Part shown: in pieces, positions 1 to 64,000 of the stretch
Layout: each line of letters begins with the position of its first letter
Position numbering within the stretch: position 1 is the stretch's first letter
Source of the DNA: Nitrospira sp.
GTDB taxonomy: Bacteria > Nitrospirota > Nitrospiria > Nitrospirales > Nitrospiraceae
Length of the DNA stretch: 64,000 nucleotides
Direction of reading: 5' to 3'
Assembly: GCA_022226955.1 (NCBI GenBank)
Contig: CP092079.1
Coordinates: 250,083-314,082, forward strand
Made by a program: the position numbers and the translations under genes
The notes under the pieces: model-generated
The model's input: the letters and a program-made list of their open reading frames with translations, nothing else
Database searches by the model: none
Told to the model about the DNA's origin: nothing

Positions 1-63
1 ACCGGCATCGGCCTCTTTCAGGATCGACACAATTTGCGTTTCGGTGAACTTCGACTGGCGCAT
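1..63 (-). CDS. IS3-family transposase OrfA, N-terminus only (cut by window edge)
   Basis: Only the first 21 codons are inside the window. The translated start MRQSKFTETQIVSILKEADA is the typical opening of the small OrfA protein of IS3-family elements, where it begins a helix-turn-helix that binds the element ends. The ATG is preceded at the right distance by a strong AGGAGG ribosome binding site. The rest of orfA and the orfB integrase should lie to the left, outside the window, so activity cannot be judged. Confidence 0.8.
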   Translation of the reverse strand, partial: MRQSKFTETQIVSILKEADAG

Positions 64-141
64 AGGAACCTCCTGGCTAGGGTGACGTATTCTGCCAGAA
101 AGTTCTCCTTACTGAGTGTCGCGGTTTACGGGGAGCTTACA
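1..141 (-). mobile_element. Left end of an IS3-family insertion sequence (partial)
   Basis: The OrfA start at 63 implies that the upstream terminus of the element lies to its right. Reading leftwards from 141 on the minus strand, the sequence starts TGTAAGCTCCCCGT. This has the 5'-TG end and pyrimidine-rich inner part expected of an IS3-family terminal repeat. The other terminus is outside the window, so neither the inverted repeat nor a target duplication can be confirmed. The boundary at 141 is an inference. Confidence 0.5.
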
Positions 142-262
142 TTTCCACCTCCTGACTTTGCTACAATCCCGTCCTCTCTGAATAAGTATAGGTGTCTGTG
201 TGTAACCAATCGCCCGGTCAATGACCACTTTGCGGTTGCGCGGCTTGAAGGGAAATGACCTG

Positions 263-1492
263 GTGAAGACTATCGCGATTATCGGAGGCGGGCCGGCTGG
301 GCTGATGGCTGCGGAAAGTGCGAGCGCGGCGGGAGTGCAGGTAGATTTGTATGATGCCATGCCGTCGGTCGGGAGAAAGTTCTTGCTGGCTGGGAAGGGC
401 GGGCTGAATCTCACACACTCGGAGCCGGTGGAGAAACTGTTGTCTCGATATGGAACGCGGCGGACTCAGATTGCTCCGCTCCTGGCTGTGTTCGGCCCGG
501 ATGCGCTGCGTGCCTGGGTGCAGGGATTGGGGATTGAAACATTTGTCGGGTCGTCCGGCCGGGTGTTTCCGAAAGATATGAAATCGGCTCCGTTGTTGCG
601 AGCTTGGCTGCGGCGATTACGTCAGGCCGGTGTGCGGTTCCATGTGCGGCATAAATGGCGCGGGTGGGATGCGCAGGGTGCGCTGCAATTCGATTCTCCT
701 GATGGGGTGCAGGTGGTTCGCGCCGATGCAGTGATCCTTGCCTTAGGCGGAGGCAGCTGGCCGCAGCTTGGCTCGGATGCCGCCTGGGTGCCGTGGCTCG
801 CGCAGCGTGGCGTGTCGGTGAGTCCCTTGCGCCCGGCCAACTGTGGATTCGACATTGCCTGGACGGAGATTTTCAAGAACAAGTTTGCAGGTCATCCGGT
901 GAAATCCGTGGCCTTGAAAATTCAGACGCCGGCGGGCGGGGAGAAATGGCGGCAAGGCGAATTCGTCGTGACCACAACCGGGGTGGAAGGAGGCGTGGTT
1001 TACTCGATGTCGTCCCTCCTGCGCGACGAAATTGCGACGAAGGGAACGGCGATGTTGCGGCTGGACCTGGCGCCCGATCAGGATCTTTCCCGGTTGACGA
1101 ATGATCTCGCCAAGCCGCGCGGGAAAAAAACCATGGCGACGCATTTGGAGCGACGGTTGGGCATGACGGGCGTGAAAGTCGGGCTGTTGCGCGAAGTGGT
1201 GTCGAAGGAAGACTTTACCGATCCAGCCAAACTCGCCGCGGCGATCAAATCATTGCCGTTGAAGTTGACCGCGACCAGGCCGCTGGCTGAGTCGATCAGT
1301 ACCGCCGGTGGAGTCATCTTTGAGGCTTTGGATGATCGCTTGATGTTGCGCGAGGTGCCGGGAGTGTTTTGTACTGGGGAAATGCTGGATTGGGAAGCGC
1401 CGACTGGCGGGTATCTGCTCACGGCTTGTTTTGCCAGCGGCCGCGTGGCCGGTGCGGGCGCGGTGGCTTGGCTCACGGCACGGTCACGCTGA
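263..1492 (+). CDS. FAD-dependent oxidoreductase, HI0933/BaiN-like (TIGR03862-type flavoprotein)
   Basis: A predicted soluble flavoprotein of about 409 residues. It opens with a dinucleotide-binding fold, IIGGGPAGLMAAESA, which holds the ADP part of FAD. It ends with the family signature GEMLDWEAPTGGYLLTACFA, the second FAD contact region of the HI0933-like group. A longer reading from ATG 221 has no ribosome binding site. The in-frame GTG at 263 puts the Rossmann motif at residues 4-9 and has GAAGGGA upstream, so I prefer it. The substrate is unknown for this subfamily. A ferritin-like gene follows 12 bases downstream and is probably co-transcribed. Confidence 0.85.
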   Translation: MKTIAIIGGGPAGLMAAESASAAGVQVDLYDAMPSVGRKFLLAGKGGLNLTHSEPVEKLLSRYGTRRTQIAPLLAVFGPDALRAWVQGLGIETFVGSSGRVFPKDMKSAPLLRAWLRRLRQAGVRFHVRHKWRGWDAQGALQFDSPDGVQVVRADAVILALGGGSWPQLGSDAAWVPWLAQRGVSVSPLRPANCGFDIAWTEIFKNKFAGHPVKSVALKIQTPAGGEKWRQGEFVVTTTGVEGGVVYSMSSLLRDEIATKGTAMLRLDLAPDQDLSRLTNDLAKPRGKKTMATHLERRLGMTGVKVGLLREVVSKEDFTDPAKLAAAIKSLPLKLTATRPLAESISTAGGVIFEALDDRLMLREVPGVFCTGEMLDWEAPTGGYLLTACFASGRVAGAGAVAWLTARSR

Positions 1493-1504
1493 AGAGGACA
1501 TGCC

Positions 1505-2068
1505 ATGATTTTGCCAGCGAATAGCGAGCGACCGATTCTCGAACGCTTCTTGAAAGCCGAAGCCATGGCGCTGTGGGCCGTGCGCGCGGCGCAATTGCGT
1601 GACGTGCCGCCGAATGTCCTGGCCTTTCTCAAACAGCACGAAGCCGATGAGGAAGAGCATTTAAAGCATTTCGAAGCGCTGGTGGGCTATCAGTCATGGG
1701 GGCGCGAGGTCTTGCCGGTGGTGCCGCATCAGTGGCCGGCACTGGCGGTGCTGCTGTTTGGATACGAGGCGTTGGGATTGGAGTTTGCGAAACTGCTGGT
1801 TAGCCTTCGTCCGGATATGCAATCTATCGTGGATGACGAAGAAACCCACGTCTCGTTTTTCGAGCATGAGATCAGGAAGCTTCTCGCCGGTGCGGGAGGC
1901 GAGGCCGATCAGGCGCGTATTTCAGCGAGGGCCTGGTGGAAGAAATTTCCGAGAACCGTTGAACGGTACCTGCAAGATGCCAGTCTGAACGAATGTCGCA
2001 CTGAGGTCATGGCGCAGATGCAGGCAGCGATCCAACAGCGATTTATCGATGTGGAGTTGCTGAGGTAA
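1505..2068 (+). CDS. Ferritin-like domain protein (putative di-iron)
   Basis: The protein has 187 residues and is all-helical in character. It carries two E-x-x-H type motifs (EADEEEHLKHFE near residues 42-53 and DDEETHVSFFEHEI near 112-125). That is the arrangement used by ferritin-like four-helix bundles to hold a di-iron centre, as in COQ7/rubrerythrin relatives. There is no signal peptide or membrane helix. It directly follows the flavoprotein, which suggests a redox pair. I cannot assign a reaction; ubiquinone-type hydroxylation, iron handling and peroxide defence are all open. Confidence 0.7.
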   Translation: MILPANSERPILERFLKAEAMALWAVRAAQLRDVPPNVLAFLKQHEADEEEHLKHFEALVGYQSWGREVLPVVPHQWPALAVLLFGYEALGLEFAKLLVSLRPDMQSIVDDEETHVSFFEHEIRKLLAGAGGEADQARISARAWWKKFPRTVERYLQDASLNECRTEVMAQMQAAIQQRFIDVELLR

Positions 2069-2175
2069 CAGAGTACTCGCTTCACTCAAAGGCTCAACGT
2101 ACCGAATCGTACGCCTCACCTCTTCGTTTGCTGCGGCCTTGCTGGACAACCTTTTTGAACAGCCTGTGGAGTAAT
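2068..2175. repeat. Dispersed intergenic repeat, copy 1
   Basis: This gap shares a patchwork of identical words in the same order with the purH-purD gap at 15406-15528: CTCAACGTACC, GTACGCCTC, TGCGGCCTTGC, and a TTTTTGA/TTTTGAGA-like end. The centre GTACCGAATCGTAC is palindromic. Here it separates the converging ferritin-like gene and accA, so it may work as a bidirectional terminator. Confidence 0.6.
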
Positions 2176-2191
2176 GAGGAGGGATAGATAG

Positions 2192-3157
2192 CTAGGCCGG
2201 TGCGACAAGCCCTTCGACGGCGCCCATCTTGCGGAATTTGAGATCGCGCTGGTTCAGGAGTTCGTTGTGTGGAAGGTCGAGTAGTTGGAAAAGTTGATTG
2301 GTGAGAGCTTTAGCCACCCGATCGCAGACGGCTCTGGGATCGCGGTGTGCGCCGCCTAATGGCTCAGGGATAATTTCATCGATGACGCCGAGACCCATCA
2401 GGTCTTGAGCAGTGATCTTCAGGGCCGTGGCCGCATCGGGAACTTTGGCTGGGTTGTCCCAGAGAATCGCGGCGCATCCTTCTGGCGATATGACGGAATA
2501 GACCGAATGCTCCAGCATGAGGACGCGGTCTGACACTCCCAACGCCAGCGCGCCGCCGCTGCCGCCTTCGCCGATGACAACGGACAGAATGGGAACCTTG
2601 AGGCGCGACATCACCAGCAGATTGCGGGCGATGGCTTCCGCTTGTCCGCGTTCTTCAGCGCCGATCCCTGGATAGGCTCCAGGGGTATCGATGAAGGTCA
2701 GGATGGGATGGCCGAATTTTTCCGCCATCTTCATCAGGCGCAACGCCTTCCGATAGCCTTCCGGGTTGGGCATGCCGAAGTTTCGCTGCATGCGTTCCTT
2801 CAGTGTCTTGCCTTTTTGATGACCGATGATCATGACCGTCCGGTCGTTGAACTTCGCGAACCCTCCGACGATGGCGCGATCGTCGCCGAATGAACGATCC
2901 CCATGGAGTTCCAAAAACCCGCGGCTGAGTTCGCTGATGTAATCGAGGGTGCTGGGACGCTGGGGATGGCGGGCGAGTTGGGTGCGCTGCCAAGGGGTCA
3001 GGGTGCTATAGAGCTGGCTTTCGACCTGCGCGAGCTTTCCGCGCAACTTCCGGATTTCTTCTTGTGTGGAGGCTTTGCCGGAGCCAGCCGCCGCTAATTT
3101 TTCGATCTTCTCTTCGATCTCTCGAACCGGCTTTTCAAATTCAAGATAGTCGCGCAT
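2192..3157 (-). CDS. accA: Acetyl-CoA carboxylase carboxyltransferase, alpha subunit
   Basis: AccA forms the carboxyltransferase with AccD and moves CO2 from carboxybiotin to acetyl-CoA, giving malonyl-CoA for fatty acid synthesis. The 321-residue product has the expected N-terminal helical segment (MRDYLEFEKPVREIEEKIEK), the RPSTLDYI and GDRSFGDD motifs, and the oxyanion-hole glycine region GEGGSGGALALGV. A 15-residue upstream extension to 3202 is possible, but the start at 3157 matches the family. It lies 54 bases downstream of dnaE on the same strand and is probably co-transcribed, as in many bacteria. The accC end at the right edge of the window is a separate locus. Confidence 0.95.
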   Translation of the reverse strand: MRDYLEFEKPVREIEEKIEKLAAAGSGKASTQEEIRKLRGKLAQVESQLYSTLTPWQRTQLARHPQRPSTLDYISELSRGFLELHGDRSFGDDRAIVGGFAKFNDRTVMIIGHQKGKTLKERMQRNFGMPNPEGYRKALRLMKMAEKFGHPILTFIDTPGAYPGIGAEERGQAEAIARNLLVMSRLKVPILSVVIGEGGSGGALALGVSDRVLMLEHSVYSVISPEGCAAILWDNPAKVPDAATALKITAQDLMGLGVIDEIIPEPLGGAHRDPRAVCDRVAKALTNQLFQLLDLPHNELLNQRDLKFRKMGAVEGLVAPA

Positions 3158-3211
3158 AGGGTTCGATATTCCAACGTAAAACTGCCTGGAGTGTACCCCC
3201 AATTACGTACA

Positions 3212-6200
3212 TTAAGATAGCAAAGACAGAGCACCTTTGCCTAGCACTTCTTCAACGTCCGCCACAAAATATTCGCTCGGTGAAATGCTGTGATTCGGCA
3301 AGGGAACCGTATCGGCTTCCAGGGCATTCCCCATCGCGAACGTCAGCGAAACCGTCGTATTGCCGGGATAGCGGATGAAAATGTCGCGGAGCTTCGGGAG
3401 CTGGTCAGCGGTCTCCGATCGATCCGACAATCTAATTTGCACGCGCTTGATCGATTGCGTTTGCAGCGCGGCGAGCGGTTCGATTTTCACGCCGCGCAAT
3501 TTGGTGCCCTTGTCTCCGCGATCGATCGTGCCGGTGATGCGCACCAGCCGCTCCGGCGCGATCAGCTCGCCCGCTGTTTTATACAGATCTGGGAAGGCGA
3601 TGACTTCGACGGTTCCATGAAGGTCTTCGACATTCAAATAGGCCATGCGGTCGCCTTTTTTGGTGATCATGGATTTCACCGAGGCGATAATGCCGCAGAT
3701 CTTTACTTCTTTTCCGTCGGATACGTCGGAGAGGCCGATGGTGGTGGCCGTCGACAGGGCTTTCAGTGTCGCCTCATAGCGAGTGAGCGGATGGGCGGTA
3801 ATGTAGAACCCGGTCAGTTCCCGCTCATACTGTAGCCGTTGCGCCTGATCCCATTCGGCGATTGGTGGAAGCGGCGGCGAGGCCAAGGTCGCTGCGGTGC
3901 CTGGTTCGCTCAGCTCATCGCCGAAAATACTGGTTTGCCCCAAGTCTCGTTCGCGCTGTGCCGCGGCGCCGTCCTCGACGGCTTGGTCCATGACGGCCAT
4001 GAGCTGGGCCCGCTTGGCGCCGGTGGAATCGAACGCGCCGGTCTTGAGCAGGCCTTCCAGCATGCGCTTATTCACTTTATGGAGATCCACGCGGCGGCAA
4101 AAATCGAAGAAAGATTTGAATGGACCGCTCTCCGCGCGAATAGCCAAGACGGACTCGACCGCTCCCTCGCCCACGTTCTTAATCGCCGCCATGCCGAACC
4201 GGATGGCGCCGTCGACCACGGTGAAGTTTTTGCCGCTCTCGTTGATATCGGGCCCCAGCACCTTGATGCCGAGGTCGCGGCATTCGGTGAAGTAGCCGAC
4301 GATCTTGTCCTGGTTGCCCATGTCCGTCGTCATGAGCGCGGCCATGAATTCGGTCGGGTAATGCGCCTTGAGGTAGCCGGTGTGATAACAGACGACGGCG
4401 TAGGCCGCCGCGTGCGACTTGTTGAATCCATATCCGGCGAACTTTTGTATCAGCTCGTAGAGCTTGTCCGCCTTCTTTTCGGCGATCTTGTTATTCTTGG
4501 CGCCCTCCAGGAATTTGACGCGCAGCTTTTCCATCTCCTCCGGCTTTTTCTTGCCCATGGCGCGGCGGAGAATGTCGGCTTGTCCGAGCGAGAAACCAGC
4601 GATCTTGTTGGCGATCGCCATGACCTGTTCCTGATAGACGATGACCCCGTAGGTGTCCTTCAGGATCGGTTCGAGTTCAGGCGTCTCGTACGTAATCGGA
4701 ACCTTGCCCTGCTTGCGTTTGATGAAGTCGGGAATGAGATCCATCGGGCCGGGACGATAGAGCGCGATGATGGCGATGATGTCCTCGAACCGGTCCGGCT
4801 TGAAGCCGGTGAGCAGGTCGCGCATGCCGGAACTTTCCAACTGAAAGATCCCAGTGGTTTTGCCGGAGGAGAGGAGATCGAAAGTTTTCACGTCGTTGAA
4901 CGGCAGTTGCTCGACCGAGAGCGGCGGCTGATCCGGATGCGTGTCGTTGATGAGGGCTTCCGCCCGGCGGATCATCGTCAGGGTTTTGAGGCCGAGAAAG
5001 TCGAATTTGACCAAGCCAATTTTCTCGACATCGCCCATCGTGTACTGCGTCACGATTTCGTCGTTGGCCCCCTTATAGAGGGGCACATGGTCGGTCAGCG
5101 GGCCTTCGGAGATGACGACGCCGGCGGCATGTGTCGAGGCGTGGCGTGCCAGGCCTTCGAGCGACTGGGCGACTTGCATGAGCTCGGCGATTCGCGCGTC
5201 AGTATTGATGAGCTCCGTGAGTTTCGGCTCCTGTTCCAGCGCTTGTTGCAACGTCATGTTGAGCTGGCTCGGGATCAGTTTGGCAACTTTGTCGGCTTCG
5301 GCATAGGGGATTTCGAGCACTCGGCCGACATCGCGGATCGCCGCTTTGGCGCCGAGCGTGCCGAACGTAATGATCTGTGCGACATGGTCTTTGCCGTATT
5401 TCTCTACGACATAGTTGATCACCTCGCCGCGGCGATCCATGCAGAAGTCCATGTCGATGTCGGGGAGGGACACACGCTCCGGATTCAGGAACCGTTCGAA
5501 GAGCAGGGTGTAGACGAGCGGATCCAGATCGGTGATGCGCAGCGCGTAGGCGACCAGACTGCCGGCGGCCGATCCGCGTCCCGGCCCGACAGGAATGCCG
5601 CGTGAACGCGCGAAGCGGATGATGTCCCAAACGATGAGAAAGTAGCCTGCGAATCCCATTGAGCAGATCACCGTCAGCTCTTCGCGCAGCCGCAACTCGT
5701 AGGTGGCTGGCAGGATGGTGCTGGGGCGTTCTTTGAGCCGGGCTTTCAAGCCTTCGATGGCCAGCTGCTCCACATACGTTTCGCGCGTGTAACCGTCTGG
5801 AACTTTGTATTGCGGCAAATGCGTCTTGTTGAGCGCGAGCTCCAGATCGCAGTTGTCCGCGATGCGGCAGGTATTCGTGACGGCGCCGGGAAACTCGGCG
5901 AAGGCCGGGGCTATCTCCTCCGTCGATTTGACGTAGAGCTGATCGGTGTCGAACTTCATCCGGTTCGGGTCGCTACGCGTCTTGCCGGTCTGTAGGCAGA
6001 GCATCAGTTCGTGCGGGTGCGAATCTTCTTTCTTGAGGTAGTGGCAGTCATTGGTGCCTGCCATCGGGATATTGAGCTTCTTGTGGATCTCGACCAGACC
6101 GGCATTGGCGATGCGCTGGTGGTCGAGACCGTTGGCTTGTACTTCAAGATAGAAGTGCTCCTTCCCGAAGATCTCCTGAAATTCGCCCGCCACGGCCATC

Positions 6201-6673
6201 GCGCCGTCCATATCTTTTTGGCCGATAAGATAGGGAATTTCGCCGCTGAGACAGCCTGACAGAGCAATGAGCCCTTCGTGATGCTCCTTGAGAAGTTCCT
6301 TATCCATCCGAGGTTTATAATAGAATCCTTCAAGGTATGCTTTACTAGAAAGCTTAATAAGATTCTGGTAGCCAGTCAGGTTTCTCGCCAGCAAAATCAG
6401 ATGGTAATAATCGTTGTGGGCAAGCCCGCTATCCTTCTTCGCATGACGGCTTCCCAGCGCCATATAGGCTTCGCACCCGATGATGGGCTTGATACCAGCA
6501 TCCTTGGCTTTGCGATAGAACTCAATGGCTCCGAACATGTTGCCATGGTCGGTCATCGCCACGGCGGGTTGACCGAACGACTTGATCTGCTGCACGAGCG
6601 GCTCGATCTGGTTCGCGCCGTCGAGGAGGCTGAATTGGGTATGCAGATGGAGATGGACGAACGATGAAGCCAT
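3212..6673 (-). CDS. dnaE: DNA polymerase III alpha subunit, replicative polymerase
   Basis: The 1153-residue protein matches the usual DnaE length. It has an N-terminal PHP domain (HLHLHTQFSLLDGA, then MTDHGNMFGA), the polymerase palm with the acidic motif PDIDMDF near residue 405, a helix-hairpin-helix zone, and an OB-fold near residue 1000 (KICGIIASVKSMITKKG). It is the catalytic subunit of the replicase. No Shine-Dalgarno sequence precedes the ATG. A good sigma-70 promoter would start transcription at or next to the ATG, so the mRNA may be leaderless. accA follows downstream. Confidence 0.97.
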   Translation of the reverse strand: MASSFVHLHLHTQFSLLDGANQIEPLVQQIKSFGQPAVAMTDHGNMFGAIEFYRKAKDAGIKPIIGCEAYMALGSRHAKKDSGLAHNDYYHLILLARNLTGYQNLIKLSSKAYLEGFYYKPRMDKELLKEHHEGLIALSGCLSGEIPYLIGQKDMDGAMAVAGEFQEIFGKEHFYLEVQANGLDHQRIANAGLVEIHKKLNIPMAGTNDCHYLKKEDSHPHELMLCLQTGKTRSDPNRMKFDTDQLYVKSTEEIAPAFAEFPGAVTNTCRIADNCDLELALNKTHLPQYKVPDGYTRETYVEQLAIEGLKARLKERPSTILPATYELRLREELTVICSMGFAGYFLIVWDIIRFARSRGIPVGPGRGSAAGSLVAYALRITDLDPLVYTLLFERFLNPERVSLPDIDMDFCMDRRGEVINYVVEKYGKDHVAQIITFGTLGAKAAIRDVGRVLEIPYAEADKVAKLIPSQLNMTLQQALEQEPKLTELINTDARIAELMQVAQSLEGLARHASTHAAGVVISEGPLTDHVPLYKGANDEIVTQYTMGDVEKIGLVKFDFLGLKTLTMIRRAEALINDTHPDQPPLSVEQLPFNDVKTFDLLSSGKTTGIFQLESSGMRDLLTGFKPDRFEDIIAIIALYRPGPMDLIPDFIKRKQGKVPITYETPELEPILKDTYGVIVYQEQVMAIANKIAGFSLGQADILRRAMGKKKPEEMEKLRVKFLEGAKNNKIAEKKADKLYELIQKFAGYGFNKSHAAAYAVVCYHTGYLKAHYPTEFMAALMTTDMGNQDKIVGYFTECRDLGIKVLGPDINESGKNFTVVDGAIRFGMAAIKNVGEGAVESVLAIRAESGPFKSFFDFCRRVDLHKVNKRMLEGLLKTGAFDSTGAKRAQLMAVMDQAVEDGAAAQRERDLGQTSIFGDELSEPGTAATLASPPLPPIAEWDQAQRLQYERELTGFYITAHPLTRYEATLKALSTATTIGLSDVSDGKEVKICGIIASVKSMITKKGDRMAYLNVEDLHGTVEVIAFPDLYKTAGELIAPERLVRITGTIDRGDKGTKLRGVKIEPLAALQTQSIKRVQIRLSDRSETADQLPKLRDIFIRYPGNTTVSLTFAMGNALEADTVPLPNHSISPSEYFVADVEEVLGKGALSLLS

Positions 6674-6679
6674 GCTCGG

Positions 6680-6709
6680 ATTTTAGGAGGGCGGGGAAGG
6701 GGAAGTCAA
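6680..6709 (-). promoter_or_regulatory. Putative sigma-70 promoter of dnaE
   Basis: On the minus strand there is a -35 box TTGACT (6704-6709) and a -10 box TAAAAT (6680-6685) with an 18-bp spacer, each one base off consensus. The predicted start falls about seven bases beyond the -10 box, at the dnaE ATG (6673). The -35 box and spacer lie inside the 33-bp repeat that also flanks the vapBC cassette. Confidence 0.6.
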
Positions 6710-6716
6710 ACCGAGG
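6684..6716. repeat. 33-bp direct repeat, dnaE-proximal copy
   Basis: This copy matches 7481-7513 at 30 of 33 positions in the same orientation. The mismatches are at 6693, 6694 and 6704. Together the two copies bracket the vapBC cassette. This copy contains the -35 box, spacer and last base of the -10 box of the dnaE promoter. Confidence 0.85.
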
Positions 6717-6764
6717 GGGCGTAAGAGCGTAACCGCAGAAGATAACGGGGTGGGTTTATAAAGG

Positions 6765-7193
6765 CTATTCAAGCGGGTGGCGCACATGGAGGCCTGGGAA
6801 ACGATGATAGTCGCGATCAGCTGTGATCCACTCACTCCCGCTTTCAATTGCCAGGGCTGCAAGGAACGCATCAGGAACTAGGTTCCCCTTGATTCCTGAT
6901 GTTTTGCACAGACGACGAAAGATGTCCCAATGACGCGGCCCGGGGTTAATGATGGTACAGGTAGAGTGACTGCGCAACTCTTCTGCGAATGCCAAGGCTT
7001 TATCCATTCCGCTGGGTGGATTAAAGACTTTAGGATGGGTGACGACGCGGAGAAAACCGCTTAAGACAAAATCGGATAGACCGTACGCATGATCAGAGTT
7101 GACGAGATCTTCAAGCCATTGGAGATACTCAGCATGGCGTGGCGAGTCCTCGCGGTGGGCATAGACCAAGACATTAACGTCAAGAAGAACCAT
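6765..7193 (-). CDS. vapC: PIN-domain ribonuclease toxin (VapC family)
   Basis: The 142-residue protein starts MVLLDVNVLVYAHREDSP. This is the PIN-domain opening, with the first catalytic Asp at residue 5. Later acidic positions include VPDAFLAALAIE and ITADRDY, which complete the metal-binding set of VapC toxins. The family cleaves RNA, often tRNA. The gene overlaps the antitoxin gene by 14 bases, the normal arrangement for translational coupling. The TTxxxP-type insertion PKVFNPPSGMDKALAF is typical of the longer VapC branch. Confidence 0.85.
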   Translation of the reverse strand: MVLLDVNVLVYAHREDSPRHAEYLQWLEDLVNSDHAYGLSDFVLSGFLRVVTHPKVFNPPSGMDKALAFAEELRSHSTCTIINPGPRHWDIFRRLCKTSGIKGNLVPDAFLAALAIESGSEWITADRDYHRFPGLHVRHPLE

Positions 7194-7431
7194 GCGGTTG
7201 TTCCATAACGTCGAGCAAGGCGGAGGAATCGTCTAGATCCACACCGGGGTGGACTCCGCGTCCTGAGACCGTGGTGAGTTTCACTGGTTTGCGCGGTTGC
7301 TCAACGGTTCGGCGTGACAGAATCTGGCGAAGCGCATCTTCAATGACTGCGGTCAGCGATGTGCCTCTGTCGTGGGCCAAGCGTTTCGCAGATTTGAGAA
7401 GTTGATCGTCGAGTCGAATTGTTGTACGCAT
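7180..7431 (-). CDS. vapB: Ribbon-helix-helix antitoxin (VapB-like)
   Basis: The 83-residue protein opens with MRTTIRLDDQLLKSAKRLAH, a ribbon-helix-helix DNA-binding motif, continued by GTSLTAVIEDALRQIL. The rest is a flexible tail likely to wrap the toxin. It lies first in the vapBC pair. A consensus-like promoter ends only about eight bases before its ATG and no ribosome binding site is visible, so the transcript may be leaderless. RHS antitoxins usually repress their own promoter. Confidence 0.85.
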   Translation of the reverse strand: MRTTIRLDDQLLKSAKRLAHDRGTSLTAVIEDALRQILSRRTVEQPRKPVKLTTVSGRGVHPGVDLDDSSALLDVMEQPHGSS

Positions 7432-7438
7432 GCATCAA

Positions 7439-7467
7439 AGCATACTAGCCGTGCATCAGTATGTCAA
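7439..7467 (-). promoter_or_regulatory. Putative promoter of vapBC
   Basis: On the minus strand there is a perfect -35 TTGACA (7462-7467), a 17-bp spacer and a -10 TATGCT (7439-7444). The predicted start is at about 7432, one base before the vapB ATG (7431). Confidence 0.6.
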
Positions 7468-7480
7468 CAAGTGAAGCTTC

Positions 7481-7513
7481 TAGGAGGGCAAGGAAGGGGA
7501 TGTCAAACCGAGG
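7481..7513. repeat. 33-bp direct repeat, distal copy
   Basis: This is the second copy of the repeat at 6684-6716. It sits immediately after the stop codon of the lipoprotein gene that ends at 7518. It retains a -35-like TTGACA (7501-7506, minus strand), but the -10 position now reads TAGAAG. Confidence 0.85.
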
Positions 7514-7517
7514 TCGA

Positions 7518-8741
7518 TTATGAAGTAATCGTGACCGTCAGCTGCTTCGTCGCAGAGCGACCAGCGGAGTCCTGCACTCTGAAAGTTGGTGATGTCGATC
7601 CGATGACCGTGGGGGTTCCACTGATCATACCTGCCGTACTCAATGATAAACCGGCTGGGAGCGCTTCTGATCCGGGATTGAGGCTCCATGTATAGGGGCT
7701 CGTGCCTCCCGATGCGGCCAGCGATCTGTTGCAGTTATTTCGATTGCCCCTGCATGATGATATGGACGTGGTTGTGATCGTGAGTGCGGTTGTGACGGTG
7801 ATCGAAAGCGATTGCGTATCTGTCTGTGACAAGGCATCGGTCACGCGCACGGTGAAGTTCGAAGTGCCGGTATTCGTCGGAGTGCCGGAAATGATTCCTG
7901 TCTGACTCAACGTGAGATTGGCAGGGAGCGATCCGGCGCTTCGGTTCCAGACCAAGTTTCCTGTTCCCCCTGTAGCTCGCAAGGTTTCATTGTAGGCCAA
8001 GCTAACCGTTCCACCGGGAAGGGATGTCGTGGTGATGCTCGGTGGAGCAGCCGGGTTGATGAGGATCGAAAGGGCCTGTTGGTCGGCTTGTCCTGTTGTA
8101 TCGGTGACTCGTACGGTAAACGATGATGTACCGGAGGCTGTTGGTGTTCCGGAAATCACGCCGGTTGTCGTATTCAAGACCAGATTCTGTGGGAGTGTTC
8201 CGGCGACGATTGCCCAATTCAGCGGACTGGTCCCGCCAGTAGCTCGCACCGTCTGGTTATAGGCTTGTCCGACATTTCCGCTGGGGAGCGATGAAGTGAC
8301 GATCGAGAGGACTGCTGGGGCAGTCGTGACTGTGAGCGTCAGCGGTTTCTGAACAGATTGCTGAGGCGATGAAGAGTCGGTCAGAGTAAAGGTGAGCGAA
8401 CTGGTTCCCTGCGTTGCCGGTATTCCTGTGATGGCGCCAGTCGTCGTGTCGAAGCTCAGATTCGCTGGGAGCCCTGGCGTGACAGTCCAGTTGTAAGGAG
8501 TAATTCCGCCTGAGGCTCCTATCGTAGTGGCATAGGGCTGGTTGACGGTCCCATCAGGAAGAGACGGTGTTGTGATGGTCAAGGCGCCTGGTCCCGATGC
8601 TGGGGTCGGCGCATTTGACACATCGCCGCACGATGCCGCTCCGGTTGCAAGGAGGAGCACCAAGGCGAGCGTCCACAGCTTCGCAAGTGCTTGCTTTATA
8701 TTGTGCGTCTCACGGAGTTTCTCAAAAACTAACAGCGGCAT
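7518..8741 (-). CDS. Lipoprotein with four putative Ig-like (He_PIG) repeats
   Basis: The product has 407 residues. A signal peptide with hydrophobic core LALVLLLATGAASC ends in a lipobox, so it should be lipid-anchored at Cys38. After the linker GDVSNAPTP follow four repeats of about 85-90 residues. Each starts LxIxTxSLPxGTVxxxY, has an SGGTxPYxW core and then GxISGTPT. This is the He_PIG putative Ig domain found in secreted adhesive proteins. The start of repeat four (SISSCRGNRNNCNRSL) breaks the pattern and looks locally frame-shifted. It is the shortest of three neighbouring lipoproteins with a common N-terminal tag. Confidence 0.75.
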   Translation of the reverse strand: MPLLVFEKLRETHNIKQALAKLWTLALVLLLATGAASCGDVSNAPTPASGPGALTITTPSLPDGTVNQPYATTIGASGGITPYNWTVTPGLPANLSFDTTTGAITGIPATQGTSSLTFTLTDSSSPQQSVQKPLTLTVTTAPAVLSIVTSSLPSGNVGQAYNQTVRATGGTSPLNWAIVAGTLPQNLVLNTTTGVISGTPTASGTSSFTVRVTDTTGQADQQALSILINPAAPPSITTTSLPGGTVSLAYNETLRATGGTGNLVWNRSAGSLPANLTLSQTGIISGTPTNTGTSNFTVRVTDALSQTDTQSLSITVTTALTITTTSISSCRGNRNNCNRSLAASGGTSPYTWSLNPGSEALPAGLSLSTAGMISGTPTVIGSTSPTFRVQDSAGRSATKQLTVTITS

Positions 8742-8924
8742 AGTAATCTCTTCAAAATTAAGGCAGAAAAGTTAGGTGGTATTCACCGCAAAAGCTAACT
8801 GGTGGCCGATTTGCGCGTGGACAAAATTATTTGCGTATCATATCGGAAAAATCTGAGGAGGCCCTCCCTACAAAGGGGGGGAAGTGGAAGATATTTTGAT
8901 GGCGAGAAGGTGGCCGTACATTAA

Positions 8925-8965
8925 GATGCAGGCCGTCCAGCCTTACGGCTGAGGCGGCCTGCATC
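8925..8965 (-). terminator. Strong hairpin after the nine-repeat lipoprotein gene
   Basis: GATGCAGGCCG (8925-8935) pairs perfectly with CGGCCTGCATC (8955-8965). Inside it a nested CAGCC/GGCTG stem forms with a GTAA-type loop. It starts 18 bases past the stop codon at 8983. The following T-run on the minus strand is weak. The rest of the gap 8742-8982 shows no other clear feature. Confidence 0.65.
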
Positions 8966-8982
8966 CAAGATATCAAAGAGTC

Positions 8983-11619
8983 TTAAGGCGCAATCGTCAA
9001 ACTCAGAGTCTTGTTCGTCGTTCCTGCCGCTGAATCGGATACAGTGAATTCATGGCTAGTTGTACCGCTTGGTCCTACCGGTGTCCCGCTAATCGTTTCT
9101 GTGAGCGCATCGAATGTCAGCCCAGCCGGCAATGCAGGCGTTACCGTGGGTGACCACGTATAGGGTGGTGTTCCACCGGACGCGGCCAATGTGACCGTGG
9201 TCGCAGGAGTGCCGCCGGTTGCACCATAGGCTGCGCCGACCGCTCCATTTGGTAACGGTGAAGCGGTTGTAATGGTCAATGGCAGCGGCGCGGCATTGAT
9301 GGTCAAGGTCAGTGATTTTTGTACCGATTGGGATGCGGCATCCTGCAAGGTAAAGGTGTAAGACGCGCTGTTATTGGCAGCAGGCGTTCCGGTAATCGCT
9401 CCAGTCGCTTGATCGAGTTGCAAGTTAGTAGGTAGTGCGGGGCTTACCGACCATTGATAGGCCGGTGTGCCGCCCGATCCCTGCAGCTGAGCGTTGTACG
9501 CCTGTCCCACCGTGCCTACTGAAAGAGATGTTGTCGTGATGGTCAGTGGCGGCGGCGCGGCATTGATCGTGATCGTTAACGCCTTGGTGGCGGATTGTTG
9601 GTTGGGGCTCGTGGAGTCCTGCACGTGAAACGTCGTTGAGGTAGTACCGGAACCAGTCGGCGTTCCAGTGATGGCTCCAGCTGCGTTGATATTGAGACCA
9701 GCTGGTAACGACGAACCGGAATTGACGCTGAAGGTGTACGGTATCGTTCCTCCGGAAGCCGCGAGTTGCCCGATATAGCTTTGTCCCGCAATGCCGGTCG
9801 GCAGCGTAGTCGTCGTAATTGCAACAGGTGTGACGTTTGCGTTGATGGTAAGGGTGCCGGTCCGTTCCCCAAACTGATTGATGGGGTGCGTTGAATCTGT
9901 CACTCGGAACGTATGATTGGTCACTCCGTTATTTCCGTTTGTCGGAATCCCGCTGATAATGCCTGTGGTGGGGTTCAGTGTCAGCCCCCCGGGCAGGGCT
10001 GGAGTCACTGTCCAGGTTAATGGGGCTGCGCCTCCCGTTGCCGTCAGTTGAGTGGGTGTGTAGGCCTGGTTCACGGTTCCAGCCGAGAGCGTGAACGCAG
10101 TAATAGTGGGCGGCGACGGAGGAGTGATGGTGATGGTCAAGCTTTGGTCGTCGGATTGCGAAGTAGAATCAGTGACTCGCAGTGTAAAACTAAACGAGCC
10201 GGTGCTGGTTGGTGTGCCGGACATGCTCCCGTTTGAGGGATTGAGGTTGAGGCCAGGCGGCAATCCTCCGCTCGTGATTCCCCAGACCAGTGTGCCAAAC
10301 CCTCCTGTCACGGAAGGCGTTTGGCTATAGCCTGTATTAAAAACTCCTGCTGGTAGAGAGGTGGTTGTGATATTCGGGGCAGCCGGGAGTCCGATCGTGA
10401 TCGACAAAGCTTTTTGTGTGGACTGTTGGGGTGTTCCGGAGTCCTGCACGCGCACGGTGATAGACGCGGTCCCATTACTACCTATTTGTGGCGTGCCTAT
10501 AATTGCGCCGGTCGAAGGGGTAAGCGTCAACCCATTGGGGAGTGTCCCGCTGATAACACTCCATGTTTGCGCGCCTGTTCCGCCTGTGGCAACCAGAGTG
10601 GAGTTATAGCTTGAGCCTACTGAGCCACTTGGAAGAGAGGATGTCGTAATAACTAATGGTGGTGGTGCTGCGCCGACAATGAGCTGCAACACCTTACTCC
10701 TAGTTTGAGGCGTGGGTGGAGTTTGATCAGTGACGGTGAACGTGTAGTTTTGGTTGCTGGTACCAGATGGGAGACCGGAGATTGCTCCCGTTGATGGATT
10801 CAAGGTCAAGCCATTTGGTAGGGCGGGTGATCCGCCCGCGAGTCCCCATGTATACGAACCCGTACCTCCTGTCGCTGTCAGCGTCGCACTATAATTTTGA
10901 TTGGCTGTGGCCTGTGGGAGTGAGTTTGATTCTATGGATAATGGAATGGCGTTGATAGTGAGAGAGATGTTTTTTTCAACCGTCGACGTGGTTGCATCGG
11001 TCAGGGTAAAGGTATGGGTTGCGTTACTGGTGACCGTCGGTGTTCCGCTGATCACGCCATTCGATGGATTGAGCGAGAGCCCACTGGGCAACGGCGTGGT
11101 GCCGGTTTTGAGTCCCCATGTGTAGGGCGTCGTTCCACCATTAGGACCGAGAGCCACGCCATAAATTTGATTGATTGAACCGGATGGGAGTGAAGAGGTG
11201 ACGATGGTCAAAGGGACTGGTGCCAGATTGACCCTGATCGGTAGGACTTTTAGAACCGATACTCCTTTGGAGTCCACCAATTTGAACTCTGTATTTATTG
11301 AGCCCCCGGTGGCGCTGGTTGGTGTGCCGGTGATATGCCCATCTGATGTGTTTAATGATAATCCATTCGGCAGCTGCGGTGAACCGGTGTTCAGGCTCCA
11401 AGTATAGGGCGGTGTTCCACCGGAAGAAGCGAGCGTGATGTTGTAGGTTAGGTTGACAGTGCCATCTGGCAATGTAGTTGTGAGAATGGAGAGCGGTCCT
11501 GGCCCAGCCGCCGGTGCCGGGGCGTTCGATACGTCTGAACAGGCTCCCAGGCCCAGAGCAATGAAGAATGAGAGGAAGACGGTCCAGGTTGTGTGTCGGC
11601 TAAGACGTTGCGTATCCAT
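8983..11619 (-). CDS. Large lipoprotein with nine putative Ig-like (He_PIG) repeats
   Basis: The product has 878 residues. The N-terminus (basic residues, then TVFLSFFIALGLGAC) is a lipoprotein signal with lipobox LGAC. The mature part begins SDVSNAPAPA. Nine repeats of about 90 residues follow, each with a LPxGTV..Y start, a GGTxPYTW core and GLTLNPxTGxISGTP. Such repeats form elongated beta-sandwich stalks outside the cell. No catalytic or anchoring domain is visible at the C-terminus. It probably serves in the cell envelope or in adhesion. The upstream region shares a palindromic element and a -10 box with the next gene. Confidence 0.75.
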   Translation of the reverse strand: MDTQRLSRHTTWTVFLSFFIALGLGACSDVSNAPAPAAGPGPLSILTTTLPDGTVNLTYNITLASSGGTPPYTWSLNTGSPQLPNGLSLNTSDGHITGTPTSATGGSINTEFKLVDSKGVSVLKVLPIRVNLAPVPLTIVTSSLPSGSINQIYGVALGPNGGTTPYTWGLKTGTTPLPSGLSLNPSNGVISGTPTVTSNATHTFTLTDATTSTVEKNISLTINAIPLSIESNSLPQATANQNYSATLTATGGTGSYTWGLAGGSPALPNGLTLNPSTGAISGLPSGTSNQNYTFTVTDQTPPTPQTRSKVLQLIVGAAPPPLVITTSSLPSGSVGSSYNSTLVATGGTGAQTWSVISGTLPNGLTLTPSTGAIIGTPQIGSNGTASITVRVQDSGTPQQSTQKALSITIGLPAAPNITTTSLPAGVFNTGYSQTPSVTGGFGTLVWGITSGGLPPGLNLNPSNGSMSGTPTSTGSFSFTLRVTDSTSQSDDQSLTITITPPSPPTITAFTLSAGTVNQAYTPTQLTATGGAAPLTWTVTPALPGGLTLNPTTGIISGIPTNGNNGVTNHTFRVTDSTHPINQFGERTGTLTINANVTPVAITTTTLPTGIAGQSYIGQLAASGGTIPYTFSVNSGSSLPAGLNINAAGAITGTPTGSGTTSTTFHVQDSTSPNQQSATKALTITINAAPPPLTITTTSLSVGTVGQAYNAQLQGSGGTPAYQWSVSPALPTNLQLDQATGAITGTPAANNSASYTFTLQDAASQSVQKSLTLTINAAPLPLTITTASPLPNGAVGAAYGATGGTPATTVTLAASGGTPPYTWSPTVTPALPAGLTFDALTETISGTPVGPSGTTSHEFTVSDSAAGTTNKTLSLTIAP

Positions 11620-11693
11620 AATGGAGCCTCGGTGATGAATTAGGGCTCTCCTCGAGTGAAGAGCTTGGATGACGGATATGTTTCGATATCGGC

Positions 11694-11736
11694 ATCTTAG
11701 TCGGTTGAGAGGGCGTAGTCTACCCTACGGGTGTAG
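11694..11736 (-). promoter_or_regulatory. Putative activator-controlled promoter, copy A
   Basis: The palindrome-like site CTACCCTACGGGTGTAG lies at 11720-11736. On the minus strand a -10-like TAAGAT (11694-11699) lies 20 bases away, so the site covers the -35 position. The same layout occurs upstream of the next lipoprotein gene (13561-13605). The TAC-rich arms resemble sites of LuxR/NarL-type regulators. Confidence 0.5.
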
Positions 11737-11824
11737 AGTCTTCTGTAATTCTTTGGGGGTGGTGCGACGGACATATGTGAGGGTGTTGGATGCAGCACAA
11801 CGTCTGCCCTGTCACTGAGAGCCT

Positions 11825-13483
11825 TTAGAGATTATTGCCGCCCGCCGAGGCCGCGCGGTTCACCGTAATGGTGTAGGTCTTGGCGCTCGTGTCGGGGGCG
11901 GTGACCGTGATCGGCACGACTGTACTCGTGCCGGGTCCAGTGAGCGGAATCACGACCGATGTGTTGGCCGTACCGGCTCCGGCAGTGAGGGCCTCGGCCA
12001 TTGTTGCATTGGGATCAGACTTGATGGCGGCGACGGTCACGGACGTGACGCCGGCGGCGACATTCACGGTGTAGTTTAGTGTGCTGGCCGCAAAGGCCGG
12101 AGCCAGCGTCTGCCCTGTCACTGAGAGCGCCGAGAGATTGTTGTCGCTCGCCGGAGCCGCGCGGTCCACGGTAATGGTGTAGGTCTTGGCGCTCGTGTCG
12201 GGGGCGGTAACCGTGATCGATAGGACCTTACTTGTGCCGGGTCCAGTGAGCGGAATCTCGGTTGGCCTATCGGCCGTACCGGCTCCGGCAGTGAGGGACC
12301 CGGACAGCGTTGCATTGGGGTCAGGCTTGGTGGCGGCGACGGTCACGGACGTGACGTTGGTGGCGACATTCACGGTGTAGTTCAGTGTGCTGGCCGCAAA
12401 GGCTGGGGCCAATGTCTGCCCTGTCACTGAGAGCGCCGAGAGATTGTTGTCGCTCGCCGGAGCCGCACGATTCACCGTAATGGTGTAGATCTTGGAGCTC
12501 GTGTTGGGGGCTATGACGGTAATCAGGATGGTTGTGCTGGTCCCCTGTCCATTGAGCGTAATCGGAGACTGACCGGTGGCTTGTCCGACTCCGGCAGATA
12601 CCAATCCTGACATTGTCGCATTGGGGTCGGATTTGGTAGCGGTGACCATAACGGATGTCACCTCGCTGGCGACCGACACGGTATAGATCTGAGTGTTCGG
12701 AGCAAATCCAGGATTTAAGGTCTGGCCTAATATCGTAAGCGCCGATAGATTGTTGTCGCTCGCAAATGCCGTGCGGTTTATGTTGATGAGGTAGGTTTTA
12801 GGGCTCCCATTTGGAGCCGTTACGATAATTGTAATAGGCGTAGGCGATCCAGCTGGGCCAAGGTCAACGCTGCGTGGCTGACCCGAGCTGGTCTCTTGGT
12901 TATTTACCCTCATAGTGGCGAGAGGGTCCTGAAGAGTCGCTGTGACAGATACGCTGCCGATGGCGCTGGCGACAACCACGGTATAGTTTGTTGAACTCGC
13001 ACTGAATGCGGGGCTCAACAGACCTGGGGATATCGTTAAATTCTGAAGATCATTACTCCCGCCGCTGCGATTCACAGTGACAGAATACGTGCTTTGGCTT
13101 CCACTCTGGGCGGTCACGACGATCAGAACTCGCGTGCTAGTGCCTGGCGCGCCAAGGGAAATGGGGCGATTGGGGCTACTCGAAGATGGGCCGCTATTGA
13201 TGCTTGCTCTGGCATTTTGATCTAACGTTTGCGCCGATACGGTGACGCTGGTAATCGAACTCGCGACATTAACCGAGTATCCGGTCACACTGCTTAAAAA
13301 GGGAAGTCCTCCCGGGCTGACGGTTAAGTGTGAGAGGCTTGATTCTGGCGGTGGAGGCGGCACCGTCACCGTCGTCGGTGCCGGGGCGTTCGATACGTCT
13401 GAACAGGCTCCCAGGCCCAGAGCAATGAAGAATAAAACGAAAACGGTCCAGATTGTATGCCGGTTGAAAAAATGCGTACCCAT
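11825..13483 (-). CDS. Lipoprotein with five cadherin-like beta-sandwich repeats, C-terminally truncated
   Basis: The product has 552 residues. The signal region (RHTIWTVFVLFFIALGLGAC) and the start of the mature protein (SDVSNAPAP) are nearly the same as in the neighbour ending at 8983. The body is different: five repeats of about 100 residues with the pattern LSxLxVxGQxLxPxF, YTVxV, TSVTVxAT, GTSTxxxITVTAPDTSxKTYTITVNR. This is the cadherin-like beta-sandwich family (PF12733 type). The frame stops at NNL, exactly where a sixth unit would begin, and a remnant of that unit (LSVTGQTL) is readable past the stop. The last two units are nearly identical in DNA. Confidence 0.7.
   Translation of the reverse strand: MGTHFFNRHTIWTVFVLFFIALGLGACSDVSNAPAPTTVTVPPPPPESSLSHLTVSPGGLPFLSSVTGYSVNVASSITSVTVSAQTLDQNARASINSGPSSSSPNRPISLGAPGTSTRVLIVVTAQSGSQSTYSVTVNRSGGSNDLQNLTISPGLLSPAFSASSTNYTVVVASAIGSVSVTATLQDPLATMRVNNQETSSGQPRSVDLGPAGSPTPITIIVTAPNGSPKTYLININRTAFASDNNLSALTILGQTLNPGFAPNTQIYTVSVASEVTSVMVTATKSDPNATMSGLVSAGVGQATGQSPITLNGQGTSTTILITVIAPNTSSKIYTITVNRAAPASDNNLSALSVTGQTLAPAFAASTLNYTVNVATNVTSVTVAATKPDPNATLSGSLTAGAGTADRPTEIPLTGPGTSKVLSITVTAPDTSAKTYTITVDRAAPASDNNLSALSVTGQTLAPAFAASTLNYTVNVAAGVTSVTVAAIKSDPNATMAEALTAGAGTANTSVVIPLTGPGTSTVVPITVTAPDTSAKTYTITVNRAASAGGNNL
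11831..12442. repeat. Two tandem 306-bp coding repeats
   Basis: The units 12137-12442 and 11831-12136 encode repeats four and five of the cadherin-like lipoprotein. They have a period of exactly 306 bp (102 codons) and long stretches of identical sequence, which indicates a recent in-frame duplication. Confidence 0.85.
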
Positions 13484-13560
13484 TGCGGAGCCTCGGTTAT
13501 GTATGTAGAACTCTCCCTGGTGGTGACGAGTTCAGATCAGTGAGTATTTTCGACAGCGGC

Positions 13561-13605
13561 ATCATAGTCGGTAAAGGGGGAGGGCGTCTACACCTACGGG
13601 TATAG
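13561..13605 (-). promoter_or_regulatory. Putative activator-controlled promoter, copy B
   Basis: The palindrome-like site CTACACCTACGGGTATAG lies at 13588-13605. A -10-like TATGAT (13561-13566, minus strand) lies 21 bases away, the same geometry as copy A at 11694-11736. The rest of the 352-base gap 13484-13835 holds the purH leader and nothing else that I can recognise. Confidence 0.5.
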
Positions 13606-13835
13606 AGGTTCGGAAATTAAGTGGAGACGCAGGCTGAGTTGTCTGGAATATTTCACTCCAGCCGCTCGATGTAGGTCCAATCAGGGAAGAGGGTCTTGAA
13701 AGTTTTCAGCCGCGACCTCTGCTTGGGGCCTGCTCGGACTCATTCTTGAACTTCCCCGACCCATTTGCTATCCTTCGCCCGCCTTCCAAGATACAAACCA
13801 TTACTTTATCGAGTACTTCTCAAGGAGCTATAGGT

Positions 13836-15398
13836 ATGGCCAGCATTAAGCGGGCGCTGATCAGTGTTTCAGATAAGACAGGCGTGATTGAGATGGCCAA
13901 GGGCTTGGAAGCTCTTGGAGCAGAAATACTTTCGACGGGTGGAACGGCCAAGGCGCTGCGTGATGCGGGAGTGAAGGTCACGGATGTGGCGGCGTACACA
14001 GGCTCGCCGGAGATTCTCGATGGCCGGGTAAAAACGCTGCATCCGAAGATCCATGGCGGGTTACTGGGGCGTCGGTCGGTACCGGCCCATGTCGATCAGA
14101 TGAAACAGCACAATATCGGTCCAATTGATGTCGTCGTCGTGAATCTCTATCCCTTCGAAGCGACGATTGCGAAGCCGAATTGCCCCTTTGAAGAGGCGAT
14201 TGAGAATATCGATATCGGCGGCCCTTCAATGCTGCGTTCAGCGGCGAAGAATCATGAGGACGTGCTGGTGGTAGTCGATCCGGCGGACTATACGCGTGTG
14301 TTGGATGCGGCGAAGGCTGGGAACGTCCCGCATGCCCTGCGCCGCGAGCTGGCGATGAAGGTGTTTCAGCATACGGCGCGTTACGACAGTCTCATTGCCG
14401 ACTATCTCGAAAAGCAGGTGCAGGGCGGGCAAGAGGGGGCGGTGAAGTTCCCGAAAATCCTGTCGATGCAATTCGAGCTGGCGGAGACGCTGCGGTACGG
14501 AGAGAATCCGCATCAGCAAGGCGCCTTCTATCGCGAATTTAATTCCAACGAGCCGTCGGTGTCGCGCGGGAAGATTCTGCACGGAAAGGCGATGTCCTAT
14601 AACAATTTCCTGGATGCGAATTCGGCGCTGGAATTGGCGAAAGAATACGACGAGTGCGCGGTGGCGATTATCAAGCACAATAATCCCTGTGGTGTGGCGC
14701 TGGGAGCGACGCCCGTCGAAGCCTATGTGAAGGCGCGCGCGACGGATCCGGTCTCGGCGTTCGGTGGCGTCCTGGCGTTCAACCGGCCGGTCGATCTGGC
14801 TGCCGCCAAGGAAATTACCTCGACGTTTGTCGAGGTCGTCATTGCCCCGGGGTTTGCCGAGGATGCGCTGGCTGAGTTGAAGCGCAAGAAGGATTTGCGA
14901 TTGCTCGATGTCGGTCCGCTCACAAAGGTGAAACAGGTTGGGCTAGACCTCAAGAAACTTGTTGGCGGGTTGATCGTGCAAGATCGCGATCTGGGTGTGT
15001 TAACGGATCTTCGGGCGCTGCAAGTGCCGACGGCTCGCAAGCCGACGGATGAAGAGTATGCCGCCTGCGCGTTTGCCTGGAAGGTCTGCAAGCATGTGAA
15101 GTCGAACGCCATTATTTACGCGATGCCGGGGCAGACCGTCGGGATTGGCGCCGGGCAAATGAGCCGCGTCGATAGCGTGAAGCTCGCGGTGATGAAAGCG
15201 CAGATGCCGGTGAAGGGCTGCGTGATGGCGTCGGATGCCTTCTTCCCGTTCCGTGACGGCCTGGATGCGGCGGCGGAAGCTGGGATCACGGCGGTGATTC
15301 AACCGGGCGGATCGATTCGCGATGCCGAAATCATTAAAGCGGCGGATGAGCATGGCCTAGCGATGATTATGACGGGGATGCGCCACTTCCGCCATTAG
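13836..15398 (+). CDS. purH: Bifunctional AICAR formyltransferase / IMP cyclohydrolase
   Basis: PurH carries out the last two steps of purine synthesis: formylation of AICAR and closure to IMP. The 520-residue product opens [20 protein letters not shown] (the cyclohydrolase, MGS-like fold). It has the transformylase part with [14 protein letters not shown], the KHNNPCGVA lysine-histidine region, and the end [19 protein letters not shown]. The ATG at 13836 has AAGGAG upstream; longer in-frame readings to 13746 lack this. purD follows after a hairpin-rich gap. Confidence 0.97.
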
Positions 15399-15405
15399 TC
15401 GGGAT

Positions 15406-15528
15406 CGGCTTCTGAAAATGATCCCCTGCGTCGTTCTCGGCTCGTCAAAATCCTCAACGTACCCCAGAGGGTACGCCTCCGGTTTTGACTCACCTGCGGC
15501 CTTGCAGGATGATCATTTTGAGAAGCCG
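15406..15528. repeat. Dispersed intergenic repeat, copy 2, forming a long hairpin
   Basis: The left arm 15406-15429 (CGGCTTCTGAAAATGATC...) pairs with the right arm 15504-15528 (...GATCATTTTGAGAAGCCG) with few mismatches. An inner palindrome GTACC...GGTAC lies at 15459-15474. The internal words match the copy at 2068-2175. It fills nearly the whole purH-purD gap. Confidence 0.7.
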
Positions 15529-15554
15529 CATTAATTTATGCACCTAAGAGCATC

Positions 15555-16826
15555 ATGAAGATTCTTGTTGTCGGGAGCGGTGGGCGCGAGCACACGATGG
15601 TGTGGAAGCTCTCGCAGAGTCCGCGGAAGCCGCAAATCTTTTGTGCACCGGGGAATGCCGGGATTGAGTCGCTGGCGGCTTGCTTGCCGATCAAGGCGGA
15701 CGATATTACGGCGCTCAAGGAATTTGTCATCAAGGAGCAGGTCGATCTGACTGTGGTGGGGCCGGAGGCGCCGCTGGCAAACGGCATTGTCGATGAGTTT
15801 CGCAAGGCCAAGTTGAAAATCTTCGGTCCGACGAAGAATGCCGCCCGGTTGGAATCCAGCAAGATCTTTTCGAAGGATGTGATGGCCTTGGCCAAGATTC
15901 CAACGGCACGGGCGAAGAGCTTTGAAAAGATGGAAGAGGCGCTCGCGTATGTCGAGGCGCATGAACTCCCGGTCGTCATTAAGGCCGATGGGCTGGCTCA
16001 GGGCAAGGGTGTGATCATTGCGACCACGCGCGAGCAGGCGAGACAGGCGATCGTCGATTCGATGGAACATGCCGTCTTCGGCCAGGCCGGTCAGCGGGTG
16101 CTCATCGAGCAATTCCTCGATGGCGAAGAGCTCACTATCATGGCCTTTACGGATGGCAAGGCGGTGGTGCCCATGTTACCGGCGCAGGATCACAAGCGGG
16201 TGGGCGATGGCGACAGGGGGCTCAATACCGGGGGGATGGGGGCGTACTGTCCTGCTCCGTTGGGCACGTCGGCGTTGCGTGTGCAGGTGACTCGCGAAGT
16301 GTTACAGCCGATTGTGTCGGCGATGTCTCGGATGGGCTCTCCGTTTCAAGGTGTGTTATACGCCGGAATTATGGTTGTGAAGGGCGTGCCCTATGTGCTC
16401 GAGTTCAATGCGCGCATGGGCGATCCGGAAACGCAGGTCGTACTGCCGCTACTGAAGTCCGATCTCATCGATGTGATCGAAGCCGTTGTTGAGCATCGGT
16501 TGGATCAGTTTGTAGTGGAATGGCATGATGACTGTGCGGTCTGTGTAGTGATGACGTCGGATGGTTATCCCGGCAGTTATGAAACGGGAAAAACTATTCA
16601 CGGACTTGCCGAGGGAGAGCCTTCCGCGACGGTGTTTCATGCCGGGACGGTTCGAAAGAATACCGACATAGTGACGGCCGGCGGCCGGGTGCTGGGCGTC
16701 ACTGGACGCGGAGCCACGATTGCGGAAGCGCAACAGGCTGCCTACCGGCGAGTTCAGAAGATTTCTTTTGACGGACAGCATTATCGAACGGATATTGCCC
16801 ATCGCGCTCTCAGGCGCAGCAGCTAG
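15555..16826 (+). CDS. purD: Phosphoribosylamine-glycine ligase
   Basis: PurD joins glycine to phosphoribosylamine using ATP, the second step of purine synthesis. The 423-residue product has the N-terminal MKILVVGSGGREHTMVWKLS, the ATP-grasp region VIKADGLAQGKGVIIA, GLNTGGMGAYCPAP, and the metal-binding EFNARMGDPETQ. The length is normal. It lies downstream of purH, but the hairpin repeat between them may reduce read-through. Confidence 0.97.
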   Translation: MKILVVGSGGREHTMVWKLSQSPRKPQIFCAPGNAGIESLAACLPIKADDITALKEFVIKEQVDLTVVGPEAPLANGIVDEFRKAKLKIFGPTKNAARLESSKIFSKDVMALAKIPTARAKSFEKMEEALAYVEAHELPVVIKADGLAQGKGVIIATTREQARQAIVDSMEHAVFGQAGQRVLIEQFLDGEELTIMAFTDGKAVVPMLPAQDHKRVGDGDRGLNTGGMGAYCPAPLGTSALRVQVTREVLQPIVSAMSRMGSPFQGVLYAGIMVVKGVPYVLEFNARMGDPETQVVLPLLKSDLIDVIEAVVEHRLDQFVVEWHDDCAVCVVMTSDGYPGSYETGKTIHGLAEGEPSATVFHAGTVRKNTDIVTAGGRVLGVTGRGATIAEAQQAAYRRVQKISFDGQHYRTDIAHRALRRSS

Positions 16827-16851
16827 CAGTTCCACGCCTCCCGCACCTTTC

Positions 16852-17499
16852 ATGGCTGTCATCGAGTCGTATTTCGCAGCGGATTCAGGTGTGTTGTTTC
16901 CTCGGATTGCCCGACTGGTGCAAGCCGGTGGGGTGCTCGCGATTCCTACAGAAACCTACTATGGGTTAGGTGCGAATCCGTTCGATGGTGCAGCGGTGGC
17001 GCGCCTGCTCTCCATCAAAGGGCGGCCTGACGGCAAACCCATTTTGATCCTCATCGGCGATCGAGCTCAGCTTCAGGATCTTGTCACCGAGGTGTCTCCT
17101 GCAGCGCAGGTGCTGATGGAGGTTTTTTGGCCGGGACCTCTGACCCTGGTGTTTGTATCCAGTGCGCGCCTCCCGTTATCCATCACCTCGGGAACAGGAA
17201 CGGTTGGGGTTCGCCATACCTCTCACACCGCTCTCGCGGAGCTTCTTCGACATGCTGGTCCTTTGACGGGTACAAGTGCCAATCGCTCAGGGGAGCCGCC
17301 GGTTCAGACTGCGGCTGAGGTGGATCGGACAATCGGCGCTCTGGTCGATGTCATTGTCGATGGCGGGCCGACGCAGGGCGGATTGCCGTCGACGGTGGTG
17401 AGTGTGTGTGACGGTGTGCAGATGATTCGTGAAGGGCCGATCGATCGAGCGATGATTCAACAGGCCCTTGTGGCGCGAGGATTTCGCCTCAAGTTGTGA
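16852..17499 (+). CDS. L-threonylcarbamoyladenylate synthase (Sua5/YrdC family)
   Basis: The product of about 215 residues has the YrdC fold. GGVLAIPTETYYGLGANPFD and SIKGRPDGKPILILIGD bind threonine and ATP, and GPLTGTSANRSGEPP comes later. It makes threonylcarbamoyl-AMP for the t6A modification of tRNAs that read ANN codons. The frame is open upstream into purD, but the family start matches ATG 16852, 25 bases after the purD stop. It is the short form, without the C-terminal Sua5 domain. Confidence 0.9.
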   Translation: MAVIESYFAADSGVLFPRIARLVQAGGVLAIPTETYYGLGANPFDGAAVARLLSIKGRPDGKPILILIGDRAQLQDLVTEVSPAAQVLMEVFWPGPLTLVFVSSARLPLSITSGTGTVGVRHTSHTALAELLRHAGPLTGTSANRSGEPPVQTAAEVDRTIGALVDVIVDGGPTQGGLPSTVVSVCDGVQMIREGPIDRAMIQQALVARGFRLKL

Positions 17500-17545
17500 G
17501 AAGTGTGTTATACATCCGCGCAAGGATGTCAGAAAGGAGGGCGGT

Positions 17546-17962
17546 ATGGTGATGGTGCTGCGTCAGCGAATGCTTGTCGGTCTCGTCGCGATAATGGGGG
17601 TGGCGGTATCGGGTTGTGACTATTGGCCGCCCGCGCTTCAGGCTCAGGTAGAACAACTTCGGTCTGAAGTGCAAACGGTGAATATGGAGAAAGCCCAGCT
17701 GCAGAACCAGATCAACGATTTGTCGAAAGCGAAGCAAGATCTGCAGGCCCAAGTCGATGACTTGAGTCGGATGAATCGTGACAAGACTGGAATGATTGCG
17801 AGTCTTCAGAATCAGGTCGATGCCTTGCGTGTCAAGGCGGTCAAGGCGATGGCTCCCAAAGCCTCGAAGGCTCCTGCAAAAATCCCCACGAAAGCGGCCG
17901 CCAAGTCCCCGGCGAAACCTGCCGCGAAGGCTCCTGCGAAGAAGAAAACGACGACCAGGTAA
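17546..17962 (+). CDS. Small lipoprotein with coiled coil and Lys/Ala/Pro-rich tail
   Basis: The product has 138 residues. The signal peptide MLVGLVAIMGVAVSGC has lipobox VSGC. A heptad-rich coiled coil follows (QAQVEQLRSEVQTVNMEKAQ through SLQNQVDALR). The end is a basic low-complexity tail of KAPAK/KSPAK units, resembling histone H1 or a cell-wall-binding tail. AAAGGAGG sits just upstream of ATG 17546. It might tie the outer membrane to the peptidoglycan in the manner of Lpp, but this is only a guess. Confidence 0.7.
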   Translation: MVMVLRQRMLVGLVAIMGVAVSGCDYWPPALQAQVEQLRSEVQTVNMEKAQLQNQINDLSKAKQDLQAQVDDLSRMNRDKTGMIASLQNQVDALRVKAVKAMAPKASKAPAKIPTKAAAKSPAKPAAKAPAKKKTTTR

Positions 17963-17965
17963 ACG

Positions 17966-17991
17966 AGACCGGAAATGCCGGTCTATTTTTT
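17966..17991. terminator. Bidirectional rho-independent terminator
   Basis: The stem AGACCGG (17966-17972) pairs with CCGGTCT (17978-17984) across a five-base loop, followed by TATTTTTTAT. It lies between two converging genes and contains the stop codon of the minus-strand gene at 17983. Confidence 0.85.
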
Positions 17992-18357
17992 ATCTGAGAC
18001 GGCGGTGGCCGCCGGTGCGCTACTGGCAGATGGAGGAGGCGAGCTGGTCGTTCCTCCGGAAGCCGGTGGCGCCGGCGGTGCAGCGGGAGTCGTTGATGAA
18101 GCCGTTGCCGATGGAGCCGCTGCCGAATCGGCAGGTGTCGTTGCCGGTTTGGTCGTCTCTCCGGTCGGCGGTTTCATCTTGTCCGAGTAGTCCGTAATGT
18201 ACCAGCCTGACCCCTTGAACATGATGGCGGGCGCAGAAATGATTCGGCTCACCGACTTGCCGCATTTTTCGCATGCGGCGACGGCGTCGTCTTTCATGCT
18301 CTGTTTCAGCTCAAACGTATAGGCGCAGTCTGGGCAGTGATATTCGTAAATAGGCAC
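17983..18357 (-). CDS. FmdB-family zinc ribbon protein
   Basis: The protein has 124 residues. The N-terminal FmdB domain MPIYEYHCPDCAYTFELKQ has two CxxC pairs (C8/C11 and C29/C32) forming a zinc ribbon. A long tail rich in Thr, Pro, Ala and Ser follows (about residues 65-124), probably disordered. The start is GTG with GGAGGG upstream. It is the last gene of the rsmD-coaD-aminotransferase run. The family is regulatory or of unknown role. Confidence 0.8.
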   Translation of the reverse strand: MPIYEYHCPDCAYTFELKQSMKDDAVAACEKCGKSVSRIISAPAIMFKGSGWYITDYSDKMKPPTGETTKPATTPADSAAAPSATASSTTPAAPPAPPASGGTTSSPPPSASSAPAATAVSDKK

Positions 18358-18428
18358 GTGTAACCCTCCGGAATACGCAGTCGATAATCTAGTTCAATAA
18401 CTCTTGCTGTGCGCGAGTCAAGTGGCGG

Positions 18429-19625
18429 CTAGGCGGTCAGTTTCCCAAACGCGGCCGCAATCCGATCTAATCCCTTTGTGATCGTGTCCATGCTAGTCGC
18501 ATAGGACAGTCGAATATGCTGCTGGCTACCAAATGGCTCGCCGGGCACCACAGCCACATAAGCTTCTTTTAACAGATAGTCGGCCAGGGCTTGCGGTGAG
18601 GCTACCGGTCCGTTTGGTCCGGTTCGTCCCAGCACGCCGCCAATGTTGGGAAACGCATAGAAGGCTCCTCCTGGCATTCGGCAGGACACGCCTGGAATTG
18701 CATTCAGGCGCTGCACCATCACGTTTCTTCGCCGGTCGAATTCGACCACCATCTTTTCGGTGAAGGGTCCGCCAAGTTTCAGCGCGGCGACGGCGGCCTT
18801 TTGCGAAATCGAGCAGGGGTTCGACGTGCTTTGGCTCTGGATATTCGCCATCGCTGTCAAGAGCGGTTTGGGGCCGGCGGCATAGCCGATGCGCCAGCCT
18901 GTCATGGCGTAGGCTTTGGAAACACCGTTGATGATGACGGTGCGTGCAGCGACTTCAGGTCCCAGCGTGGCGATGCTGATATGCGTGGCGCCGTCGTAGA
19001 GCACTTTTTCATAAATTTCATCGGAGATGATCAGCAGGTTGTGCTTCACCGCGATGGAGGCAATGGCCTCCAAGGTGCGCTTGTCGTAGGTGGCTCCAGT
19101 CGGATTGCAGGGGCTATTGACGATGATCGCCTTGGTGCGCGGGGTGACGAGCTTCTGCAGTTCATCAGGGTCGATGGCATAGCCCTGATCTTCCCTGGTT
19201 GGGAGCAGGACCGGGGTGGCATCGTTGAGGAGCGCCTGATCGGCATAGGAGACCCAGTAGGGTGTTGGAATAATGATCTCATCGCCGGCTTCTAAGAGGG
19301 CTTCAGCCACGTTATAGAGCGAATGTTTGGCTCCGCAGGATACTAAGATCTGAGATTTCTCATAACGCAAACCTTGCTCAGCTAACAGCTTATCGGCGAT
19401 GGCCTGACGCAGCTCGTCGATGCCTGACGACGGGGTATATTTTGTAAAGCCTGCGCGAATAGCTGCTTCGGCTGCGGCCTTGACTGGTTCCGGCGTGTCG
19501 AAGTCCGGTTCTCCGGATGAGAAATCGACGACGTCGATCCCTTGGGCCGCCATGGCTTTGGCGGTGGCGGTCATGGCCAATGTTGGAGACGGAGTAATGC
19601 GGTTGACGCGAGCGGCGAGTTTCAT
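18429..19625 (-). CDS. Pyridoxal-phosphate aspartate aminotransferase (class I, type Ib)
   Basis: The 398-residue product has the fold-type I signature NGVSKAYAMTGWRIGYAAGP with the PLP-binding lysine. NSPCNPTGATYDK and the C-terminal EPFGSQQHIRLSYA contain the Asn and Arg that bind cofactor and substrate carboxylate. The length and the start MKLAARVNRITPSPTLAM fit the thermophile-type AspAT/prephenate aminotransferase group. It overlaps coaD by four bases (ATGA), so translation is coupled. The exact amino-acid range cannot be read from the sequence. Confidence 0.9.
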   Translation of the reverse strand: MKLAARVNRITPSPTLAMTATAKAMAAQGIDVVDFSSGEPDFDTPEPVKAAAEAAIRAGFTKYTPSSGIDELRQAIADKLLAEQGLRYEKSQILVSCGAKHSLYNVAEALLEAGDEIIIPTPYWVSYADQALLNDATPVLLPTREDQGYAIDPDELQKLVTPRTKAIIVNSPCNPTGATYDKRTLEAIASIAVKHNLLIISDEIYEKVLYDGATHISIATLGPEVAARTVIINGVSKAYAMTGWRIGYAAGPKPLLTAMANIQSQSTSNPCSISQKAAVAALKLGGPFTEKMVVEFDRRRNVMVQRLNAIPGVSCRMPGGAFYAFPNIGGVLGRTGPNGPVASPQALADYLLKEAYVAVVPGEPFGSQQHIRLSYATSMDTITKGLDRIAAAFGKLTA

Positions 19626-20110
19626 TGTTTGAGGCTCCGGATTCGTTCTTCAAGACGTCGGGCTACATCGGGATGCAGGAATTCCGTTAATGGACCTCCG
19701 TGCTGGGCCACGTCTTTAATGATGGTGGACGAGAGATACGAGTATTCTTCGCTGGACATGAGAAACACGGTCTCTACATTCTTGGCTAATTTTCGGTTGA
19801 TGAGGGCCATCTGAAACTCGTGCTCGAAGTCTGAAATGGCTCGCAGGCCTCGAATAATAGCGGGAGCTCCCAATCGCGCCACATAGTCGACCAGGAGGCC
19901 TTCGAAAATCGTCACGTCGACCTGAGCCAAATCTTTCACGACCAGTTTGACCATCTCCAGCCGCTCCGCCAGATTAAAGAGCGGGTGTTTAGCCGGATTT
20001 GGCGCAACCGCCACAACGACCTTATCGAAGACGCGCAGGCTTCGTGTGATGATATCGGTATGCCCGTGGGTAATAGGGTCAAACGTGCCGGGGTAGATGC
20101 CGATTTTCAT
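19622..20110 (-). CDS. coaD: Pantetheine-phosphate adenylyltransferase
   Basis: CoaD carries out the fourth step of coenzyme A synthesis, transferring AMP to 4'-phosphopantetheine. The 162-residue product has GTFDPITHGHTDI (the nucleotidyltransferase T/HxGH motif), RGLRAISDFEHEFQMA, and the C-terminal SSTIIKDVAQHGG (the ISSTxxR-like motif). It overlaps rsmD by four bases and the aminotransferase by four bases. rsmD-coaD is a common pair across bacteria. Confidence 0.96.
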   Translation of the reverse strand: MKIGIYPGTFDPITHGHTDIITRSLRVFDKVVVAVAPNPAKHPLFNLAERLEMVKLVVKDLAQVDVTIFEGLLVDYVARLGAPAIIRGLRAISDFEHEFQMALINRKLAKNVETVFLMSSEEYSYLSSTIIKDVAQHGGPLTEFLHPDVARRLEERIRSLKQ

Positions 20111-20673
20111 GCTATGGCCTCTGCGGGAAACGAATAAATCGACAGGGCCGTGTCTCCGTAGTGGTAGTACTTCCTAAACGCAGCCAAGCCGAGCCGGTCG
20201 GGAAGCGTGGATTTCGATGCATGTTCGACGACGAGCCAAGCATCGGGCGAGGTGAGTGTCGCATGGATAGTCTCGAACATGTCTTCCAGCTTGTAGGCAA
20301 GGTCATAGGGAGGGTCGGCGAACACAATATCGTAGGGACCGGTCCATAGCTCCGGCCTGGCCAGAAATTGCTTGACCGTTCTTGCTTGGATTGTCACAAA
20401 GGCGTTCATTCCGCATTCGGTGACATTGTGACGCAAGAGTTTCAAGGATTCGGCTTGGGACTCAACGGCGGTCACGTGGGTTGCTCCACGGCTGAGAGCT
20501 TCAATGCCAATCGCTCCGGTCCCTGCAAAGAGATCCAACACGCGACTGTCCGGAAGCCGGTTCCCTAAAATAGAAAACAACGCTTCCCGAACTCGGTCGG
20601 AGGTAGGACGGAGTGCGGTGCCGTGTGGTCCCTGAAGACGCCGACCCCGATGGGAACCAGCTATAACGCGCAT
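20107..20673 (-). CDS. rsmD: 16S rRNA (guanine-966 N2) methyltransferase
   Basis: The 188-residue product begins MRVIAGSHRGRRLQGPHGTA. It has the SAM-binding motif VLDLFAGTGAIGIEALSRGA and the catalytic DPPYDLAY near residue 121. RsmD modifies G966 in the small ribosomal subunit. It is the first gene of a tightly coupled operon with coaD. No clear promoter was recognised in the 279-base gap to the next gene. Confidence 0.95.
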   Translation of the reverse strand: MRVIAGSHRGRRLQGPHGTALRPTSDRVREALFSILGNRLPDSRVLDLFAGTGAIGIEALSRGATHVTAVESQAESLKLLRHNVTECGMNAFVTIQARTVKQFLARPELWTGPYDIVFADPPYDLAYKLEDMFETIHATLTSPDAWLVVEHASKSTLPDRLGLAAFRKYYHYGDTALSIYSFPAEAIA

Positions 20674-20857
20674 GTCATTAGATACAAGAAATCGTTAAGA
20701 GAGAAAGACTCTAACACAGCGTTTTTATAGGGGTCAAGGGATGGAGTGGGGGAAGTATCGGATGGAAATCAGGGGCTGGTGACGAGGTGAGTTTGTCGAG
20801 GAGGAGTCAGCGCAGGACGGGCTTTGACCATAACTTAGGAAAACGGTATACTTTTCG

Positions 20858-20883
20858 CCGCACCCACTTCTGCGTGGATGCGG
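20858..20883. terminator. Hairpin downstream of the small zinc ribbon gene
   Basis: CCGCACCCAC (20858-20867) pairs with GTGGATGCGG (20874-20883) with one mismatch and a six-base loop. On the minus strand it is followed by CGAAAAG, so it lacks a true T-tract. The rest of the gap 20674-20952 shows nothing I recognise. Confidence 0.4.
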
Positions 20884-20952
20884 GAGCGGTCTGCTCAGGA
20901 TGATTCGACTACCTGCGTCGGAGCCGGATCAAAGCGGGTCAATGCTTGATCG

Positions 20953-21126
20953 TTAGCTAGCCGACACTGGTTGGGTATCCCTCGCAGCCAAACTTTTTCT
21001 TCGATTATTGGAAATCGTGCGGTCAATGATTGCACCGCAGTTAATGCATTTCCAGGCGTAGAAAATGAGGAAGAAGTCTGAAAACCGCTCCAGCATCATC
21101 AACCCTTTACATTTCGGACATTCCAT
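20953..21126 (-). CDS. 57-residue zinc ribbon miniprotein
   Basis: A short frame begins MECPKCKGLMMLERFSDFFL. It carries two CxxC pairs (C3/C6 and C27/C30) separated by an aromatic, hydrophobic stretch (FSDFFLIFYAWKCINCG), and ends in a basic tail. A GGGAGG ribbon binding site lies seven bases before the ATG. The pattern looks like a small treble-clef or zinc ribbon domain. From memory, similar miniproteins are common in Nitrospirota and NC10 bacteria. Function unknown. Confidence 0.7.
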   Translation of the reverse strand: MECPKCKGLMMLERFSDFFLIFYAWKCINCGAIIDRTISNNRRKSLAARDTQPVSAS

Positions 21127-21312
21127 CGAATCCTCCCAGGTGGTCTTTGTGAACAGCTACATGTCAACAAAGCAAAAGCTGCACCAAATTGTCGTATGTC
21201 AATATTTCAATGGTTTATCGGTTACGTATTTGTCTCCAGGAGGTAAAACCTACCCTCATGACTCGTGCAAAAAGGTGCATGGCGTCAGATTTTTGTTCAG
21301 AGAGGGAGAATC

Positions 21313-22011
21313 ATGACAACTGATATGCATAAAGGGATCGACCAATGGCCTGCGACTGAACGTCCGAGAGAACGCCTTTTGGCCAAGGGGGCTGAGATCC
21401 TCTCGGATGCTCAATTATTGGCAATTCTGTTGAGGACTGGACGTCGAGATTCCTCCGCTGTGCAAGTTGCGATGGAACTGCTCCATCGCGTCGGGGGGCT
21501 GGCATCGTTAGCGCGAAGTGGACGTGAAGAGCTGTGCATGATTTCTGGAATCGGCCCGGCAAAAGTTGCCCAGCTGAAGGCCGCGTTTGAATTGGGAAAG
21601 CGAGCCATGGCGATTCCTATTTCGACAGGGACAAAGATTTCATCCAGCGCGGATTTGTTCCGGCATTTCCACGCTCTGGTGCGTGACCTCAAACACGAAA
21701 TCTTTAAGGTCATTTTGCTCGATGCAAAAAATACGGTCATGAAAGAGGCGACGGTGTCGGAGGGAAGTCTCACCGTGAGTATCGTGCATCCTCGCGAGGT
21801 GTTTGCTCTTGCGGTCCGTGAATCTGCAGCAGGTGTGATCTTTCTGCACAATCATCCCAGCGGCGATCCGACTCCGAGCGCTGAAGATCGGCGGCTAACG
21901 GATCGATTAGTGACAGCCGGCGAAGTGTTGGGGATTCGTGTATTGGACCATGTGGTCATCGGAGACGGTCGATACGTGAGTTTTGCCGATGAGGGGTGGA
22001 TTAAGGTATAA
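21313..22011 (+). CDS. radC: RadC family JAMM-domain protein
   Basis: The product has 232 residues. It has an N-terminal helix-hairpin-helix (ISGIGPAKVAQLKAAFELG) and a JAB/MPN+ domain with the metal motif H179-N-H181-PSGDPTPS-x2-D192. The name suggests DNA repair, but the actual role of RadC proteins is not settled; the motif predicts a metalloprotease fold. Start ATG 21313 has GAGAGGGAG upstream; the in-frame start at 21265 has none. The preceding 186 bases hold the divergent leaders of radC and the zinc ribbon gene. Confidence 0.93.
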   Translation: MTTDMHKGIDQWPATERPRERLLAKGAEILSDAQLLAILLRTGRRDSSAVQVAMELLHRVGGLASLARSGREELCMISGIGPAKVAQLKAAFELGKRAMAIPISTGTKISSSADLFRHFHALVRDLKHEIFKVILLDAKNTVMKEATVSEGSLTVSIVHPREVFALAVRESAAGVIFLHNHPSGDPTPSAEDRRLTDRLVTAGEVLGIRVLDHVVIGDGRYVSFADEGWIKV

Positions 22012-22115
22012 GAGTGTTGTTACGCAATCTTGACGAGAGTGCATATAAGCGGGACGACAAATGAGGAGGTCGATGGTCTAACAATCGTTGTGTCGATCGA
22101 AAAGGAGGGCCTGCC

Positions 22116-24218
22116 ATGGATGAGATTCGTCTCCAGCCAGTCAGGAATATTGCGTTGCTGTCCAACGCCGGCGCAGGCAAGACATCCCTCACTGAGGCCC
22201 TGCTATATGTCGGCGGCGCGATTCCAACTCTCGGTTCCGTACTCCACGGTACGACCGTTTCCGATTTCGAACCAGAAGAACTCCACCATCACTGTTCTAC
22301 CAGCACCAGCCTCCTCCAGTTCACATGGAACCAGACGGCGATCACGCTCGTCGATTCTCCCGGCGCGTCGAGCTTACTGGGTGAATCGCTGGCAGCGTTG
22401 CGGGCTGTCGATGCCGTCATCATTGTCCTCACTCCTGATGCCGGAATCCGGACAGAACTAGCTCGTCTCTGGAATAGAGTGAAGGAGTTGGAGCTGCCCT
22501 GCCTCGTGTTTGTGAATGGAATGGATAAGGAAGGTGCTTCGCTGGACGCAGCCCTGGATGTCTGCCGGACCCAGCTTGAGTGTACACCGATCCCTGTGAC
22601 ACTGCCTGTACAGGCCGGTTCCACCTTTGGTTCCGTGATTGATGTCCTCGATGAAACTCTCATTCGGTCAGAGGCTTCCTCTTCCAAGGTTGAGCGAGTT
22701 GCCGTTCCAACTGAAATGGCGCAGGCACTCAAAGATGCGCGGAAGCAGTTGATCGAAGCCGTCGCTGAGAGCGATGAGGACCTGTTGAATCGTTATCTGG
22801 AACAGGGCGACTTAGACAGAGATCAACTCGTGAAAGGATTGCGACACGACATCCTGACCAGGCAGCTTCTCCCCCTGTATGCTGGTTCGGCACTACACCA
22901 TGTCGGGATATGGTCGTTGCTCAACGCGATTGTCACGCTCTTGCCGTCGCCCGCAGAACGAATGGCCGCTCATCCGGCGGAAGGGTGTCATCCGGAAACC
23001 GAACAGCCCTGTGAACGGAAGGGGAGTATGGAGGAGCCGTTTTCCGGCCTTGTTTTTAAGACGATCATCGATCCGTTTGTTGGGAGACTGTCCTATTGCC
23101 GAGTCTTGTCAGGGGCGATCCATGCCGACTCGACGGTTCTCAACGGAACGAGGCATGTCCGTGAGAAGCTCGGTCATTTCTATACGATATTGGGCAAGAA
23201 GCATGTGGCGGTCAGTTCGGCACAGGCAGGGGAGATTGTGGCGATTGGAAAGCTCAAGGATACACAGACCGGCGATACGCTCTGTCACGATAGCGCGCCG
23301 ATCTGCTATCCGGCGCTTGCGTTGCCTCGGCCGGTGTTGTCGTTTGCCATTGAGGCTAAATCCAAGTCGGAGATCGACAAGGTCAGCCTTGGTTTGCATA
23401 AATTGATTGAGGAAGATCCGACGCTGGAGTTTGTCCGCAATCAGGAAACCAAAGACATGGTGCTCAGCGGAATGGGACAGCTCCATCTCGATCTGGCGCT
23501 GGAAAAGCTCCGCCGGAAATTTGGAGCGGAAGTCACACTGCATACGCCCAAAGTACCGTATCGGGAGACGATCAAAACGACGTCGCAGGCGCAGGGGAAG
23601 TATAAGAAGCAAACCGGTGGGCATGGCCAATTTGGCGATTGCTGGCTGGAAATCTCGCCTCTTGAGAGAGGGAATGGATTTGTATTTGAGCATCGTGTGG
23701 TCGGAGGAGCGATCCCGCGCAACTTCATTCCGGCGGTTGAGAAGGGAGTCGTGGAGGCGATGCAGGAGGGTGGGCTGAGCGGATTTCCCGTTGTGGATGT
23801 GCGCGTGGCGGTCTATGACGGCTCGTTCCACACGGTCGATTCATCCGAGATGGCCTTCAAAATCGCCGGATCGATGGCTTTCAAAAAAGCGATGGAAGCG
23901 GGGCATCCCGTTCTTCTCGAACCGCTGATGCTAGTTGCGATCGAAGCTCCCACCGATACCGTCGGAGCGGTCATGGGGGATATTAACGCGCGGCGGGGGC
24001 GCATCGTCTCGGTCAACGCCGACGATCATGCCGAACAAATCAACGCCCTGGTGCCGCTCGCGGAATTACTGAAGTATGCGCCGGCGTTGAATGCCATGAC
24101 TGGCGGGCGTGGCAGCTACGCGATGGAGTTTGCCCGTTACGAGGAAGTGCCGCGCGACCTGGCGGGGAAGGTCATCGAGGAGCATAAAATTGAGCGGCAT
24201 GCGGTCGCTGCGCATTGA
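22116..24218 (+). CDS. Elongation factor G-like GTPase paralogue
   Basis: The 700-residue protein has the EF-G domain order I-V. The G1 loop is SNAGAGKTS rather than AHIDAGKTT, G3 reads VDSPGASS in place of DTPGHVDF, and G4 is VNGMDKEG instead of NKMD. The switch I region is also unlike that of canonical EF-G. Domain IV (KKQTGGHGQFGDCWLEISP) is well kept. These traits mark the EF-G-like paralogue group (fusA2-type), which probably binds ribosomes but whose translocation role is uncertain. It converges on the protease gene with a gap of six bases. Confidence 0.9.
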   Translation: MDEIRLQPVRNIALLSNAGAGKTSLTEALLYVGGAIPTLGSVLHGTTVSDFEPEELHHHCSTSTSLLQFTWNQTAITLVDSPGASSLLGESLAALRAVDAVIIVLTPDAGIRTELARLWNRVKELELPCLVFVNGMDKEGASLDAALDVCRTQLECTPIPVTLPVQAGSTFGSVIDVLDETLIRSEASSSKVERVAVPTEMAQALKDARKQLIEAVAESDEDLLNRYLEQGDLDRDQLVKGLRHDILTRQLLPLYAGSALHHVGIWSLLNAIVTLLPSPAERMAAHPAEGCHPETEQPCERKGSMEEPFSGLVFKTIIDPFVGRLSYCRVLSGAIHADSTVLNGTRHVREKLGHFYTILGKKHVAVSSAQAGEIVAIGKLKDTQTGDTLCHDSAPICYPALALPRPVLSFAIEAKSKSEIDKVSLGLHKLIEEDPTLEFVRNQETKDMVLSGMGQLHLDLALEKLRRKFGAEVTLHTPKVPYRETIKTTSQAQGKYKKQTGGHGQFGDCWLEISPLERGNGFVFEHRVVGGAIPRNFIPAVEKGVVEAMQEGGLSGFPVVDVRVAVYDGSFHTVDSSEMAFKIAGSMAFKKAMEAGHPVLLEPLMLVAIEAPTDTVGAVMGDINARRGRIVSVNADDHAEQINALVPLAELLKYAPALNAMTGGRGSYAMEFARYEEVPRDLAGKVIEEHKIERHAVAAH

Positions 24219-24224
24219 AGCCGC

Positions 24225-25601
24225 TCAGTCGGTGGATTTGAGGACGACGTAAAAAGCCCGGTTCTCACGCAGCACGCGGAGCAGCACGGTGTCGCCGCGC
24301 CGAACTTTTCCGATGGCCGCAGTGAACTCGCCGACCGTGGCGACATCGGCGCGGTTGACCTCCTTGATCAAGTCTCCTTCGCGAAGACCTTCCGCGTGGG
24401 CCAGGCTGCCTGGATCAACTTTCGTGATCAGGACGCCGCGCGCTTCACGGAGTTTGAATTTTTCCGCCAGTGCGGTTGAGAGATCCTGAAGGTCCAGGCC
24501 GAGTTTCACCTCGGTTCGGGATTGGGGCAGTGAGGCGGCGACAGCTGTGTCCCGCCGCTCGCTCAACGGCACCGTGAGTATCTGCCTGGTGAAATCTCGG
24601 ACAACTTCAATTTTCGGGGCCGCGCCGGGCGGGAGCGCTCCGATCAAACGGGACAGTTTGTTCGGAGAGTCCACCACGCTGCCGTCGATCGTGAGAATAA
24701 TGTCGCCTGGCTTGATGCCGGCTTCGGCGGCAGGATCTTTCTCAAAGACTTCATTGACCAGCACGCCTTCGCCTTCGGCCACCCCGAATTTTTTCGCCAG
24801 CTCGGGTGTCAATGGCTGGATGCCGACTCCCAGCCACCCACGCACGACTTTGCCGCGCGCGATGAGCTGCTGAATAATCTGTTTCGTCATATTCGAGGGA
24901 ATGGCAAATCCGATTCCCTGCGCAAAGTTGATGATTGCCGTATTGATGCCGATGACCTCTCCGCGCAGATTGAAGAGCGGCCCGCCGGAATTTCCAGGAT
25001 TGATCGAGGCATCGGTTTGAATAAAGTTTTCGTAGCGGGACAGGTTAATGTTTTCCCGTCCGATCCCGCTCACCACGCCAAGAGTGACCGTCCGGTCGAG
25101 GCCGAAGGGGTTCCCCACCGCGAGCACCCATTGCCCGACGCGCACGGTGCTGGAATCGCCAAAGCGGGCAGCAGGCAGCGCGCGATCCGCCGTGACTTTC
25201 AGGAGCGCCAGGTCGGTGTCTGGGTCTTTGCCGACCACCTGGGCGATCAGTTTCGTTTTGTCGGATAAGCGCACCTCGACTTCAAGCGCATCGCCGATGA
25301 CATGGTTATTCGTGACGATATGCCCATCGGTATCCACAATCAGGCCGGACCCGGACCCCGATGCGCTGGGCGTGCGGTCTGCGCCAGACTCACGCGGCCG
25401 GTTCAGGCTGGAAATGGGAAACAGGTTTACGACGGACGGCTTGGCCTGTTCCGCCAGATCGGTAATGACGGTTTGAATTTCTTCGAGCATCCGGATTCCC
25501 GGCGAGTCCACGACCGCTGCCGTTGCGAGGGGGTTGACCCCAAAAAGGAGAAGCGAGAAAAGAATCGCCGTGGTCCGCAGATATCGATAGGCATACATCA
25601 T
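24225..25601 (-). CDS. HtrA/DegP-family periplasmic serine protease
   Basis: The product has 458 residues: a signal peptide (about 1-29), a trypsin-like domain with the triad His100 (IVTNNH), Asp130 (DPDTDLALL) and Ser205 (NPGNSGGPLF), and two PDZ domains (about 260-350 and 370-455). Such proteases degrade misfolded envelope proteins. The gene lies 40 bases downstream of the TrkA-C protein on the same strand. Confidence 0.93.
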   Translation of the reverse strand: MMYAYRYLRTTAILFSLLLFGVNPLATAAVVDSPGIRMLEEIQTVITDLAEQAKPSVVNLFPISSLNRPRESGADRTPSASGSGSGLIVDTDGHIVTNNHVIGDALEVEVRLSDKTKLIAQVVGKDPDTDLALLKVTADRALPAARFGDSSTVRVGQWVLAVGNPFGLDRTVTLGVVSGIGRENINLSRYENFIQTDASINPGNSGGPLFNLRGEVIGINTAIINFAQGIGFAIPSNMTKQIIQQLIARGKVVRGWLGVGIQPLTPELAKKFGVAEGEGVLVNEVFEKDPAAEAGIKPGDIILTIDGSVVDSPNKLSRLIGALPPGAAPKIEVVRDFTRQILTVPLSERRDTAVAASLPQSRTEVKLGLDLQDLSTALAEKFKLREARGVLITKVDPGSLAHAEGLREGDLIKEVNRADVATVGEFTAAIGKVRRGDTVLLRVLRENRAFYVVLKSTD

Positions 25602-25641
25602 AGATCCATTCTACCGGATGACCGAGGCCTCTGCCTATGGG

Positions 25642-26289
25642 CTAGGCGGATTGGGTTGCTGAGGGTACGGAGTGACGGCGGCGAGTCAGCCAGACCGAGA
25701 GACGATCCAGTTCAGTCTGTCCGCCTATCAGGACGACAATGTCGCCTGCATGAAACGTGAGAGTCTCAGCAGGCTCCAAAAGAAAGGGCCCGCGCATGAC
25801 CGTGGCGATGTGAATGGACGAGGAACGCGGAACATCGCCGATGCGTTGTCCGACCGCGGCTGAGCCATGCGGGATCGCAACCCGGTCGATGCCGGACGCA
25901 CGGTGGCTGAGATCCTGCTGTAGACGGAGGAGATCGTCGTGAATCGTTTCCAGCTTCAGCTGTCTGATCTGCACGTCGAGCGCGGCCAGCGACTGCTTGA
26001 GAGCCTGAATGCGAGCGGTGGCCCCGGTGACGACGCGGTCCACTTCGGAGAGGTCAGGGTCGAGCGCGCGGCGCTCGGCGGGGCGGCGGGCAATCTGGTT
26101 GACGATCTGATGGCCAAGGTCCTGACTGACGGCGTCGATTCGCTCCAGCACGCTCGAAGCCTGCCAATGAAGACGGAGGATCTGAACCTTGCGATTCACG
26201 CGCTCCGCAATCGAGACAACCGCTTCATGAAGCGCGGTGCTTGTAACGGAGAGTTCTTTTTGCAGACGGCTGAGGAAATCTAAACGCAT
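25642..26289 (-). CDS. Helical protein with C-terminal TrkA-C (RCK_C) domain
   Basis: The protein has 215 residues. The first 140 are helical, with regular hydrophobic spacing and no membrane helix. The last 75 (DRVAIPHGSAAVGQRIGDVP through FHAGDIVVLIGGQTELDRLS) form a TrkA-C domain, a ligand-binding module of potassium channels and transporters. No N-terminal RCK_N or transporter part is present, so it may be a regulatory subunit acting on a partner encoded elsewhere. The nearby CPA1 antiporter (27718) is one candidate. Confidence 0.65.
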   Translation of the reverse strand: MRLDFLSRLQKELSVTSTALHEAVVSIAERVNRKVQILRLHWQASSVLERIDAVSQDLGHQIVNQIARRPAERRALDPDLSEVDRVVTGATARIQALKQSLAALDVQIRQLKLETIHDDLLRLQQDLSHRASGIDRVAIPHGSAAVGQRIGDVPRSSSIHIATVMRGPFLLEPAETLTFHAGDIVVLIGGQTELDRLSVWLTRRRHSVPSATQSA

Positions 26290-26670
26290 AAGTCTTACTG
26301 AATAGCAATGTCCGATAAGATTGATTATGTCAAATTAATCGTTCAGGCGAAGAAGGATTCGAATCTCTTGTTCTGTCTGTGGAAGTAATTTTCTTTACCA
26401 TTTTGAAGTAAGTTGGCTGACAGTTCTCATGTTTCAACGCGTGAACGCGTGTGTAATTGGATGCGCCACCCATAGCCCTTTCACGCGATAACATGCGAAG
26501 CAATGTCCGGCATAATTCTATGCGCTGCGCCGGGGTTAGTCTATACCTTCCCCTTAGCACAGTTCGCCAAGCCAGTTGCCTCATTGCAGAACAAGATCAT
26601 TGCAGAACAAGATCATTGCCCACATTTCTACCGGCGGTTGAAGCAGGCGGAGCCGCGGAGGCACTGTGTG
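26290..26670. other. Low-content intergenic stretch
   Basis: This part is richer in A and T than its surroundings. A minus-strand frame at 26330-26584 has no family resemblance or ribosome binding site, so I do not call it. The only structure seen is the 16-bp tandem repeat at 26582-26619. It appears to be decayed accessory DNA. Confidence 0.5.
26582..26619. repeat. 16-bp tandem repeat, 2.4 copies
   Basis: CATTGCAGAACAAGAT is repeated exactly at 26582-26597 and 26598-26613, followed by a partial CATTGC. Confidence 0.9.
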
Positions 26671-26688
26671 ATTGCAAGACCTGACCCC
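26671..26688. repeat. 18-bp inverted repeat, left copy
   Basis: ATTGCAAGACCTGACCCC is the exact reverse complement of 27643-27660. The RHS reading frame is broken off at this element. Confidence 0.9.
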
Positions 26689-26689
26689 A

Positions 26690-26911
26690 GTAGATGACCC
26701 AGTATTGCGTGCGATGGAGAGCAGATTGCCGACCGCATCGTAGCTATAGGTCGCTACATGCCCCTGTCCGTCGATCACCTGCGACAACCCGGCCCAGGTC
26801 GTCGTAGATGTAGGTGGCTTGGTCCGCAATCGTGAACGCCGGCACCCATGCACCGAGTAGCAGCGCACACATCAGAACCGTCAGCACTTTAGAGATCGCC
26901 ATCTGCTTCAT
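26690..26911 (-). pseudogene. 5' fragment of an RHS/YD-repeat protein gene, frame-shifted
   Basis: The frame from ATG 26911 encodes a signal peptide (MKQMAISKVLTVLMCALLLG) and then ATYIYDDLGR. Near 26795 the match shifts to another frame that continues SQVIDGQGHVATYSYDAVGN and LLSIARNT, a classic YD-repeat. It then runs into the 18-bp element at 26671-26688 and stops matching. So it is the beginning of a secreted RHS-repeat protein with a frameshift and a lost body. Confidence 0.65.
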
Positions 26912-27010
26912 CACAGGTCTTTCATCGAGACATTCTACGTGGCCTGTATCGACCATTAAAAAAAGACTCTCGACCCCTTAGATCCCTATTTCCTCTTCTT
27001 GAACATAGGA

Positions 27011-27391
27011 TCACTCCGTTTGTTCTCCTTTGATTGACACAACTTTCTGCCCATCCGTGGTGACATATGCCTCTGTCACATTCCACGAGTTAGCCGTGCG
27101 TTTCATCCGCACATCCAATACTGCTTCACTTTTTCTGCCTTTCAGCTCAAATACAAAACTAGCTTCACCGCCACTTCCTACATAGTTAACATCAAATCCG
27201 CTCCAAAACTTCCAGTTCACTTCCGAAACTGGTCCAATAAATTCGAGAACGTCCGAGTTAGACTTCGCAAATTGCTCAGCTCTCTGGTATGCGTCGCTTT
27301 GTACGGTAAAAAAGCGTAATCCCCAGAAAAGCGCAGTGACCATAACCACAATAATAAATACGTCTCGCTTTTTAATGCTAAAGAACCTCAA
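27011..27391 (-). CDS. Single-pass membrane protein, Coa1-like fold (possible immunity protein)
   Basis: The protein has 126 residues. A short basic N-terminus is followed by one membrane helix (VFIIVVMVTALFWGLRFF) and a soluble domain with VNYVGSGGEASFVFELKG and WNVTEAYVTTDGQ. This pattern is seen in Coa1/DUF-type small proteins that bacteria often keep near polymorphic toxins. The start is TTG with GGAG nine bases upstream. Its place downstream of a possible RHS toxin tip suggests an immunity role; this is an inference. Confidence 0.5.
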   Translation of the reverse strand: MRFFSIKKRDVFIIVVMVTALFWGLRFFTVQSDAYQRAEQFAKSNSDVLEFIGPVSEVNWKFWSGFDVNYVGSGGEASFVFELKGRKSEAVLDVRMKRTANSWNVTEAYVTTDGQKVVSIKGEQTE

Positions 27392-27412
27392 AATAGTAAT
27401 CTCCTTACTGCA

Positions 27413-27634
27413 TCACTTACATTTTCTTCCGCCCCCGAAGATTGTGATTTGCACACCAGCACTACCAGTCGCATTTATCCCAGAAATTGCTCCCCTAAGG
27501 CCGGCCCGCGTTTTAGGACCTTGTACATAAGGATCCGTTCCAAATTTACTGATATTTATTCTAATATTGGTGTTCCCGCCTGCATATATATAACCTGCAT
27601 TAAAGTCCAACACTGAATCGGGGTCACAACACAA
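27413..27634 (-). CDS. Gly-rich fragment, possible C-terminal tip of an RHS-type toxin
   Basis: The frame gives about 73 residues, including DFNAGYIYAGGNTNIRINIS and the end GSAGVQITIFGGGRKCK. It looks like coding sequence but has no convincing start. Its 5' side runs into the GGGGTCAGGTCTTGCAAT element. It may be the variable C-terminal tip of an RHS protein separated from its body, next to the putative immunity gene. The identity is uncertain. Confidence 0.35.
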   Translation of the reverse strand: MCCDPDSVLDFNAGYIYAGGNTNIRINISKFGTDPYVQGPKTRAGLRGAISGINATGSAGVQITIFGGGRKCK

Positions 27635-27642
27635 TCTGAATG

Positions 27643-27660
27643 GGGGTCAGGTCTTGCAAT
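27643..27660. repeat. 18-bp inverted repeat, right copy
   Basis: GGGGTCAGGTCTTGCAAT is the exact inverse of 26671-26688. A second, shorter direct repeat lies beside it (CTGAATSGGGGTCA at 27613-27626 and 27636-27649). From memory, such GGGGTCAGGTCTTGCA-type words recur near REP-associated transposase genes; no transposase is visible here. Confidence 0.9.
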
Positions 27661-27717
27661 TGGACATTGGTGCCGTCGTTGCGGGTCATGCCTGTTGCAT
27701 GATCGGAGTCTGCGCGA

Positions 27718-28962
27718 TCAATGTGCGGGTTCTGTACGGCCAGAGGGTTGCAACAGGCGGCCGATGGTCAAACCTTGCACCAGGATTGAAAAGACGACGA
27801 TGATGTAGGTCATCGTAATGATGGCGTCGCGGTAGGAAGACGGCGGGAGCGAGAGCGCCATGGCGACGGAAATGCCGCCTCGCAGGCCGCCCCAGGTGAG
27901 GATCAAGGTGGCGCGGTCGGTGAATTCCTGGAAAAGACGGAAGAGCTGGACTGGAAGGCTCACGCTGATAAAGCGCGCCAGTAAGACCAAGGGGATGGCC
28001 AGCAACCCGGCCGTCAGGTATTCGGACCTGAAATCCAGTGCCAACACTTCGAGCCCGATCAGTACGAAGAGGACCGCGTTCAATAGTTCGTCGATGAGTT
28101 CCCAAAATGTATCGAGATATTCCCTGGTCGTTTCTGACATGGCGAAGTGGCGTCCGTGATTGCCGATCAGCAAGCCGGCGACCACCATGGCGATAGGCCC
28201 TGAGGTGTGCATGGCATTGGCTAAGGCATAGCCGCCCATGACCAGCGCGAGCGTGATGAGAATTTCGACATGATGTTGATCGATTGATCGCAACATCCGA
28301 TAGGCCAGGTAGCCGGTGGCCAGCCCAACCAACGCCCCACCGACAGCTTCCTGGAAAAACAGCATCGCGACGACTCCGGGAGTAGCTTTCCCTGTCTCGG
28401 CGACACCCAGGAGAACCAGAAACACAGCGACGCCTACCCCATCGTTGAACAGCGACTCACCGGCAATTTTAATCTCCAGCTGCTTCGGCGCGCGGACTTT
28501 CTTGAGGATGCTCAGCACCGCGATCGGGTCTGTCGGCGAGATCAGCGCGCCGAACAAAAAACAGCCGATCAGCGGGATTGGATAGCCGATCCATCCGAGC
28601 ATCAGATAAACGGACAGCCCGACTAAGGCGGTTGAGACGAGGACGCCGAAGCAGGCCAGCGTGCCGATGAACCATTTTTGTTCCAGCAAGTCTTCCAGGT
28701 TGATGTGGAGCGCGCCGGCGAACAGGAGCAGCCCGAGCATGCCGTGCAACAGCGTCTCGTCGAAGTCGATGCTGCGGACAAAACTTTGGGCCGCGACGTC
28801 GACGCCGATCCCCAGCTTGCCCAAGAGCAACAGTCCGAGCGACATGGCCAGCGCGATCGCCATCAGCCCGATCGTCAAGGGCAGCTTGATGTAGCGATGG
28901 TTGAGATAGCTGAATGCGGCGGAGAGGCAGACAAGGATGGTGATGGTTTCAATCAGTGTCAT
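27718..28962 (-). CDS. CPA1-family cation:proton antiporter (NhaP-like)
   Basis: The product has about 414 residues and roughly 12 membrane helices. The core motifs are GALISPTDPIAVLSILKK (the unwound helix with Asp) and AGESLFNDGVGVAVFLVLL (the conserved FNDG/A motif), followed by LTWGGLRGGISVAMALSLP. These belong to the CPA1 Na+/H+ or K+/H+ exchangers of the inner membrane. The start MTLIETITILVCLSA at 28962 is preferred; the upstream extension is hydrophilic and unlike the family. The short C-terminus lacks a cytosolic regulatory domain. Confidence 0.9.
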   Translation of the reverse strand: MTLIETITILVCLSAAFSYLNHRYIKLPLTIGLMAIALAMSLGLLLLGKLGIGVDVAAQSFVRSIDFDETLLHGMLGLLLFAGALHINLEDLLEQKWFIGTLACFGVLVSTALVGLSVYLMLGWIGYPIPLIGCFLFGALISPTDPIAVLSILKKVRAPKQLEIKIAGESLFNDGVGVAVFLVLLGVAETGKATPGVVAMLFFQEAVGGALVGLATGYLAYRMLRSIDQHHVEILITLALVMGGYALANAMHTSGPIAMVVAGLLIGNHGRHFAMSETTREYLDTFWELIDELLNAVLFVLIGLEVLALDFRSEYLTAGLLAIPLVLLARFISVSLPVQLFRLFQEFTDRATLILTWGGLRGGISVAMALSLPPSSYRDAIITMTYIIVVFSILVQGLTIGRLLQPSGRTEPAH

Positions 28963-29234
28963 AGATATAGCTACGGGTGTTCTGGTGATGGCGTTTGTTA
29001 ATGGCTGTGGACGTGAATCGCGAGGGGGCAAATCATCGGGCGGAATTATGCGTGAGTCATCTTCCCTATGCAACCCATAAAGTGGCGCGGCTCATGAGTC
29101 AATGCGAGTGACACGCGAGTCGATGGGCGGCGCGCGGGATATGGCATCGCGCCATGGACTGTGGCACACTGTGCCGGCGTTGGCTTCGGTCGGGAAGCAA
29201 ACATCTGAACTGCAAGGAAGGTGAGAAGGCTGCT

Positions 29235-30962
29235 ATGAGTCGTTCTCTAGGTAAATATTGTATCGTCGCGATCCTGCTATTCGCAGGCTTCTTTGGGGCA
29301 CGGTGGAGTCAACCGGCATTGTCCGCCGATTCCACGGTTCCAACACTGAGCCAGGCGCCTGCGCTTCAATCGAACGGCGCGCCCGTGATCTTCGAGGACG
29401 AGACGCTCTTTTCCCTCTACGACACGATCGGTCCCTTTACGCCGGCGGAACGGGCGCGGGCTGTCACGGAACGGCTGGCTCGATTGTCCAAGGATGCGTC
29501 GACGAATGCGCAGCCTATCGTGGCATCGGATCGGGAGTCGACCAGTGAGCTGATTCATGGCGATATGATCCTGATGACGATCACGGATCGCGACGCGCAG
29601 CCGACCGGCAAGGCCAGGCAGGATCTCGCAAAAGAGTATGCGCAAACCGTGCAGGCCGCGGTGCATCGCGTCCGCGAGCAGATGTCGTGGAAAGGGTGGC
29701 TCACCGACGCCGGGCTTGTCATTTTGGCCACGATTATTTTGGTTGGGGCGTTGTTTGCTCTTCACAAGCTGTTCGCCAAAATCCATATCAAGATCGACAG
29801 TTTGTGCGGGACCGTTATCCCTCCGATAAAAATCCAAAGCGTCGAACTGTTGTCGGCCCATCAGATCGGGGCTGCGTTGAACTGGATTGCAAAGGCGATT
29901 CGCGTGCTTGTCGTGCTGGTCCTGGTGTACCTCTATTTAACCACCGCATTAGGCATTTTCTCATGGACGCGCGGCATTGCGACGATGTTGTTCGATGTCG
30001 TCCTCTCCACTTTGGAGACGATCGGGCAGGCCTTTTCTTCGTACCTTCCCAATGTCGTGTCCATTGTGGTCATCACGCTGGTCACTCGCTACATCCTCAA
30101 ACTGATCGGGTTTTTCTTCAAAGGAGTCGGCCGAGGGGCGATCGCCTTTTCTGGGTTTCACCCCGACTGGGCGGAGCCGACGTATAAGATCGTCCGGTTC
30201 TTGGTCATCATCTTTGCGGCCATCGCGATTTTTCCTCACATCCCAGGGTCAGAATCGGAAGGGTTTCGCGGCATCTCCGTGTTTCTCGGCCTTCTCATTT
30301 CACTGGGGTCCGCCGCGGCGATCGGCAACGTCATCGCGGGGGTGGTGCTGACCTATATGCGCCCCTTTCGGGTCGGCGACCGGGTGAAAATTGCCGACAC
30401 CGTCGGCGACGTCGTCGAACGCACGCTCCTGGTCACCCGCATTCGCACGATCAAGAATGTGGACATCACCATTCCCAATGCGATGGTGGGCGGATCGCAT
30501 ATCATTAACTACAGCTCAGCGGCGACCAACCCAGTGCCGCTCATTCTCCATACCAACGTGACGATCGGCTACGACGTGCCCTGGCGGAAGGTGCATGAAC
30601 TGCTCATTGACGCGGCGAACAGCACGCCCCATGTGCTCAAGAGCCCGCCGCCGTTCGTGCTGCAAACGAGCCTGGACGATTTTTATGTGACGTACGAGCT
30701 CAATGCCTCCACGGACAAGCCGAACAGCATGGCCTCGATCTACGCCGGCATTCACCAGAATATTCAGGACAAATTCAATGAAGCCGGCGTCGAGATCATG
30801 TCGCCTCACTTTGGGCAACTCCGGGACGGGAATCAGACGACGATTCCGGAGCAGTATCTCCCGAAGACGTACGAAGCCCCGTCGTTTCGGATTGGACCGC
30901 TCGGCAACCTATTCGGTCTCCCCCAAGATGCGGGGGCCGCCAAAGGAGATCTCAAGCCATGA
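29235..30962 (+). CDS. MscS-family mechanosensitive channel
   Basis: The product of about 575 residues has a signal peptide, a periplasmic region (about 25-140), several membrane helices, and the MscS pore and beta domain with GSAAAIGNVIAGVVLTYMRP followed by FRVGDRVKIADTVGDVVERT. The C-terminal cage follows. It should open under hypo-osmotic tension. The start at 29235 has GGAAGGTGAG upstream. Its stop codon overlaps the start of a 41-codon frame, and an outer-membrane protein gene follows. Confidence 0.92.
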   Translation: MSRSLGKYCIVAILLFAGFFGARWSQPALSADSTVPTLSQAPALQSNGAPVIFEDETLFSLYDTIGPFTPAERARAVTERLARLSKDASTNAQPIVASDRESTSELIHGDMILMTITDRDAQPTGKARQDLAKEYAQTVQAAVHRVREQMSWKGWLTDAGLVILATIILVGALFALHKLFAKIHIKIDSLCGTVIPPIKIQSVELLSAHQIGAALNWIAKAIRVLVVLVLVYLYLTTALGIFSWTRGIATMLFDVVLSTLETIGQAFSSYLPNVVSIVVITLVTRYILKLIGFFFKGVGRGAIAFSGFHPDWAEPTYKIVRFLVIIFAAIAIFPHIPGSESEGFRGISVFLGLLISLGSAAAIGNVIAGVVLTYMRPFRVGDRVKIADTVGDVVERTLLVTRIRTIKNVDITIPNAMVGGSHIINYSSAATNPVPLILHTNVTIGYDVPWRKVHELLIDAANSTPHVLKSPPPFVLQTSLDDFYVTYELNASTDKPNSMASIYAGIHQNIQDKFNEAGVEIMSPHFGQLRDGNQTTIPEQYLPKTYEAPSFRIGPLGNLFGLPQDAGAAKGDLKP

Positions 30963-31084
30963 CGGCCTGTATGAAGTCGGCCACGGGCCGGCTCATCGAT
31001 TCTACGACGAGCATGAAGGATCGCACTGCCCTCGCCGCCGTGCTGTCGGGCCTTGTCGAACCCTGGACGTTGCAACAGGGGTAA
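30959..31084 (+). CDS. 41-residue frame coupled to mscS (uncertain)
   Basis: The ATG overlaps the mscS stop as ATGA, and the frame ends three bases before a possible TTG start of the next gene. The product begins MTACMKSATGRLIDSTTSMK and contains a hydrophobic patch, but resembles nothing I know. It may be a coupling peptide or chance. Confidence 0.3.
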   Translation: MTACMKSATGRLIDSTTSMKDRTALAAVLSGLVEPWTLQQG

Positions 31085-31098
31085 GGTTGGCCGACCGC

Positions 31099-32271
31099 AT
31101 GGAACAGATTCGGTTGCACTTCGGCTGGACAAGGCATTTCCCCATCTGGCTGGTCCTCGCATGCGGACTGTGGTCCGCCGCACCCGTCTATGGCGAGGAA
31201 TCGTCGTCGGACTGGCACTTCGGCGGGACTCTCGATGCCAGCTATGGCCTGAACTTCAACTTTCCCGAGAACCATCTGTGGCGCAGCAAGTCGACGACCC
31301 CGCGGGTTAACGAACCCGCGCTCAATATGGCGATGGCCTATGTGCGGAAAGATGCCACATTGTCGTCTCGCTGGGGGATGGAATTCGGCGTGCAGGGCGG
31401 CTATGACACGGATGCCCTGGTGCCCGCGACGATCCCCGGCCGCGATAAGCCCGTGGATGGCGCCGATACCCTGCGGCATTTCTCGCGCGCCAACCTGTCC
31501 TATCTGGCGCCAGTGGGAAATGGGCTGACTCTGACCGCCGGGCTCTTCAATAGCTTCATCGGCTACCAGTCGTTTTACGCCAAGAGCAATCTCAACTATA
31601 CGCGCTCCTATCTCGCCGACAACGCCCCCTATTTCATGTTTGGCGTCGGCGCCACCTACCCCGTCAACGAGTCGTGGCAGGTCGGACTCTATGTAATCAA
31701 CGGCTATAATCACTTGTCGCATGTGAACGATCAGCCGAGCTACGGCACGCAGGTGCAATGGAAGCCGACCTCGCAGCTCACGATTATCGAAAATCTCTAT
31801 TACGGCCCGGATCAAGCGCGTACCGGGATCGAATTCTGGCGGTTCTTTTCCGACAGCATCATTGAATGGAATCGCGGCCCCGTCATTCTTGCCGCGTCGT
31901 ACGACATCGGCACGGAAAAAGCCGCCGAGCAAGCCGGCCAGCCTCGCACCTTCTGGACCGGCGGCGCGCTCTATGGCCGGTGGAACGTCAGCGGGCCTTG
32001 GAGCGTGGCGCTCCGCCCCGAATTCTATTGGGACCGCAACGGCCGGATTTCAGGATCGGAGCAATTATTGAAAGCCATGACGGCGACGATGGAGTACAAA
32101 TGGACTCCTCCGTGGCAGGTCGTCTTGCTGCGGTTGGAATATCGATACGATGAATCCTCAGGAGTCGGCGGCGGGTTTTTCAAACGAGGGGACATCTCGC
32201 CCGGCGTGCTCGGTCAGACCAGCGCACAGCAACTGCTTCTCTTTTCGGCCACGTGGTCTTTCGATAAGTAA
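31099..32271 (+). CDS. Outer-membrane beta-barrel protein (porin, BBP2/OmpL-like)
   Basis: The product has about 390 residues with a signal peptide (FPIWLVLACGLWSAAPVYG). The mature protein is built of alternating amphipathic strands with aromatic girdles, for example GGTLDASYGLNFNFPENHLW, GLTLTAGLFNSFIGYQSFYA and WQVGLYVINGYNHLSH. It ends in LLLFSATWSFDK, a terminal strand closing a barrel. It fits the putative beta-barrel porin-2 group. The start could be ATG 31099 or TTG 31087; the latter is closer to AGGGGTAAGG. The adjacent MscS suggests a shared osmotic or export role, without proof. Confidence 0.75.
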   Translation: MEQIRLHFGWTRHFPIWLVLACGLWSAAPVYGEESSSDWHFGGTLDASYGLNFNFPENHLWRSKSTTPRVNEPALNMAMAYVRKDATLSSRWGMEFGVQGGYDTDALVPATIPGRDKPVDGADTLRHFSRANLSYLAPVGNGLTLTAGLFNSFIGYQSFYAKSNLNYTRSYLADNAPYFMFGVGATYPVNESWQVGLYVINGYNHLSHVNDQPSYGTQVQWKPTSQLTIIENLYYGPDQARTGIEFWRFFSDSIIEWNRGPVILAASYDIGTEKAAEQAGQPRTFWTGGALYGRWNVSGPWSVALRPEFYWDRNGRISGSEQLLKAMTATMEYKWTPPWQVVLLRLEYRYDESSGVGGGFFKRGDISPGVLGQTSAQQLLLFSATWSFDK

Positions 32272-32318
32272 AAAATGGCCGGCCGCTTCCCTTCCCGGCA
32301 CAACAGATCAGATTGCGC

Positions 32319-33020
32319 TTAGGGGACAACCGCGTGGGCTTGCGTATAGAGAATCGCGGCGCCGAGGAAAATGCTCACGCCTCCGATGACCACCTGAAGG
32401 CCGCGATGCGCCCACACGAGAGACTGAGCCGATTGGCGGAGGGGAACGGCGATGGCCAGGGACAGCGTCGCCATGCCTAAGATCGAGCCGAGGCCGAACA
32501 GAAGAATGTATGCCAGCGCGGACGTGAACGACAGCGTCGTTTGAAGGGTCAGCAGAATGAGTGCCGCGGATCCAGCCATCCCATGCGTCATGCCGACGAG
32601 GATCGCCCGGTACGGAATGCGATGCGAGTGGCTGTGCAGATTGTGATGCCGTTCCGGCTCGTTTCTATGCGCATGCAGATGCAGATGCGCCGGTCCTTCC
32701 TGATGCGTATGGACATGCACATGCAGACGGTCTTGTTTCATGCGCCGCCAGACATCGAGCCCTAAGCCGATCAGCATGACGCCCACCGCCATCTCCAGCG
32801 CCACGGCAACCCGCTCGGGAACGATTCCGTTGATGAACATCGCGATGGAGCACATAAGGAAAAGTGTCACTGTATGTCCGATGCCCCAGGCGACTCCCTG
32901 CCGGACGGTGTCCCGCAGCGAAGACGATTGGCTCGCCAAGGTGGCCACGGCGGCGGCATGATCCGCTTCAAACGCATGGCGCAATCCGATCAGAAATCCA
33001 AGACTGAGCAAGGTCAGCAT
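32319..33020 (-). CDS. Nickel transporter, NicO/UreH-like, with His-rich loop
   Basis: The product has about 233 residues and six predicted helices. The nickel signature H15-AFEA-D20-H21 near the N-terminus is the HX4DH motif of nickel/cobalt permeases. A cytosolic loop (about 92-130) is packed with His (LHVHVHTHQEG, HLHLHAHRNE, HSHSHR). It is the last gene of the hydrogenase operon and overlaps hypB by seven bases. It should supply Ni2+ for the active site. Confidence 0.85.
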   Translation of the reverse strand: MLTLLSLGFLIGLRHAFEADHAAAVATLASQSSSLRDTVRQGVAWGIGHTVTLFLMCSIAMFINGIVPERVAVALEMAVGVMLIGLGLDVWRRMKQDRLHVHVHTHQEGPAHLHLHAHRNEPERHHNLHSHSHRIPYRAILVGMTHGMAGSAALILLTLQTTLSFTSALAYILLFGLGSILGMATLSLAIAVPLRQSAQSLVWAHRGLQVVIGGVSIFLGAAILYTQAHAVVP

Positions 33021-33901
33021 GTGGGCCTCTCTCCCAGCGTTCGGAGTTGCGTGCGGAGCCAGTCGTACCAGCGCGGCAACCCCTCCCCTGTCTGCGCGGA
33101 GACTTGAAACACCGTGATCTGCGGGTTGACCTCGCGGGCGTAGTCGAGGCATCGGGCTACGTCGAACGTGAGATGCGGAAGCAGGTCGATTTTATTCAGC
33201 AGCATGACCTGCGCCGCCCGAAACATATGGGGGTACTTGAGCGGCTTGTCTTCTCCTTCGGTCACGGAGAGGATGGCGACCTTGGCTTGCTCCCCGAGGT
33301 CGAACAAGGCTGGGCAGACGAGATTGCCCACATTTTCGATCATCACAATCGAGTGCGGCGGCGACGCCAGGCGTTCAATCCCTCGTGCCACCATCTCGGC
33401 TTCGAGATGGCACCCCGCGCCGGTATTGATTTGAACGACCCGGCAGCCTGTCCGACGAATCCGCTCGGCATCGTGCGTGGTCTCTTGGTCGCCTTCAATC
33501 ACGTGGATTGGCAGGTCGGATTGCAGATCGCGGATGGTGCGCTCTAGCAGCGTCGTTTTTCCCGACCCCGGCGAGCTGACGAGATTTAGCGCCAGCACGC
33601 GCGAGGCGCTGAACCAGCCGCGATTGCGCTCAGCAAGCCGGTCGTTTTTTGCCAGAACGGCTTCCTCTAATACTGTGGTGCGCTGGTTATCGTGGTGCGA
33701 ATGGTGCGAGTGATCGTGCGGGTGCGTATGGGAATGGTCATGGGAGTGATCGTGACTGTGATCATGATCGTGGGCATGGTCGTGATCGTGCGAGTGATGC
33801 CGGTGCGCATGCGCATCCTCATGCAAGTCGAATGTCTGGCCCGTCGTGAGATCCGTCAGCCGCGCAGTGGAGTGATCGGCGCATCCGCAGGTTGTGCACA
33901 T
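33014..33901 (-). CDS. hypB: Hydrogenase nickel incorporation GTPase HypB
   Basis: The product has 295 residues. It begins MCTTCGC, the N-terminal high-affinity Ni motif. Residues 31-70 hold 22 histidines, a nickel storage segment. The GTPase part has the P-loop GSGKTT (112-117), then EGDQETTHDAERI, NTGAGCHLEA and LLNKIDLLP. With HypA it loads Ni into the large subunit. The start at 33901 lies inside hypA (46-base overlap). Confidence 0.96.
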   Translation of the reverse strand: MCTTCGCADHSTARLTDLTTGQTFDLHEDAHAHRHHSHDHDHAHDHDHSHDHSHDHSHTHPHDHSHHSHHDNQRTTVLEEAVLAKNDRLAERNRGWFSASRVLALNLVSSPGSGKTTLLERTIRDLQSDLPIHVIEGDQETTHDAERIRRTGCRVVQINTGAGCHLEAEMVARGIERLASPPHSIVMIENVGNLVCPALFDLGEQAKVAILSVTEGEDKPLKYPHMFRAAQVMLLNKIDLLPHLTFDVARCLDYAREVNPQITVFQVSAQTGEGLPRWYDWLRTQLRTLGERPTC

Positions 33902-34230
33902 GGAGTGGTCACCATTTGTTTGATTGTGAGTTGTTCGCCGGACAATCGTGAGAGGTCGGACGATCCGCAAGAGCAGCGGGCGATGGGGTGGCGCAATTCC
34001 ACGTCTTGCCCGCAGGCTCGGCACCGGCCATGGCCGGCCACTTCGATAATGTTCAAGCGCGCGCCTTCGACCGCCGTGCCCTTGGCGACAATGTCGAAAC
34101 AAAACCTGATCGAGTCCGGCAGCACGGCGCTCAGCAGGCCGATTTCGAGCGTGACTTCGGTAACGCGTTCGCCCTTGGCATGTTCATTCACGATCGCCAC
34201 GATATTTCTGGTAATGCTCAACTCGTGCAT
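33856..34230 (-). CDS. hypA: Hydrogenase nickel chaperone HypA
   Basis: The 124-residue protein begins MHELSITRNIVAIV, with the essential His2 that binds Ni. Zinc is held by two Cys pairs (CRACGQ and CSCGSSD). It delivers Ni with HypB. The last 20 residues extend beyond the usual end and overlap the start of hypB, so the two are probably translationally coupled. Confidence 0.96.
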   Translation of the reverse strand: MHELSITRNIVAIVNEHAKGERVTEVTLEIGLLSAVLPDSIRFCFDIVAKGTAVEGARLNIIEVAGHGRCRACGQDVELRHPIARCSCGSSDLSRLSGEQLTIKQMVTTPCAQPADAPITPLRG

Positions 34231-34245
34231 TGGGATGTCTCCCGT

Positions 34246-35328
34246 TCAGCAAATGCGTGGCAACTGATCGCCAACCAGAGTGTCCACGACTCGCGTTCCG
34301 CCGAAAGCTGTCGCCATGACGACTCCGCCGGGCGATGCTTCCACGACCTCGCCGATGATCGCGCTCTCCAGGCCGGCCGGATGGCGGCGCATGGCCTCCA
34401 CCACTGTCTGTGCCTGTTCGCGTGGCACAATCGCCACCAGCTTGCCTTCATTGGCGAGATACAACGGATCGAGGCCGAGGATTTCGCATGCGCCTCTGAC
34501 CGATTCATGTATAGGAAGCGACGACTCGATTACACGGATGCCCACCTTGGAGGAGGCCGCGAATTCATTGAGCACCGTGGCAACTCCTCCACGGGTGGCA
34601 TCGCGAAGACAGTGGATCCCTGGACAGGCGTCGAGCATGGCGGCCACCAGGCTGTGCAGCGGTTGCGTGTCGCTCTCCACGGACGATTCGAGCGCCAGCT
34701 CGTTTCGGGCCAGCAAGATCGCGATGCCATGATCGCCGATGGCGCCGTTCAGGATCACCGCATCCCCAGGACGCGCCCGGTCCGAGCCAATGGCGACGCC
34801 GGGCTTGATGATGCCGATCCCCGCCGTATTGATAAACAGTTTGTCCGCGGCTCCCCGTTCAACCACTTTCGTGTCTCCGGTCACGATCGTGACACCGGAT
34901 CGAATGGCTGCGTCTCGCATCCGATGGACAATGTCCGCCAGCTCGCCGATGGGCAGCCCTTCCTCCAGAATCATCCCGCAGGACAGAAAGCGTGGCATTG
35001 CCCCGCTCATCGCGAGATCGTTGATCGTTCCGTTCACCGCCAGTTCGCCGATGCTGCCGCCGGGAAAGACGAGCGGGCTGACGACGTAGCTGTCCGTTGT
35101 AAAGGCCAGGCGGTTTCCCTGGGTTTGCAGCTCATCGAGCGGTACCACCGCCTGATCGTCCATGGCCGCCAGCAACGGATTGTCGAAGGCGGCGACGAAC
35201 AGCTCTTCGACGAGCTCTCGCATCGCCTTGCCGCCGCTTCCGTGGGCCATGGTGATGCACTGCCCCTGCATCCGTTCCATCCAGCTGCGCCCCGACGATT
35301 TCATCGCACCGGCTCCGGTTGTTTTCAT
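34246..35328 (-). CDS. hypE: Hydrogenase cyanide-forming protein HypE
   Basis: HypE takes a carbamoyl group from HypF on its C-terminal Cys and dehydrates it to the CN ligand of the NiFe(CN)2CO site. The 360-residue product has ITMAHGSGGKAMRELVEELF, the ATP-binding NDLAMSGAMPRFLS, GDTKVVERGAADKLFINTAG and the end DQLPRIC, with the needed terminal cysteine. A start at 35304 or 35280 is possible; the first 15-20 residues are not conserved in the family. Confidence 0.95.
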   Translation of the reverse strand: MKTTGAGAMKSSGRSWMERMQGQCITMAHGSGGKAMRELVEELFVAAFDNPLLAAMDDQAVVPLDELQTQGNRLAFTTDSYVVSPLVFPGGSIGELAVNGTINDLAMSGAMPRFLSCGMILEEGLPIGELADIVHRMRDAAIRSGVTIVTGDTKVVERGAADKLFINTAGIGIIKPGVAIGSDRARPGDAVILNGAIGDHGIAILLARNELALESSVESDTQPLHSLVAAMLDACPGIHCLRDATRGGVATVLNEFAASSKVGIRVIESSLPIHESVRGACEILGLDPLYLANEGKLVAIVPREQAQTVVEAMRRHPAGLESAIIGEVVEASPGGVVMATAFGGTRVVDTLVGDQLPRIC

Positions 35329-35370
35329 CGACGGTTATGTCTCTCAGCGCCGCCCATCGACTCGCGCCAT

Positions 35371-36516
35371 TTACGCTCGAGGGGCGGCCGTCCCCGTCTT
35401 GGTTCGGTCGAGCCATCCATAGTTGTAATAGGCCGCGCAGGCTCCTTCCGTGGAGACCATCAAGGCACCCATCGGCGAGTCCGGTGTGCAGGTGGTGCCG
35501 AAGACCTTGCACTGATTCGGCTTAATCGCGCCTTTGAGGACTTCCCCGCATTGGCAGGCCGTGGGATCGGCGATGGCAATATTCGGCAGCGAAAATTTGC
35601 GCTCTGCGTCGAATGACGCGAACGGCGCCCGCATGCGGACGCCTGAATAGTCGATGGAGCCCAGGCCCCGCCACTCGAAAAATTCCCGCAGCTCGAACAC
35701 GGTGGCAATGGCTTCCAGTGCCGGGGCATTGCCTGCATCGGGCACGACGCGGCGGTATTGATTTTCGACTTCGCAGCGGCGCTCCGCCAGCTGCTTAAGG
35801 ACCATCCACACTGAGTGCAAAATATCCAGCGGCTCGAATCCGGCGATGACAATCGGCCGCCGATAGTGATCGGCAATGAACCGATAGGACTCCGTTCCGA
35901 TGACCATGCTGACGTGGCCGGGTCCGAGAAACGCATCGACGTGCAGATCGGGCGAATCGAGCACCGCCTTGATGGTGGGGATGATCGTGATGTGGTTGCA
36001 GAAGAGCGAAAAATTCGTAAGGCCTTCCCGCTGCGCCTGCAACACCGTCAAGGCGGTGCTCGGCATGGTCGTTTCAAATCCCAGCGCGAAAAACACGATT
36101 TCCCGGTCGGGATGAGCGCGCGCGAGTTTCAATGCATCGAGCGGCGAGTACACCATGCGGACGTCGGCGCCTTCCGCGCGCGCTTGTAATAAGTTTTTCT
36201 TCGAGCCGGTCACGCGCATGGCATCGCCGAACGTGGTCATAATCACGCCGGGCCGCTGCGCTAGCGCGATGCAGTCGTCGACCCGGCCTCGCGGCAGCAC
36301 GCAGACAGGACAGCCTGGGCCATGAATGAACTCCACCTCGCATGGGAGCATGCGATTGATGCCGTATCGGAAAATGGTATGCGTATGGCCGCCGCAGACC
36401 TCCATGATGCCCAATGGCCTGGTGCGTCCGCGCATGAGCGTCGAGGCCAGCGCGCGAATGTCGTGGAGAATGCGCTCCGCTTTCTGGGGGTCGCGAAACT
36501 CATCGACAAATTTCAT
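35371..36516 (-). CDS. hypD: Hydrogenase Fe(CN)2CO assembly scaffold HypD
   Basis: The product has 381 residues. MEVCGGHTHTIFRYGI and HGPGCPVCVLPRG contain the Cys residues that hold the Fe and cyanide ligands, and the C-terminal cysteines (CQCGEVLKG, CKVFGTTCTP) bind a [4Fe-4S] cluster. It works with HypC to carry the Fe(CN)2CO unit. The start at 36516 has GGGGAG upstream and overlaps the end of the SIS gene by four bases. Confidence 0.96.
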   Translation of the reverse strand: MKFVDEFRDPQKAERILHDIRALASTLMRGRTRPLGIMEVCGGHTHTIFRYGINRMLPCEVEFIHGPGCPVCVLPRGRVDDCIALAQRPGVIMTTFGDAMRVTGSKKNLLQARAEGADVRMVYSPLDALKLARAHPDREIVFFALGFETTMPSTALTVLQAQREGLTNFSLFCNHITIIPTIKAVLDSPDLHVDAFLGPGHVSMVIGTESYRFIADHYRRPIVIAGFEPLDILHSVWMVLKQLAERRCEVENQYRRVVPDAGNAPALEAIATVFELREFFEWRGLGSIDYSGVRMRAPFASFDAERKFSLPNIAIADPTACQCGEVLKGAIKPNQCKVFGTTCTPDSPMGALMVSTEGACAAYYNYGWLDRTKTGTAAPRA

Positions 36517-37202
36517 TGGCCGCTCCCCTGTGAAGGCGCCTGGCGGTCGGCGGCCAGCAGCGTATGCACGAGGTCCCAGAGGATATGGTAGATCATGACG
36601 TGGCATTCTTGTGTCCGGTGAATGCTGTCCGTTTCCACGACCAAGCAATGATCGATGGCCGGCGACTGCGCCATGAGCCCGCCGGTGCCTCCGGCCAGGC
36701 CGATGGTCGTGAGTCCCAACTGTTTCGCTTGCTCGAAGCCCCGCAGGAGATTCGGCGAATTGCCGCTGGTGCTGATGCCGATCAAGCCATCGCCGGGCCT
36801 GGCTTGGGCGATCAGCTGCCGGGCGAAGACCTGCTCGAAGCCCACATCGTTGCCGACGGCGGTCAGCATCGCCACGTCGGCGATGAGATTGATGGCGGGC
36901 AGCGCCGGGCGTCCGGCGGTGGCCGGGTGCAGGAACTCGACGGCAATGTGGGCGGCATCGCAGCTCGATCCGCCGTTGCCCATCGTGAACAGCCGGCCCT
37001 GCCGGCGATAGACCTTGGCGAGCGCCCGGGCGACCTCAACGATGTGTTCGCCATGGCGCGCAAAAAACTCTTGTTTGACCGCCAGCCCATCCTGCACTTT
37101 CCGCTGAACGGAGTGCAGCAAGCCGTCGCCGCGCTCGACCTGAGCCGGCGTCTGCGGTTGCAAAAACGGATAGAGCCCTTCAAGAATCTGTTTCGATGAC
37201 AT
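36513..37202 (-). CDS. SIS-domain phosphosugar isomerase (GmhA/DiaA-like)
   Basis: The 229-residue protein has the SIS fold with TMGNGGSSCDAAHIAVEF near residue 75 and GISTSGNSPNLLRGF near 140. These phosphosugar-binding loops are shared with sedoheptulose-7-phosphate isomerase GmhA. It sits between hypC and hypD with short spacing, coupled to hypD by an ATGA overlap. Its role in hydrogenase maturation is unknown. Similar genes occur in other hyp clusters as far as I recall, but I cannot state a reaction. Confidence 0.75.
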   Translation of the reverse strand: MSSKQILEGLYPFLQPQTPAQVERGDGLLHSVQRKVQDGLAVKQEFFARHGEHIVEVARALAKVYRRQGRLFTMGNGGSSCDAAHIAVEFLHPATAGRPALPAINLIADVAMLTAVGNDVGFEQVFARQLIAQARPGDGLIGISTSGNSPNLLRGFEQAKQLGLTTIGLAGGTGGLMAQSPAIDHCLVVETDSIHRTQECHVMIYHILWDLVHTLLAADRQAPSQGSGQ

Positions 37203-37209
37203 GGTGTCC

Positions 37210-37491
37210 TCAGATCTCGCCGGATGTCCGCATGGCCTGTATCTCCGTTTGCGCCTCGCCGAGCTCGGTCAAGAGCGCGAGCGTTCGCTGGGCTTCTTCA
37301 GGATCGATCCGGCTCATGGCAAATCCGACATGGACCAGCACCCATTCGCCGATGCAGGCGCTGGGCGGATGCTGTTCGTCGACAATGCAGGCAATATTCA
37401 CTGTGCGCCGCACGCCGCCGACATCGACGACCGCCAGTTTCGCTTGTTCATCGTGCAGCGCGACAATTTGTCCGGGGATTCCAAGACACAT
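37210..37491 (-). CDS. hypC: Hydrogenase assembly chaperone HypC
   Basis: The product has 93 residues. It begins MCLGIPGQIVAL, with the essential Cys2 that transfers iron with HypD to the large subunit. It has the OB-fold pattern VVDVGGVRRTVNIACI and WVLVHVGFAMSRIDPEEA. It is a little longer than the most compact HypC proteins. hypF ends seven bases upstream. Confidence 0.95.
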   Translation of the reverse strand: MCLGIPGQIVALHDEQAKLAVVDVGGVRRTVNIACIVDEQHPPSACIGEWVLVHVGFAMSRIDPEEAQRTLALLTELGEAQTEIQAMRTSGEI

Positions 37492-37498
37492 CGTATCC

Positions 37499-39901
37499 TC
37501 ATTCCATGTGTGAAAGGGCCTGAGCCGCCGCCACCGCCGCCTGGCCGAGCGACAGTCCCCCATCGTTTGCCGGCACATGATGATGGGAGAGCACCGCGAA
37601 GCCGAGTCGCTCCAATCGCCGCGCCACTAACTCCGCTAACACTCGATTTTGGAAGACGCCCCCCGACAGTACGGCGTGCCGGATCGTCCGCTCGCCTTCA
37701 CAAGATTTGGCGATCTTTCCCGCCATCGCGCAGATGGCCATCGCCAGTCCTTTATGAAATCTGGCGGCGATGACTGGAGGCGGCGTCTGAAGCTGCAGGT
37801 CGCCGAGCAAGGCCTGCCACATGGCGAGCGGTTCGATATAGGGGATGCCGGCTCCCTTGTGCAGGGGAATGGTAAAGGGATAGGCCAGCGAATCGTCTTC
37901 CTGTTCCAGCGTCTCTCGGTCCACCAGGTGTTCTAGCTCGATGGCGGCTTGCCCTTCATAGCTGGCGCGATCCCGGCAGAGTCCAATGGCGGCGGCCACT
38001 GCATCGAAGAGCCGCCCGCAGGAGGAGGCCGGCGGGCTGTTGAGGCTGTGGGTGATCATGTTATCGAGAGTGCGGCGCGGCTTGGCATCGAGAAACGCAT
38101 AGAGGTCCAGTTCGACATAGTTCATGGCGAAGCGCGCCCATCCGAGCTCCGCCATGAGATGCGCGTAGGTGTTTCGCCAAGGTTCCCGCATTGCTTGTTC
38201 GCCTCCGAGCAGAGGCACCGGTTTGAACGTGCCCATGCGAGTGGCGGTTCGGTAATCGGCCAGCAAGAACTCCCCGCCCCAGAGCTGCCCGTCGTCGCCG
38301 TAGCCCAAGCCATCCAAGGCAATCCCCAGGACAGGAGGATGATCGAGGCTAATCCCATTGTCGATCAGGCAGGCGGCAATGTGCGCGTGATGATGTTGAA
38401 TCGCGCGCACCGGAAGCGACTGCTTGGCGGCGAGCGCGTATCCAGCTTTGCTCGACCGGTATTCAGGATGCCGGTCTACGGCGATCAGGTCCGGCGCATG
38501 GGCGAAGAGGCCGGCATAGTGCGCGATGGCTCGCCGATAGTCCGCGTGCGTTAGGGCATCGTCGAGATCGCCGATATGGTGCGAGAGTATCGCGCGGCCT
38601 CGGCGCAGGAGGCAAAACGTGTTCTTCAATTCGCTGCCCATCGCGAGCACGGCAGGCGCCTGGCCGAACCCGTCAGGCAGCAGGATTGGCGTCGGAGCAT
38701 AGCCGCGGCTGCGGCGGACGATGCGCGGCAGATTATTGGACATGGCGACAATCGAATCGTCGACTCGCTGCGCGATGGCGCGATCGTGCAGGAGGAAGTA
38801 TTCCGCGATGTGCCCTAACCCGGCTTTGGCGCTTTCGTTGTCGGTCCATTGCGGTTCATCGGCGCGATTGCCGCTGGTCAGCACAATCGGACGATCCATG
38901 CGGCGGAGCATCAGATGATGCAACGGTGTGTTCGGCAGCATCAGGCCCAACGTCCGCATGCCGGGCGCAACGGATGGAGCCACGGTTGCGCCGGCCTGTG
39001 TCTGCAAGAGGACAATCGGAGCGGCGGGGCTTTGCAGCAGCGCTTCTTCCGTTTCGGTGATCTGGCAATAGCGCCGGGCGACGGTGAGATCTCGCGCCAT
39101 GAGCGCGAAGGGTTTTCCCTCCCTGGCTTTCAGACGGCGCAACCTGGCCACCGCGCCTTCTTGCGTGGCATCGCAGGCCAGCTGGAATCCCCCGAGGCCT
39201 TTGATTGCGAGAATGTGGCCGCGCTGAAGGAGCGTGCAGGCGGCGTCCACGGCATCCAGCATCGAGAATACGTCGAAGGCGATGGGTTTGCCGTCGGCTC
39301 GTTCGAGCCAGGCTTTCGGTCCGCACGCATGGCAGGCAATCGGTTGCGCATGGAATCGGCGGTCGACGGGGTCGCGATATTCCGCCTCGCAGTCGGCGCA
39401 CATGGAAAAATCCGCCATGGTGGTGCCGGACCGGTCGTAAGGAATTTCCTGTTGAATCGTCAATCGTGGACCGCAGTGCGTGCAGTTGGTGAACGGATAG
39501 CGATAGCGGCGGGCGAAGGGATCGAAGATTTCCCGCAGGCAATCGGGGCAGCTTGCGGCGTCCGGCACAATGCCGGTTTCCACGTCGCCGGCCGTGCTGT
39601 CGAGAATGGTGAAGTTCGGAGGAATGCGTTCCAGCGGCAGCGGTTCCCACTGCACCTCATCGACTCTGGCGAGCATCGGAGGATGCGTTTTGATGTGATC
39701 GATGAATGCATCCAACTGCGAGGATGTTCCAACCGCGACGATCAGGACACCGGCGCCGTCGTTCCGGATGTGGCCGCGGATCTGCAGCCGGTGAGCTTCC
39801 CGCCAGACCATTGGGCGAAATCCGACGCCCTGCACCAGACCCTGCACGCGAATCTGAAGGGCGGCGATATCCGGCGCGCGCAACTGTTCTGCGGTGGTCA
39901 T
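37499..39901 (-). CDS. hypF: Carbamoyltransferase HypF
   Basis: The 800-residue protein has an N-terminal acylphosphatase domain (VQGLVQGVGFRPMVWREA). Two zinc fingers follow (CPDC..CTHC and CADC..CHAC near 107-190), then a YrdC-like domain (IKGLGGFQLACDAT) and a Kae1-like domain with HHHAHIAACL. HypF moves the carbamoyl group to HypE. It overlaps the NHL gene by four bases. Confidence 0.96.
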   Translation of the reverse strand: MTTAEQLRAPDIAALQIRVQGLVQGVGFRPMVWREAHRLQIRGHIRNDGAGVLIVAVGTSSQLDAFIDHIKTHPPMLARVDEVQWEPLPLERIPPNFTILDSTAGDVETGIVPDAASCPDCLREIFDPFARRYRYPFTNCTHCGPRLTIQQEIPYDRSGTTMADFSMCADCEAEYRDPVDRRFHAQPIACHACGPKAWLERADGKPIAFDVFSMLDAVDAACTLLQRGHILAIKGLGGFQLACDATQEGAVARLRRLKAREGKPFALMARDLTVARRYCQITETEEALLQSPAAPIVLLQTQAGATVAPSVAPGMRTLGLMLPNTPLHHLMLRRMDRPIVLTSGNRADEPQWTDNESAKAGLGHIAEYFLLHDRAIAQRVDDSIVAMSNNLPRIVRRSRGYAPTPILLPDGFGQAPAVLAMGSELKNTFCLLRRGRAILSHHIGDLDDALTHADYRRAIAHYAGLFAHAPDLIAVDRHPEYRSSKAGYALAAKQSLPVRAIQHHHAHIAACLIDNGISLDHPPVLGIALDGLGYGDDGQLWGGEFLLADYRTATRMGTFKPVPLLGGEQAMREPWRNTYAHLMAELGWARFAMNYVELDLYAFLDAKPRRTLDNMITHSLNSPPASSCGRLFDAVAAAIGLCRDRASYEGQAAIELEHLVDRETLEQEDDSLAYPFTIPLHKGAGIPYIEPLAMWQALLGDLQLQTPPPVIAARFHKGLAMAICAMAGKIAKSCEGERTIRHAVLSGGVFQNRVLAELVARRLERLGFAVLSHHHVPANDGGLSLGQAAVAAAQALSHME

Positions 39902-41106
39902 GCCGCTGCCTCCGGATGTAATGGCCGGATCATGATCCGATTGTTGCCGCTATCGGCGACGGCGATGGTTCCGTCGGCGAGCGAGAGGCCATAGGGCCAG
40001 CAGAGCGTGTCGGGCGAGGGAAAGGCCCATTGGTTGTCCCCTTTCATGCCGAACTGGGTCTGGCCGGCCAGCAGTCTCGCCGGCGCTCCGTTGGCGAGGT
40101 CGCGCGCATGCCATCCGAGCAGCCGGGAGTTGGCGGTATCGGCGGCCAGCAGCCAGGCATTGGCCGAGGCGATGCCGTACGGCATATTCAGCGTGCCGGC
40201 GTGAGGCCAATAGCGGCCCCCGTTATGATCCACCTGCGCGGCATCGGTCTGTCCGAGAATCACATCGCAGCTGGCCCCAGAATTCTCGGGCCAGGTCTGC
40301 CACACCATAATGCGATTATTACCTGCATCGGCGATGCAGAGACGCTCGCCCCACCGCGCAATGCCGTGCGGCCATCGCATGCTGGCATGTGACGGCATGC
40401 CTCCGGCGTTCTCATCGCGCTGGTGGAAATCGGGCTGGCCTAAGACCAGATCGGCCGGCTGTCCATTGCGAGTGGGCGGACTGTTCCAGATCAACACGCG
40501 CCGGTTGCCGGTATCCGCGACGATCAGACGATCGTCCCAGCTCGCCACGCCGTACGGCCAGTAGAGAGTGCTTGCCGATGCCGTCGCTTGTCCTCGGTTG
40601 ATCTGTACGGCATCGAAGGTCTCTTGCCCTAAAACGATATCCGGCGGGCAATGGCTTGCCATGGGAACCTGCCGCCAGATTAATACGCGATGGTTCCAGG
40701 CATCGGCCACCGCGAGGCCCTGGCCGTAGGCGGTCATTCCGGTTGGAACATTCAGGGTGGCGGCACTAGGAGCGCCTTTCGCATTGCGCCCCTCTGAATA
40801 GAAATCCGGCTGCCCGATCACCCAATCCGCGGGAGTGTCACTTGCTTGCGGGCAGGTGTGCCATCCAACGAGACGGTGGTGGCCGGTATCGGCAACCCAC
40901 AGCGGCCCCTTGTTCTGAAACAGGCAGCAGCCGCGCGGTCCAAACAATGTCTGGGTGGTGGGTGTCACGGGAATTGGAAAGCCCTGCTCGTCCCGGCTGT
41001 CGCCCAGTGCAATGCCGGTGCCTTCCCACAGTGGCAGCGGTTGCCGCGTATGCTGTTCTGGCAACAGCGGTTGTCGTGGCTGATGAAGGCGTACCGAGAT
41101 GGCCAT
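39898..41106 (-). CDS. NHL-repeat beta-propeller protein of the hydrogenase operon
   Basis: The 402-residue protein has at least six repeats with the NHL pattern, for example YGVASWDDRLIVADTGNRRV, HGIARWGERLCIADAGNNRI and YGLSLADGTIAVADSGNNRI, spaced by about 60 residues. They carry VLGQPDF/ILGQTD blades and should fold into a closed propeller. There is no signal peptide. It lies five bases from the NifU-Rieske gene. Such a propeller may be a docking platform for the hydrogenase; function unknown. Confidence 0.75.
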   Translation of the reverse strand: MAISVRLHQPRQPLLPEQHTRQPLPLWEGTGIALGDSRDEQGFPIPVTPTTQTLFGPRGCCLFQNKGPLWVADTGHHRLVGWHTCPQASDTPADWVIGQPDFYSEGRNAKGAPSAATLNVPTGMTAYGQGLAVADAWNHRVLIWRQVPMASHCPPDIVLGQETFDAVQINRGQATASASTLYWPYGVASWDDRLIVADTGNRRVLIWNSPPTRNGQPADLVLGQPDFHQRDENAGGMPSHASMRWPHGIARWGERLCIADAGNNRIMVWQTWPENSGASCDVILGQTDAAQVDHNGGRYWPHAGTLNMPYGIASANAWLLAADTANSRLLGWHARDLANGAPARLLAGQTQFGMKGDNQWAFPSPDTLCWPYGLSLADGTIAVADSGNNRIMIRPLHPEAAA

Positions 41107-41111
41107 GGTCC

Positions 41112-41996
41112 CTACCGTTGTAGCTGCACTTCCACGGTCGTGCCCATTACTCGAACCTGAATCGGCACCAGTTGCACTTCCGGCGCGGTCAAGCATTCTC
41201 CCGACGCAAGGTCGTATTGAAACCCATGATAGGGGCAGGTCACGATCCCTTCGGAAATCTGTCCCATATCGAGCGGCATGCCCATGTGCGCGCAGGCATT
41301 GTGGAAGCACGTTACTTGGTGCGCCTGGCGGCTGAGCAACAGCGAATGGCCTCGCAGCTCCACGGCCTTCATGCCGCGGTCGGGAATATCGTCGAGCGAG
41401 GCGGCGGCTTCCCACCCCTGCTCGCGGCTCAGCGAAAAAGGACTGATGAGTGAGGCGGTTGTGCGGTGGCCGTTGGGAGAGGTGTGCGCGCCGGCTATTT
41501 TCTTAATCGTCAGAATCTCCGGACAGTGGGCGCGGATCGCGGTTTCGATTCCTTCTGTCAGGGTGAGATTCGACGAAGGGCATCCGTCGCAGGCTCCGAG
41601 CAAGCGAATGTGCACCGTATCCGGAGGGTCGAGCGAGATGAGTTCGACGTTGCCTCCATGCCCTTGCAGCAAGGGGCGCACGGATGCGAGCGCCGATTCG
41701 ATCCGTTCCTGCAGCGAGGGTTTGACCAGTTCGAGATGCCGGAGGACCGCGTAGACGACTTCATCGCCGGCGAGAGACTTCAAGATTTCAAGGCCAGCCG
41801 GATCGGTTTTGAATGCGCGGATGAGCCGGGCGAAGGCTTCCTTATGCAGCCCATCGACTGCGTGCCGCAACGCCGCCACGGTTGCCCGACGGGAATCGTC
41901 CCATGAGTCCACAACGGTCTCGAGCTGCTCAAGAGGGGCCAGGAGAGAAGGCAGCGTCGGTGCGATGGTCGAGCGTTGAGCGGTTTGCTCGGACAT
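41112..41996 (-). CDS. NifU-like / Rieske [2Fe-2S] fusion protein
   Basis: The 294-residue protein has a helical N-terminus. Next comes a NifU C-terminal-like domain (GHGGNVELISLD, then C136-DG-C139) which can carry a transient Fe-S cluster. Last is a Rieske domain with C230-F-H232 and C254-PY-H257, in the order CxH then CxxH. It has no signal peptide. Start ATG 41996 has GAGG upstream; GTG 42005 is an alternative. It sits in the hydrogenase operon between two small membrane proteins and an NHL protein. It might deliver clusters, or accept electrons from the small subunit. Confidence 0.85.
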   Translation of the reverse strand: MSEQTAQRSTIAPTLPSLLAPLEQLETVVDSWDDSRRATVAALRHAVDGLHKEAFARLIRAFKTDPAGLEILKSLAGDEVVYAVLRHLELVKPSLQERIESALASVRPLLQGHGGNVELISLDPPDTVHIRLLGACDGCPSSNLTLTEGIETAIRAHCPEILTIKKIAGAHTSPNGHRTTASLISPFSLSREQGWEAAASLDDIPDRGMKAVELRGHSLLLSRQAHQVTCFHNACAHMGMPLDMGQISEGIVTCPYHGFQYDLASGECLTAPEVQLVPIQVRVMGTTVEVQLQR

Positions 41997-42006
41997 GGCG
42001 GTCACC

Positions 42007-42231
42007 TCATCGGTATTTCAAGTCTCGAAACAGCCGTGGTTGCAGCGCGCCCGCGCAAAATCCGGCGGCGGCGACAGCGACCCACAGTGAGCACCCCATC
42101 TTGACGAGCGCGATCACGATAGCCGCCGCCAGTCCAATGCCCACTCCGGCGAGCATCGCAACTTTGGGAAGATCGTGAAACAGCTTTCCTTTCAAAAACA
42201 GCTGAACGGAATTGCAAAACATATCGAACAT
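42007..42231 (-). CDS. Small membrane protein A of the hydrogenase operon
   Basis: The 74-residue protein has an amphipathic start (MFDMFCNSVQLFLKGKLFHD) and two hydrophobic segments (VAMLAGVGIGLAAAIVIALV and WVAVAAAGFCAGAL). It has no known motif. It lies 13 bases from a second tiny membrane protein. A membrane anchor for the soluble hydrogenase is a possible role. Confidence 0.65.
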   Translation of the reverse strand: MFDMFCNSVQLFLKGKLFHDLPKVAMLAGVGIGLAAAIVIALVKMGCSLWVAVAAAGFCAGALQPRLFRDLKYR

Positions 42232-42244
42232 GGCGGGCCTCCGT

Positions 42245-42472
42245 TTATAAGAGAAACGCGAGCATGACGAGTCCGATTAGGACGCCTGGCAACGATGCCA
42301 CGGGGCCGAAAAAGGCTCCCATCATCGCGGCCAGTTCGTTGCCCAGCGCGCTGCCGCCGACAACGATGCCGCCGAGCGCGCCGCCGAGCGCGCCTGTGAA
42401 GAGTCCCAATAGCAGAAGCAAGAGTCCGCTGAGCAGGTTCAAGTCATTGGTCGATGCGTTGAGTAATGTCAT
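42245..42472 (-). CDS. Small membrane protein B, Gly-rich
   Basis: The 75-residue protein starts MTLLNASTNDLNLLSGLLLL and has two hydrophobic segments. The first holds repeated small-residue motifs (GALGGALGGIVVGGSALG) that favour close helix packing. GGGGAG lies just upstream of its ATG. It is read in a different frame from the C-terminal region of the TPR gene shadow. It belongs to the hydrogenase operon; function unknown. Confidence 0.65.
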   Translation of the reverse strand: MTLLNASTNDLNLLSGLLLLLLGLFTGALGGALGGIVVGGSALGNELAAMMGAFFGPVASLPGVLIGLVMLAFLL

Positions 42473-42482
42473 GGCTCCCCTC

Positions 42483-43535
42483 CTATACAATGTCGTCTGT
42501 ATGCCGGTCGGCTGTGCCGCTGTGTGCGGGATCGTTGTGGGTGGCTGGCGGTGCTGTACTTGCCGGTTGCGCCAGCAAGTCATGCCGGATTTCGGCCAGG
42601 GCTTCTTCGGCGACGCGCATTTTCCCGCTGTCGCCGAAACGGCGGAAAATCTGTGCCGCCGCTTCGAGATACTGCATCGCCATTTCAAGGTTGCGCCGAT
42701 TACCCTGTTCCGGATGAGCCGGTTCATCGGGCAAGTTTCGCAGGGCGTTGGCCTTATTCGAGACCGTGTTGGCATATTCCAGCGGCGTCGCCGAGGCCGT
42801 GCGGACTCGAAGCGCTTCATCGTAGGCGCCCAGTGCGCGAAGATTATTGTCCACGCTGTGGCTGCTCGACGCATATTGCAGGGCATTTCCAAGATTGTTT
42901 TGCAGCATGGCGTACTCGTTCGGCTGATCGATGAGGGTGACCACCTTGAGCGCTTCTTCGAAGGATTGCACCGCGAGCGCTTCGCGCATATGGCCGCTTG
43001 GATCGGTCGCCGGCAGCGAGAGGTAGGCGGTGGCCAGATTGTTATGCAGGATGGCGAATTCCGTGGGATAGCGGTCGCGTGTAAACGTGCGCAGCGCCCG
43101 CAAGTAGGCGCCGATGGCGTCAGACATGCGGGCGCGGCCCGATGCGGCGAGGGCGTGCAGCGCCAGCCCGAGATTGAGTTCGATTTCAGCGGTCTCTTCC
43201 GGAGATCCGCCGTCACGAATGTTCGCGAGCGCCTGGGTAAATAACTGGCGAGCTTGTTCGACATGCTCCGTGCCATCGTGAGGAATGGCATTCAACGCGG
43301 TGCCTTTGCGCGCTTGGATTCGTCCGGTCAGCAGCGGATCGGTTTCATCTGCCGCATATTCGAGCGCGCGATCGTAGAGAGCGATCGCATGGTGCAGGTC
43401 TTCGATAGAGCGAGGCTTGCGTTGGAGCCCCATGGCGATTTCGATGAAGAGATCGATTTTGTCGCGACTGGATAAACCGGGGTCGTCGGCGGCAGCAAGT
43501 GCGGCTTTGACTTGTTCGTCGGATAAGGTGTTCAT
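42483..43535 (-). CDS. TPR-type protein of the hydrogenase operon
   Basis: The 350-residue soluble protein has at least five helix-turn-helix repeats, e.g. AIALYDRALEYAADETDPLL, ARQLFTQALANIRDG, AIGAYLRALRTFTRDRYPTE, SFEEALKVVTLIDQPNEYAM and ALGAYDEALRVRT. Each has the paired pattern NNLGNAL / NNLATAY. It should act as a scaffold for protein assembly. It follows a 135-base gap with two promoter-like elements, so it may be made both from the main operon promoter and on its own. Confidence 0.75.
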   Translation of the reverse strand: MNTLSDEQVKAALAAADDPGLSSRDKIDLFIEIAMGLQRKPRSIEDLHHAIALYDRALEYAADETDPLLTGRIQARKGTALNAIPHDGTEHVEQARQLFTQALANIRDGGSPEETAEIELNLGLALHALAASGRARMSDAIGAYLRALRTFTRDRYPTEFAILHNNLATAYLSLPATDPSGHMREALAVQSFEEALKVVTLIDQPNEYAMLQNNLGNALQYASSSHSVDNNLRALGAYDEALRVRTASATPLEYANTVSNKANALRNLPDEPAHPEQGNRRNLEMAMQYLEAAAQIFRRFGDSGKMRVAEEALAEIRHDLLAQPASTAPPATHNDPAHSGTADRHTDDIV

Positions 43536-43576
43536 GCGATCGGCTCCGAGAGATGGTCAATGCCGATGTCGAGCGC

Positions 43577-43606
43577 ACTGTACGAGCGGATGAATATAGA
43601 TGTCAA
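43577..43606 (-). promoter_or_regulatory. Putative sigma-70 promoter before the TPR gene
   Basis: On the minus strand there is a perfect -35 TTGACA (43601-43606), an 18-bp spacer, and -10 TACAGT (43577-43582), two bases off consensus. The start would be at about 43570, some 35 bases before ATG 43535. Confidence 0.5.
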
Positions 43607-43650
43607 TAGAATTTTCTATGTGAAAACTTAGTTTGCAGTGTAGGGCTGCG

Positions 43651-43666
43651 CGCAGGCAGTATGCCA
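43651..43666 (-). promoter_or_regulatory. Possible internal sigma-54 promoter
   Basis: On the minus strand TGGCATACTGCCTGCG keeps the GG-N10-GC rule and the TGGCA of the -24 element. It starts right after the protease stop codon at 43671 and points to the TPR gene. Confidence 0.4.
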
Positions 43667-43670
43667 AAGG

Positions 43671-44531
43671 TTATGACGAAGAGGAAATGGGCCAGCTTGT
43701 CACGAGGGCTGCACGCTGGTCATCCCATTGGAGAGAACCGGTCCATTCGCGGTCATCGTCTAACCCCTGCCCGCGAAAAAACTCTTGCGCGTGAATGACG
43801 CGGTCGCCTTGGGCGTTCCGCACCTTCATCAGCAACCCACCGGCTGCCGCATGGCGCACCGGCAAGAGCAAGAGCGTCTGTTCCTGCTTGAGCAGTACGA
43901 TGCACTCCAGTCCGGGAAAGTATCGGGCATAGGTCGATGCGTCGAGAAAAATATTTCCTTGCCGAACGGTCATACGCGCGCAGTTGTCCGACGCTGTGGC
44001 GCACTGGGCATCGAATGGAACGGCGTGAGGCAGCTGGTTCGTCTTGTCCCGAATGAGTTGCTTGATCATGTCGGCAACCCGGTTGGCGGCATGGGATACC
44101 TGAGGGCTCAGTCCCAATCCAAGCGAGACGGTTTCCGCCTCGATCAGATAGACCGTGATATCGCGAGGAAAGGCCTTGCCGAAAATATGACGTCCCGCAT
44201 ATAGAGCATGCTGCCAGCGAAAATCATGGAGGCTATAGCCCGGCTCTGGGCGGTTGATGACTTCTTCACCTGGGAGTTGGAAGATGGAGCCCGGTGGGGA
44301 ACTGCTGAGGCTGGCATCGATCATGATCAGCGCGGTCGCGCCTTTTGCTTTGAACATCACATCCATTCCGCCGGTGCCGGCATCGTAGACGGAGACTCCG
44401 CGAGGTTGTTCGGCTCGCACCCATTTCTGAAGTGCTTGGACGACGACGACTCCGGCTCCATCGTCGCGACGGTTGAGATTGCCGCATCCAATGACGGCGA
44501 TAGTTTCGGCGGGTGTCGCTAGATTCTCCAT
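43671..44531 (-). CDS. Hydrogenase maturation protease with extra C-terminal domain
   Basis: The product has 286 residues. The first 155 are a HybD/HupD-like endopeptidase: IAVIGCGNLNRRDDGAGVVV with the metal-binding acidic site, VYDAGTGGMDVM, and LIMIDASLSS. It removes the C-terminal tail of the large subunit after nickel insertion. The last 115 or so residues (from about 170, QGNIFLDASTYARYFPGLEC to the end) are not part of the usual protease and match nothing that I recognise. It starts inside the preceding four-cysteine gene (13-base overlap). Confidence 0.8.
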   Translation of the reverse strand: MENLATPAETIAVIGCGNLNRRDDGAGVVVVQALQKWVRAEQPRGVSVYDAGTGGMDVMFKAKGATALIMIDASLSSSPPGSIFQLPGEEVINRPEPGYSLHDFRWQHALYAGRHIFGKAFPRDITVYLIEAETVSLGLGLSPQVSHAANRVADMIKQLIRDKTNQLPHAVPFDAQCATASDNCARMTVRQGNIFLDASTYARYFPGLECIVLLKQEQTLLLLPVRHAAAGGLLMKVRNAQGDRVIHAQEFFRGQGLDDDREWTGSLQWDDQRAALVTSWPISSSS

Positions 44532-44848
44532 AATCGGCAGGACCAATCCTTTTCGACCGGCAGGTTCAGCTCGGGCAATTCGCAGAACCGCCGGTGCGTG
44601 ACGTAGTACATGCAGGTCTCGCACGACTGCGGCAAGTCGTCTCCTACGTCAGGCGGAATATAGGGGAAGAGGGTAAAGCCTGCGACCGTCAGTTTTTCGG
44701 CGAAGGCAGTCGGCGAAAGGCTTCGGAGGTGCGCGACGAGACGGATGACTTCTTCGCTGGTGTATGCCCGCGGCTCAATCTCGGTTTTGAGGCCGCTTTG
44801 CAACATGACACGCAGCACAGTTCGTAGGCTGTTGTCGCCGGTCGCCAT
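44519..44848 (-). CDS. Four-cysteine protein 2 (hydrogenase operon)
   Basis: The 109-residue protein is a paralogue of the gene at 44878. The C-terminal half holds C76-x2-C79-x9-C89-x14-C104, in CETCMYYVTHRRFCELPEL and DWSCRLWRI. The four Cys, aromatic context and spacing suggest an Fe-S or zinc site. The N-terminal half is helical. No signal peptide. It lies between hupL and the protease. I do not know the family name. Confidence 0.7.
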   Translation of the reverse strand: MATGDNSLRTVLRVMLQSGLKTEIEPRAYTSEEVIRLVAHLRSLSPTAFAEKLTVAGFTLFPYIPPDVGDDLPQSCETCMYYVTHRRFCELPELNLPVEKDWSCRLWRI

Positions 44849-44877
44849 GATTGCGTTCCCTCAACAAAAGGACGCAG

Positions 44878-45192
44878 TTAAATTCTCCAGAGTCGGCACC
44901 ACCAATCGGGTTCTACAGGCACGGCGAGTTCGGGAAGATCGCACCACTTTCTATGCACCAAGTAATACATGCACTCCAGGCAGCGCATTTGGTCTGGGCC
45001 ATAGGGGGTGTTGGTGAACCCTCCGATCACGAGTTTGGCGCGCAAGTCTTCCTGGGGCAACGCTCTCAATTCGTCCAAAATCTTGGCGAACTCGATATGT
45101 GTTTCGGGAAACGGTTCGACCTGTGTCTTGAGTCCGCTCTCTAAGAGGTGTGCGATCTTCCCTAGGAGGCGGTCTTCTTCTTCGGGACGCAT
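44878..45192 (-). CDS. Four-cysteine protein 1 (hydrogenase operon)
   Basis: The 104-residue protein has C71-x2-C74-x9-C84-x14-C99, the same spacing as its paralogue at 44519, and the same ending CRLWRI. ATG 45192 has AGAAGGGGGAT upstream; the longer in-frame reading to 45303 has no such site and is unlike the paralogue. It follows hupL directly. It could be an Fe-S electron carrier or an assembly factor for the hydrogenase. Confidence 0.7.
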   Translation of the reverse strand: MRPEEEDRLLGKIAHLLESGLKTQVEPFPETHIEFAKILDELRALPQEDLRAKLVIGGFTNTPYGPDQMRCLECMYYLVHRKWCDLPELAVPVEPDWWCRLWRI

Positions 45193-45307
45193 TCGATCCC
45201 CCTTCTGTGGCTCGAGGCCGTAAGAATCCCTCCTGGATCGGCCCACGTCAAGATTGAGCTGGGCGCCGGGCATCACCGCACGAGTGCGATATGCCGCGGC
45301 CAATCCC

Positions 45308-46903
45308 CTAGCCGATCTTAAAGCGGGCTAATTCCTTTCCTGTTTTCGCATCGTGCGCATGCACGGTGCAGACTAAGCATGAATCGAACGACCGGGCGAC
45401 ATGACCCACTTCAACAGGGTCGGTCGGGTCCGCAATCGGCGCGCCGATCAGCGCCTCTTCAATCGGTCCTCGCCGGCCTTGATGATCTCGAGGTCCCACA
45501 TTCCAGGTCGTCGGTGCGACGATCTGATAGTTTTTAATTTTTCCGCCTTTCACTTCGATCCAATGACAGAGCGCGCCACGAGCGGCTTCCGTTGCGCCCC
45601 ACCCACGGCCGTCGCGCTCTTGAGGCTTGATGTACCAGGGCTCATTGAGCCGGAATTCACGCAGGCAGCGTTCGGCCTGCCGGTATAACTTCACGGTCTC
45701 GTGCATGCGCGCAAGCTGGCGGAGGTGCAGGCTCGCGCCGCCCATTTGCTTATAGGCGTCGAGGATGAATCCGTCCGCATGTTGCCAGGCTTCTCCATGC
45801 GTGCCTCCCGCCACCATCTGTCGGGCGAACGGGCCGGCCTCTAACCGGCCGATGTCCATATGGCTGACGGCGGTGGCCCAGGAGTAGGCGCCGTTAAAAT
45901 CGATGTGATTCTTCGACTTGGGCTTGGTGGTGCGGTCGAACGGATGGACGTTGTCGCTGCCCTCTTCATACCAGGCATGCGAGGTGTTCTCCCGCGCGAA
46001 TTCCTGGCTCATGAGTTTGTGCATGCCGGTGGCGCCGTCGTAAATGCCGCTTTTCATAATGACCGCGCTGTTGCGGCTCTCGATCGTGGGCTTTTGATAT
46101 TTGTCTTCGTGCGGCAAGTAGCCCCAGGACACGTATTTGCCGAGTCCCGCTCCATATTTGTCGAGCCCAATATCCAAGCCCATGCGCCAATAGAGTCCTA
46201 AGTCCGAGTTGAGATGGGCCGGGCTTTCTTCCAACCAGGCATTGAAGTCGGCGTAGGTCTTAATCTGTTCATACCGCTCCAAGGAGCAGCCGAGCCAGAT
46301 GGGCTCCAGCCAGTTTTTCTTGAAGTATTCCAGGAGCGACACCGACCGGGTAATGTCGGCCAGCGTTGGCGCGCACATGACGCCGCCCGGCACCATGTAG
46401 CTGGAGTGCGGCCATTGGCCGCCAAGCAGGGCGTAGATTTCCACGGGCTTCCCTGAGATGGTAACGCCGGTTTCGTACGAAGTTCCGGTAAACGGAGCAA
46501 AGCGTTTACAGGCTTCATCGTAGAAGCGGCTACCGCGATATTTTTTATTCGTGAGGTCGATGGCATAGAGTCCATAGAAGTACCGCGGCTGGCTCTGCAA
46601 GCTTTCGACGAGCTGTCCGAGGTTTCTCGCCAGGATGGCGTTTCGCGGAACGGTGGTTTGCCAGGCGGTGTCCAGTGCCCAGGCGGCACAGGTCAGATGG
46701 GAAGCGCCGCAGATGCCGCAGGCCCGAGGCGTGACCACGAGGCCGGCTTGCGGGTCTTTATCGCGTAAAATAATTTCGAATCCGCGGAAGAGCTCCGCTT
46801 GTGTCCAGGCATTGGTGACGACCCCATTGTCGATTTCTACGCGGACGTCAAGATCGCCTTCTACGCGGCCGACGGGTGAAATGTCGAGTGTTTGAACAGC
46901 CAT
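45308..46903 (-). CDS. hupL: Uptake [NiFe]-hydrogenase large subunit, group 2a-like
   Basis: The 531-residue catalytic subunit has GRVEGDL (11-17) and the L1 motif R60-ACGIC-G with C62 and C65. The L2 motif at the C-terminus is DSC509LVC512TVH515. These four Cys bind Ni and Fe. A 16-residue tail after His515 would be removed by the maturation protease. The sequence and L1/L2 forms fit group 2 uptake enzymes. It is 48 bases downstream of hupS, with AAAGGAG before ATG. Confidence 0.95.
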   Translation of the reverse strand: MAVQTLDISPVGRVEGDLDVRVEIDNGVVTNAWTQAELFRGFEIILRDKDPQAGLVVTPRACGICGASHLTCAAWALDTAWQTTVPRNAILARNLGQLVESLQSQPRYFYGLYAIDLTNKKYRGSRFYDEACKRFAPFTGTSYETGVTISGKPVEIYALLGGQWPHSSYMVPGGVMCAPTLADITRSVSLLEYFKKNWLEPIWLGCSLERYEQIKTYADFNAWLEESPAHLNSDLGLYWRMGLDIGLDKYGAGLGKYVSWGYLPHEDKYQKPTIESRNSAVIMKSGIYDGATGMHKLMSQEFARENTSHAWYEEGSDNVHPFDRTTKPKSKNHIDFNGAYSWATAVSHMDIGRLEAGPFARQMVAGGTHGEAWQHADGFILDAYKQMGGASLHLRQLARMHETVKLYRQAERCLREFRLNEPWYIKPQERDGRGWGATEAARGALCHWIEVKGGKIKNYQIVAPTTWNVGPRDHQGRRGPIEEALIGAPIADPTDPVEVGHVARSFDSCLVCTVHAHDAKTGKELARFKIG

Positions 46904-46951
46904 GGAGCATCTCCTTTTGCAGCGCGGCGCGCTACGGCCAATGTGTGCCGA

Positions 46952-47914
46952 CTAGACGATGAACATATCCTGCTCGGCCCACGCGGGGGCCGCGTTTTTG
47001 GCGGCGCCGGTGAGCGCGATGTACCCCTTCTTGTCGACTCCCGTGGGCAAGTCCTTGGGAATGCCCATGACCGTTTGCGTCTTGAACACTGTGCCGGGAG
47101 CGAGATCGAAGAAGGGAAACTCAGGTTCCGTGCAGCCGAGGCACGGCATGCCAGATCTGGTTTTTGAGGATTGCCGATTCCATAAAATGCGATTGCAGGG
47201 CGAGTGAGTCATCGGACCACGGCAGCCGAGGTCGTAGTAGAGACAGCCCTTCCGCTGCCCGAACTCTGTCGCGGAGACTTTATACGCGAAGTGCATATTG
47301 CGCGTGCATCCGGTCTGCGTGAAGCTCTGGAAAAATGTTTTGGGCCGTTGCAGTTCGTCGAGCCCGATTTCCCCGCCCCGTCCCGTGGCGACCGCGACGA
47401 CAATTTGCGTAATCCAGTCGGGGTGCGCGGGACAGCCGGGAATGTTGATGACGGGAAGGCCGGCCTTGGAGCGGAATTCCTTGCCCAGAAAGCCGCCGTG
47501 ATTTCGCTTGAGGAACTGAAGGCCCTGCGATTCGCTCGGATTCGGCGCGGTCGCCGGAATGCCGCCCCAGGTGGCGCAGTCCCCGATGGCAACGACAAAT
47601 GTCGCGACGCCACTTAGGGCTTTGACCCATTGCTTCATGGGCTTGCCGGCAAAGCGATTCCATTCTCCGGTGCCGTTCGGCGCATTCACGACGCTGCCCT
47701 CGAAGACGAAGATATCGAGAGGCGTGTTCCCGGAGACGCAATCGTTCAGCAGGCGTTGGAGATTGTCGCCAAGCTCGACGCCTAGCGACGGGTGCCAGAG
47801 CACATTAATGCCAAAGTCGGTGACGAGGTCGCACGCGCTCGGTTCTTCCGCGTTCAGGAAGGACATCGTGTTGCCGGAACAAGCTCCGCCTTGAAGCCAC
47901 AGCAAATTGGCCAT
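46952..47914 (-). CDS. hupS: Uptake [NiFe]-hydrogenase small subunit, group 2a-like
   Basis: The 320-residue protein carries the Fe-S relay. It lacks a Tat signal, since it starts directly MANLLWLQGGACSGNT, so the enzyme is expected in the cytoplasm. The proximal-cluster motif reads C12-SGN15, where many hydrogenases have CxxC. The medial and distal cysteines are in SPCNRILW and MPCLGCTEPEFPFFD. From memory, mycobacterial group 2a enzymes show the same change and [3Fe-4S] clusters. GGAGGACTTTC lies before the ATG, and a sigma-54 promoter is at 47972-47987. Confidence 0.94.
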   Translation of the reverse strand: MANLLWLQGGACSGNTMSFLNAEEPSACDLVTDFGINVLWHPSLGVELGDNLQRLLNDCVSGNTPLDIFVFEGSVVNAPNGTGEWNRFAGKPMKQWVKALSGVATFVVAIGDCATWGGIPATAPNPSESQGLQFLKRNHGGFLGKEFRSKAGLPVINIPGCPAHPDWITQIVVAVATGRGGEIGLDELQRPKTFFQSFTQTGCTRNMHFAYKVSATEFGQRKGCLYYDLGCRGPMTHSPCNRILWNRQSSKTRSGMPCLGCTEPEFPFFDLAPGTVFKTQTVMGIPKDLPTGVDKKGYIALTGAAKNAAPAWAEQDMFIV

Positions 47915-47971
47915 GATGAAAGTCCTCCATATGAGTCAGTCGCAATGCAGTCGTTCTGCGAATGGATCTAT

Positions 47972-47987
47972 CGCAATAATCGAACCA
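47972..47987 (-). promoter_or_regulatory. Sigma-54 promoter of the hydrogenase operon
   Basis: On the minus strand TGGTTCGATTATTGCG matches TGGCACGN4TTGCA at all invariant positions: TGG, CG, and TTGC, with GG-N10-GC spacing. The start would be at about 47960, giving a leader of about 45 bases before hupS. A sigma-54 activator gene is encoded just upstream. The remaining gap to 48196 must contain the activator binding site, but I could not define one. Confidence 0.7.
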
Positions 47988-48196
47988 CATAGGGATCGAG
48001 GGGGCGTTCACTGGCGCAATCGAAGATTCTCCGCAAAAAACATTGCTTGAGAGGCTAGTTTGCGGAAGAGGAGCGGTGCGAGTGTATAGAATGAGTGGCA
48101 AGTAACTTTGCAAATTCTTCTGCGGTGCAAAGTGAGTGTGCAGCGTAGGAGTCGTCTCCTCCCAAGGCGAAGCGTGCGGTCGCTCCGTTATCCAGG

Positions 48197-49669
48197 TTAC
48201 GTGCGAGAGACGGTGGCGTCAGGAGCCGCCGCCAGTTTATACCGGCGAATTTTGTTCGCAAGGCCGACGCGCGACAGGCCCAGTTCCTTGGCGACTTTGC
48301 TTTGATTCCACCGGTACCGCACGAGCATTTCTGCGACCACTTGCGCTTCGAGGCGCTCAACTTTTTGTTTGAGTGTCCCGCCGGCATGAATCAAATTCAA
48401 TTCTTTCCGCCGTGGGTCCAGAGGCAGGACTTTCGCCAAATCGTCGGACAGATGTTCGGTCGACAAAAACTCGCCATCGCCGGCGAGCGCAACCATGCGC
48501 CGGATCTCGGTCTCCAGTTCGCGCACATTTCCGTGAAACGGATAGGCTTGCAGCTGCCGCATGACTTGCACCGTGATTCCCGCGATCCGTCGGTTCAACC
48601 GTTCCGCGTACTTTCTCGAAAAGTGCTCGGCCAGGACGGGAATATCGTCGGTCCGGTTGCGCAAGGGAGGAATGGTTAACTCAAATCCTCTGAGGCGATA
48701 GTAGAGATCTTTTCTGAAGGAGCCTTGAGCCACCAGGTCTTTGATGGGCCGGTTGGATGCCGCGATAATCCTGACGTTCGCGCGTTTGGTCCGTTCCGAT
48801 CCGAGGGGTTTGACCTCCCCTTCTTGCAGGAACCGCAGCAGGCTGACTTGAAACGACGGCGAGACCTCAGAGACTTCATCCAGAAATACGGTGCCTCCAT
48901 CGGCCGCGACGAATAGACCCAGCCGGTCGCCGATGGCTCCCGTGAAGGCGCCGCGCTTATGTCCAAACAGCTCCGATTGCAGCAGTGCATCCGGCAAGGC
49001 TCCGCAATTCTGTGCAAGAAACGGGAAGGCCTGGCGTTCGCTGAATCCATGAACGGCCCGCGCCATGAGCTCTTTGCCGGTGCCGGTCTCCCCTTCGATC
49101 AGCACCGGCAGGTCGGTGGCGGCGGACTTTCTGGCCAGGTTGCAGACCTCTAGCATGGCGTCGCTGGCGAAGACGAGTTGATCGAATTCGTAGCTGTCGC
49201 GAATGAGTTTGGTGAGCGCTCCCGTGTGGTTGTGAAAGGCGCCGTCGGAGAGTTTCAGGTCGCGGCTGAGCATCCGGTGCCGTCGCGACAGTTCCCGGCT
49301 TTCGAGCGCCCGGTCGATGAGCAAGCGAAGATGCCATGGGGGGCACGGCGTCGGAATGACGTGATACACGGCGGCTTGCCGAATGATGTTCATGACCTGC
49401 GCCGGCTCGCGGGAGGCGGTCAGGAGAATGCGCACGATATCGGGATAGCGGACACGGGCATTTCGAAAGAACTCGACGCCCTGCACATCGGTGACGGTCT
49501 CGTCGAATAAGATGAGATCGATTTTTTCTTTGGCGAGCGTCGTCCAGGCTTCCTGGCCTGTTGAGGTACCGAGTACGCGGTAGTCGTTTTTGAGGTAGCC
49601 AGCCAGTGTTTTGCGAACGGCAGGATCGGATGCGACGATGAGAAGCGTTTCCTCGTCTCGACGAGACAT
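48197..49669 (-). CDS. Sigma-54-dependent response regulator, HoxA/HupR-like
   Basis: The 490-residue protein has an N-terminal receiver (1-120), an AAA+ domain with Walker A GETGTGKE, GAFTGA for sigma-54 contact and FLDEVSEV, and a Fis-type C-terminal HTH (WNQSKVAKELGLSRVGLANK). In the receiver the acceptor D56 (DLILFDE) remains, but the acidic pair is A13-S14 and the conserved Lys is T107. It sits directly upstream of the hydrogenase operon on the same strand and is the obvious activator of its promoter. No kinase gene is next to it. Confidence 0.88.
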   Translation of the reverse strand: MSRRDEETLLIVASDPAVRKTLAGYLKNDYRVLGTSTGQEAWTTLAKEKIDLILFDETVTDVQGVEFFRNARVRYPDIVRILLTASREPAQVMNIIRQAAVYHVIPTPCPPWHLRLLIDRALESRELSRRHRMLSRDLKLSDGAFHNHTGALTKLIRDSYEFDQLVFASDAMLEVCNLARKSAATDLPVLIEGETGTGKELMARAVHGFSERQAFPFLAQNCGALPDALLQSELFGHKRGAFTGAIGDRLGLFVAADGGTVFLDEVSEVSPSFQVSLLRFLQEGEVKPLGSERTKRANVRIIAASNRPIKDLVAQGSFRKDLYYRLRGFELTIPPLRNRTDDIPVLAEHFSRKYAERLNRRIAGITVQVMRQLQAYPFHGNVRELETEIRRMVALAGDGEFLSTEHLSDDLAKVLPLDPRRKELNLIHAGGTLKQKVERLEAQVVAEMLVRYRWNQSKVAKELGLSRVGLANKIRRYKLAAAPDATVSRT

Positions 49670-49791
49670 GCAACTCCCCTTGCATGATGATAACGGAGTA
49701 TGCAGTGTAGCAACTCCGCGGCGCTGAGGCAAGATGAGAGATAGCCTGTGTTATTTCAGCGATGTCAGGCTGCCGCAGGGTTCAATCTGGA

Positions 49792-49820
49792 TTGACACCG
49801 CCGTTTTCCAGAGGTACATG
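49792..49820 (+). promoter_or_regulatory. Possible sigma-70 promoter of the phosphoglucomutase gene
   Basis: A perfect TTGACA (49792-49797) is followed after 17 bp by TACATG (49815-49820). The -10 is poor, so this is tentative. The start would be about 45 bases before ATG 49871. Confidence 0.35.
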
Positions 49821-49870
49821 CATGAAATACAGGTTGACGAGAAGAACCAGTTAATGATGAAGGAGGGTGT

Positions 49871-51517
49871 ATGTCGATTCATGCTCTGGCCGGTCAGCCG
49901 GCTCCACCCGCTCTGTTGGTCGATGTCTCTCGACTGCTTCATGCCTACCTAGCTGAAATACCGGATGCCGCGGCTCGCGATCAGCGAGTGACATTCGGAA
50001 CGTCTGGCCATCGAGGCTCATCCTTCAAGCGAAGCTTCAATAAGCACCATATTCTTGCAGTCACACAAGCGGTCTGCGAATACCGGGCTTCTCAGCAGAC
50101 CAGTGGGCCGCTATACCTTGGAAAAGATACCCATGCGCTTTCTGAGCCGGCGTTTGTCACGGCGCTTGAAGTGCTCGCGGCCAACGGCGTTCACGTCATG
50201 ATCGATCGCGATGGCGGCTATACGCCGACGCCAGTCATTTCTCATGCGATTCTGAGCTACAACCGTGGCCGCACATCCGGTCTGGCCGACGGCATTGTCA
50301 TCACGCCCTCGCACAATCCGCCGGAAGACGGCGGCATCAAATACAATCCGCCGAATGGCGGACCGGCCGATACCCAGGTGACCAAGTGGATTGAAGACCG
50401 GGCCAATGCTTTTCTCGCCAACAGGCTCCAAGGGGTGAAGCGGCTTCCCTATGAACAAGCGAAAAAGGCAGCCACTACGCATTTGCATGACTACATCGAT
50501 GTGTACGTGAGTGACTTGGGTCGCGTCATCGATATGGATGCGATCAAGTCGGCCGGGCTCAGGCTCGGGGTCGATCCATTGGGCGGGTCTGGCGTGGCCT
50601 ATTGGCAGCCGATCGCCGAGCGCTATGGGCTGAATATTGACAATGTCAATCCGGCCGTCGATCCGACCTTCCGCTTCATGCCGTTGGATTGGGACGGCAA
50701 GATTAGAATGGACTGTTCCTCGCCCTATGCCATGGCGAATTTAATCGCGCTGAAAGATCGCTTCGATGTCGCGTTCGGCAACGATGCCGATAACGATCGC
50801 CATGGAATTGTGACCCGCACCGCCGGCTTGATGAATCCGAATCATTATCTGGCGGTCTCTATCTCATACCTCTTTGCCAATCGCCCAGGCTGGAATTCCG
50901 ATGCCGGCATCGGCAAGACGCTGGTCAGCAGCAGTCTCATCGATCGTGTGGCTGGCAAGCTCAAGCGGAAGCTTATTGAAGTGCCGGTCGGGTTCAAATG
51001 GTTTGTGAGCGGGTTGCTCGACGGATCACTGGGATTCGGCGGCGAGGAAAGCGCCGGCGCGTCTTTCTTGCGACGGAACGGGACGGTCTGGTCCACGGAC
51101 AAAGACGGCATCATCATGGATTTGCTGGCGGCCGAGATGATGGCCAAAACCGGCAAAGATCCGGCGCAACTCTATCGGGAATTGACGCAGGAGTTGGGTG
51201 AACCGGTCTATCAACGGATCGATGCCGTCGCCACCTCCGCGCAGAAGGCGGTTCTTTCAAAACTCTCCCCTGCTCAAGTGCAAGCCACCGAACTAGCCGG
51301 TGATAAGATCGTCGCCATGATGACGACAGCCCCAGGCAACGGCGCGGCGATTGGCGGATTGAAAGTCGCGACCGAGCAAGGCTGGTTCGCCGCCCGGCCA
51401 TCCGGCACCGAGGATGTCTACAAGCTCTATGCGGAGAGTTTTCGTGGCAAGGAACATTTGAAACGGATTCAAGATGAAGCCCAGGCACTGATCGCGACGG
51501 CGCTGGCTGCAAACTAG
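49871..51517 (+). CDS. pgm: Phosphoglucomutase (alpha-D-glucose specific)
   Basis: The product has 548 residues. The catalytic serine loop is [15 protein letters not shown] (Ser147), the metal loop [11 protein letters not shown] and the phosphate-binding [12 protein letters not shown] near the end. It interconverts glucose 1- and 6-phosphate and feeds glycogen and envelope sugar synthesis. AGGAGG lies upstream of the ATG. Confidence 0.95.
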
Positions 51518-51533
51518 TAGAGGTGTGTGTCGA

Positions 51534-51566
51534 TTGGGCCGTCGTCGCAAACCGACAGCGGCCCAA
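51534..51566. terminator. Hairpin between pgm and the globin gene
   Basis: TTGGGCCG (51534-51541) pairs with CGGCCCAA (51559-51566), with an inner GTCG/CGAC pair. It lies between two converging genes. No T-tract is evident on either side. Confidence 0.55.
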
Positions 51567-51593
51567 GATGGCAGATCGCCGAGGATGTGGCGC

Positions 51594-51995
51594 TTATGTG
51601 TTATAGAACGACACAATGCGATCGACGCCGCTTCGCAGTGTTTTGCGCCACTCTGTCTCAAGCGCAGGTGTTAATTTCTCATCGCATTGCTTCACGCTCT
51701 TCACCAGGGAATTGATCCAGAAGTCATAGAGATTGGGATCGATATTCATCTTCTTCTTGCTGTGGCTTTCCCCGATTCGATTGAGGCCGGTTGAGCCGAC
51801 TTCGTTGCCTCCCATATGCATGAATAGCATGGAGATTCCTTGCCGGAGAAGGGACTTCTGTTTAGTCATCTCGGTTTTGGCGAACATGGGGGCAATCGCC
51901 GGATGGCTGGCTAAAAAGTTTTTGTAAAATACGTCAAAAAAATTGGGGTTCACGCAACAACGGCTGTAACTTTCCTTGACCTCCACTAGGGACAT
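51594..51995 (-). CDS. Single-domain globin
   Basis: The 133-residue protein fits a bacterial globin of the protoglobin/flavohemoglobin-like fold: SYSRCCVNPNFFDVFYKNFL, then HPAIAPMF, and the proximal His78 in RIGESHSKKK followed by LYDFWINSLVKSV. It may bind O2 or NO; the ligand cannot be told from the sequence. GGAAGGAG precedes ATG 51995. It has no partner reductase next to it. Confidence 0.8.
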   Translation of the reverse strand: MSLVEVKESYSRCCVNPNFFDVFYKNFLASHPAIAPMFAKTEMTKQKSLLRQGISMLFMHMGGNEVGSTGLNRIGESHSKKKMNIDPNLYDFWINSLVKSVKQCDEKLTPALETEWRKTLRSGVDRIVSFYNT

Positions 51996-52216
51996 GGACA
52001 CTCCTTCCACGAGACATTGTACGTCTCCTGCCGTGCTCGACGAGATTGCGCTTGGGCATGGGAGAGCATATCCCGTCGCCCAAACCGGACCGACCATCCG
52101 TTCTAATCATTTTTCGGAATATCGGCTTAAAACTGAAGCGATTGATCTGTCTATGAATTTAGACGGTTTCGCCGGGCAGTGGCATCGTCGGCAAGATGAG
52201 AGGGCTTCGTGCGGCG

Positions 52217-53110
52217 CTAGGCCGTAGTCGTGTGACGAGTTTGTTGTTCCGCGTGGTACGAGCTTCTTACGAGCGGGCCCGATTCGACATGGGTAAAGCC
52301 TAGGGCCAAGCCTTCTTCCTTAAGGACGGCGAATTCCGATGGATCATAATAGCGGGCGACCGGCAGATGGGCTCTGGTCGGCTGTAAATATTGTCCGATC
52401 GTCATAATGTCGCATTGGACGGTTCGCAGATCGCGCATGACGTCGCGAGCTTCGTCGAGGGTCTCCCCCATTCCTAGAATCAAGCCGGACTTGGTCGTCA
52501 TCCCCTGCTGCTTGGCCTTGTCGAGTAATTCGATAGACCTCTGATACTTGCCCTGCGGCCTGAGCGAGGGAAACAATCGCCGGACTGTTTCAATATTATG
52601 ATTGAGGATTTCGGGCTTCTCGGCACAGACCGTTGCGAGCGCCGCATCGTTCCCTTCAAAATCTGGAATCAACACTTCAATCGTACAGCCGGGGCTCAGC
52701 GCTTTTGTCTGTCGAATCGTTTCCGCAAAGATCGCGGCGCCACCGTCCGGCAACTCATCGCGATTCACCGAGGTGATCACGGCATGGCGCAGCCCAAGCG
52801 CCTGCACAGCTTCAGCGACTCGTTGCGGCTCGCCATGATCGATTGCAAGAGGCCGCCCCGTTTCGACCGAGCAGTAGTGGCAGCGTCTGGTGCAGATATC
52901 TCCGAGGATCAGAAAGGTGGCAGTGCGGGCGTTCCAGCACTCCCATCGATTTGGGCAGCGCGCTTCTTCGCAAATGGTGTGGAGCTTGAGCCGGTCCATG
53001 GTCTGCTTGATGTCGAGATAATCGGGACCGGTCTGCGCGTTGACTTTGAACCAAGCCGGCAAGCGCGGGCGCTCAGATGAGCGAAGTTGGTCGATGGAGA
53101 TTAGGCTCAT
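52217..53110 (-). CDS. lipA: Lipoyl synthase
   Basis: The 297-residue radical SAM enzyme inserts two sulfurs into octanoyl chains of pyruvate dehydrogenase and relatives. The auxiliary cluster motif is C-EEAR-C-PNRWE-C. The radical SAM motif is C-TRR-C-HY-C, followed by SVNRDELPDGGA. The C-terminal serine of the auxiliary cluster lies in SGPLVRSSYHA. The start overlaps the previous gene (ATGA) at 53107-53110. An Mrp carrier lies three genes upstream. Confidence 0.96.
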   Translation of the reverse strand: MSLISIDQLRSSERPRLPAWFKVNAQTGPDYLDIKQTMDRLKLHTICEEARCPNRWECWNARTATFLILGDICTRRCHYCSVETGRPLAIDHGEPQRVAEAVQALGLRHAVITSVNRDELPDGGAAIFAETIRQTKALSPGCTIEVLIPDFEGNDAALATVCAEKPEILNHNIETVRRLFPSLRPQGKYQRSIELLDKAKQQGMTTKSGLILGMGETLDEARDVMRDLRTVQCDIMTIGQYLQPTRAHLPVARYYDPSEFAVLKEEGLALGFTHVESGPLVRSSYHAEQQTRHTTTA

Positions 53111-53478
53111 GATCCGGTGTTGTCCGTCCGATGTGGCCGAAACCATCCGGCAATTCTGGCCATGAACCCTGCCGGCTTGAGAGGCGGTGCCGGGTCTGGA
53201 TATTCAACCCATAGTTCCTGCGAGCCGAGATACGTGCCGTTGCGGAAACTGACTTGGGTTCTGAGCTGTCGATAGCCCTGCGCCTGTAAAGCTTGAATCA
53301 ACGCGAGCAACGCCGTGTCTTGCGCAGGATGCGGCTCGGTGTTGATGCGGGCCGTCTCATAGCGCAGCACCGCGGAAACTCCATCTCCTGCCCGCTCGAA
53401 TTCAACAGGGCGGCTGAATCCACGTTCTCGATAGTCCAGCCCCGCCAGTTGATACCGATCGAGTTCGCCCGTTCCCAT
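53107..53478 (-). CDS. Uncharacterised protein coupled to lipA
   Basis: The 123-residue soluble protein has mixed beta/alpha content, with VSAVLRYETARINTEPHPAQ, ALIQALQAQGYRQLRTQVSF and LGSQELWVEYPDP. No Cys and no signal peptide. Its stop codon overlaps the lipA start. I do not recognise the family; the operon context points to Fe-S or lipoate metabolism. Confidence 0.65.
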   Translation of the reverse strand: MGTGELDRYQLAGLDYRERGFSRPVEFERAGDGVSAVLRYETARINTEPHPAQDTALLALIQALQAQGYRQLRTQVSFRNGTYLGSQELWVEYPDPAPPLKPAGFMARIAGWFRPHRTDNTGS

Positions 53479-53490
53479 GCCGTGCCAATC

Positions 53491-53856
53491 TCAGTCCAGT
53501 GCGCGAAACACGGCAACGAGATCGCTGAGGGCCAGCGTTTTACTTTTGAGAATCGTTCGTTCCGCGTGAACGGCCTCGCGGGTTTGCGGATCTGTCCCTC
53601 CGGACTTCAAACAGGTCGCGCCCAATGCGAGAATGCGGTCGCATTCTTCTCCGAGTTTCTTTTTGACGACTGGGTTGACGGAGAGAATATCCATGAGCTG
53701 GCGGCGCGTTTCTGTCAGGTGCGCCTGCAACTCGGCGTCCGGATAGCTTTTGCGGGCGGCTTCGTCGAAGCAGCGATCGAGATATTGGGCTAAGAACACG
53801 TAGAGCCGCACGAGGGCTGCGGCAATTTCAGTCTGCTCTTTTGCGGTGGTGGCCAT
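53491..53856 (-). CDS. Uncharacterised helical protein in the lipA operon
   Basis: The 121-residue product starts MATTAKEQTEIAAALVRLYV and looks helical, with charged heptads (LQAHLTETRRQLMDILSVNP). GAGGACACC lies before ATG 53856; the longer open frame lacks a site. It lies between a Rieske gene and the lipA-coupled gene. Function unknown. Confidence 0.65.
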   Translation of the reverse strand: MATTAKEQTEIAAALVRLYVFLAQYLDRCFDEAARKSYPDAELQAHLTETRRQLMDILSVNPVVKKKLGEECDRILALGATCLKSGGTDPQTREAVHAERTILKSKTLALSDLVAVFRALD

Positions 53857-53881
53857 GGTGTCCTCTTTCTGTGTGCGTGAG

Positions 53882-54187
53882 TTATGCCAGGACGGTAATA
53901 TTGTCGCCCTCGACCTTGACCGGATAGACCTCAACTTTTGCCGACGGGTTCTTGACGCATTCTCCCGTCGTGACATCGAATTGCCAGCCGTGCCAAGGGC
54001 ACGAAACGATATTCCCGTGGACATCGCCTTCGCCCAAGGGGCCGCCGCGATGGACGCAGGTATTGTCGATGGCATGAAAGGCGCCGTCGACATTGAAGAC
54101 CGCGAGGGTCTTGCCTTTCACTTCAACCACGACCGCATGACCCGGTTTCACGTCCGCCGTACTCGCAACCCGCACATAGTCTCCCAT
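53882..54187 (-). CDS. Rieske [2Fe-2S] ferredoxin-type protein
   Basis: The 101-residue protein has C44-x-H46 (NTCVHRGGPLG) and C63-x2-H66 (SCPWHGWQFDV), the Rieske cluster ligands. It has no signal peptide or membrane anchor, so it should be a soluble electron carrier like the NirD or BphF type. It lies between Mrp and two small unknown genes of the lipA operon. Confidence 0.9.
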   Translation of the reverse strand: MGDYVRVASTADVKPGHAVVVEVKGKTLAVFNVDGAFHAIDNTCVHRGGPLGEGDVHGNIVSCPWHGWQFDVTTGECVKNPSAKVEVYPVKVEGDNITVLA

Positions 54188-54215
54188 TGCCGCTCCTTCG
54201 CTGTAAGCCGTTCGG

Positions 54216-55091
54216 TTAGCTGTTGGTAAATGGCTGCTTGATTTTTTTCAGCAGGCTGTCGATGGACGAGCCGCTCTGTTCCGTCCCGCCCAAAGCTCCA
54301 GCGATCTTTTGGGCAATATCGCGAAATGCCGCGGCTTGGGGAGAGTCCGGATGGCCGACGACGATTGGATGGCCGGAATCGCCTCCTTCGCGAATAGCCG
54401 GGTCGATGGGAATGCGCCCGAGGAAGGGAATGCCCAACTTCTCCGCGGCCCGCTCGCCTCCGCCCTGAGAGAAGATGTCGGTCTGTTCGCCGCAATGGCC
54501 GCACACGAACGAGCTCATGTTCTCGACAATGCCGAGCAGCGGCACGTTCACTTTCTGGAACATCGCCATGCCCTTCCGGACATCGTAGAGCGCCACTTCC
54601 TGCGGCGTCGTCACGGTAATGGCGCCGGCGAGCGGGACCATTTGCGAGATGGACAATTGCACATCGCCGGTGCCTGGAGGCAAGTCGAGCAGCAAATAAT
54701 CCAGGTTGCCCCACAGCACATCGCGGAAAAACGCTTGCAGATATTGATGGACCATCGGACCGCGCCAGACTAGCGGCGCGTCTTCCGGCACCAGGTACGC
54801 CATCGAAATTAATTTGACGCCGTAGTTTTCAACCGGGACGATCTTGCCGTCTTGTTGCTCCGGCCCCTTCGAACTGCCCATCATCATGGGAATGTTCGGG
54901 CCATAAAGATCCGCATCCATCAGGCCGACCTTCGCGCCGGTGAGCGCCAGCGCGCAGGCCAGGTTGGAGGCGACGGTCGATTTGCCGACGCCGCCCTTGC
55001 CGCTGCTGACGGCGATGACATGCTTCACGCCGGGGATGAGATTTTCCTTTGGCGGAGCTGAAGGGGCTCCGTGGGAATGTTCGTCTGCCAT
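54216..55091 (-). CDS. Mrp/ApbC-family Fe-S cluster carrier ATPase
   Basis: The 291-residue protein has the deviant Walker A SGKGGVGKSTVASNLA, LLDLPPGTGDVQLSI, and the cluster motif CGHCGEQTDIF. It should hold a bridging [4Fe-4S] cluster and deliver it to target enzymes; LipA three genes downstream is a likely client. The short N-terminus lacks the DUF59 domain of some Mrp proteins. Confidence 0.92.
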   Translation of the reverse strand: MADEHSHGAPSAPPKENLIPGVKHVIAVSSGKGGVGKSTVASNLACALALTGAKVGLMDADLYGPNIPMMMGSSKGPEQQDGKIVPVENYGVKLISMAYLVPEDAPLVWRGPMVHQYLQAFFRDVLWGNLDYLLLDLPPGTGDVQLSISQMVPLAGAITVTTPQEVALYDVRKGMAMFQKVNVPLLGIVENMSSFVCGHCGEQTDIFSQGGGERAAEKLGIPFLGRIPIDPAIREGGDSGHPIVVGHPDSPQAAAFRDIAQKIAGALGGTEQSGSSIDSLLKKIKQPFTNS

Positions 55092-55194
55092 GGATCAATC
55101 CTCCGCTATATCGTGGTGCCGACTTGCAGCCGACAGACAAGAGTTCACAATCTTGTGATCATCATATGCGATGCGCCGGGCGAAAGGAAATGGG

Positions 55195-55228
55195 CCGGTC
55201 GGACCATAGGCTGCTATGGACCGACCGG
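55195..55228. terminator. Long hairpin after the desaturase gene
   Basis: The 15-base arms 55195-55209 and 55214-55228 (CCGGTCGG... and ...CCGACCGG) pair with one mismatch around a GCTG loop. It lies between the minus-strand desaturase stop at 55246 and the Mrp start. No T-tract is present. Confidence 0.6.
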
Positions 55229-55245
55229 GGAAGCTAGAACGGAAA

Positions 55246-56109
55246 TCAAAAGACCGTGGGATCGAGGCGGCGCAGGTTGGTCGCCAGGCCGAAGAGCGAC
55301 AGCGTGTAGATGATCCACTTGGAAGGATCGAAGTTATACCATTTGGGTCCGTTGCGGTAGTCGCGCGCGTAGGTGTGATGGTAGTTGTGATACCCCTCGC
55401 CGAAGCTCACGAAGGAGATCAGCCAGCTGTCGCGGCTGCTGTCTTGCGTGCCGTGAGGCTGGCTGCCGACCATGTGGCAGAGCGAATTGATCGTGAAGGT
55501 GGAGTTCAACACCATGAACATGCGGAAGAGCCCGCCGAGGAGCAGCGCGCTGATGCCGCCGATCAAGCTTTGATGCCACAATACGCCGAGGACAAAGGGC
55601 AAGGCCAATCCGGAGGCCACGATGGCCCAATAATAGCGATGTTGCCAGAGGACCACCGGGTCGCGGCGCAACCGGATTTCATACTTGTCGATGCGATGGG
55701 GCGTTTCGTAAAAGAGCCAGCCGCAGTGGCTGTGCCAGAAGCCTCTGCTGGCATTGTAGGGATCTTCGTCCGTGTCCGTGCGGGCATGGTGGCGAATGTG
55801 GTCGGCGCACCAGATGAGCGCCGAGTTTTGCAGCGCCCAGCCCCCGGCCACGAGTGCGCAGCGTTTGACCCAGTCGGGACATTCGAAGCTTTGATGGGCG
55901 ATCAGACGATGGTATCCGACGGTGATCCCCATGCCGGTAACGATATACATGACGAAGGCGAGGACCCAGTCGAAGAGGGTGAAGCCGACAAAGTACCCGT
56001 AGAGCGGAATGCCAATGACGGTCACGGCGACGACGATGCAAAACAACACAACATTGACGTATGAAAACCCGGCGCGATCGGTCGAGAGGGCTTGAGCAGG
56101 TACGGTCAT
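55246..56109 (-). CDS. Membrane fatty-acid desaturase (acyl-CoA delta-9 type)
   Basis: The 287-residue membrane protein has the three histidine boxes of the di-iron desaturases: HRLIAH near 67-72, HIRHH near 104-108, and HNYHH near 243-247. Hydrophobic helices lie around them. It should add a double bond to membrane fatty acids using O2. It has no cytochrome b5 domain and needs an outside electron donor. Confidence 0.9.
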   Translation of the reverse strand: MTVPAQALSTDRAGFSYVNVVLFCIVVAVTVIGIPLYGYFVGFTLFDWVLAFVMYIVTGMGITVGYHRLIAHQSFECPDWVKRCALVAGGWALQNSALIWCADHIRHHARTDTDEDPYNASRGFWHSHCGWLFYETPHRIDKYEIRLRRDPVVLWQHRYYWAIVASGLALPFVLGVLWHQSLIGGISALLLGGLFRMFMVLNSTFTINSLCHMVGSQPHGTQDSSRDSWLISFVSFGEGYHNYHHTYARDYRNGPKWYNFDPSKWIIYTLSLFGLATNLRRLDPTVF

Positions 56110-56337
56110 TCATCCTCCTGAAGCGTGGATTCATTCAGTCCAGCAGGGCTGCTGTGCGACTCACATGGCGAACATCCCATATCCGGCCAATGGTAGCGAA
56201 AAGCCTGAGTGTTTACAACTACTTCTTCGTTATAACTGGCGGCGCATACGGCGAGGCAGAAAGCAATCCCAGAGCGCGGCGGACGTGCGTTCCGCGTATA
56301 CTATGGGGGTCTGACTAGTCACCGTTCCGGAGGCCCT

Positions 56338-59286
56338 ATGCCGACTGGTGCGCCATCGTTTGAATCGGCTGTCGTGCGTATCGGAGCGCATCTCGCGCAA
56401 TTGTCCGCTGGGCGCGCGCCGACGGTTTTTGAGGGGCGCTGGTGGTCGCAAAGTATGATCAATCTGGCGATGAAAGACCCTGCGTTCAAGGTGCAGTTGT
56501 TCCGTTTCATCGATGTGCTCCCTGCCCTTGCGTCCGATCGTGCGGTTGTGACGCTGGCGGAGGAATATTTCGGCGCCATGCACAGTCATATATTCGGATT
56601 GCAGTGGGGGCTCAAAGCGCTGGCCGCAACGAGTGTGGGCGCTGCGATCACCGGCAAGTCGATCCGTCACCAGGTTGAGCAGATGGCGCGGACGTTCATC
56701 GCCGGCGGATCGATTGCTGAGGCGGTGCCTGTCCTGGCCGGATTGTGGAAGAACGGGCGCGCTTGGTCCGTCGATTTGTTGGGAGAAGCGACAATCAGCG
56801 ACCGTGAAGCCGACCAGTATCGCGATCGCTGCCTGGAGGCAATCTCCCAATTGAGCCTGGCCGCCTGCCACTGGCCGTTGTCCGCTCTTTTGGAGCGGGA
56901 TCATCTGGGGGCTCTTCCGCGCGTGCAGCTCTCGCTCAAGATCTCCGCACTCACGTCGCGGCTGGACCCTGCCGATCCCGACGGAACCTATCGCATGGTG
57001 GCGGCGAGATTACGGCCGATTGTGGATCTCGCGGCAGCCGAATCGTGCGGGCTGATTTTCGACATGGAGCAGGCCGAGACCAAGGATCTGCTCCTGGAGA
57101 TTTTCCGGCGGCTATTTACCGAAGACGCCTATCGTGGGTTTGCGCATGCCGGGGTTGCCATGCAGGCCTATCATCGCGAGACCGGGCAGGATATTCGCGA
57201 CATGATCGCATGGGCGGAGCGGCGTGGTGTGCCGATCACCGTCCGTCTGGTGAAGGGCGCCTATTGGGATTCGGATACCGTTCGCTATCGGCAGGCGGGA
57301 TGGCCGGTGCCCTTGTTTGAGCGCAAGGCTGAAACCGATGCGAATTATGAAGCGTTGGTGCCGTTGTTGCTCCAACACCGTGAGGCGATCCGTCCGGCGT
57401 TCGGGACGCATAATCTCAGGAGCCTGGCGGTAATTGAAGCCGCAGCGGAGTCTCTGGGCGTGCCGCCGGACGCGCTCGAATATCAGATGATCTACGGCAT
57501 GGCCGAACCGTTCCAGCATGCGATGGCGGCGCATGGCAGGCGGGTCAGGCTCTATACGCCGGTGGGACGTCTTCTGCCGGGCATGGCCTATCTCGTCAGG
57601 CGGTTACTGGAGAACACCTCGAATGAATCGTTTTTGCGCAAAGAGTATGTCGAGTCTCAGTCCCTGAGTCTGCTGCTGACTCCTCCGGCGATTTCACCCG
57701 TTTCTCAGGCGGCTGCTCCTCGCGCGGTGGACGACTTTGTGAATGAGCCGCACAGTGATTTTTCGCAGGGCGTCAGTCGAGCGGCAATGGGAGCAGCCAT
57801 TGAGAAAGTTCATGCGCAGGTTGAGTCTCGCCGGCTATTGCCAGATCGAGGGCTTCAGTTGACCGGACCTATGATGGAATCGCGCAATCCAGCGCGTCCC
57901 GATGAGGTGGTGGCGCTGGTTCAGAGTGCGACGGCCGCGGATGTGGCGGCGGCAGTCGAGTTGGCAGCAGTGGCCGTGGAGATCTGGCGGCGGTCGGCAT
58001 CGGAACGGATTGCGGTGATAACACACGCGGCGGCGCTCATGCGCACCCGCCGGTATGAGCTGGCCGCCTGGGAGGTCGCCGAGGTTGGCAAACCCTGGCG
58101 GGAAGCGGATGCGGATGTCGCGGAAGCCATCGACTTCCTCGAATTTTATGCCGGGCAAATGGGCCGGTTCGCCTCCCCGCTTCAGTTGAGCCATTATCCG
58201 GGAGAGCGTAATCATCTCGTCTACGGACCGCGCGGTGTGGCAGCGGTCATCGCGCCCTGGAATTTTCCGCTCGCGATTCCCGCCGGCATGGTGAGCGCCG
58301 CGCTGGTCACAGGCAATACGGTGTTGCTGAAACCGTCGGAGCGCTCGCCGCAAATGGGCCGGCTGCTTGCGGACATCCTGCTTGAGGCTGGCGTGCCGCC
58401 GGGAGTGTTGACCTGTTTGCCGGGAGGACCTGAGATTGGACGGGCGCTAGCCGAACATTCTGGGGTCGCGACCATCGTGTTTACCGGCTCAAAAGATGTC
58501 GGCTTGCAGCTGCTGGCTGGCGCGACAACGATTCGTCCAGGCCAGCGCCTTGTGCAACGTGTGATCGCGGAGATGGGCGGCAAGAATGCGATCATTGTGG
58601 ATGAGACGGCGGATCTGGACGAAGCCATTGCGGGTGTGGTGGCGTCCTTTACGGGATACGCCGGGCAGAAGTGCTCCGCCTGTTCGAGAGCGATTGTGCA
58701 TGAGGGCGTGTATGACCAGTTTCTCTCACGCCTGCAGGCTGCGGTGGTGAGTCTGACCATTGGTGATCCGCTCGATCCTGGCACTCAGGTCGGTCCGGTG
58801 ATCGATGCCAGGGCGAAGGCGCGTATTGAGGGCTACATTGCGCTAGGCGAACGAGAAGGCCGGCTCCTGGTTCGCCGATCGGTGAAAGGGCCGGGGCATT
58901 TTGTCGGTCCGGCCGTTTTTGCCGATGTGAGGCCGGACCATCGTCTGGCGCAGGAGGAGATTTTCGGTCCTGTGCTGGCGGTGATGAAGGCGGCGTCCGT
59001 GGCGGAGGCGTTGGAGATGGCGAACGCGACGAGCTATGCCCTCACCGGCGGGATCTATTCACGCAGCCCGGCGAATCTGGCACTGGCTCGCGAGCGGTTC
59101 GATGTGGGGAATCTCTACGTGAATCGCGCGATCACTGGCGCTCTGGTCGGACGCCAGCCGTTCGGCGGCCACCGGCTTTCCGGCGTCGGCGCGAAGGCCG
59201 GCGGCGATGAGTATCTGGCGCAATTTATGACGGCGCGGACGATCAGCGAGAACACGCTGCGCCGTGGGTTTGACGCCGTGGAGTGA
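56338..59286 (+). CDS. putA: Bifunctional proline dehydrogenase / P5C dehydrogenase
   Basis: The 982-residue protein has an N-terminal FAD proline dehydrogenase barrel (about 1-450: RVQLSLKISALTSRLDPADP, RLVKGAYWDSDT). It is followed by an aldehyde dehydrogenase (about 480-975: APWNFPLAIPAGMVS, EMGGKNAIIVDE, and the Cys in GQKCSACSRA). It oxidises proline to glutamate. It lacks the DNA-binding domain of the longest PutA proteins. GGAGG is upstream of the ATG, and a -10-like TATACT lies at 56297-56302. Confidence 0.95.
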   Translation: MPTGAPSFESAVVRIGAHLAQLSAGRAPTVFEGRWWSQSMINLAMKDPAFKVQLFRFIDVLPALASDRAVVTLAEEYFGAMHSHIFGLQWGLKALAATSVGAAITGKSIRHQVEQMARTFIAGGSIAEAVPVLAGLWKNGRAWSVDLLGEATISDREADQYRDRCLEAISQLSLAACHWPLSALLERDHLGALPRVQLSLKISALTSRLDPADPDGTYRMVAARLRPIVDLAAAESCGLIFDMEQAETKDLLLEIFRRLFTEDAYRGFAHAGVAMQAYHRETGQDIRDMIAWAERRGVPITVRLVKGAYWDSDTVRYRQAGWPVPLFERKAETDANYEALVPLLLQHREAIRPAFGTHNLRSLAVIEAAAESLGVPPDALEYQMIYGMAEPFQHAMAAHGRRVRLYTPVGRLLPGMAYLVRRLLENTSNESFLRKEYVESQSLSLLLTPPAISPVSQAAAPRAVDDFVNEPHSDFSQGVSRAAMGAAIEKVHAQVESRRLLPDRGLQLTGPMMESRNPARPDEVVALVQSATAADVAAAVELAAVAVEIWRRSASERIAVITHAAALMRTRRYELAAWEVAEVGKPWREADADVAEAIDFLEFYAGQMGRFASPLQLSHYPGERNHLVYGPRGVAAVIAPWNFPLAIPAGMVSAALVTGNTVLLKPSERSPQMGRLLADILLEAGVPPGVLTCLPGGPEIGRALAEHSGVATIVFTGSKDVGLQLLAGATTIRPGQRLVQRVIAEMGGKNAIIVDETADLDEAIAGVVASFTGYAGQKCSACSRAIVHEGVYDQFLSRLQAAVVSLTIGDPLDPGTQVGPVIDARAKARIEGYIALGEREGRLLVRRSVKGPGHFVGPAVFADVRPDHRLAQEEIFGPVLAVMKAASVAEALEMANATSYALTGGIYSRSPANLALARERFDVGNLYVNRAITGALVGRQPFGGHRLSGVGAKAGGDEYLAQFMTARTISENTLRRGFDAVE

Positions 59287-60084
59287 TTAGCGCGCCGGCG
59301 CCGGAGTAAACTCTTCCAGCTCTTCGGTAATCTCCGTCACCAGGCCGCGATCTTCTTTGGAAGACGATAGCTCCTGCTTCTCGAAATATTTGACCAGCCC
59401 CATGCCCTTCACGAACCAGGCGGTCATGACGTCCGTGCCGCGAGCCGGTTTGCCTCCCGTGGACAGATGAATGGCCATGGTCATGCGGGCTTCCACTTTG
59501 ACCGCATCTGGGTATGTGCCGGCCGGCACCGTCACCGCTTCGCGACCAACCACACTGGTGGTGCTGACCATATCGACCTTCTCATTGACGCCGTCACGAT
59601 CCATGTCGCTGCCGAAGTCGAGATCCTTTCGGTCGAATTGCTGGAATGTGGATGGGACCGTCATGGGAAAGCGGACAATCTGATACGGCACGATCTGTTT
59701 TTCGAGCGGCGTGCCGGGGTCGGATCCGTAGTACACCATGCCGACGACGTCGCGACGGTAGTAGCTGTCGGATTCGCCGTGATTACCTGGGTTGGTATCG
59801 TGGAATACCGTTACGGTCACGCCGTTGAGCTTCTTGGTGCCGGTTACCGACGAGGTGTTGTTGAAAAACTTATTATCGATCACTTGGACGGGGCCCTCTG
59901 AAACTTGCCCACGATATTGCCAGCGGGTGCCAATCTGGTCGGGAAAGTAGTCGGCGGATTGGGCAATGTGTGAGGAGTCTTCTGCCGCCAGCGGTGCGGG
60001 CGCGAATGATCCGGCGGCGAGCAGCACGGCGGTCAGCGCGAGTGACGATAGAGTCTGGGGCAAGATGTGGAGACGGTGCGGCAT
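59287..60084 (-). CDS. Secreted protein of unknown function
   Basis: The 265-residue product has a signal peptide (LSSLALTAVLLAAGSFAPAPLAAED). The mature part starts with DYFPDQIGTRWQYRG, a beta-rich pattern found in secreted proteins of unknown role, and has VGREAVTVPAGTYPDAVKVE. AGAGGAGGAT lies before ATG 60084. It converges with putA, and the two stop codons are adjacent. Most likely periplasmic. Confidence 0.7.
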   Translation of the reverse strand: MPHRLHILPQTLSSLALTAVLLAAGSFAPAPLAAEDSSHIAQSADYFPDQIGTRWQYRGQVSEGPVQVIDNKFFNNTSSVTGTKKLNGVTVTVFHDTNPGNHGESDSYYRRDVVGMVYYGSDPGTPLEKQIVPYQIVRFPMTVPSTFQQFDRKDLDFGSDMDRDGVNEKVDMVSTTSVVGREAVTVPAGTYPDAVKVEARMTMAIHLSTGGKPARGTDVMTAWFVKGMGLVKYFEKQELSSSKEDRGLVTEITEELEEFTPAPAR

Positions 60085-60203
60085 CGGAATCCTCCTCTGT
60101 TGGATGGACCGTACCATAGGCATTGAGGAGGCGGCAAGGCATGGACCGATACGGATTTCACAGGCTTGCGTTGTCGAATGGCTGCCGACATAATCCGTTC
60201 GCC

Positions 60204-60965
60204 ATGGCACCGTTACCCAAAGCCAAATCGACGACGAGGAAGCCGGAGCAACGCTCGGTCTTAGTGACAGGAGCGTCAGGCGGCATCGGCTATGCGGTCT
60301 GCCGCGCCTTTGCGGCGGCGGGCTGGTATGTCGGGGTGCATTTCCATACGGGCAAGGCAGAAGCCGAGAAGACGTTGCGTGCTGTGCATGTCACGGGGGG
60401 CTGTGGGGATCTGTATGAAGCGGACATTCGGGACGCCGAGGCGGTTCGTCGCATGGTGGATTCGTTCCACCATCGAACTCCGAAGCCACAGGCCTATGTG
60501 TGCAACGCTGGGATTGCCGTGAGCAGTTTGCTATTGCGCCAACGAGAAGATCGATGGGCCGCTGTGATTGAGACCAATCTGACGGGCGCATTCCAGTGCC
60601 TGCAAGCTATGGCCCCGTCGCTCATCGATCAAGGGGGCGGCTCGATCATCGTGATCGGATCGCACGCAGGGTTTCACGGCGAGGCGGGACAGGCGGCCTA
60701 TGCGGCATCGAAAGCCGGATTGACGGGATTGGTCAAAACGGCGGCGAAAGAATGGGGGCCGCAGAATATTCGTGTGAATATGGTTTTGCCGGGCTGGCAT
60801 CAGACTGGACTCTCCGAAGGAGCCATGCCTGATGATTCCGGCTGGCTGGATCATGCGCTCCACCGTCCACCGGCTATTGAAGAAGTGGCGAGGACGATTG
60901 TGCATATGGTGCAGCTCAACGATGTGTCTGGCCAGGTATGGAATTGCGACAGCCGGGATGTATGA
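60204..60965 (+). CDS. Short-chain dehydrogenase/reductase (FabG-like)
   Basis: The product has about 253 residues. TGASGGIGYAVCRAFAAAG is the NAD(P) loop, followed by NAG and the catalytic S...YAASK (GSHAGFHGEAGQAAYAASKA). It is coupled to bioD by an ATGA overlap, so it may serve biotin synthesis, perhaps in making the pimeloyl chain. A role as a general oxoacyl reductase is possible. Starts upstream of 60204 have no ribosome binding site. Confidence 0.85.
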   Translation: MAPLPKAKSTTRKPEQRSVLVTGASGGIGYAVCRAFAAAGWYVGVHFHTGKAEAEKTLRAVHVTGGCGDLYEADIRDAEAVRRMVDSFHHRTPKPQAYVCNAGIAVSSLLLRQREDRWAAVIETNLTGAFQCLQAMAPSLIDQGGGSIIVIGSHAGFHGEAGQAAYAASKAGLTGLVKTAAKEWGPQNIRVNMVLPGWHQTGLSEGAMPDDSGWLDHALHRPPAIEEVARTIVHMVQLNDVSGQVWNCDSRDV

Positions 60966-61708
60966 GTAAACCGACTGGCATGCGACAGTTCCCGAGCGTC
61001 TTCATTACCGGTACCGATACGGGTGTGGGGAAGACGCTGGTCGCTGCTGCGCTTGCACGCTATCTATCGCAACGTGGAATCGATGTTGGTGTGATGAAGC
61101 CGGTCGAAACAGGTGTCGTGAGGAATCAACCTTCCGATGCTGGCCGGCTCATAGCGGCGGCGCAGGTGTCCGATTCCATCGACCTTGTTAGGCCCTATGC
61201 CTTTCGGCTTCCGGTTGCGCCATTGGATGCCGCGAGGGGTGAGCGGCGGACCATTAAGATCTCGACCATCGTGCAGGCGTATCGTACGTTGTATAGGCAG
61301 CACGATCTGATGCTGATTGAAGGTGTGGGCGGTGTGCAGGTTCCGATAACTCCAACAATGGATGTGCTGGACTTGATCGAGAAACTGGAAGTTCCTGTGA
61401 TCATGGTTGGACGAACCGGACTTGGCGGGGTGAATCATGCTCTGCTGACGCTTATGGCGCTACGCGCGCGCCAGATCCCGATTGTCGCACTGATGCTGAA
61501 TCGGGTGATGCCGGTGAAGACTGCGGTGGCACGACGACAGGAGCGTTCTACGATAGGGTTGTTGCGAGAATTTACCAAGGTGCCGATGATCGGTCCTCTC
61601 CCCTACGTGAGTACGCATGATGGTGAATGGATAAGTGCGGTGAGGAAGATTGCGAAGACAGCTGCGATCAAACAGCTCGCCGGCCTGATTACGACATCTG
61701 CGCGATAA
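60962..61708 (+). CDS. bioD: Dethiobiotin synthetase
   Basis: The 248-residue protein has FITGTDTGVGKTLVAAALAR (P-loop), VMKPVETGV and the LIEGVGGVQVPITPTMDVLD loop. It closes the ureido ring of biotin with CO2 and ATP. Biotin is needed by the acetyl-CoA carboxylase genes at both ends of the window. Its end overlaps the converging thiE by 20 bases. Confidence 0.95.
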   Translation: MSKPTGMRQFPSVFITGTDTGVGKTLVAAALARYLSQRGIDVGVMKPVETGVVRNQPSDAGRLIAAAQVSDSIDLVRPYAFRLPVAPLDAARGERRTIKISTIVQAYRTLYRQHDLMLIEGVGGVQVPITPTMDVLDLIEKLEVPVIMVGRTGLGGVNHALLTLMALRARQIPIVALMLNRVMPVKTAVARRQERSTIGLLREFTKVPMIGPLPYVSTHDGEWISAVRKIAKTAAIKQLAGLITTSAR

Positions 61709-62327
61709 GATCTTTCACGGCCTTCGTCGCGTCCGGCGCATTCAGCACGGCAGAGATCACCGCGATTCCATTAGCGCCAGCTTGCATCATCTGCGTAACC
61801 TGATCTAGCTGGATCCCGCCGATTGCGAACAGAGGCAGTGACGTGAGAGTTCGAATCTGACGAAGTCCTTCCACCCCCACTACTGGGTCGTGATCCTGTT
61901 TTGAGGCTGGTTTGAAGATTGGTCCGAAGCCGATGTAGTCCGGCTTGAGCTGTTCGGCTTCTTTGACCTGTTTGGCGTTGTGGGTGGACAGACCGATGAT
62001 TCTATCCGGTCCCATGACCTTGCGCGCATCGGCATAGGGCAAATCCGTCTGGCCAAGATGGACTCCGTCCGCGTCGACTGCCAGGGCCAGATCGCACCGA
62101 TCGTTCACAATGAATGTCACCCCAAGCTCCGCCGCAATCTTTCTGAGCGGCAAGGCTTCGGCATAAGCATCCTTCATCGAGGCCGTCTTATTGCGATATT
62201 GAAAGAGCGTCGTCCCTGCCTCTGCGGCTTGCCTGAATACGCCAGTGAGCGACTGGACAGGACAGACCGATGAATCGAGGATGAGGTAGAGGCCTGAGAA
62301 TGAACGGCGGTTATGCGGAGGTGACAT
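61689..62327 (-). CDS. thiE: Thiamine-phosphate synthase
   Basis: The 212-residue TIM barrel has FQYRNKTAS (pyrophosphate site), FIVNDRCDLALAVDADGVHL, GQTDLPYADARKVMG and GFGPIFKPASKQDH. It joins the thiazole and pyrimidine units of vitamin B1. I saw no TPP riboswitch in the 130 bases upstream. Confidence 0.94.
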   Translation of the reverse strand: MSPPHNRRSFSGLYLILDSSVCPVQSLTGVFRQAAEAGTTLFQYRNKTASMKDAYAEALPLRKIAAELGVTFIVNDRCDLALAVDADGVHLGQTDLPYADARKVMGPDRIIGLSTHNAKQVKEAEQLKPDYIGFGPIFKPASKQDHDPVVGVEGLRQIRTLTSLPLFAIGGIQLDQVTQMMQAGANGIAVISAVLNAPDATKAVKDLIAQMS

Positions 62328-62459
62328 AGGAAAGCATTGTAAGCGGAGCGATGAAAAAGAATCTAGAAGGAAGGTGGCATGGGTTGCGAGAGAAGCTACG
62401 TGACGATATATCCCCCCATCGCACGGTTTGCTGATGTAGTGGCTATTTGTAGGAACGAG

Positions 62460-62891
62460 TTAAGGGGTAGGTGGCGCCTCAGATGGTTCATAAAGCCAAA
62501 TGCTCAGACTGATGTTGAGTTTGCCAAGCTGTCCAAGTAGCTCAGCTTCAATACACAGAGACAGTGTGCTTGTTTTAGCCATGCAGTCCAAATACGGGCT
62601 ATACCCCAGTTCTTTTAGCCGGCATAGTGCGTTCAATCTTGGTTGGAGTAGCTCAATCCATTGACCGATTTGATCTTCGACGGGGTCATCTGAGCTTGCG
62701 TTGGGTAGATCTAGTTTCCAGATACCAAGATGGGAGGAGTACCGATAGCCATTCTCGTGCTCGGCGAGATCCCCAACTTTCACGGATTTTGAGGGGATGA
62801 GGCCGAGAAGGCGAGTTATCAAGTCCGGGGTGACATTTTCTTTGCAAAACACTAACTGTGTTGAGTTTGCGACTCTCGATGATGCGCCCAT
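62460..62891 (-). CDS. DUF4279-like protein
   Basis: The 143-residue protein has VKVGDLAEHENGYRYSSHLG and WKLDLPN, then IGQWIELLQPRLNALCRL, which resembles DUF4279 (small proteins often found near toxins, with unknown role). It has no signal peptide. The lower-GC third positions contrast with the neighbours, suggesting later acquisition. No ribosome binding site is clear. Confidence 0.55.
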   Translation of the reverse strand: MGASSRVANSTQLVFCKENVTPDLITRLLGLIPSKSVKVGDLAEHENGYRYSSHLGIWKLDLPNASSDDPVEDQIGQWIELLQPRLNALCRLKELGYSPYLDCMAKTSTLSLCIEAELLGQLGKLNISLSIWLYEPSEAPPTP

Positions 62892-63013
62892 TTTGCTATC
62901 TGGTTACCTATCTATCAAACAACGCAATCAGTTTATCTGCATTGAAGAGGTCCTAACTCAGACAACTTTTATATTTTTGAAGTCGAGTCGTCGAGGATAC
63001 AGCGCATGCCTGG

Positions 63014-63412
63014 CTACACCCAGTTCTCGACTTTAAGTCCTGGCACTCGTCTGAACTCTCGTCCGTTATTCGTTACCAGTCGTACCCCTAGGCTTAGTGC
63101 ATGGGCGGCGATCAGCAAGTCCATATTTCCGATCGGTGTCCCCTTCTGTTCTAACGCCGCACGAAGCTTTCCATAGGCCGATGCCGCTTCTCGATCAAAG
63201 GATGCCATATCCAATGGAGCAAGAAACTGTTCGAGCGCCGCGCGATTCTTCGATGCTTGCCGGCTCTTGCTTGCGCCATAGTCGAGTTCTGCCACGGTGA
63301 TACTGGAAATGCCAATATCTCCGACCTGGTGGGAGAGGAATCGCTCGAGCACGGAAGGCGGTTGTTGCTTGATGAGGTAGATGCAGATATTGGTATCCAG
63401 CATCAACTTCAT
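63014..63412 (-). CDS. vapC: PIN-domain toxin (VapC family), second module
   Basis: The 132-residue protein starts MKLMLDTNICIYLIKQQPPS, with the first catalytic Asp6. Further acidic residues lie in ITVAELDYGASKSRQ and NMDLLIAAHALSLG. The NNGREFRRVPGL end is typical of VapC with a VapB of the AbrB type. It overlaps vapB by four bases. Confidence 0.9.
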   Translation of the reverse strand: MKLMLDTNICIYLIKQQPPSVLERFLSHQVGDIGISSITVAELDYGASKSRQASKNRAALEQFLAPLDMASFDREAASAYGKLRAALEQKGTPIGNMDLLIAAHALSLGVRLVTNNGREFRRVPGLKVENWV

Positions 63413-63651
63413 GCAAACGGCCGCTTTCTTTTTTGGGGAACCGATTGTTGGCGACCCTGTTTCATGAAGTCGGGAGAGAATTCTTTAAGACTGTCGATGA
63501 GGGGATCCCAGGAGAGTTTTTTGGGCCTGATGACGAGCGTATTCCCCCGGCGTTGAATTTCGACCTCATCGCCTTCTAGCTGGAACTCACGTGGAATTCT
63601 GACCGCCTGGCTATTTCCGCTCATGAACAGCCTGGTCTTCTTTGATGACAT
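63409..63651 (-). CDS. vapB: AbrB/SpoVT-type antitoxin (VapB), second module
   Basis: The 80-residue protein has the swapped-hairpin DNA-binding motif TRLFMSGNSQAVRIPREFQL and the tail that binds VapC. GAGAGAGGGG precedes the ATG. A consensus-like promoter lies at 63687-63715. The module lies between accC and a DUF4279-like gene, separate from the first vapBC at 6765. Confidence 0.88.
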   Translation of the reverse strand: MSSKKTRLFMSGNSQAVRIPREFQLEGDEVEIQRRGNTLVIRPKKLSWDPLIDSLKEFSPDFMKQGRQQSVPQKRKRPFA

Positions 63652-63686
63652 AACCCCTCTCTCGTAGAGACTGATGTATATACGAA

Positions 63687-63715
63687 ATGATATAGGCCTG
63701 GAAGCAGGCTGTCAA
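63687..63715 (-). promoter_or_regulatory. Putative promoter of the second vapBC module
   Basis: On the minus strand there is a perfect TTGACA (63710-63715), a 17-bp spacer and TATCAT (63687-63692), one base off the -10 consensus. The start is about 30 bases before vapB. Confidence 0.6.
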
Positions 63716-63743
63716 TTAGGAATCTGAGAGTCGTAAGGCCTGG

Positions 63744-64000
63744 CTAGCTTGCCAAGAACCGCTCCAAGAACGTCGTGGAGACGTGGCCTTTTTGGAAGTC
63801 GGGGTCGTCGAGGATTCGGCGGTGGAGCGGAATGGTGGTTTTGATGCCTTCGATGACGAATTCGTCGAGGGCGCGGCGCATGCGGGCCATGCATTCCTGC
63901 CGGTCGCGGCCGTGGGTGATTAGTTTCGCGATCATTGAATCGTAGTAAGGCGACACGACCGAGCCTGACTCCATCACGGAATCGACGCGCACGCCGAATC
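63744..64000 (-). CDS. accC: Biotin carboxylase, C-terminal end (cut by window edge)
   Basis: The last 85 or so residues contain [20 protein letters not shown] followed by [10 protein letters not shown] and [20 protein letters not shown], the C-terminal domain of the acetyl-CoA carboxylase biotin carboxylase. The N-terminal ATP-grasp part is outside the window. Its product works with AccA (2192). Confidence 0.93.

Follow-up and report, generated by a model that had tools for sequence, protein, structure and literature searches.

The two small four-cysteine proteins encoded beside the hydrogenase genes of this genome, here called CysA and CysB, may be cytoplasmic subunits with the fold of the high-potential iron-sulfur proteins (HiPIPs), through whose predicted [4Fe-4S] clusters electrons would leave a Huc-type (group 2a) [NiFe]-hydrogenase, a reading to which we give an even chance of being right. 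The genes lie within the window, by which is meant the whole stretch of 64,000 nucleotides that was analysed, in a host genome that consists of one contig of 3.6 Mb and has its closest matches in Nitrospira. They belong to an operon in which the genes follow one another in this order:

46952-47914, minus strand: hupS, small subunit (Fe-S clusters), whose closest solved relative is HucS of mycobacterial Huc
45308-46903, minus strand: hupL, large subunit of a Huc-type (group 2a) NiFe hydrogenase
44878-45192, minus strand: cysA, 104 aa, predicted HiPIP-like, C-x2-C-x9-C-x14-C; the conserved paralogue, adjoining hupL
44519-44848, minus strand: cysB, 109 aa, predicted HiPIP-like, cysteine spacing as in CysA; the faster evolving paralogue, sometimes absent elsewhere
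43671-44531, minus strand: HycI/HupD-type maturation protease with a C-terminal extension
42483-43535, minus strand: TPR-like accessory protein, kept in the operon
42245-42472, minus strand: TM2, 75 aa hydrophobic membrane protein, also in cyanobacterial loci
42007-42231, minus strand: TM1, 74 aa hydrophobic membrane protein, also in cyanobacterial loci
41112-42005, minus strand: hucE-like gene, NifU domain and Rieske [2Fe-2S] domain
39898-41184, minus strand: NHL-repeat accessory protein, kept in the operon; its start is approximate, the open reading frame being longer
37499-39901, minus strand: hypF, maturation protein, with which the conserved gene order ends

The enzyme is assigned to group 2a because both of its subunits are closest to Huc by a wide margin. 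The best PDB sequence matches are the Huc entries 7utd/7uur/7uus, at an E-value of 3e-186 for HupL (next best 8e-65) and of 5e-159 for HupS (next best 8e-35). Both small genes are found on the minus strand between hupL and the protease gene, where the preliminary description had placed them, with 115 bp separating hupL from the start of cysA, a gap of 29 bp between cysA and cysB, and an overlap of 13 bp between the start of the protease gene and the stop codon region of cysB. The C-terminal extension of the protease (43671-44531), of about 100 aa, is a separate small open reading frame at most related loci, and a sigma-54-type regulator gene upstream of hupS (48197-49672 in the window) is also kept at most of them.

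CysA and CysB had been described as tandem paralogues that share the signature C-x2-C-x9-C-x14-C and the ending CRLWRI, and both features are present in both proteins. Their paralogy is far beyond chance, in that CysA as a query retrieves CysB from its own genome at an E-value of 1.3e-23, with 49% identity over residues 13-104; the statement that the two differ widely elsewhere was too strong, since in alignment they are 45% identical overall. A third copy was not found in the genome. Neither protein has a match in Pfam or NCBIfam at E-values up to 10, and in the plasmid records that were read they are annotated as hypothetical proteins.

Central to the proposed role is the predicted fold. The AlphaFold models of CysA and CysB have pLDDT values of 95.8 and 92.2, respectively, and when these predicted models were given a second look with VIA, which works on Foldseek's own list such that a fold missed by Foldseek cannot show up there, HiPIPs made up all 13 of the 13 entries listed for CysA (Z 4.0-4.7) and all 14 of the 14 listed for CysB (Z 4.0-5.5), the Z-scores as a whole (4.0-5.5) being modest. 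With CysA as query, Foldseek itself returned no significant match in the PDB; the best match to CysB was the HiPIP 1hpi with a probability of 0.63, which is not significant. At the level of sequence neither protein has a direct match among the solved structures of the PDB, the nearest matches being insignificant. The persuasive point is that two separate models both land on one rare, small four-cysteine fold.

Comparison of profiles leads in the same direction. Over the full length, hhalign against HiPIPs returned a 9-column core only, and therefore the 47-residue C-terminal part was aligned with 16 HiPIPs taken from genomes. In this alignment each of the four cysteines, like the final aromatic residue, pairs with its counterpart in the HiPIPs (pairwise E 2e-4, probability 44%), with a score that is reached by none of 300 cysteine-preserving column shuffles. 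The mean HiPIP-HMM score likewise exceeds 500 of 500 cysteine-preserving shuffles; if the shuffling spares the aromatic pair after CxxC as well, the observed value is reached in 2 of 500 cases, so that much of the HMM signal comes from the stretch CxxC-x-[YF]. Among Pfam families it is HIPIP (PF01355) that is matched by most members, namely 7 of 87, with a best E-value of 0.057 that falls short of the cut-off, and this family has no match in the host genome. The resemblance to HiPIPs at which the preliminary description had hinted is thus strengthened by the two structure models and by the hhalign pairing of the four cysteines, with the Pfam signal remaining weak and short of its cut-off.

Small four-cysteine proteins are often zinc binders, and one may ask whether CysA and CysB are structural proteins in which the cysteines hold zinc and not an Fe-S cluster; a PHD zinc finger (E 4.1) is indeed among the insignificant nearest PDB sequence matches. 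A match to a known zinc-ribbon or non-redox family, which would have told against the original Fe-S proposal, was looked for by profile and none occurred. No zinc family is significant by profile or found among the structural matches listed, an absence that alone is compatible with zinc. With the modelled fold leading to HiPIPs only among the entries listed, and with the genes strictly linked to the operon of a redox enzyme, zinc binding appears improbable, and CysA and CysB would most likely each bind one [4Fe-4S] cluster via the four invariant cysteines.

A scan of genome contigs yielded 63 loci of the family, in Nitrospirota, Pseudomonadota and Acidobacteriota together with one Melainabacterium, the second copy at each locus being found by a whole-protein profile. 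At least two copies are present by profile at 54 of the 63 loci and a single copy at the other 9. The strict spacing C-x2-C-x9-C-x14-C, to which the preliminary description had drawn attention, is kept in essentially every member across these loci, part of this conservation arising by construction since the search motifs lay inside the cysteine stretch. Of the departures, L018_1 has a frame break and L012_2 an ambiguous base, and in L040_2 an additional cysteine upstream does no more than shift the pattern match. In 87 members the invariant residues, in CysA numbering, are G58, the four cysteines, Y76, P87, P92, W97 and W102.

The two copies represent two types. In a tree of 115 rows one branch, with support of 99/99, separates all upstream from all downstream copies, and the CysA and CysB types have thus split once. 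Single-copy loci are of the A type, CysB having been lost several times and CysA kept; in Methylocapsa and Rhizobacter, for instance, the protease gene follows directly after cysA, without cysB. As CysA stands alone at several loci, the heterodimer that had been suggested for the pair is not, as an obligate assembly, general. A Kangiella MAG (L020, 9272-10306) has three copies in tandem, of which two belong to the A type and one to the B type. At two other loci (L052, 10359-10586; L058, 2304-2531) CysB takes a short form of 76 aa, which is without the N-terminal helices and keeps the four cysteines, and these forms support the idea of a separable C-terminal cluster domain. The hup loci L006, L007 and L008 are near-identical and come from MAGs that bear the names Chromatiales, Mariprofundus and Porticoccaceae, which suggests either mis-binning or recent transfer.

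The tie between this family and the hydrogenase is close. At nearly all loci cysA comes directly after hupL, and all of those with readable context are hydrogenase operons, the exceptions being L064, which has hupS only, and L063 (3916-4236), a diverged lone CysA in a Hyphomicrobium MAG for which no hydrogenase genes were found nearby, a full hup locus (L054) being present in the same MAG. Within the sampled Nitrospirales the CysA/CysB pair and HupL are found in the identical 6 of 146 genomes, and within the sample of Alphaproteobacteria in the identical 2 of 337. Among plasmids the pair is present in 12 of 12 records with a HupL that is 73-77% identical and in 0 of 5 where HupL is 55-57% identical (Mycobacterium, Thermus, Runella, Sulfobacillus and Hymenobacter). 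The sampled Cyanobacteriota have a HupL of 73-82% identity in 29 of 194 genomes and CysA in one, the Melainabacterium. Since the cyanobacterial HupSL works without CysA and CysB, the enzyme does not in general need them.

How, then, does such an enzyme reach the membrane? In mycobacteria HucM, a coiled-coil stalk, joins Huc into an oligomer and reaches the membrane (PMC10017518). At the Mycobacterium locus hucS is immediately preceded by a DUF1641 gene, and a similar gene is present at the Thermus locus; from the place of the former, HucM would be the DUF1641 protein. CysA and CysB are missing from these HucM-type loci of Mycobacterium and Thermus. The host genome lacks HucM, with no DUF1641 protein found in it, and among the tested genomes with CysA/CysB or from cyanobacteria a single one (G020) has DUF1641, on another contig. 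Among the small number of HucM loci examined, HucM and CysA/CysB were not found together at one hup locus.

This pattern, in the cases tested, of one without the other would suit an arrangement in which CysA and CysB are the local counterpart of HucM, acting as an oligomerising scaffold by which HupSL is attached to the membrane and in which the cluster is incidental. Both systems do place an extra small subunit gene beside the same type of hydrogenase, and coupling to the quinone pool is the role attached to both. They differ in that the sequences are unrelated, HucM being a coiled-coil stalk and the DUF1641 copies that were read having no cysteines. CysA and CysB have no Pfam match to HucM/DUF1641 (PF07849) and their homology to HucM was rejected, with no Huc match for them in the PDB sequence searches. 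Moreover, cyanobacteria have neither HucM nor CysA/CysB, and TM1 and TM2 are better candidates for docking at the membrane, such that a purely scaffolding function is judged very improbable.

TM1 and TM2 occur at cyanobacterial loci too, and they hold the same place as asr0689 and asr0690 of Nostoc; they are candidates for docking this type of hydrogenase at the membrane. CysA and CysB were also considered as equivalents of asr0689/asr0690 (PMC2408588) and this was rejected, the latter being two-TM proteins that correspond to TM1/TM2. There appear to be two architectures, the HucM type and a TM1/TM2 type that comes with or without CysA/CysB.

In group 1 hup operons the place after hupL is taken by hupC, which encodes a cytochrome b electron acceptor, and it is this place that cysA holds here. 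At one locus, in a Gallionellaceae MAG (L064, 4510-7177), hupS is intact, hupL is missing and the gene that comes after hupS encodes a 419-aa protein with a C-terminal CysA domain; this ties CysA to HupS rather than to HupL, on the strength of a single metagenome-assembled contig and with a partial hupL elsewhere in the same genome. For the first 314 residues of the fusion protein neither Pfam nor NCBIfam gives a match. The opposite strand encodes response regulators together with a transporter-histidine kinase hybrid, and no such fusion was found in viral contigs. The fusion protein could be an H2 or redox sensor.

It is the HiPIP-like fold, the strict linkage to hupSL, the absence of HucM and the L064 locus that together point to an electron outlet. 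In the proposed scheme, electrons from H2 would leave the clusters of HupS for CysA, and for CysB where it is present, and would then be carried towards the quinone pool by the Rieske protein HucE, by TM1/TM2 or by both. The cluster, the contact with HupS, the direction of electron flow and the place of HucE and TM1/TM2 in the chain are steps that we infer; HucE is already a candidate acceptor (PMC6883350). More broadly, and with confidence that falls somewhat short of even, a family of cytoplasmic proteins with the HiPIP fold, as yet without a name and split into two types by an early duplication, may be the physiological route by which electrons leave those group 2a hydrogenases of Nitrospira, Acidobacteria and Proteobacteria that lack HucM. 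The atmospheric-H2 enzyme would then have lineage-specific outlets, with HucM in mycobacteria, CysA/CysB here and neither in cyanobacteria.

A member of the family has been met before. In the 2020 multi-omics paper on A. ferrooxidans (PMC7735108) the gene DN052_04130 near hupLS is called a putative HiPIP. Its product was detected there and increased when cells grew anaerobically on H2 with ferric iron, and either it or a Rieske protein is suggested as the missing electron link. Matching of the DN052 genes by gene counting on an A. ferrianus locus (L027) makes DN052_04130 probably, indeed almost certainly, CysA by gene order, and on the same basis DN052_04125 would be CysB. The parts of that paper that were read deal with one protein in one species, with no second HiPIP, fold, spread, signal or comparison with HucM; the present analysis adds a second HiPIP-like copy and its early divergence from the first, evidence from structure models, the finding that a signal is lacking, the distribution, and the comparison with HucM. 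For HucM-less group 2a hydrogenases this provides testable candidates, with a predicted cofactor, for the hand-over of electrons in hosts such as Nitrospira, Bradyrhizobium, Hyphomicrobium, Methylocapsa and relatives of Acidithiobacillus.

With the classical HiPIPs (PF01355), CysA and CysB share the predicted fold, the cysteine order C-x2-C-xn-C-xn-C, the register of the four cysteines, an aromatic residue soon after CxxC and a final C-x2-[WYF]. The spacing is x9/x14, compared with mostly x8-14/x12-13 in the HiPIPs that were fetched. At the last cysteine the PROSITE HiPIP pattern is G-[YW]-C-x2-[FYW], and G-[WY]-C is present in 16 of 16 fetched HiPIPs, whereas the family has W-[WYS]-C-x2-W, in which the G is absent. 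The fetched HiPIPs carry twin-arginine leaders, whereas CysA and CysB have no Tat signal and are thus predicted to be cytoplasmic; neither contains a hydrophobic segment, with maximal Kyte-Doolittle values of 0.26 and 0.86 over 19 residues. Unlike classical HiPIPs, they also have an extra helical N-terminal part, fail the gathering cut-off of PF01355 and are tied to a hydrogenase operon. With the signal and the G missing, the spacing slightly off and PF01355 failed, the models and sequences call for the term HiPIP-like and not for that of a HiPIP.

Accessory subunits that are cytoplasmic, have the HiPIP fold and carry [4Fe-4S] clusters are known from the glycyl radical enzymes BSS, HPAD and MASS (PMC12358834). 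BSS beta/gamma, HPAD gamma and MASS beta/gamma resemble CysA and CysB in being cytoplasmic and HiPIP-like, with two serving one large catalytic enzyme; they differ in belonging to another enzyme and in implying no role in a respiratory chain. CysA and CysB were not found beside a glycyl radical enzyme, all readable loci being hydrogenase operons. As such subunits exist, and as cysA and cysB adjoin the protease gene, real weight stays with the alternative, less likely in our view, that the two proteins are HiPIP-like subunits whose [4Fe-4S] clusters stabilise or mature HupS/HupL, through cluster insertion or protection from O2, with no respiratory relay. The genes stand directly before the protease gene and overlap with it, in an operon of accessory proteins, and a comparable accessory block of Nostoc has been proposed to mature the small subunit (PMC2408588). 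Against this, the close cyanobacterial HupSL is presumably matured without CysA and CysB, a cluster fold conserved in both copies exceeds the need of a chaperone, and the contig with the orphan HupS and the CysA fusion is without the protease. If CysA and CysB do provide the electron exit from HupS, the HiPIP fold, mainly known as a periplasmic electron carrier, would be extended to a cytoplasmic hydrogenase partner, and this would suggest that lineages differ in how one type of enzyme is wired to the membrane.
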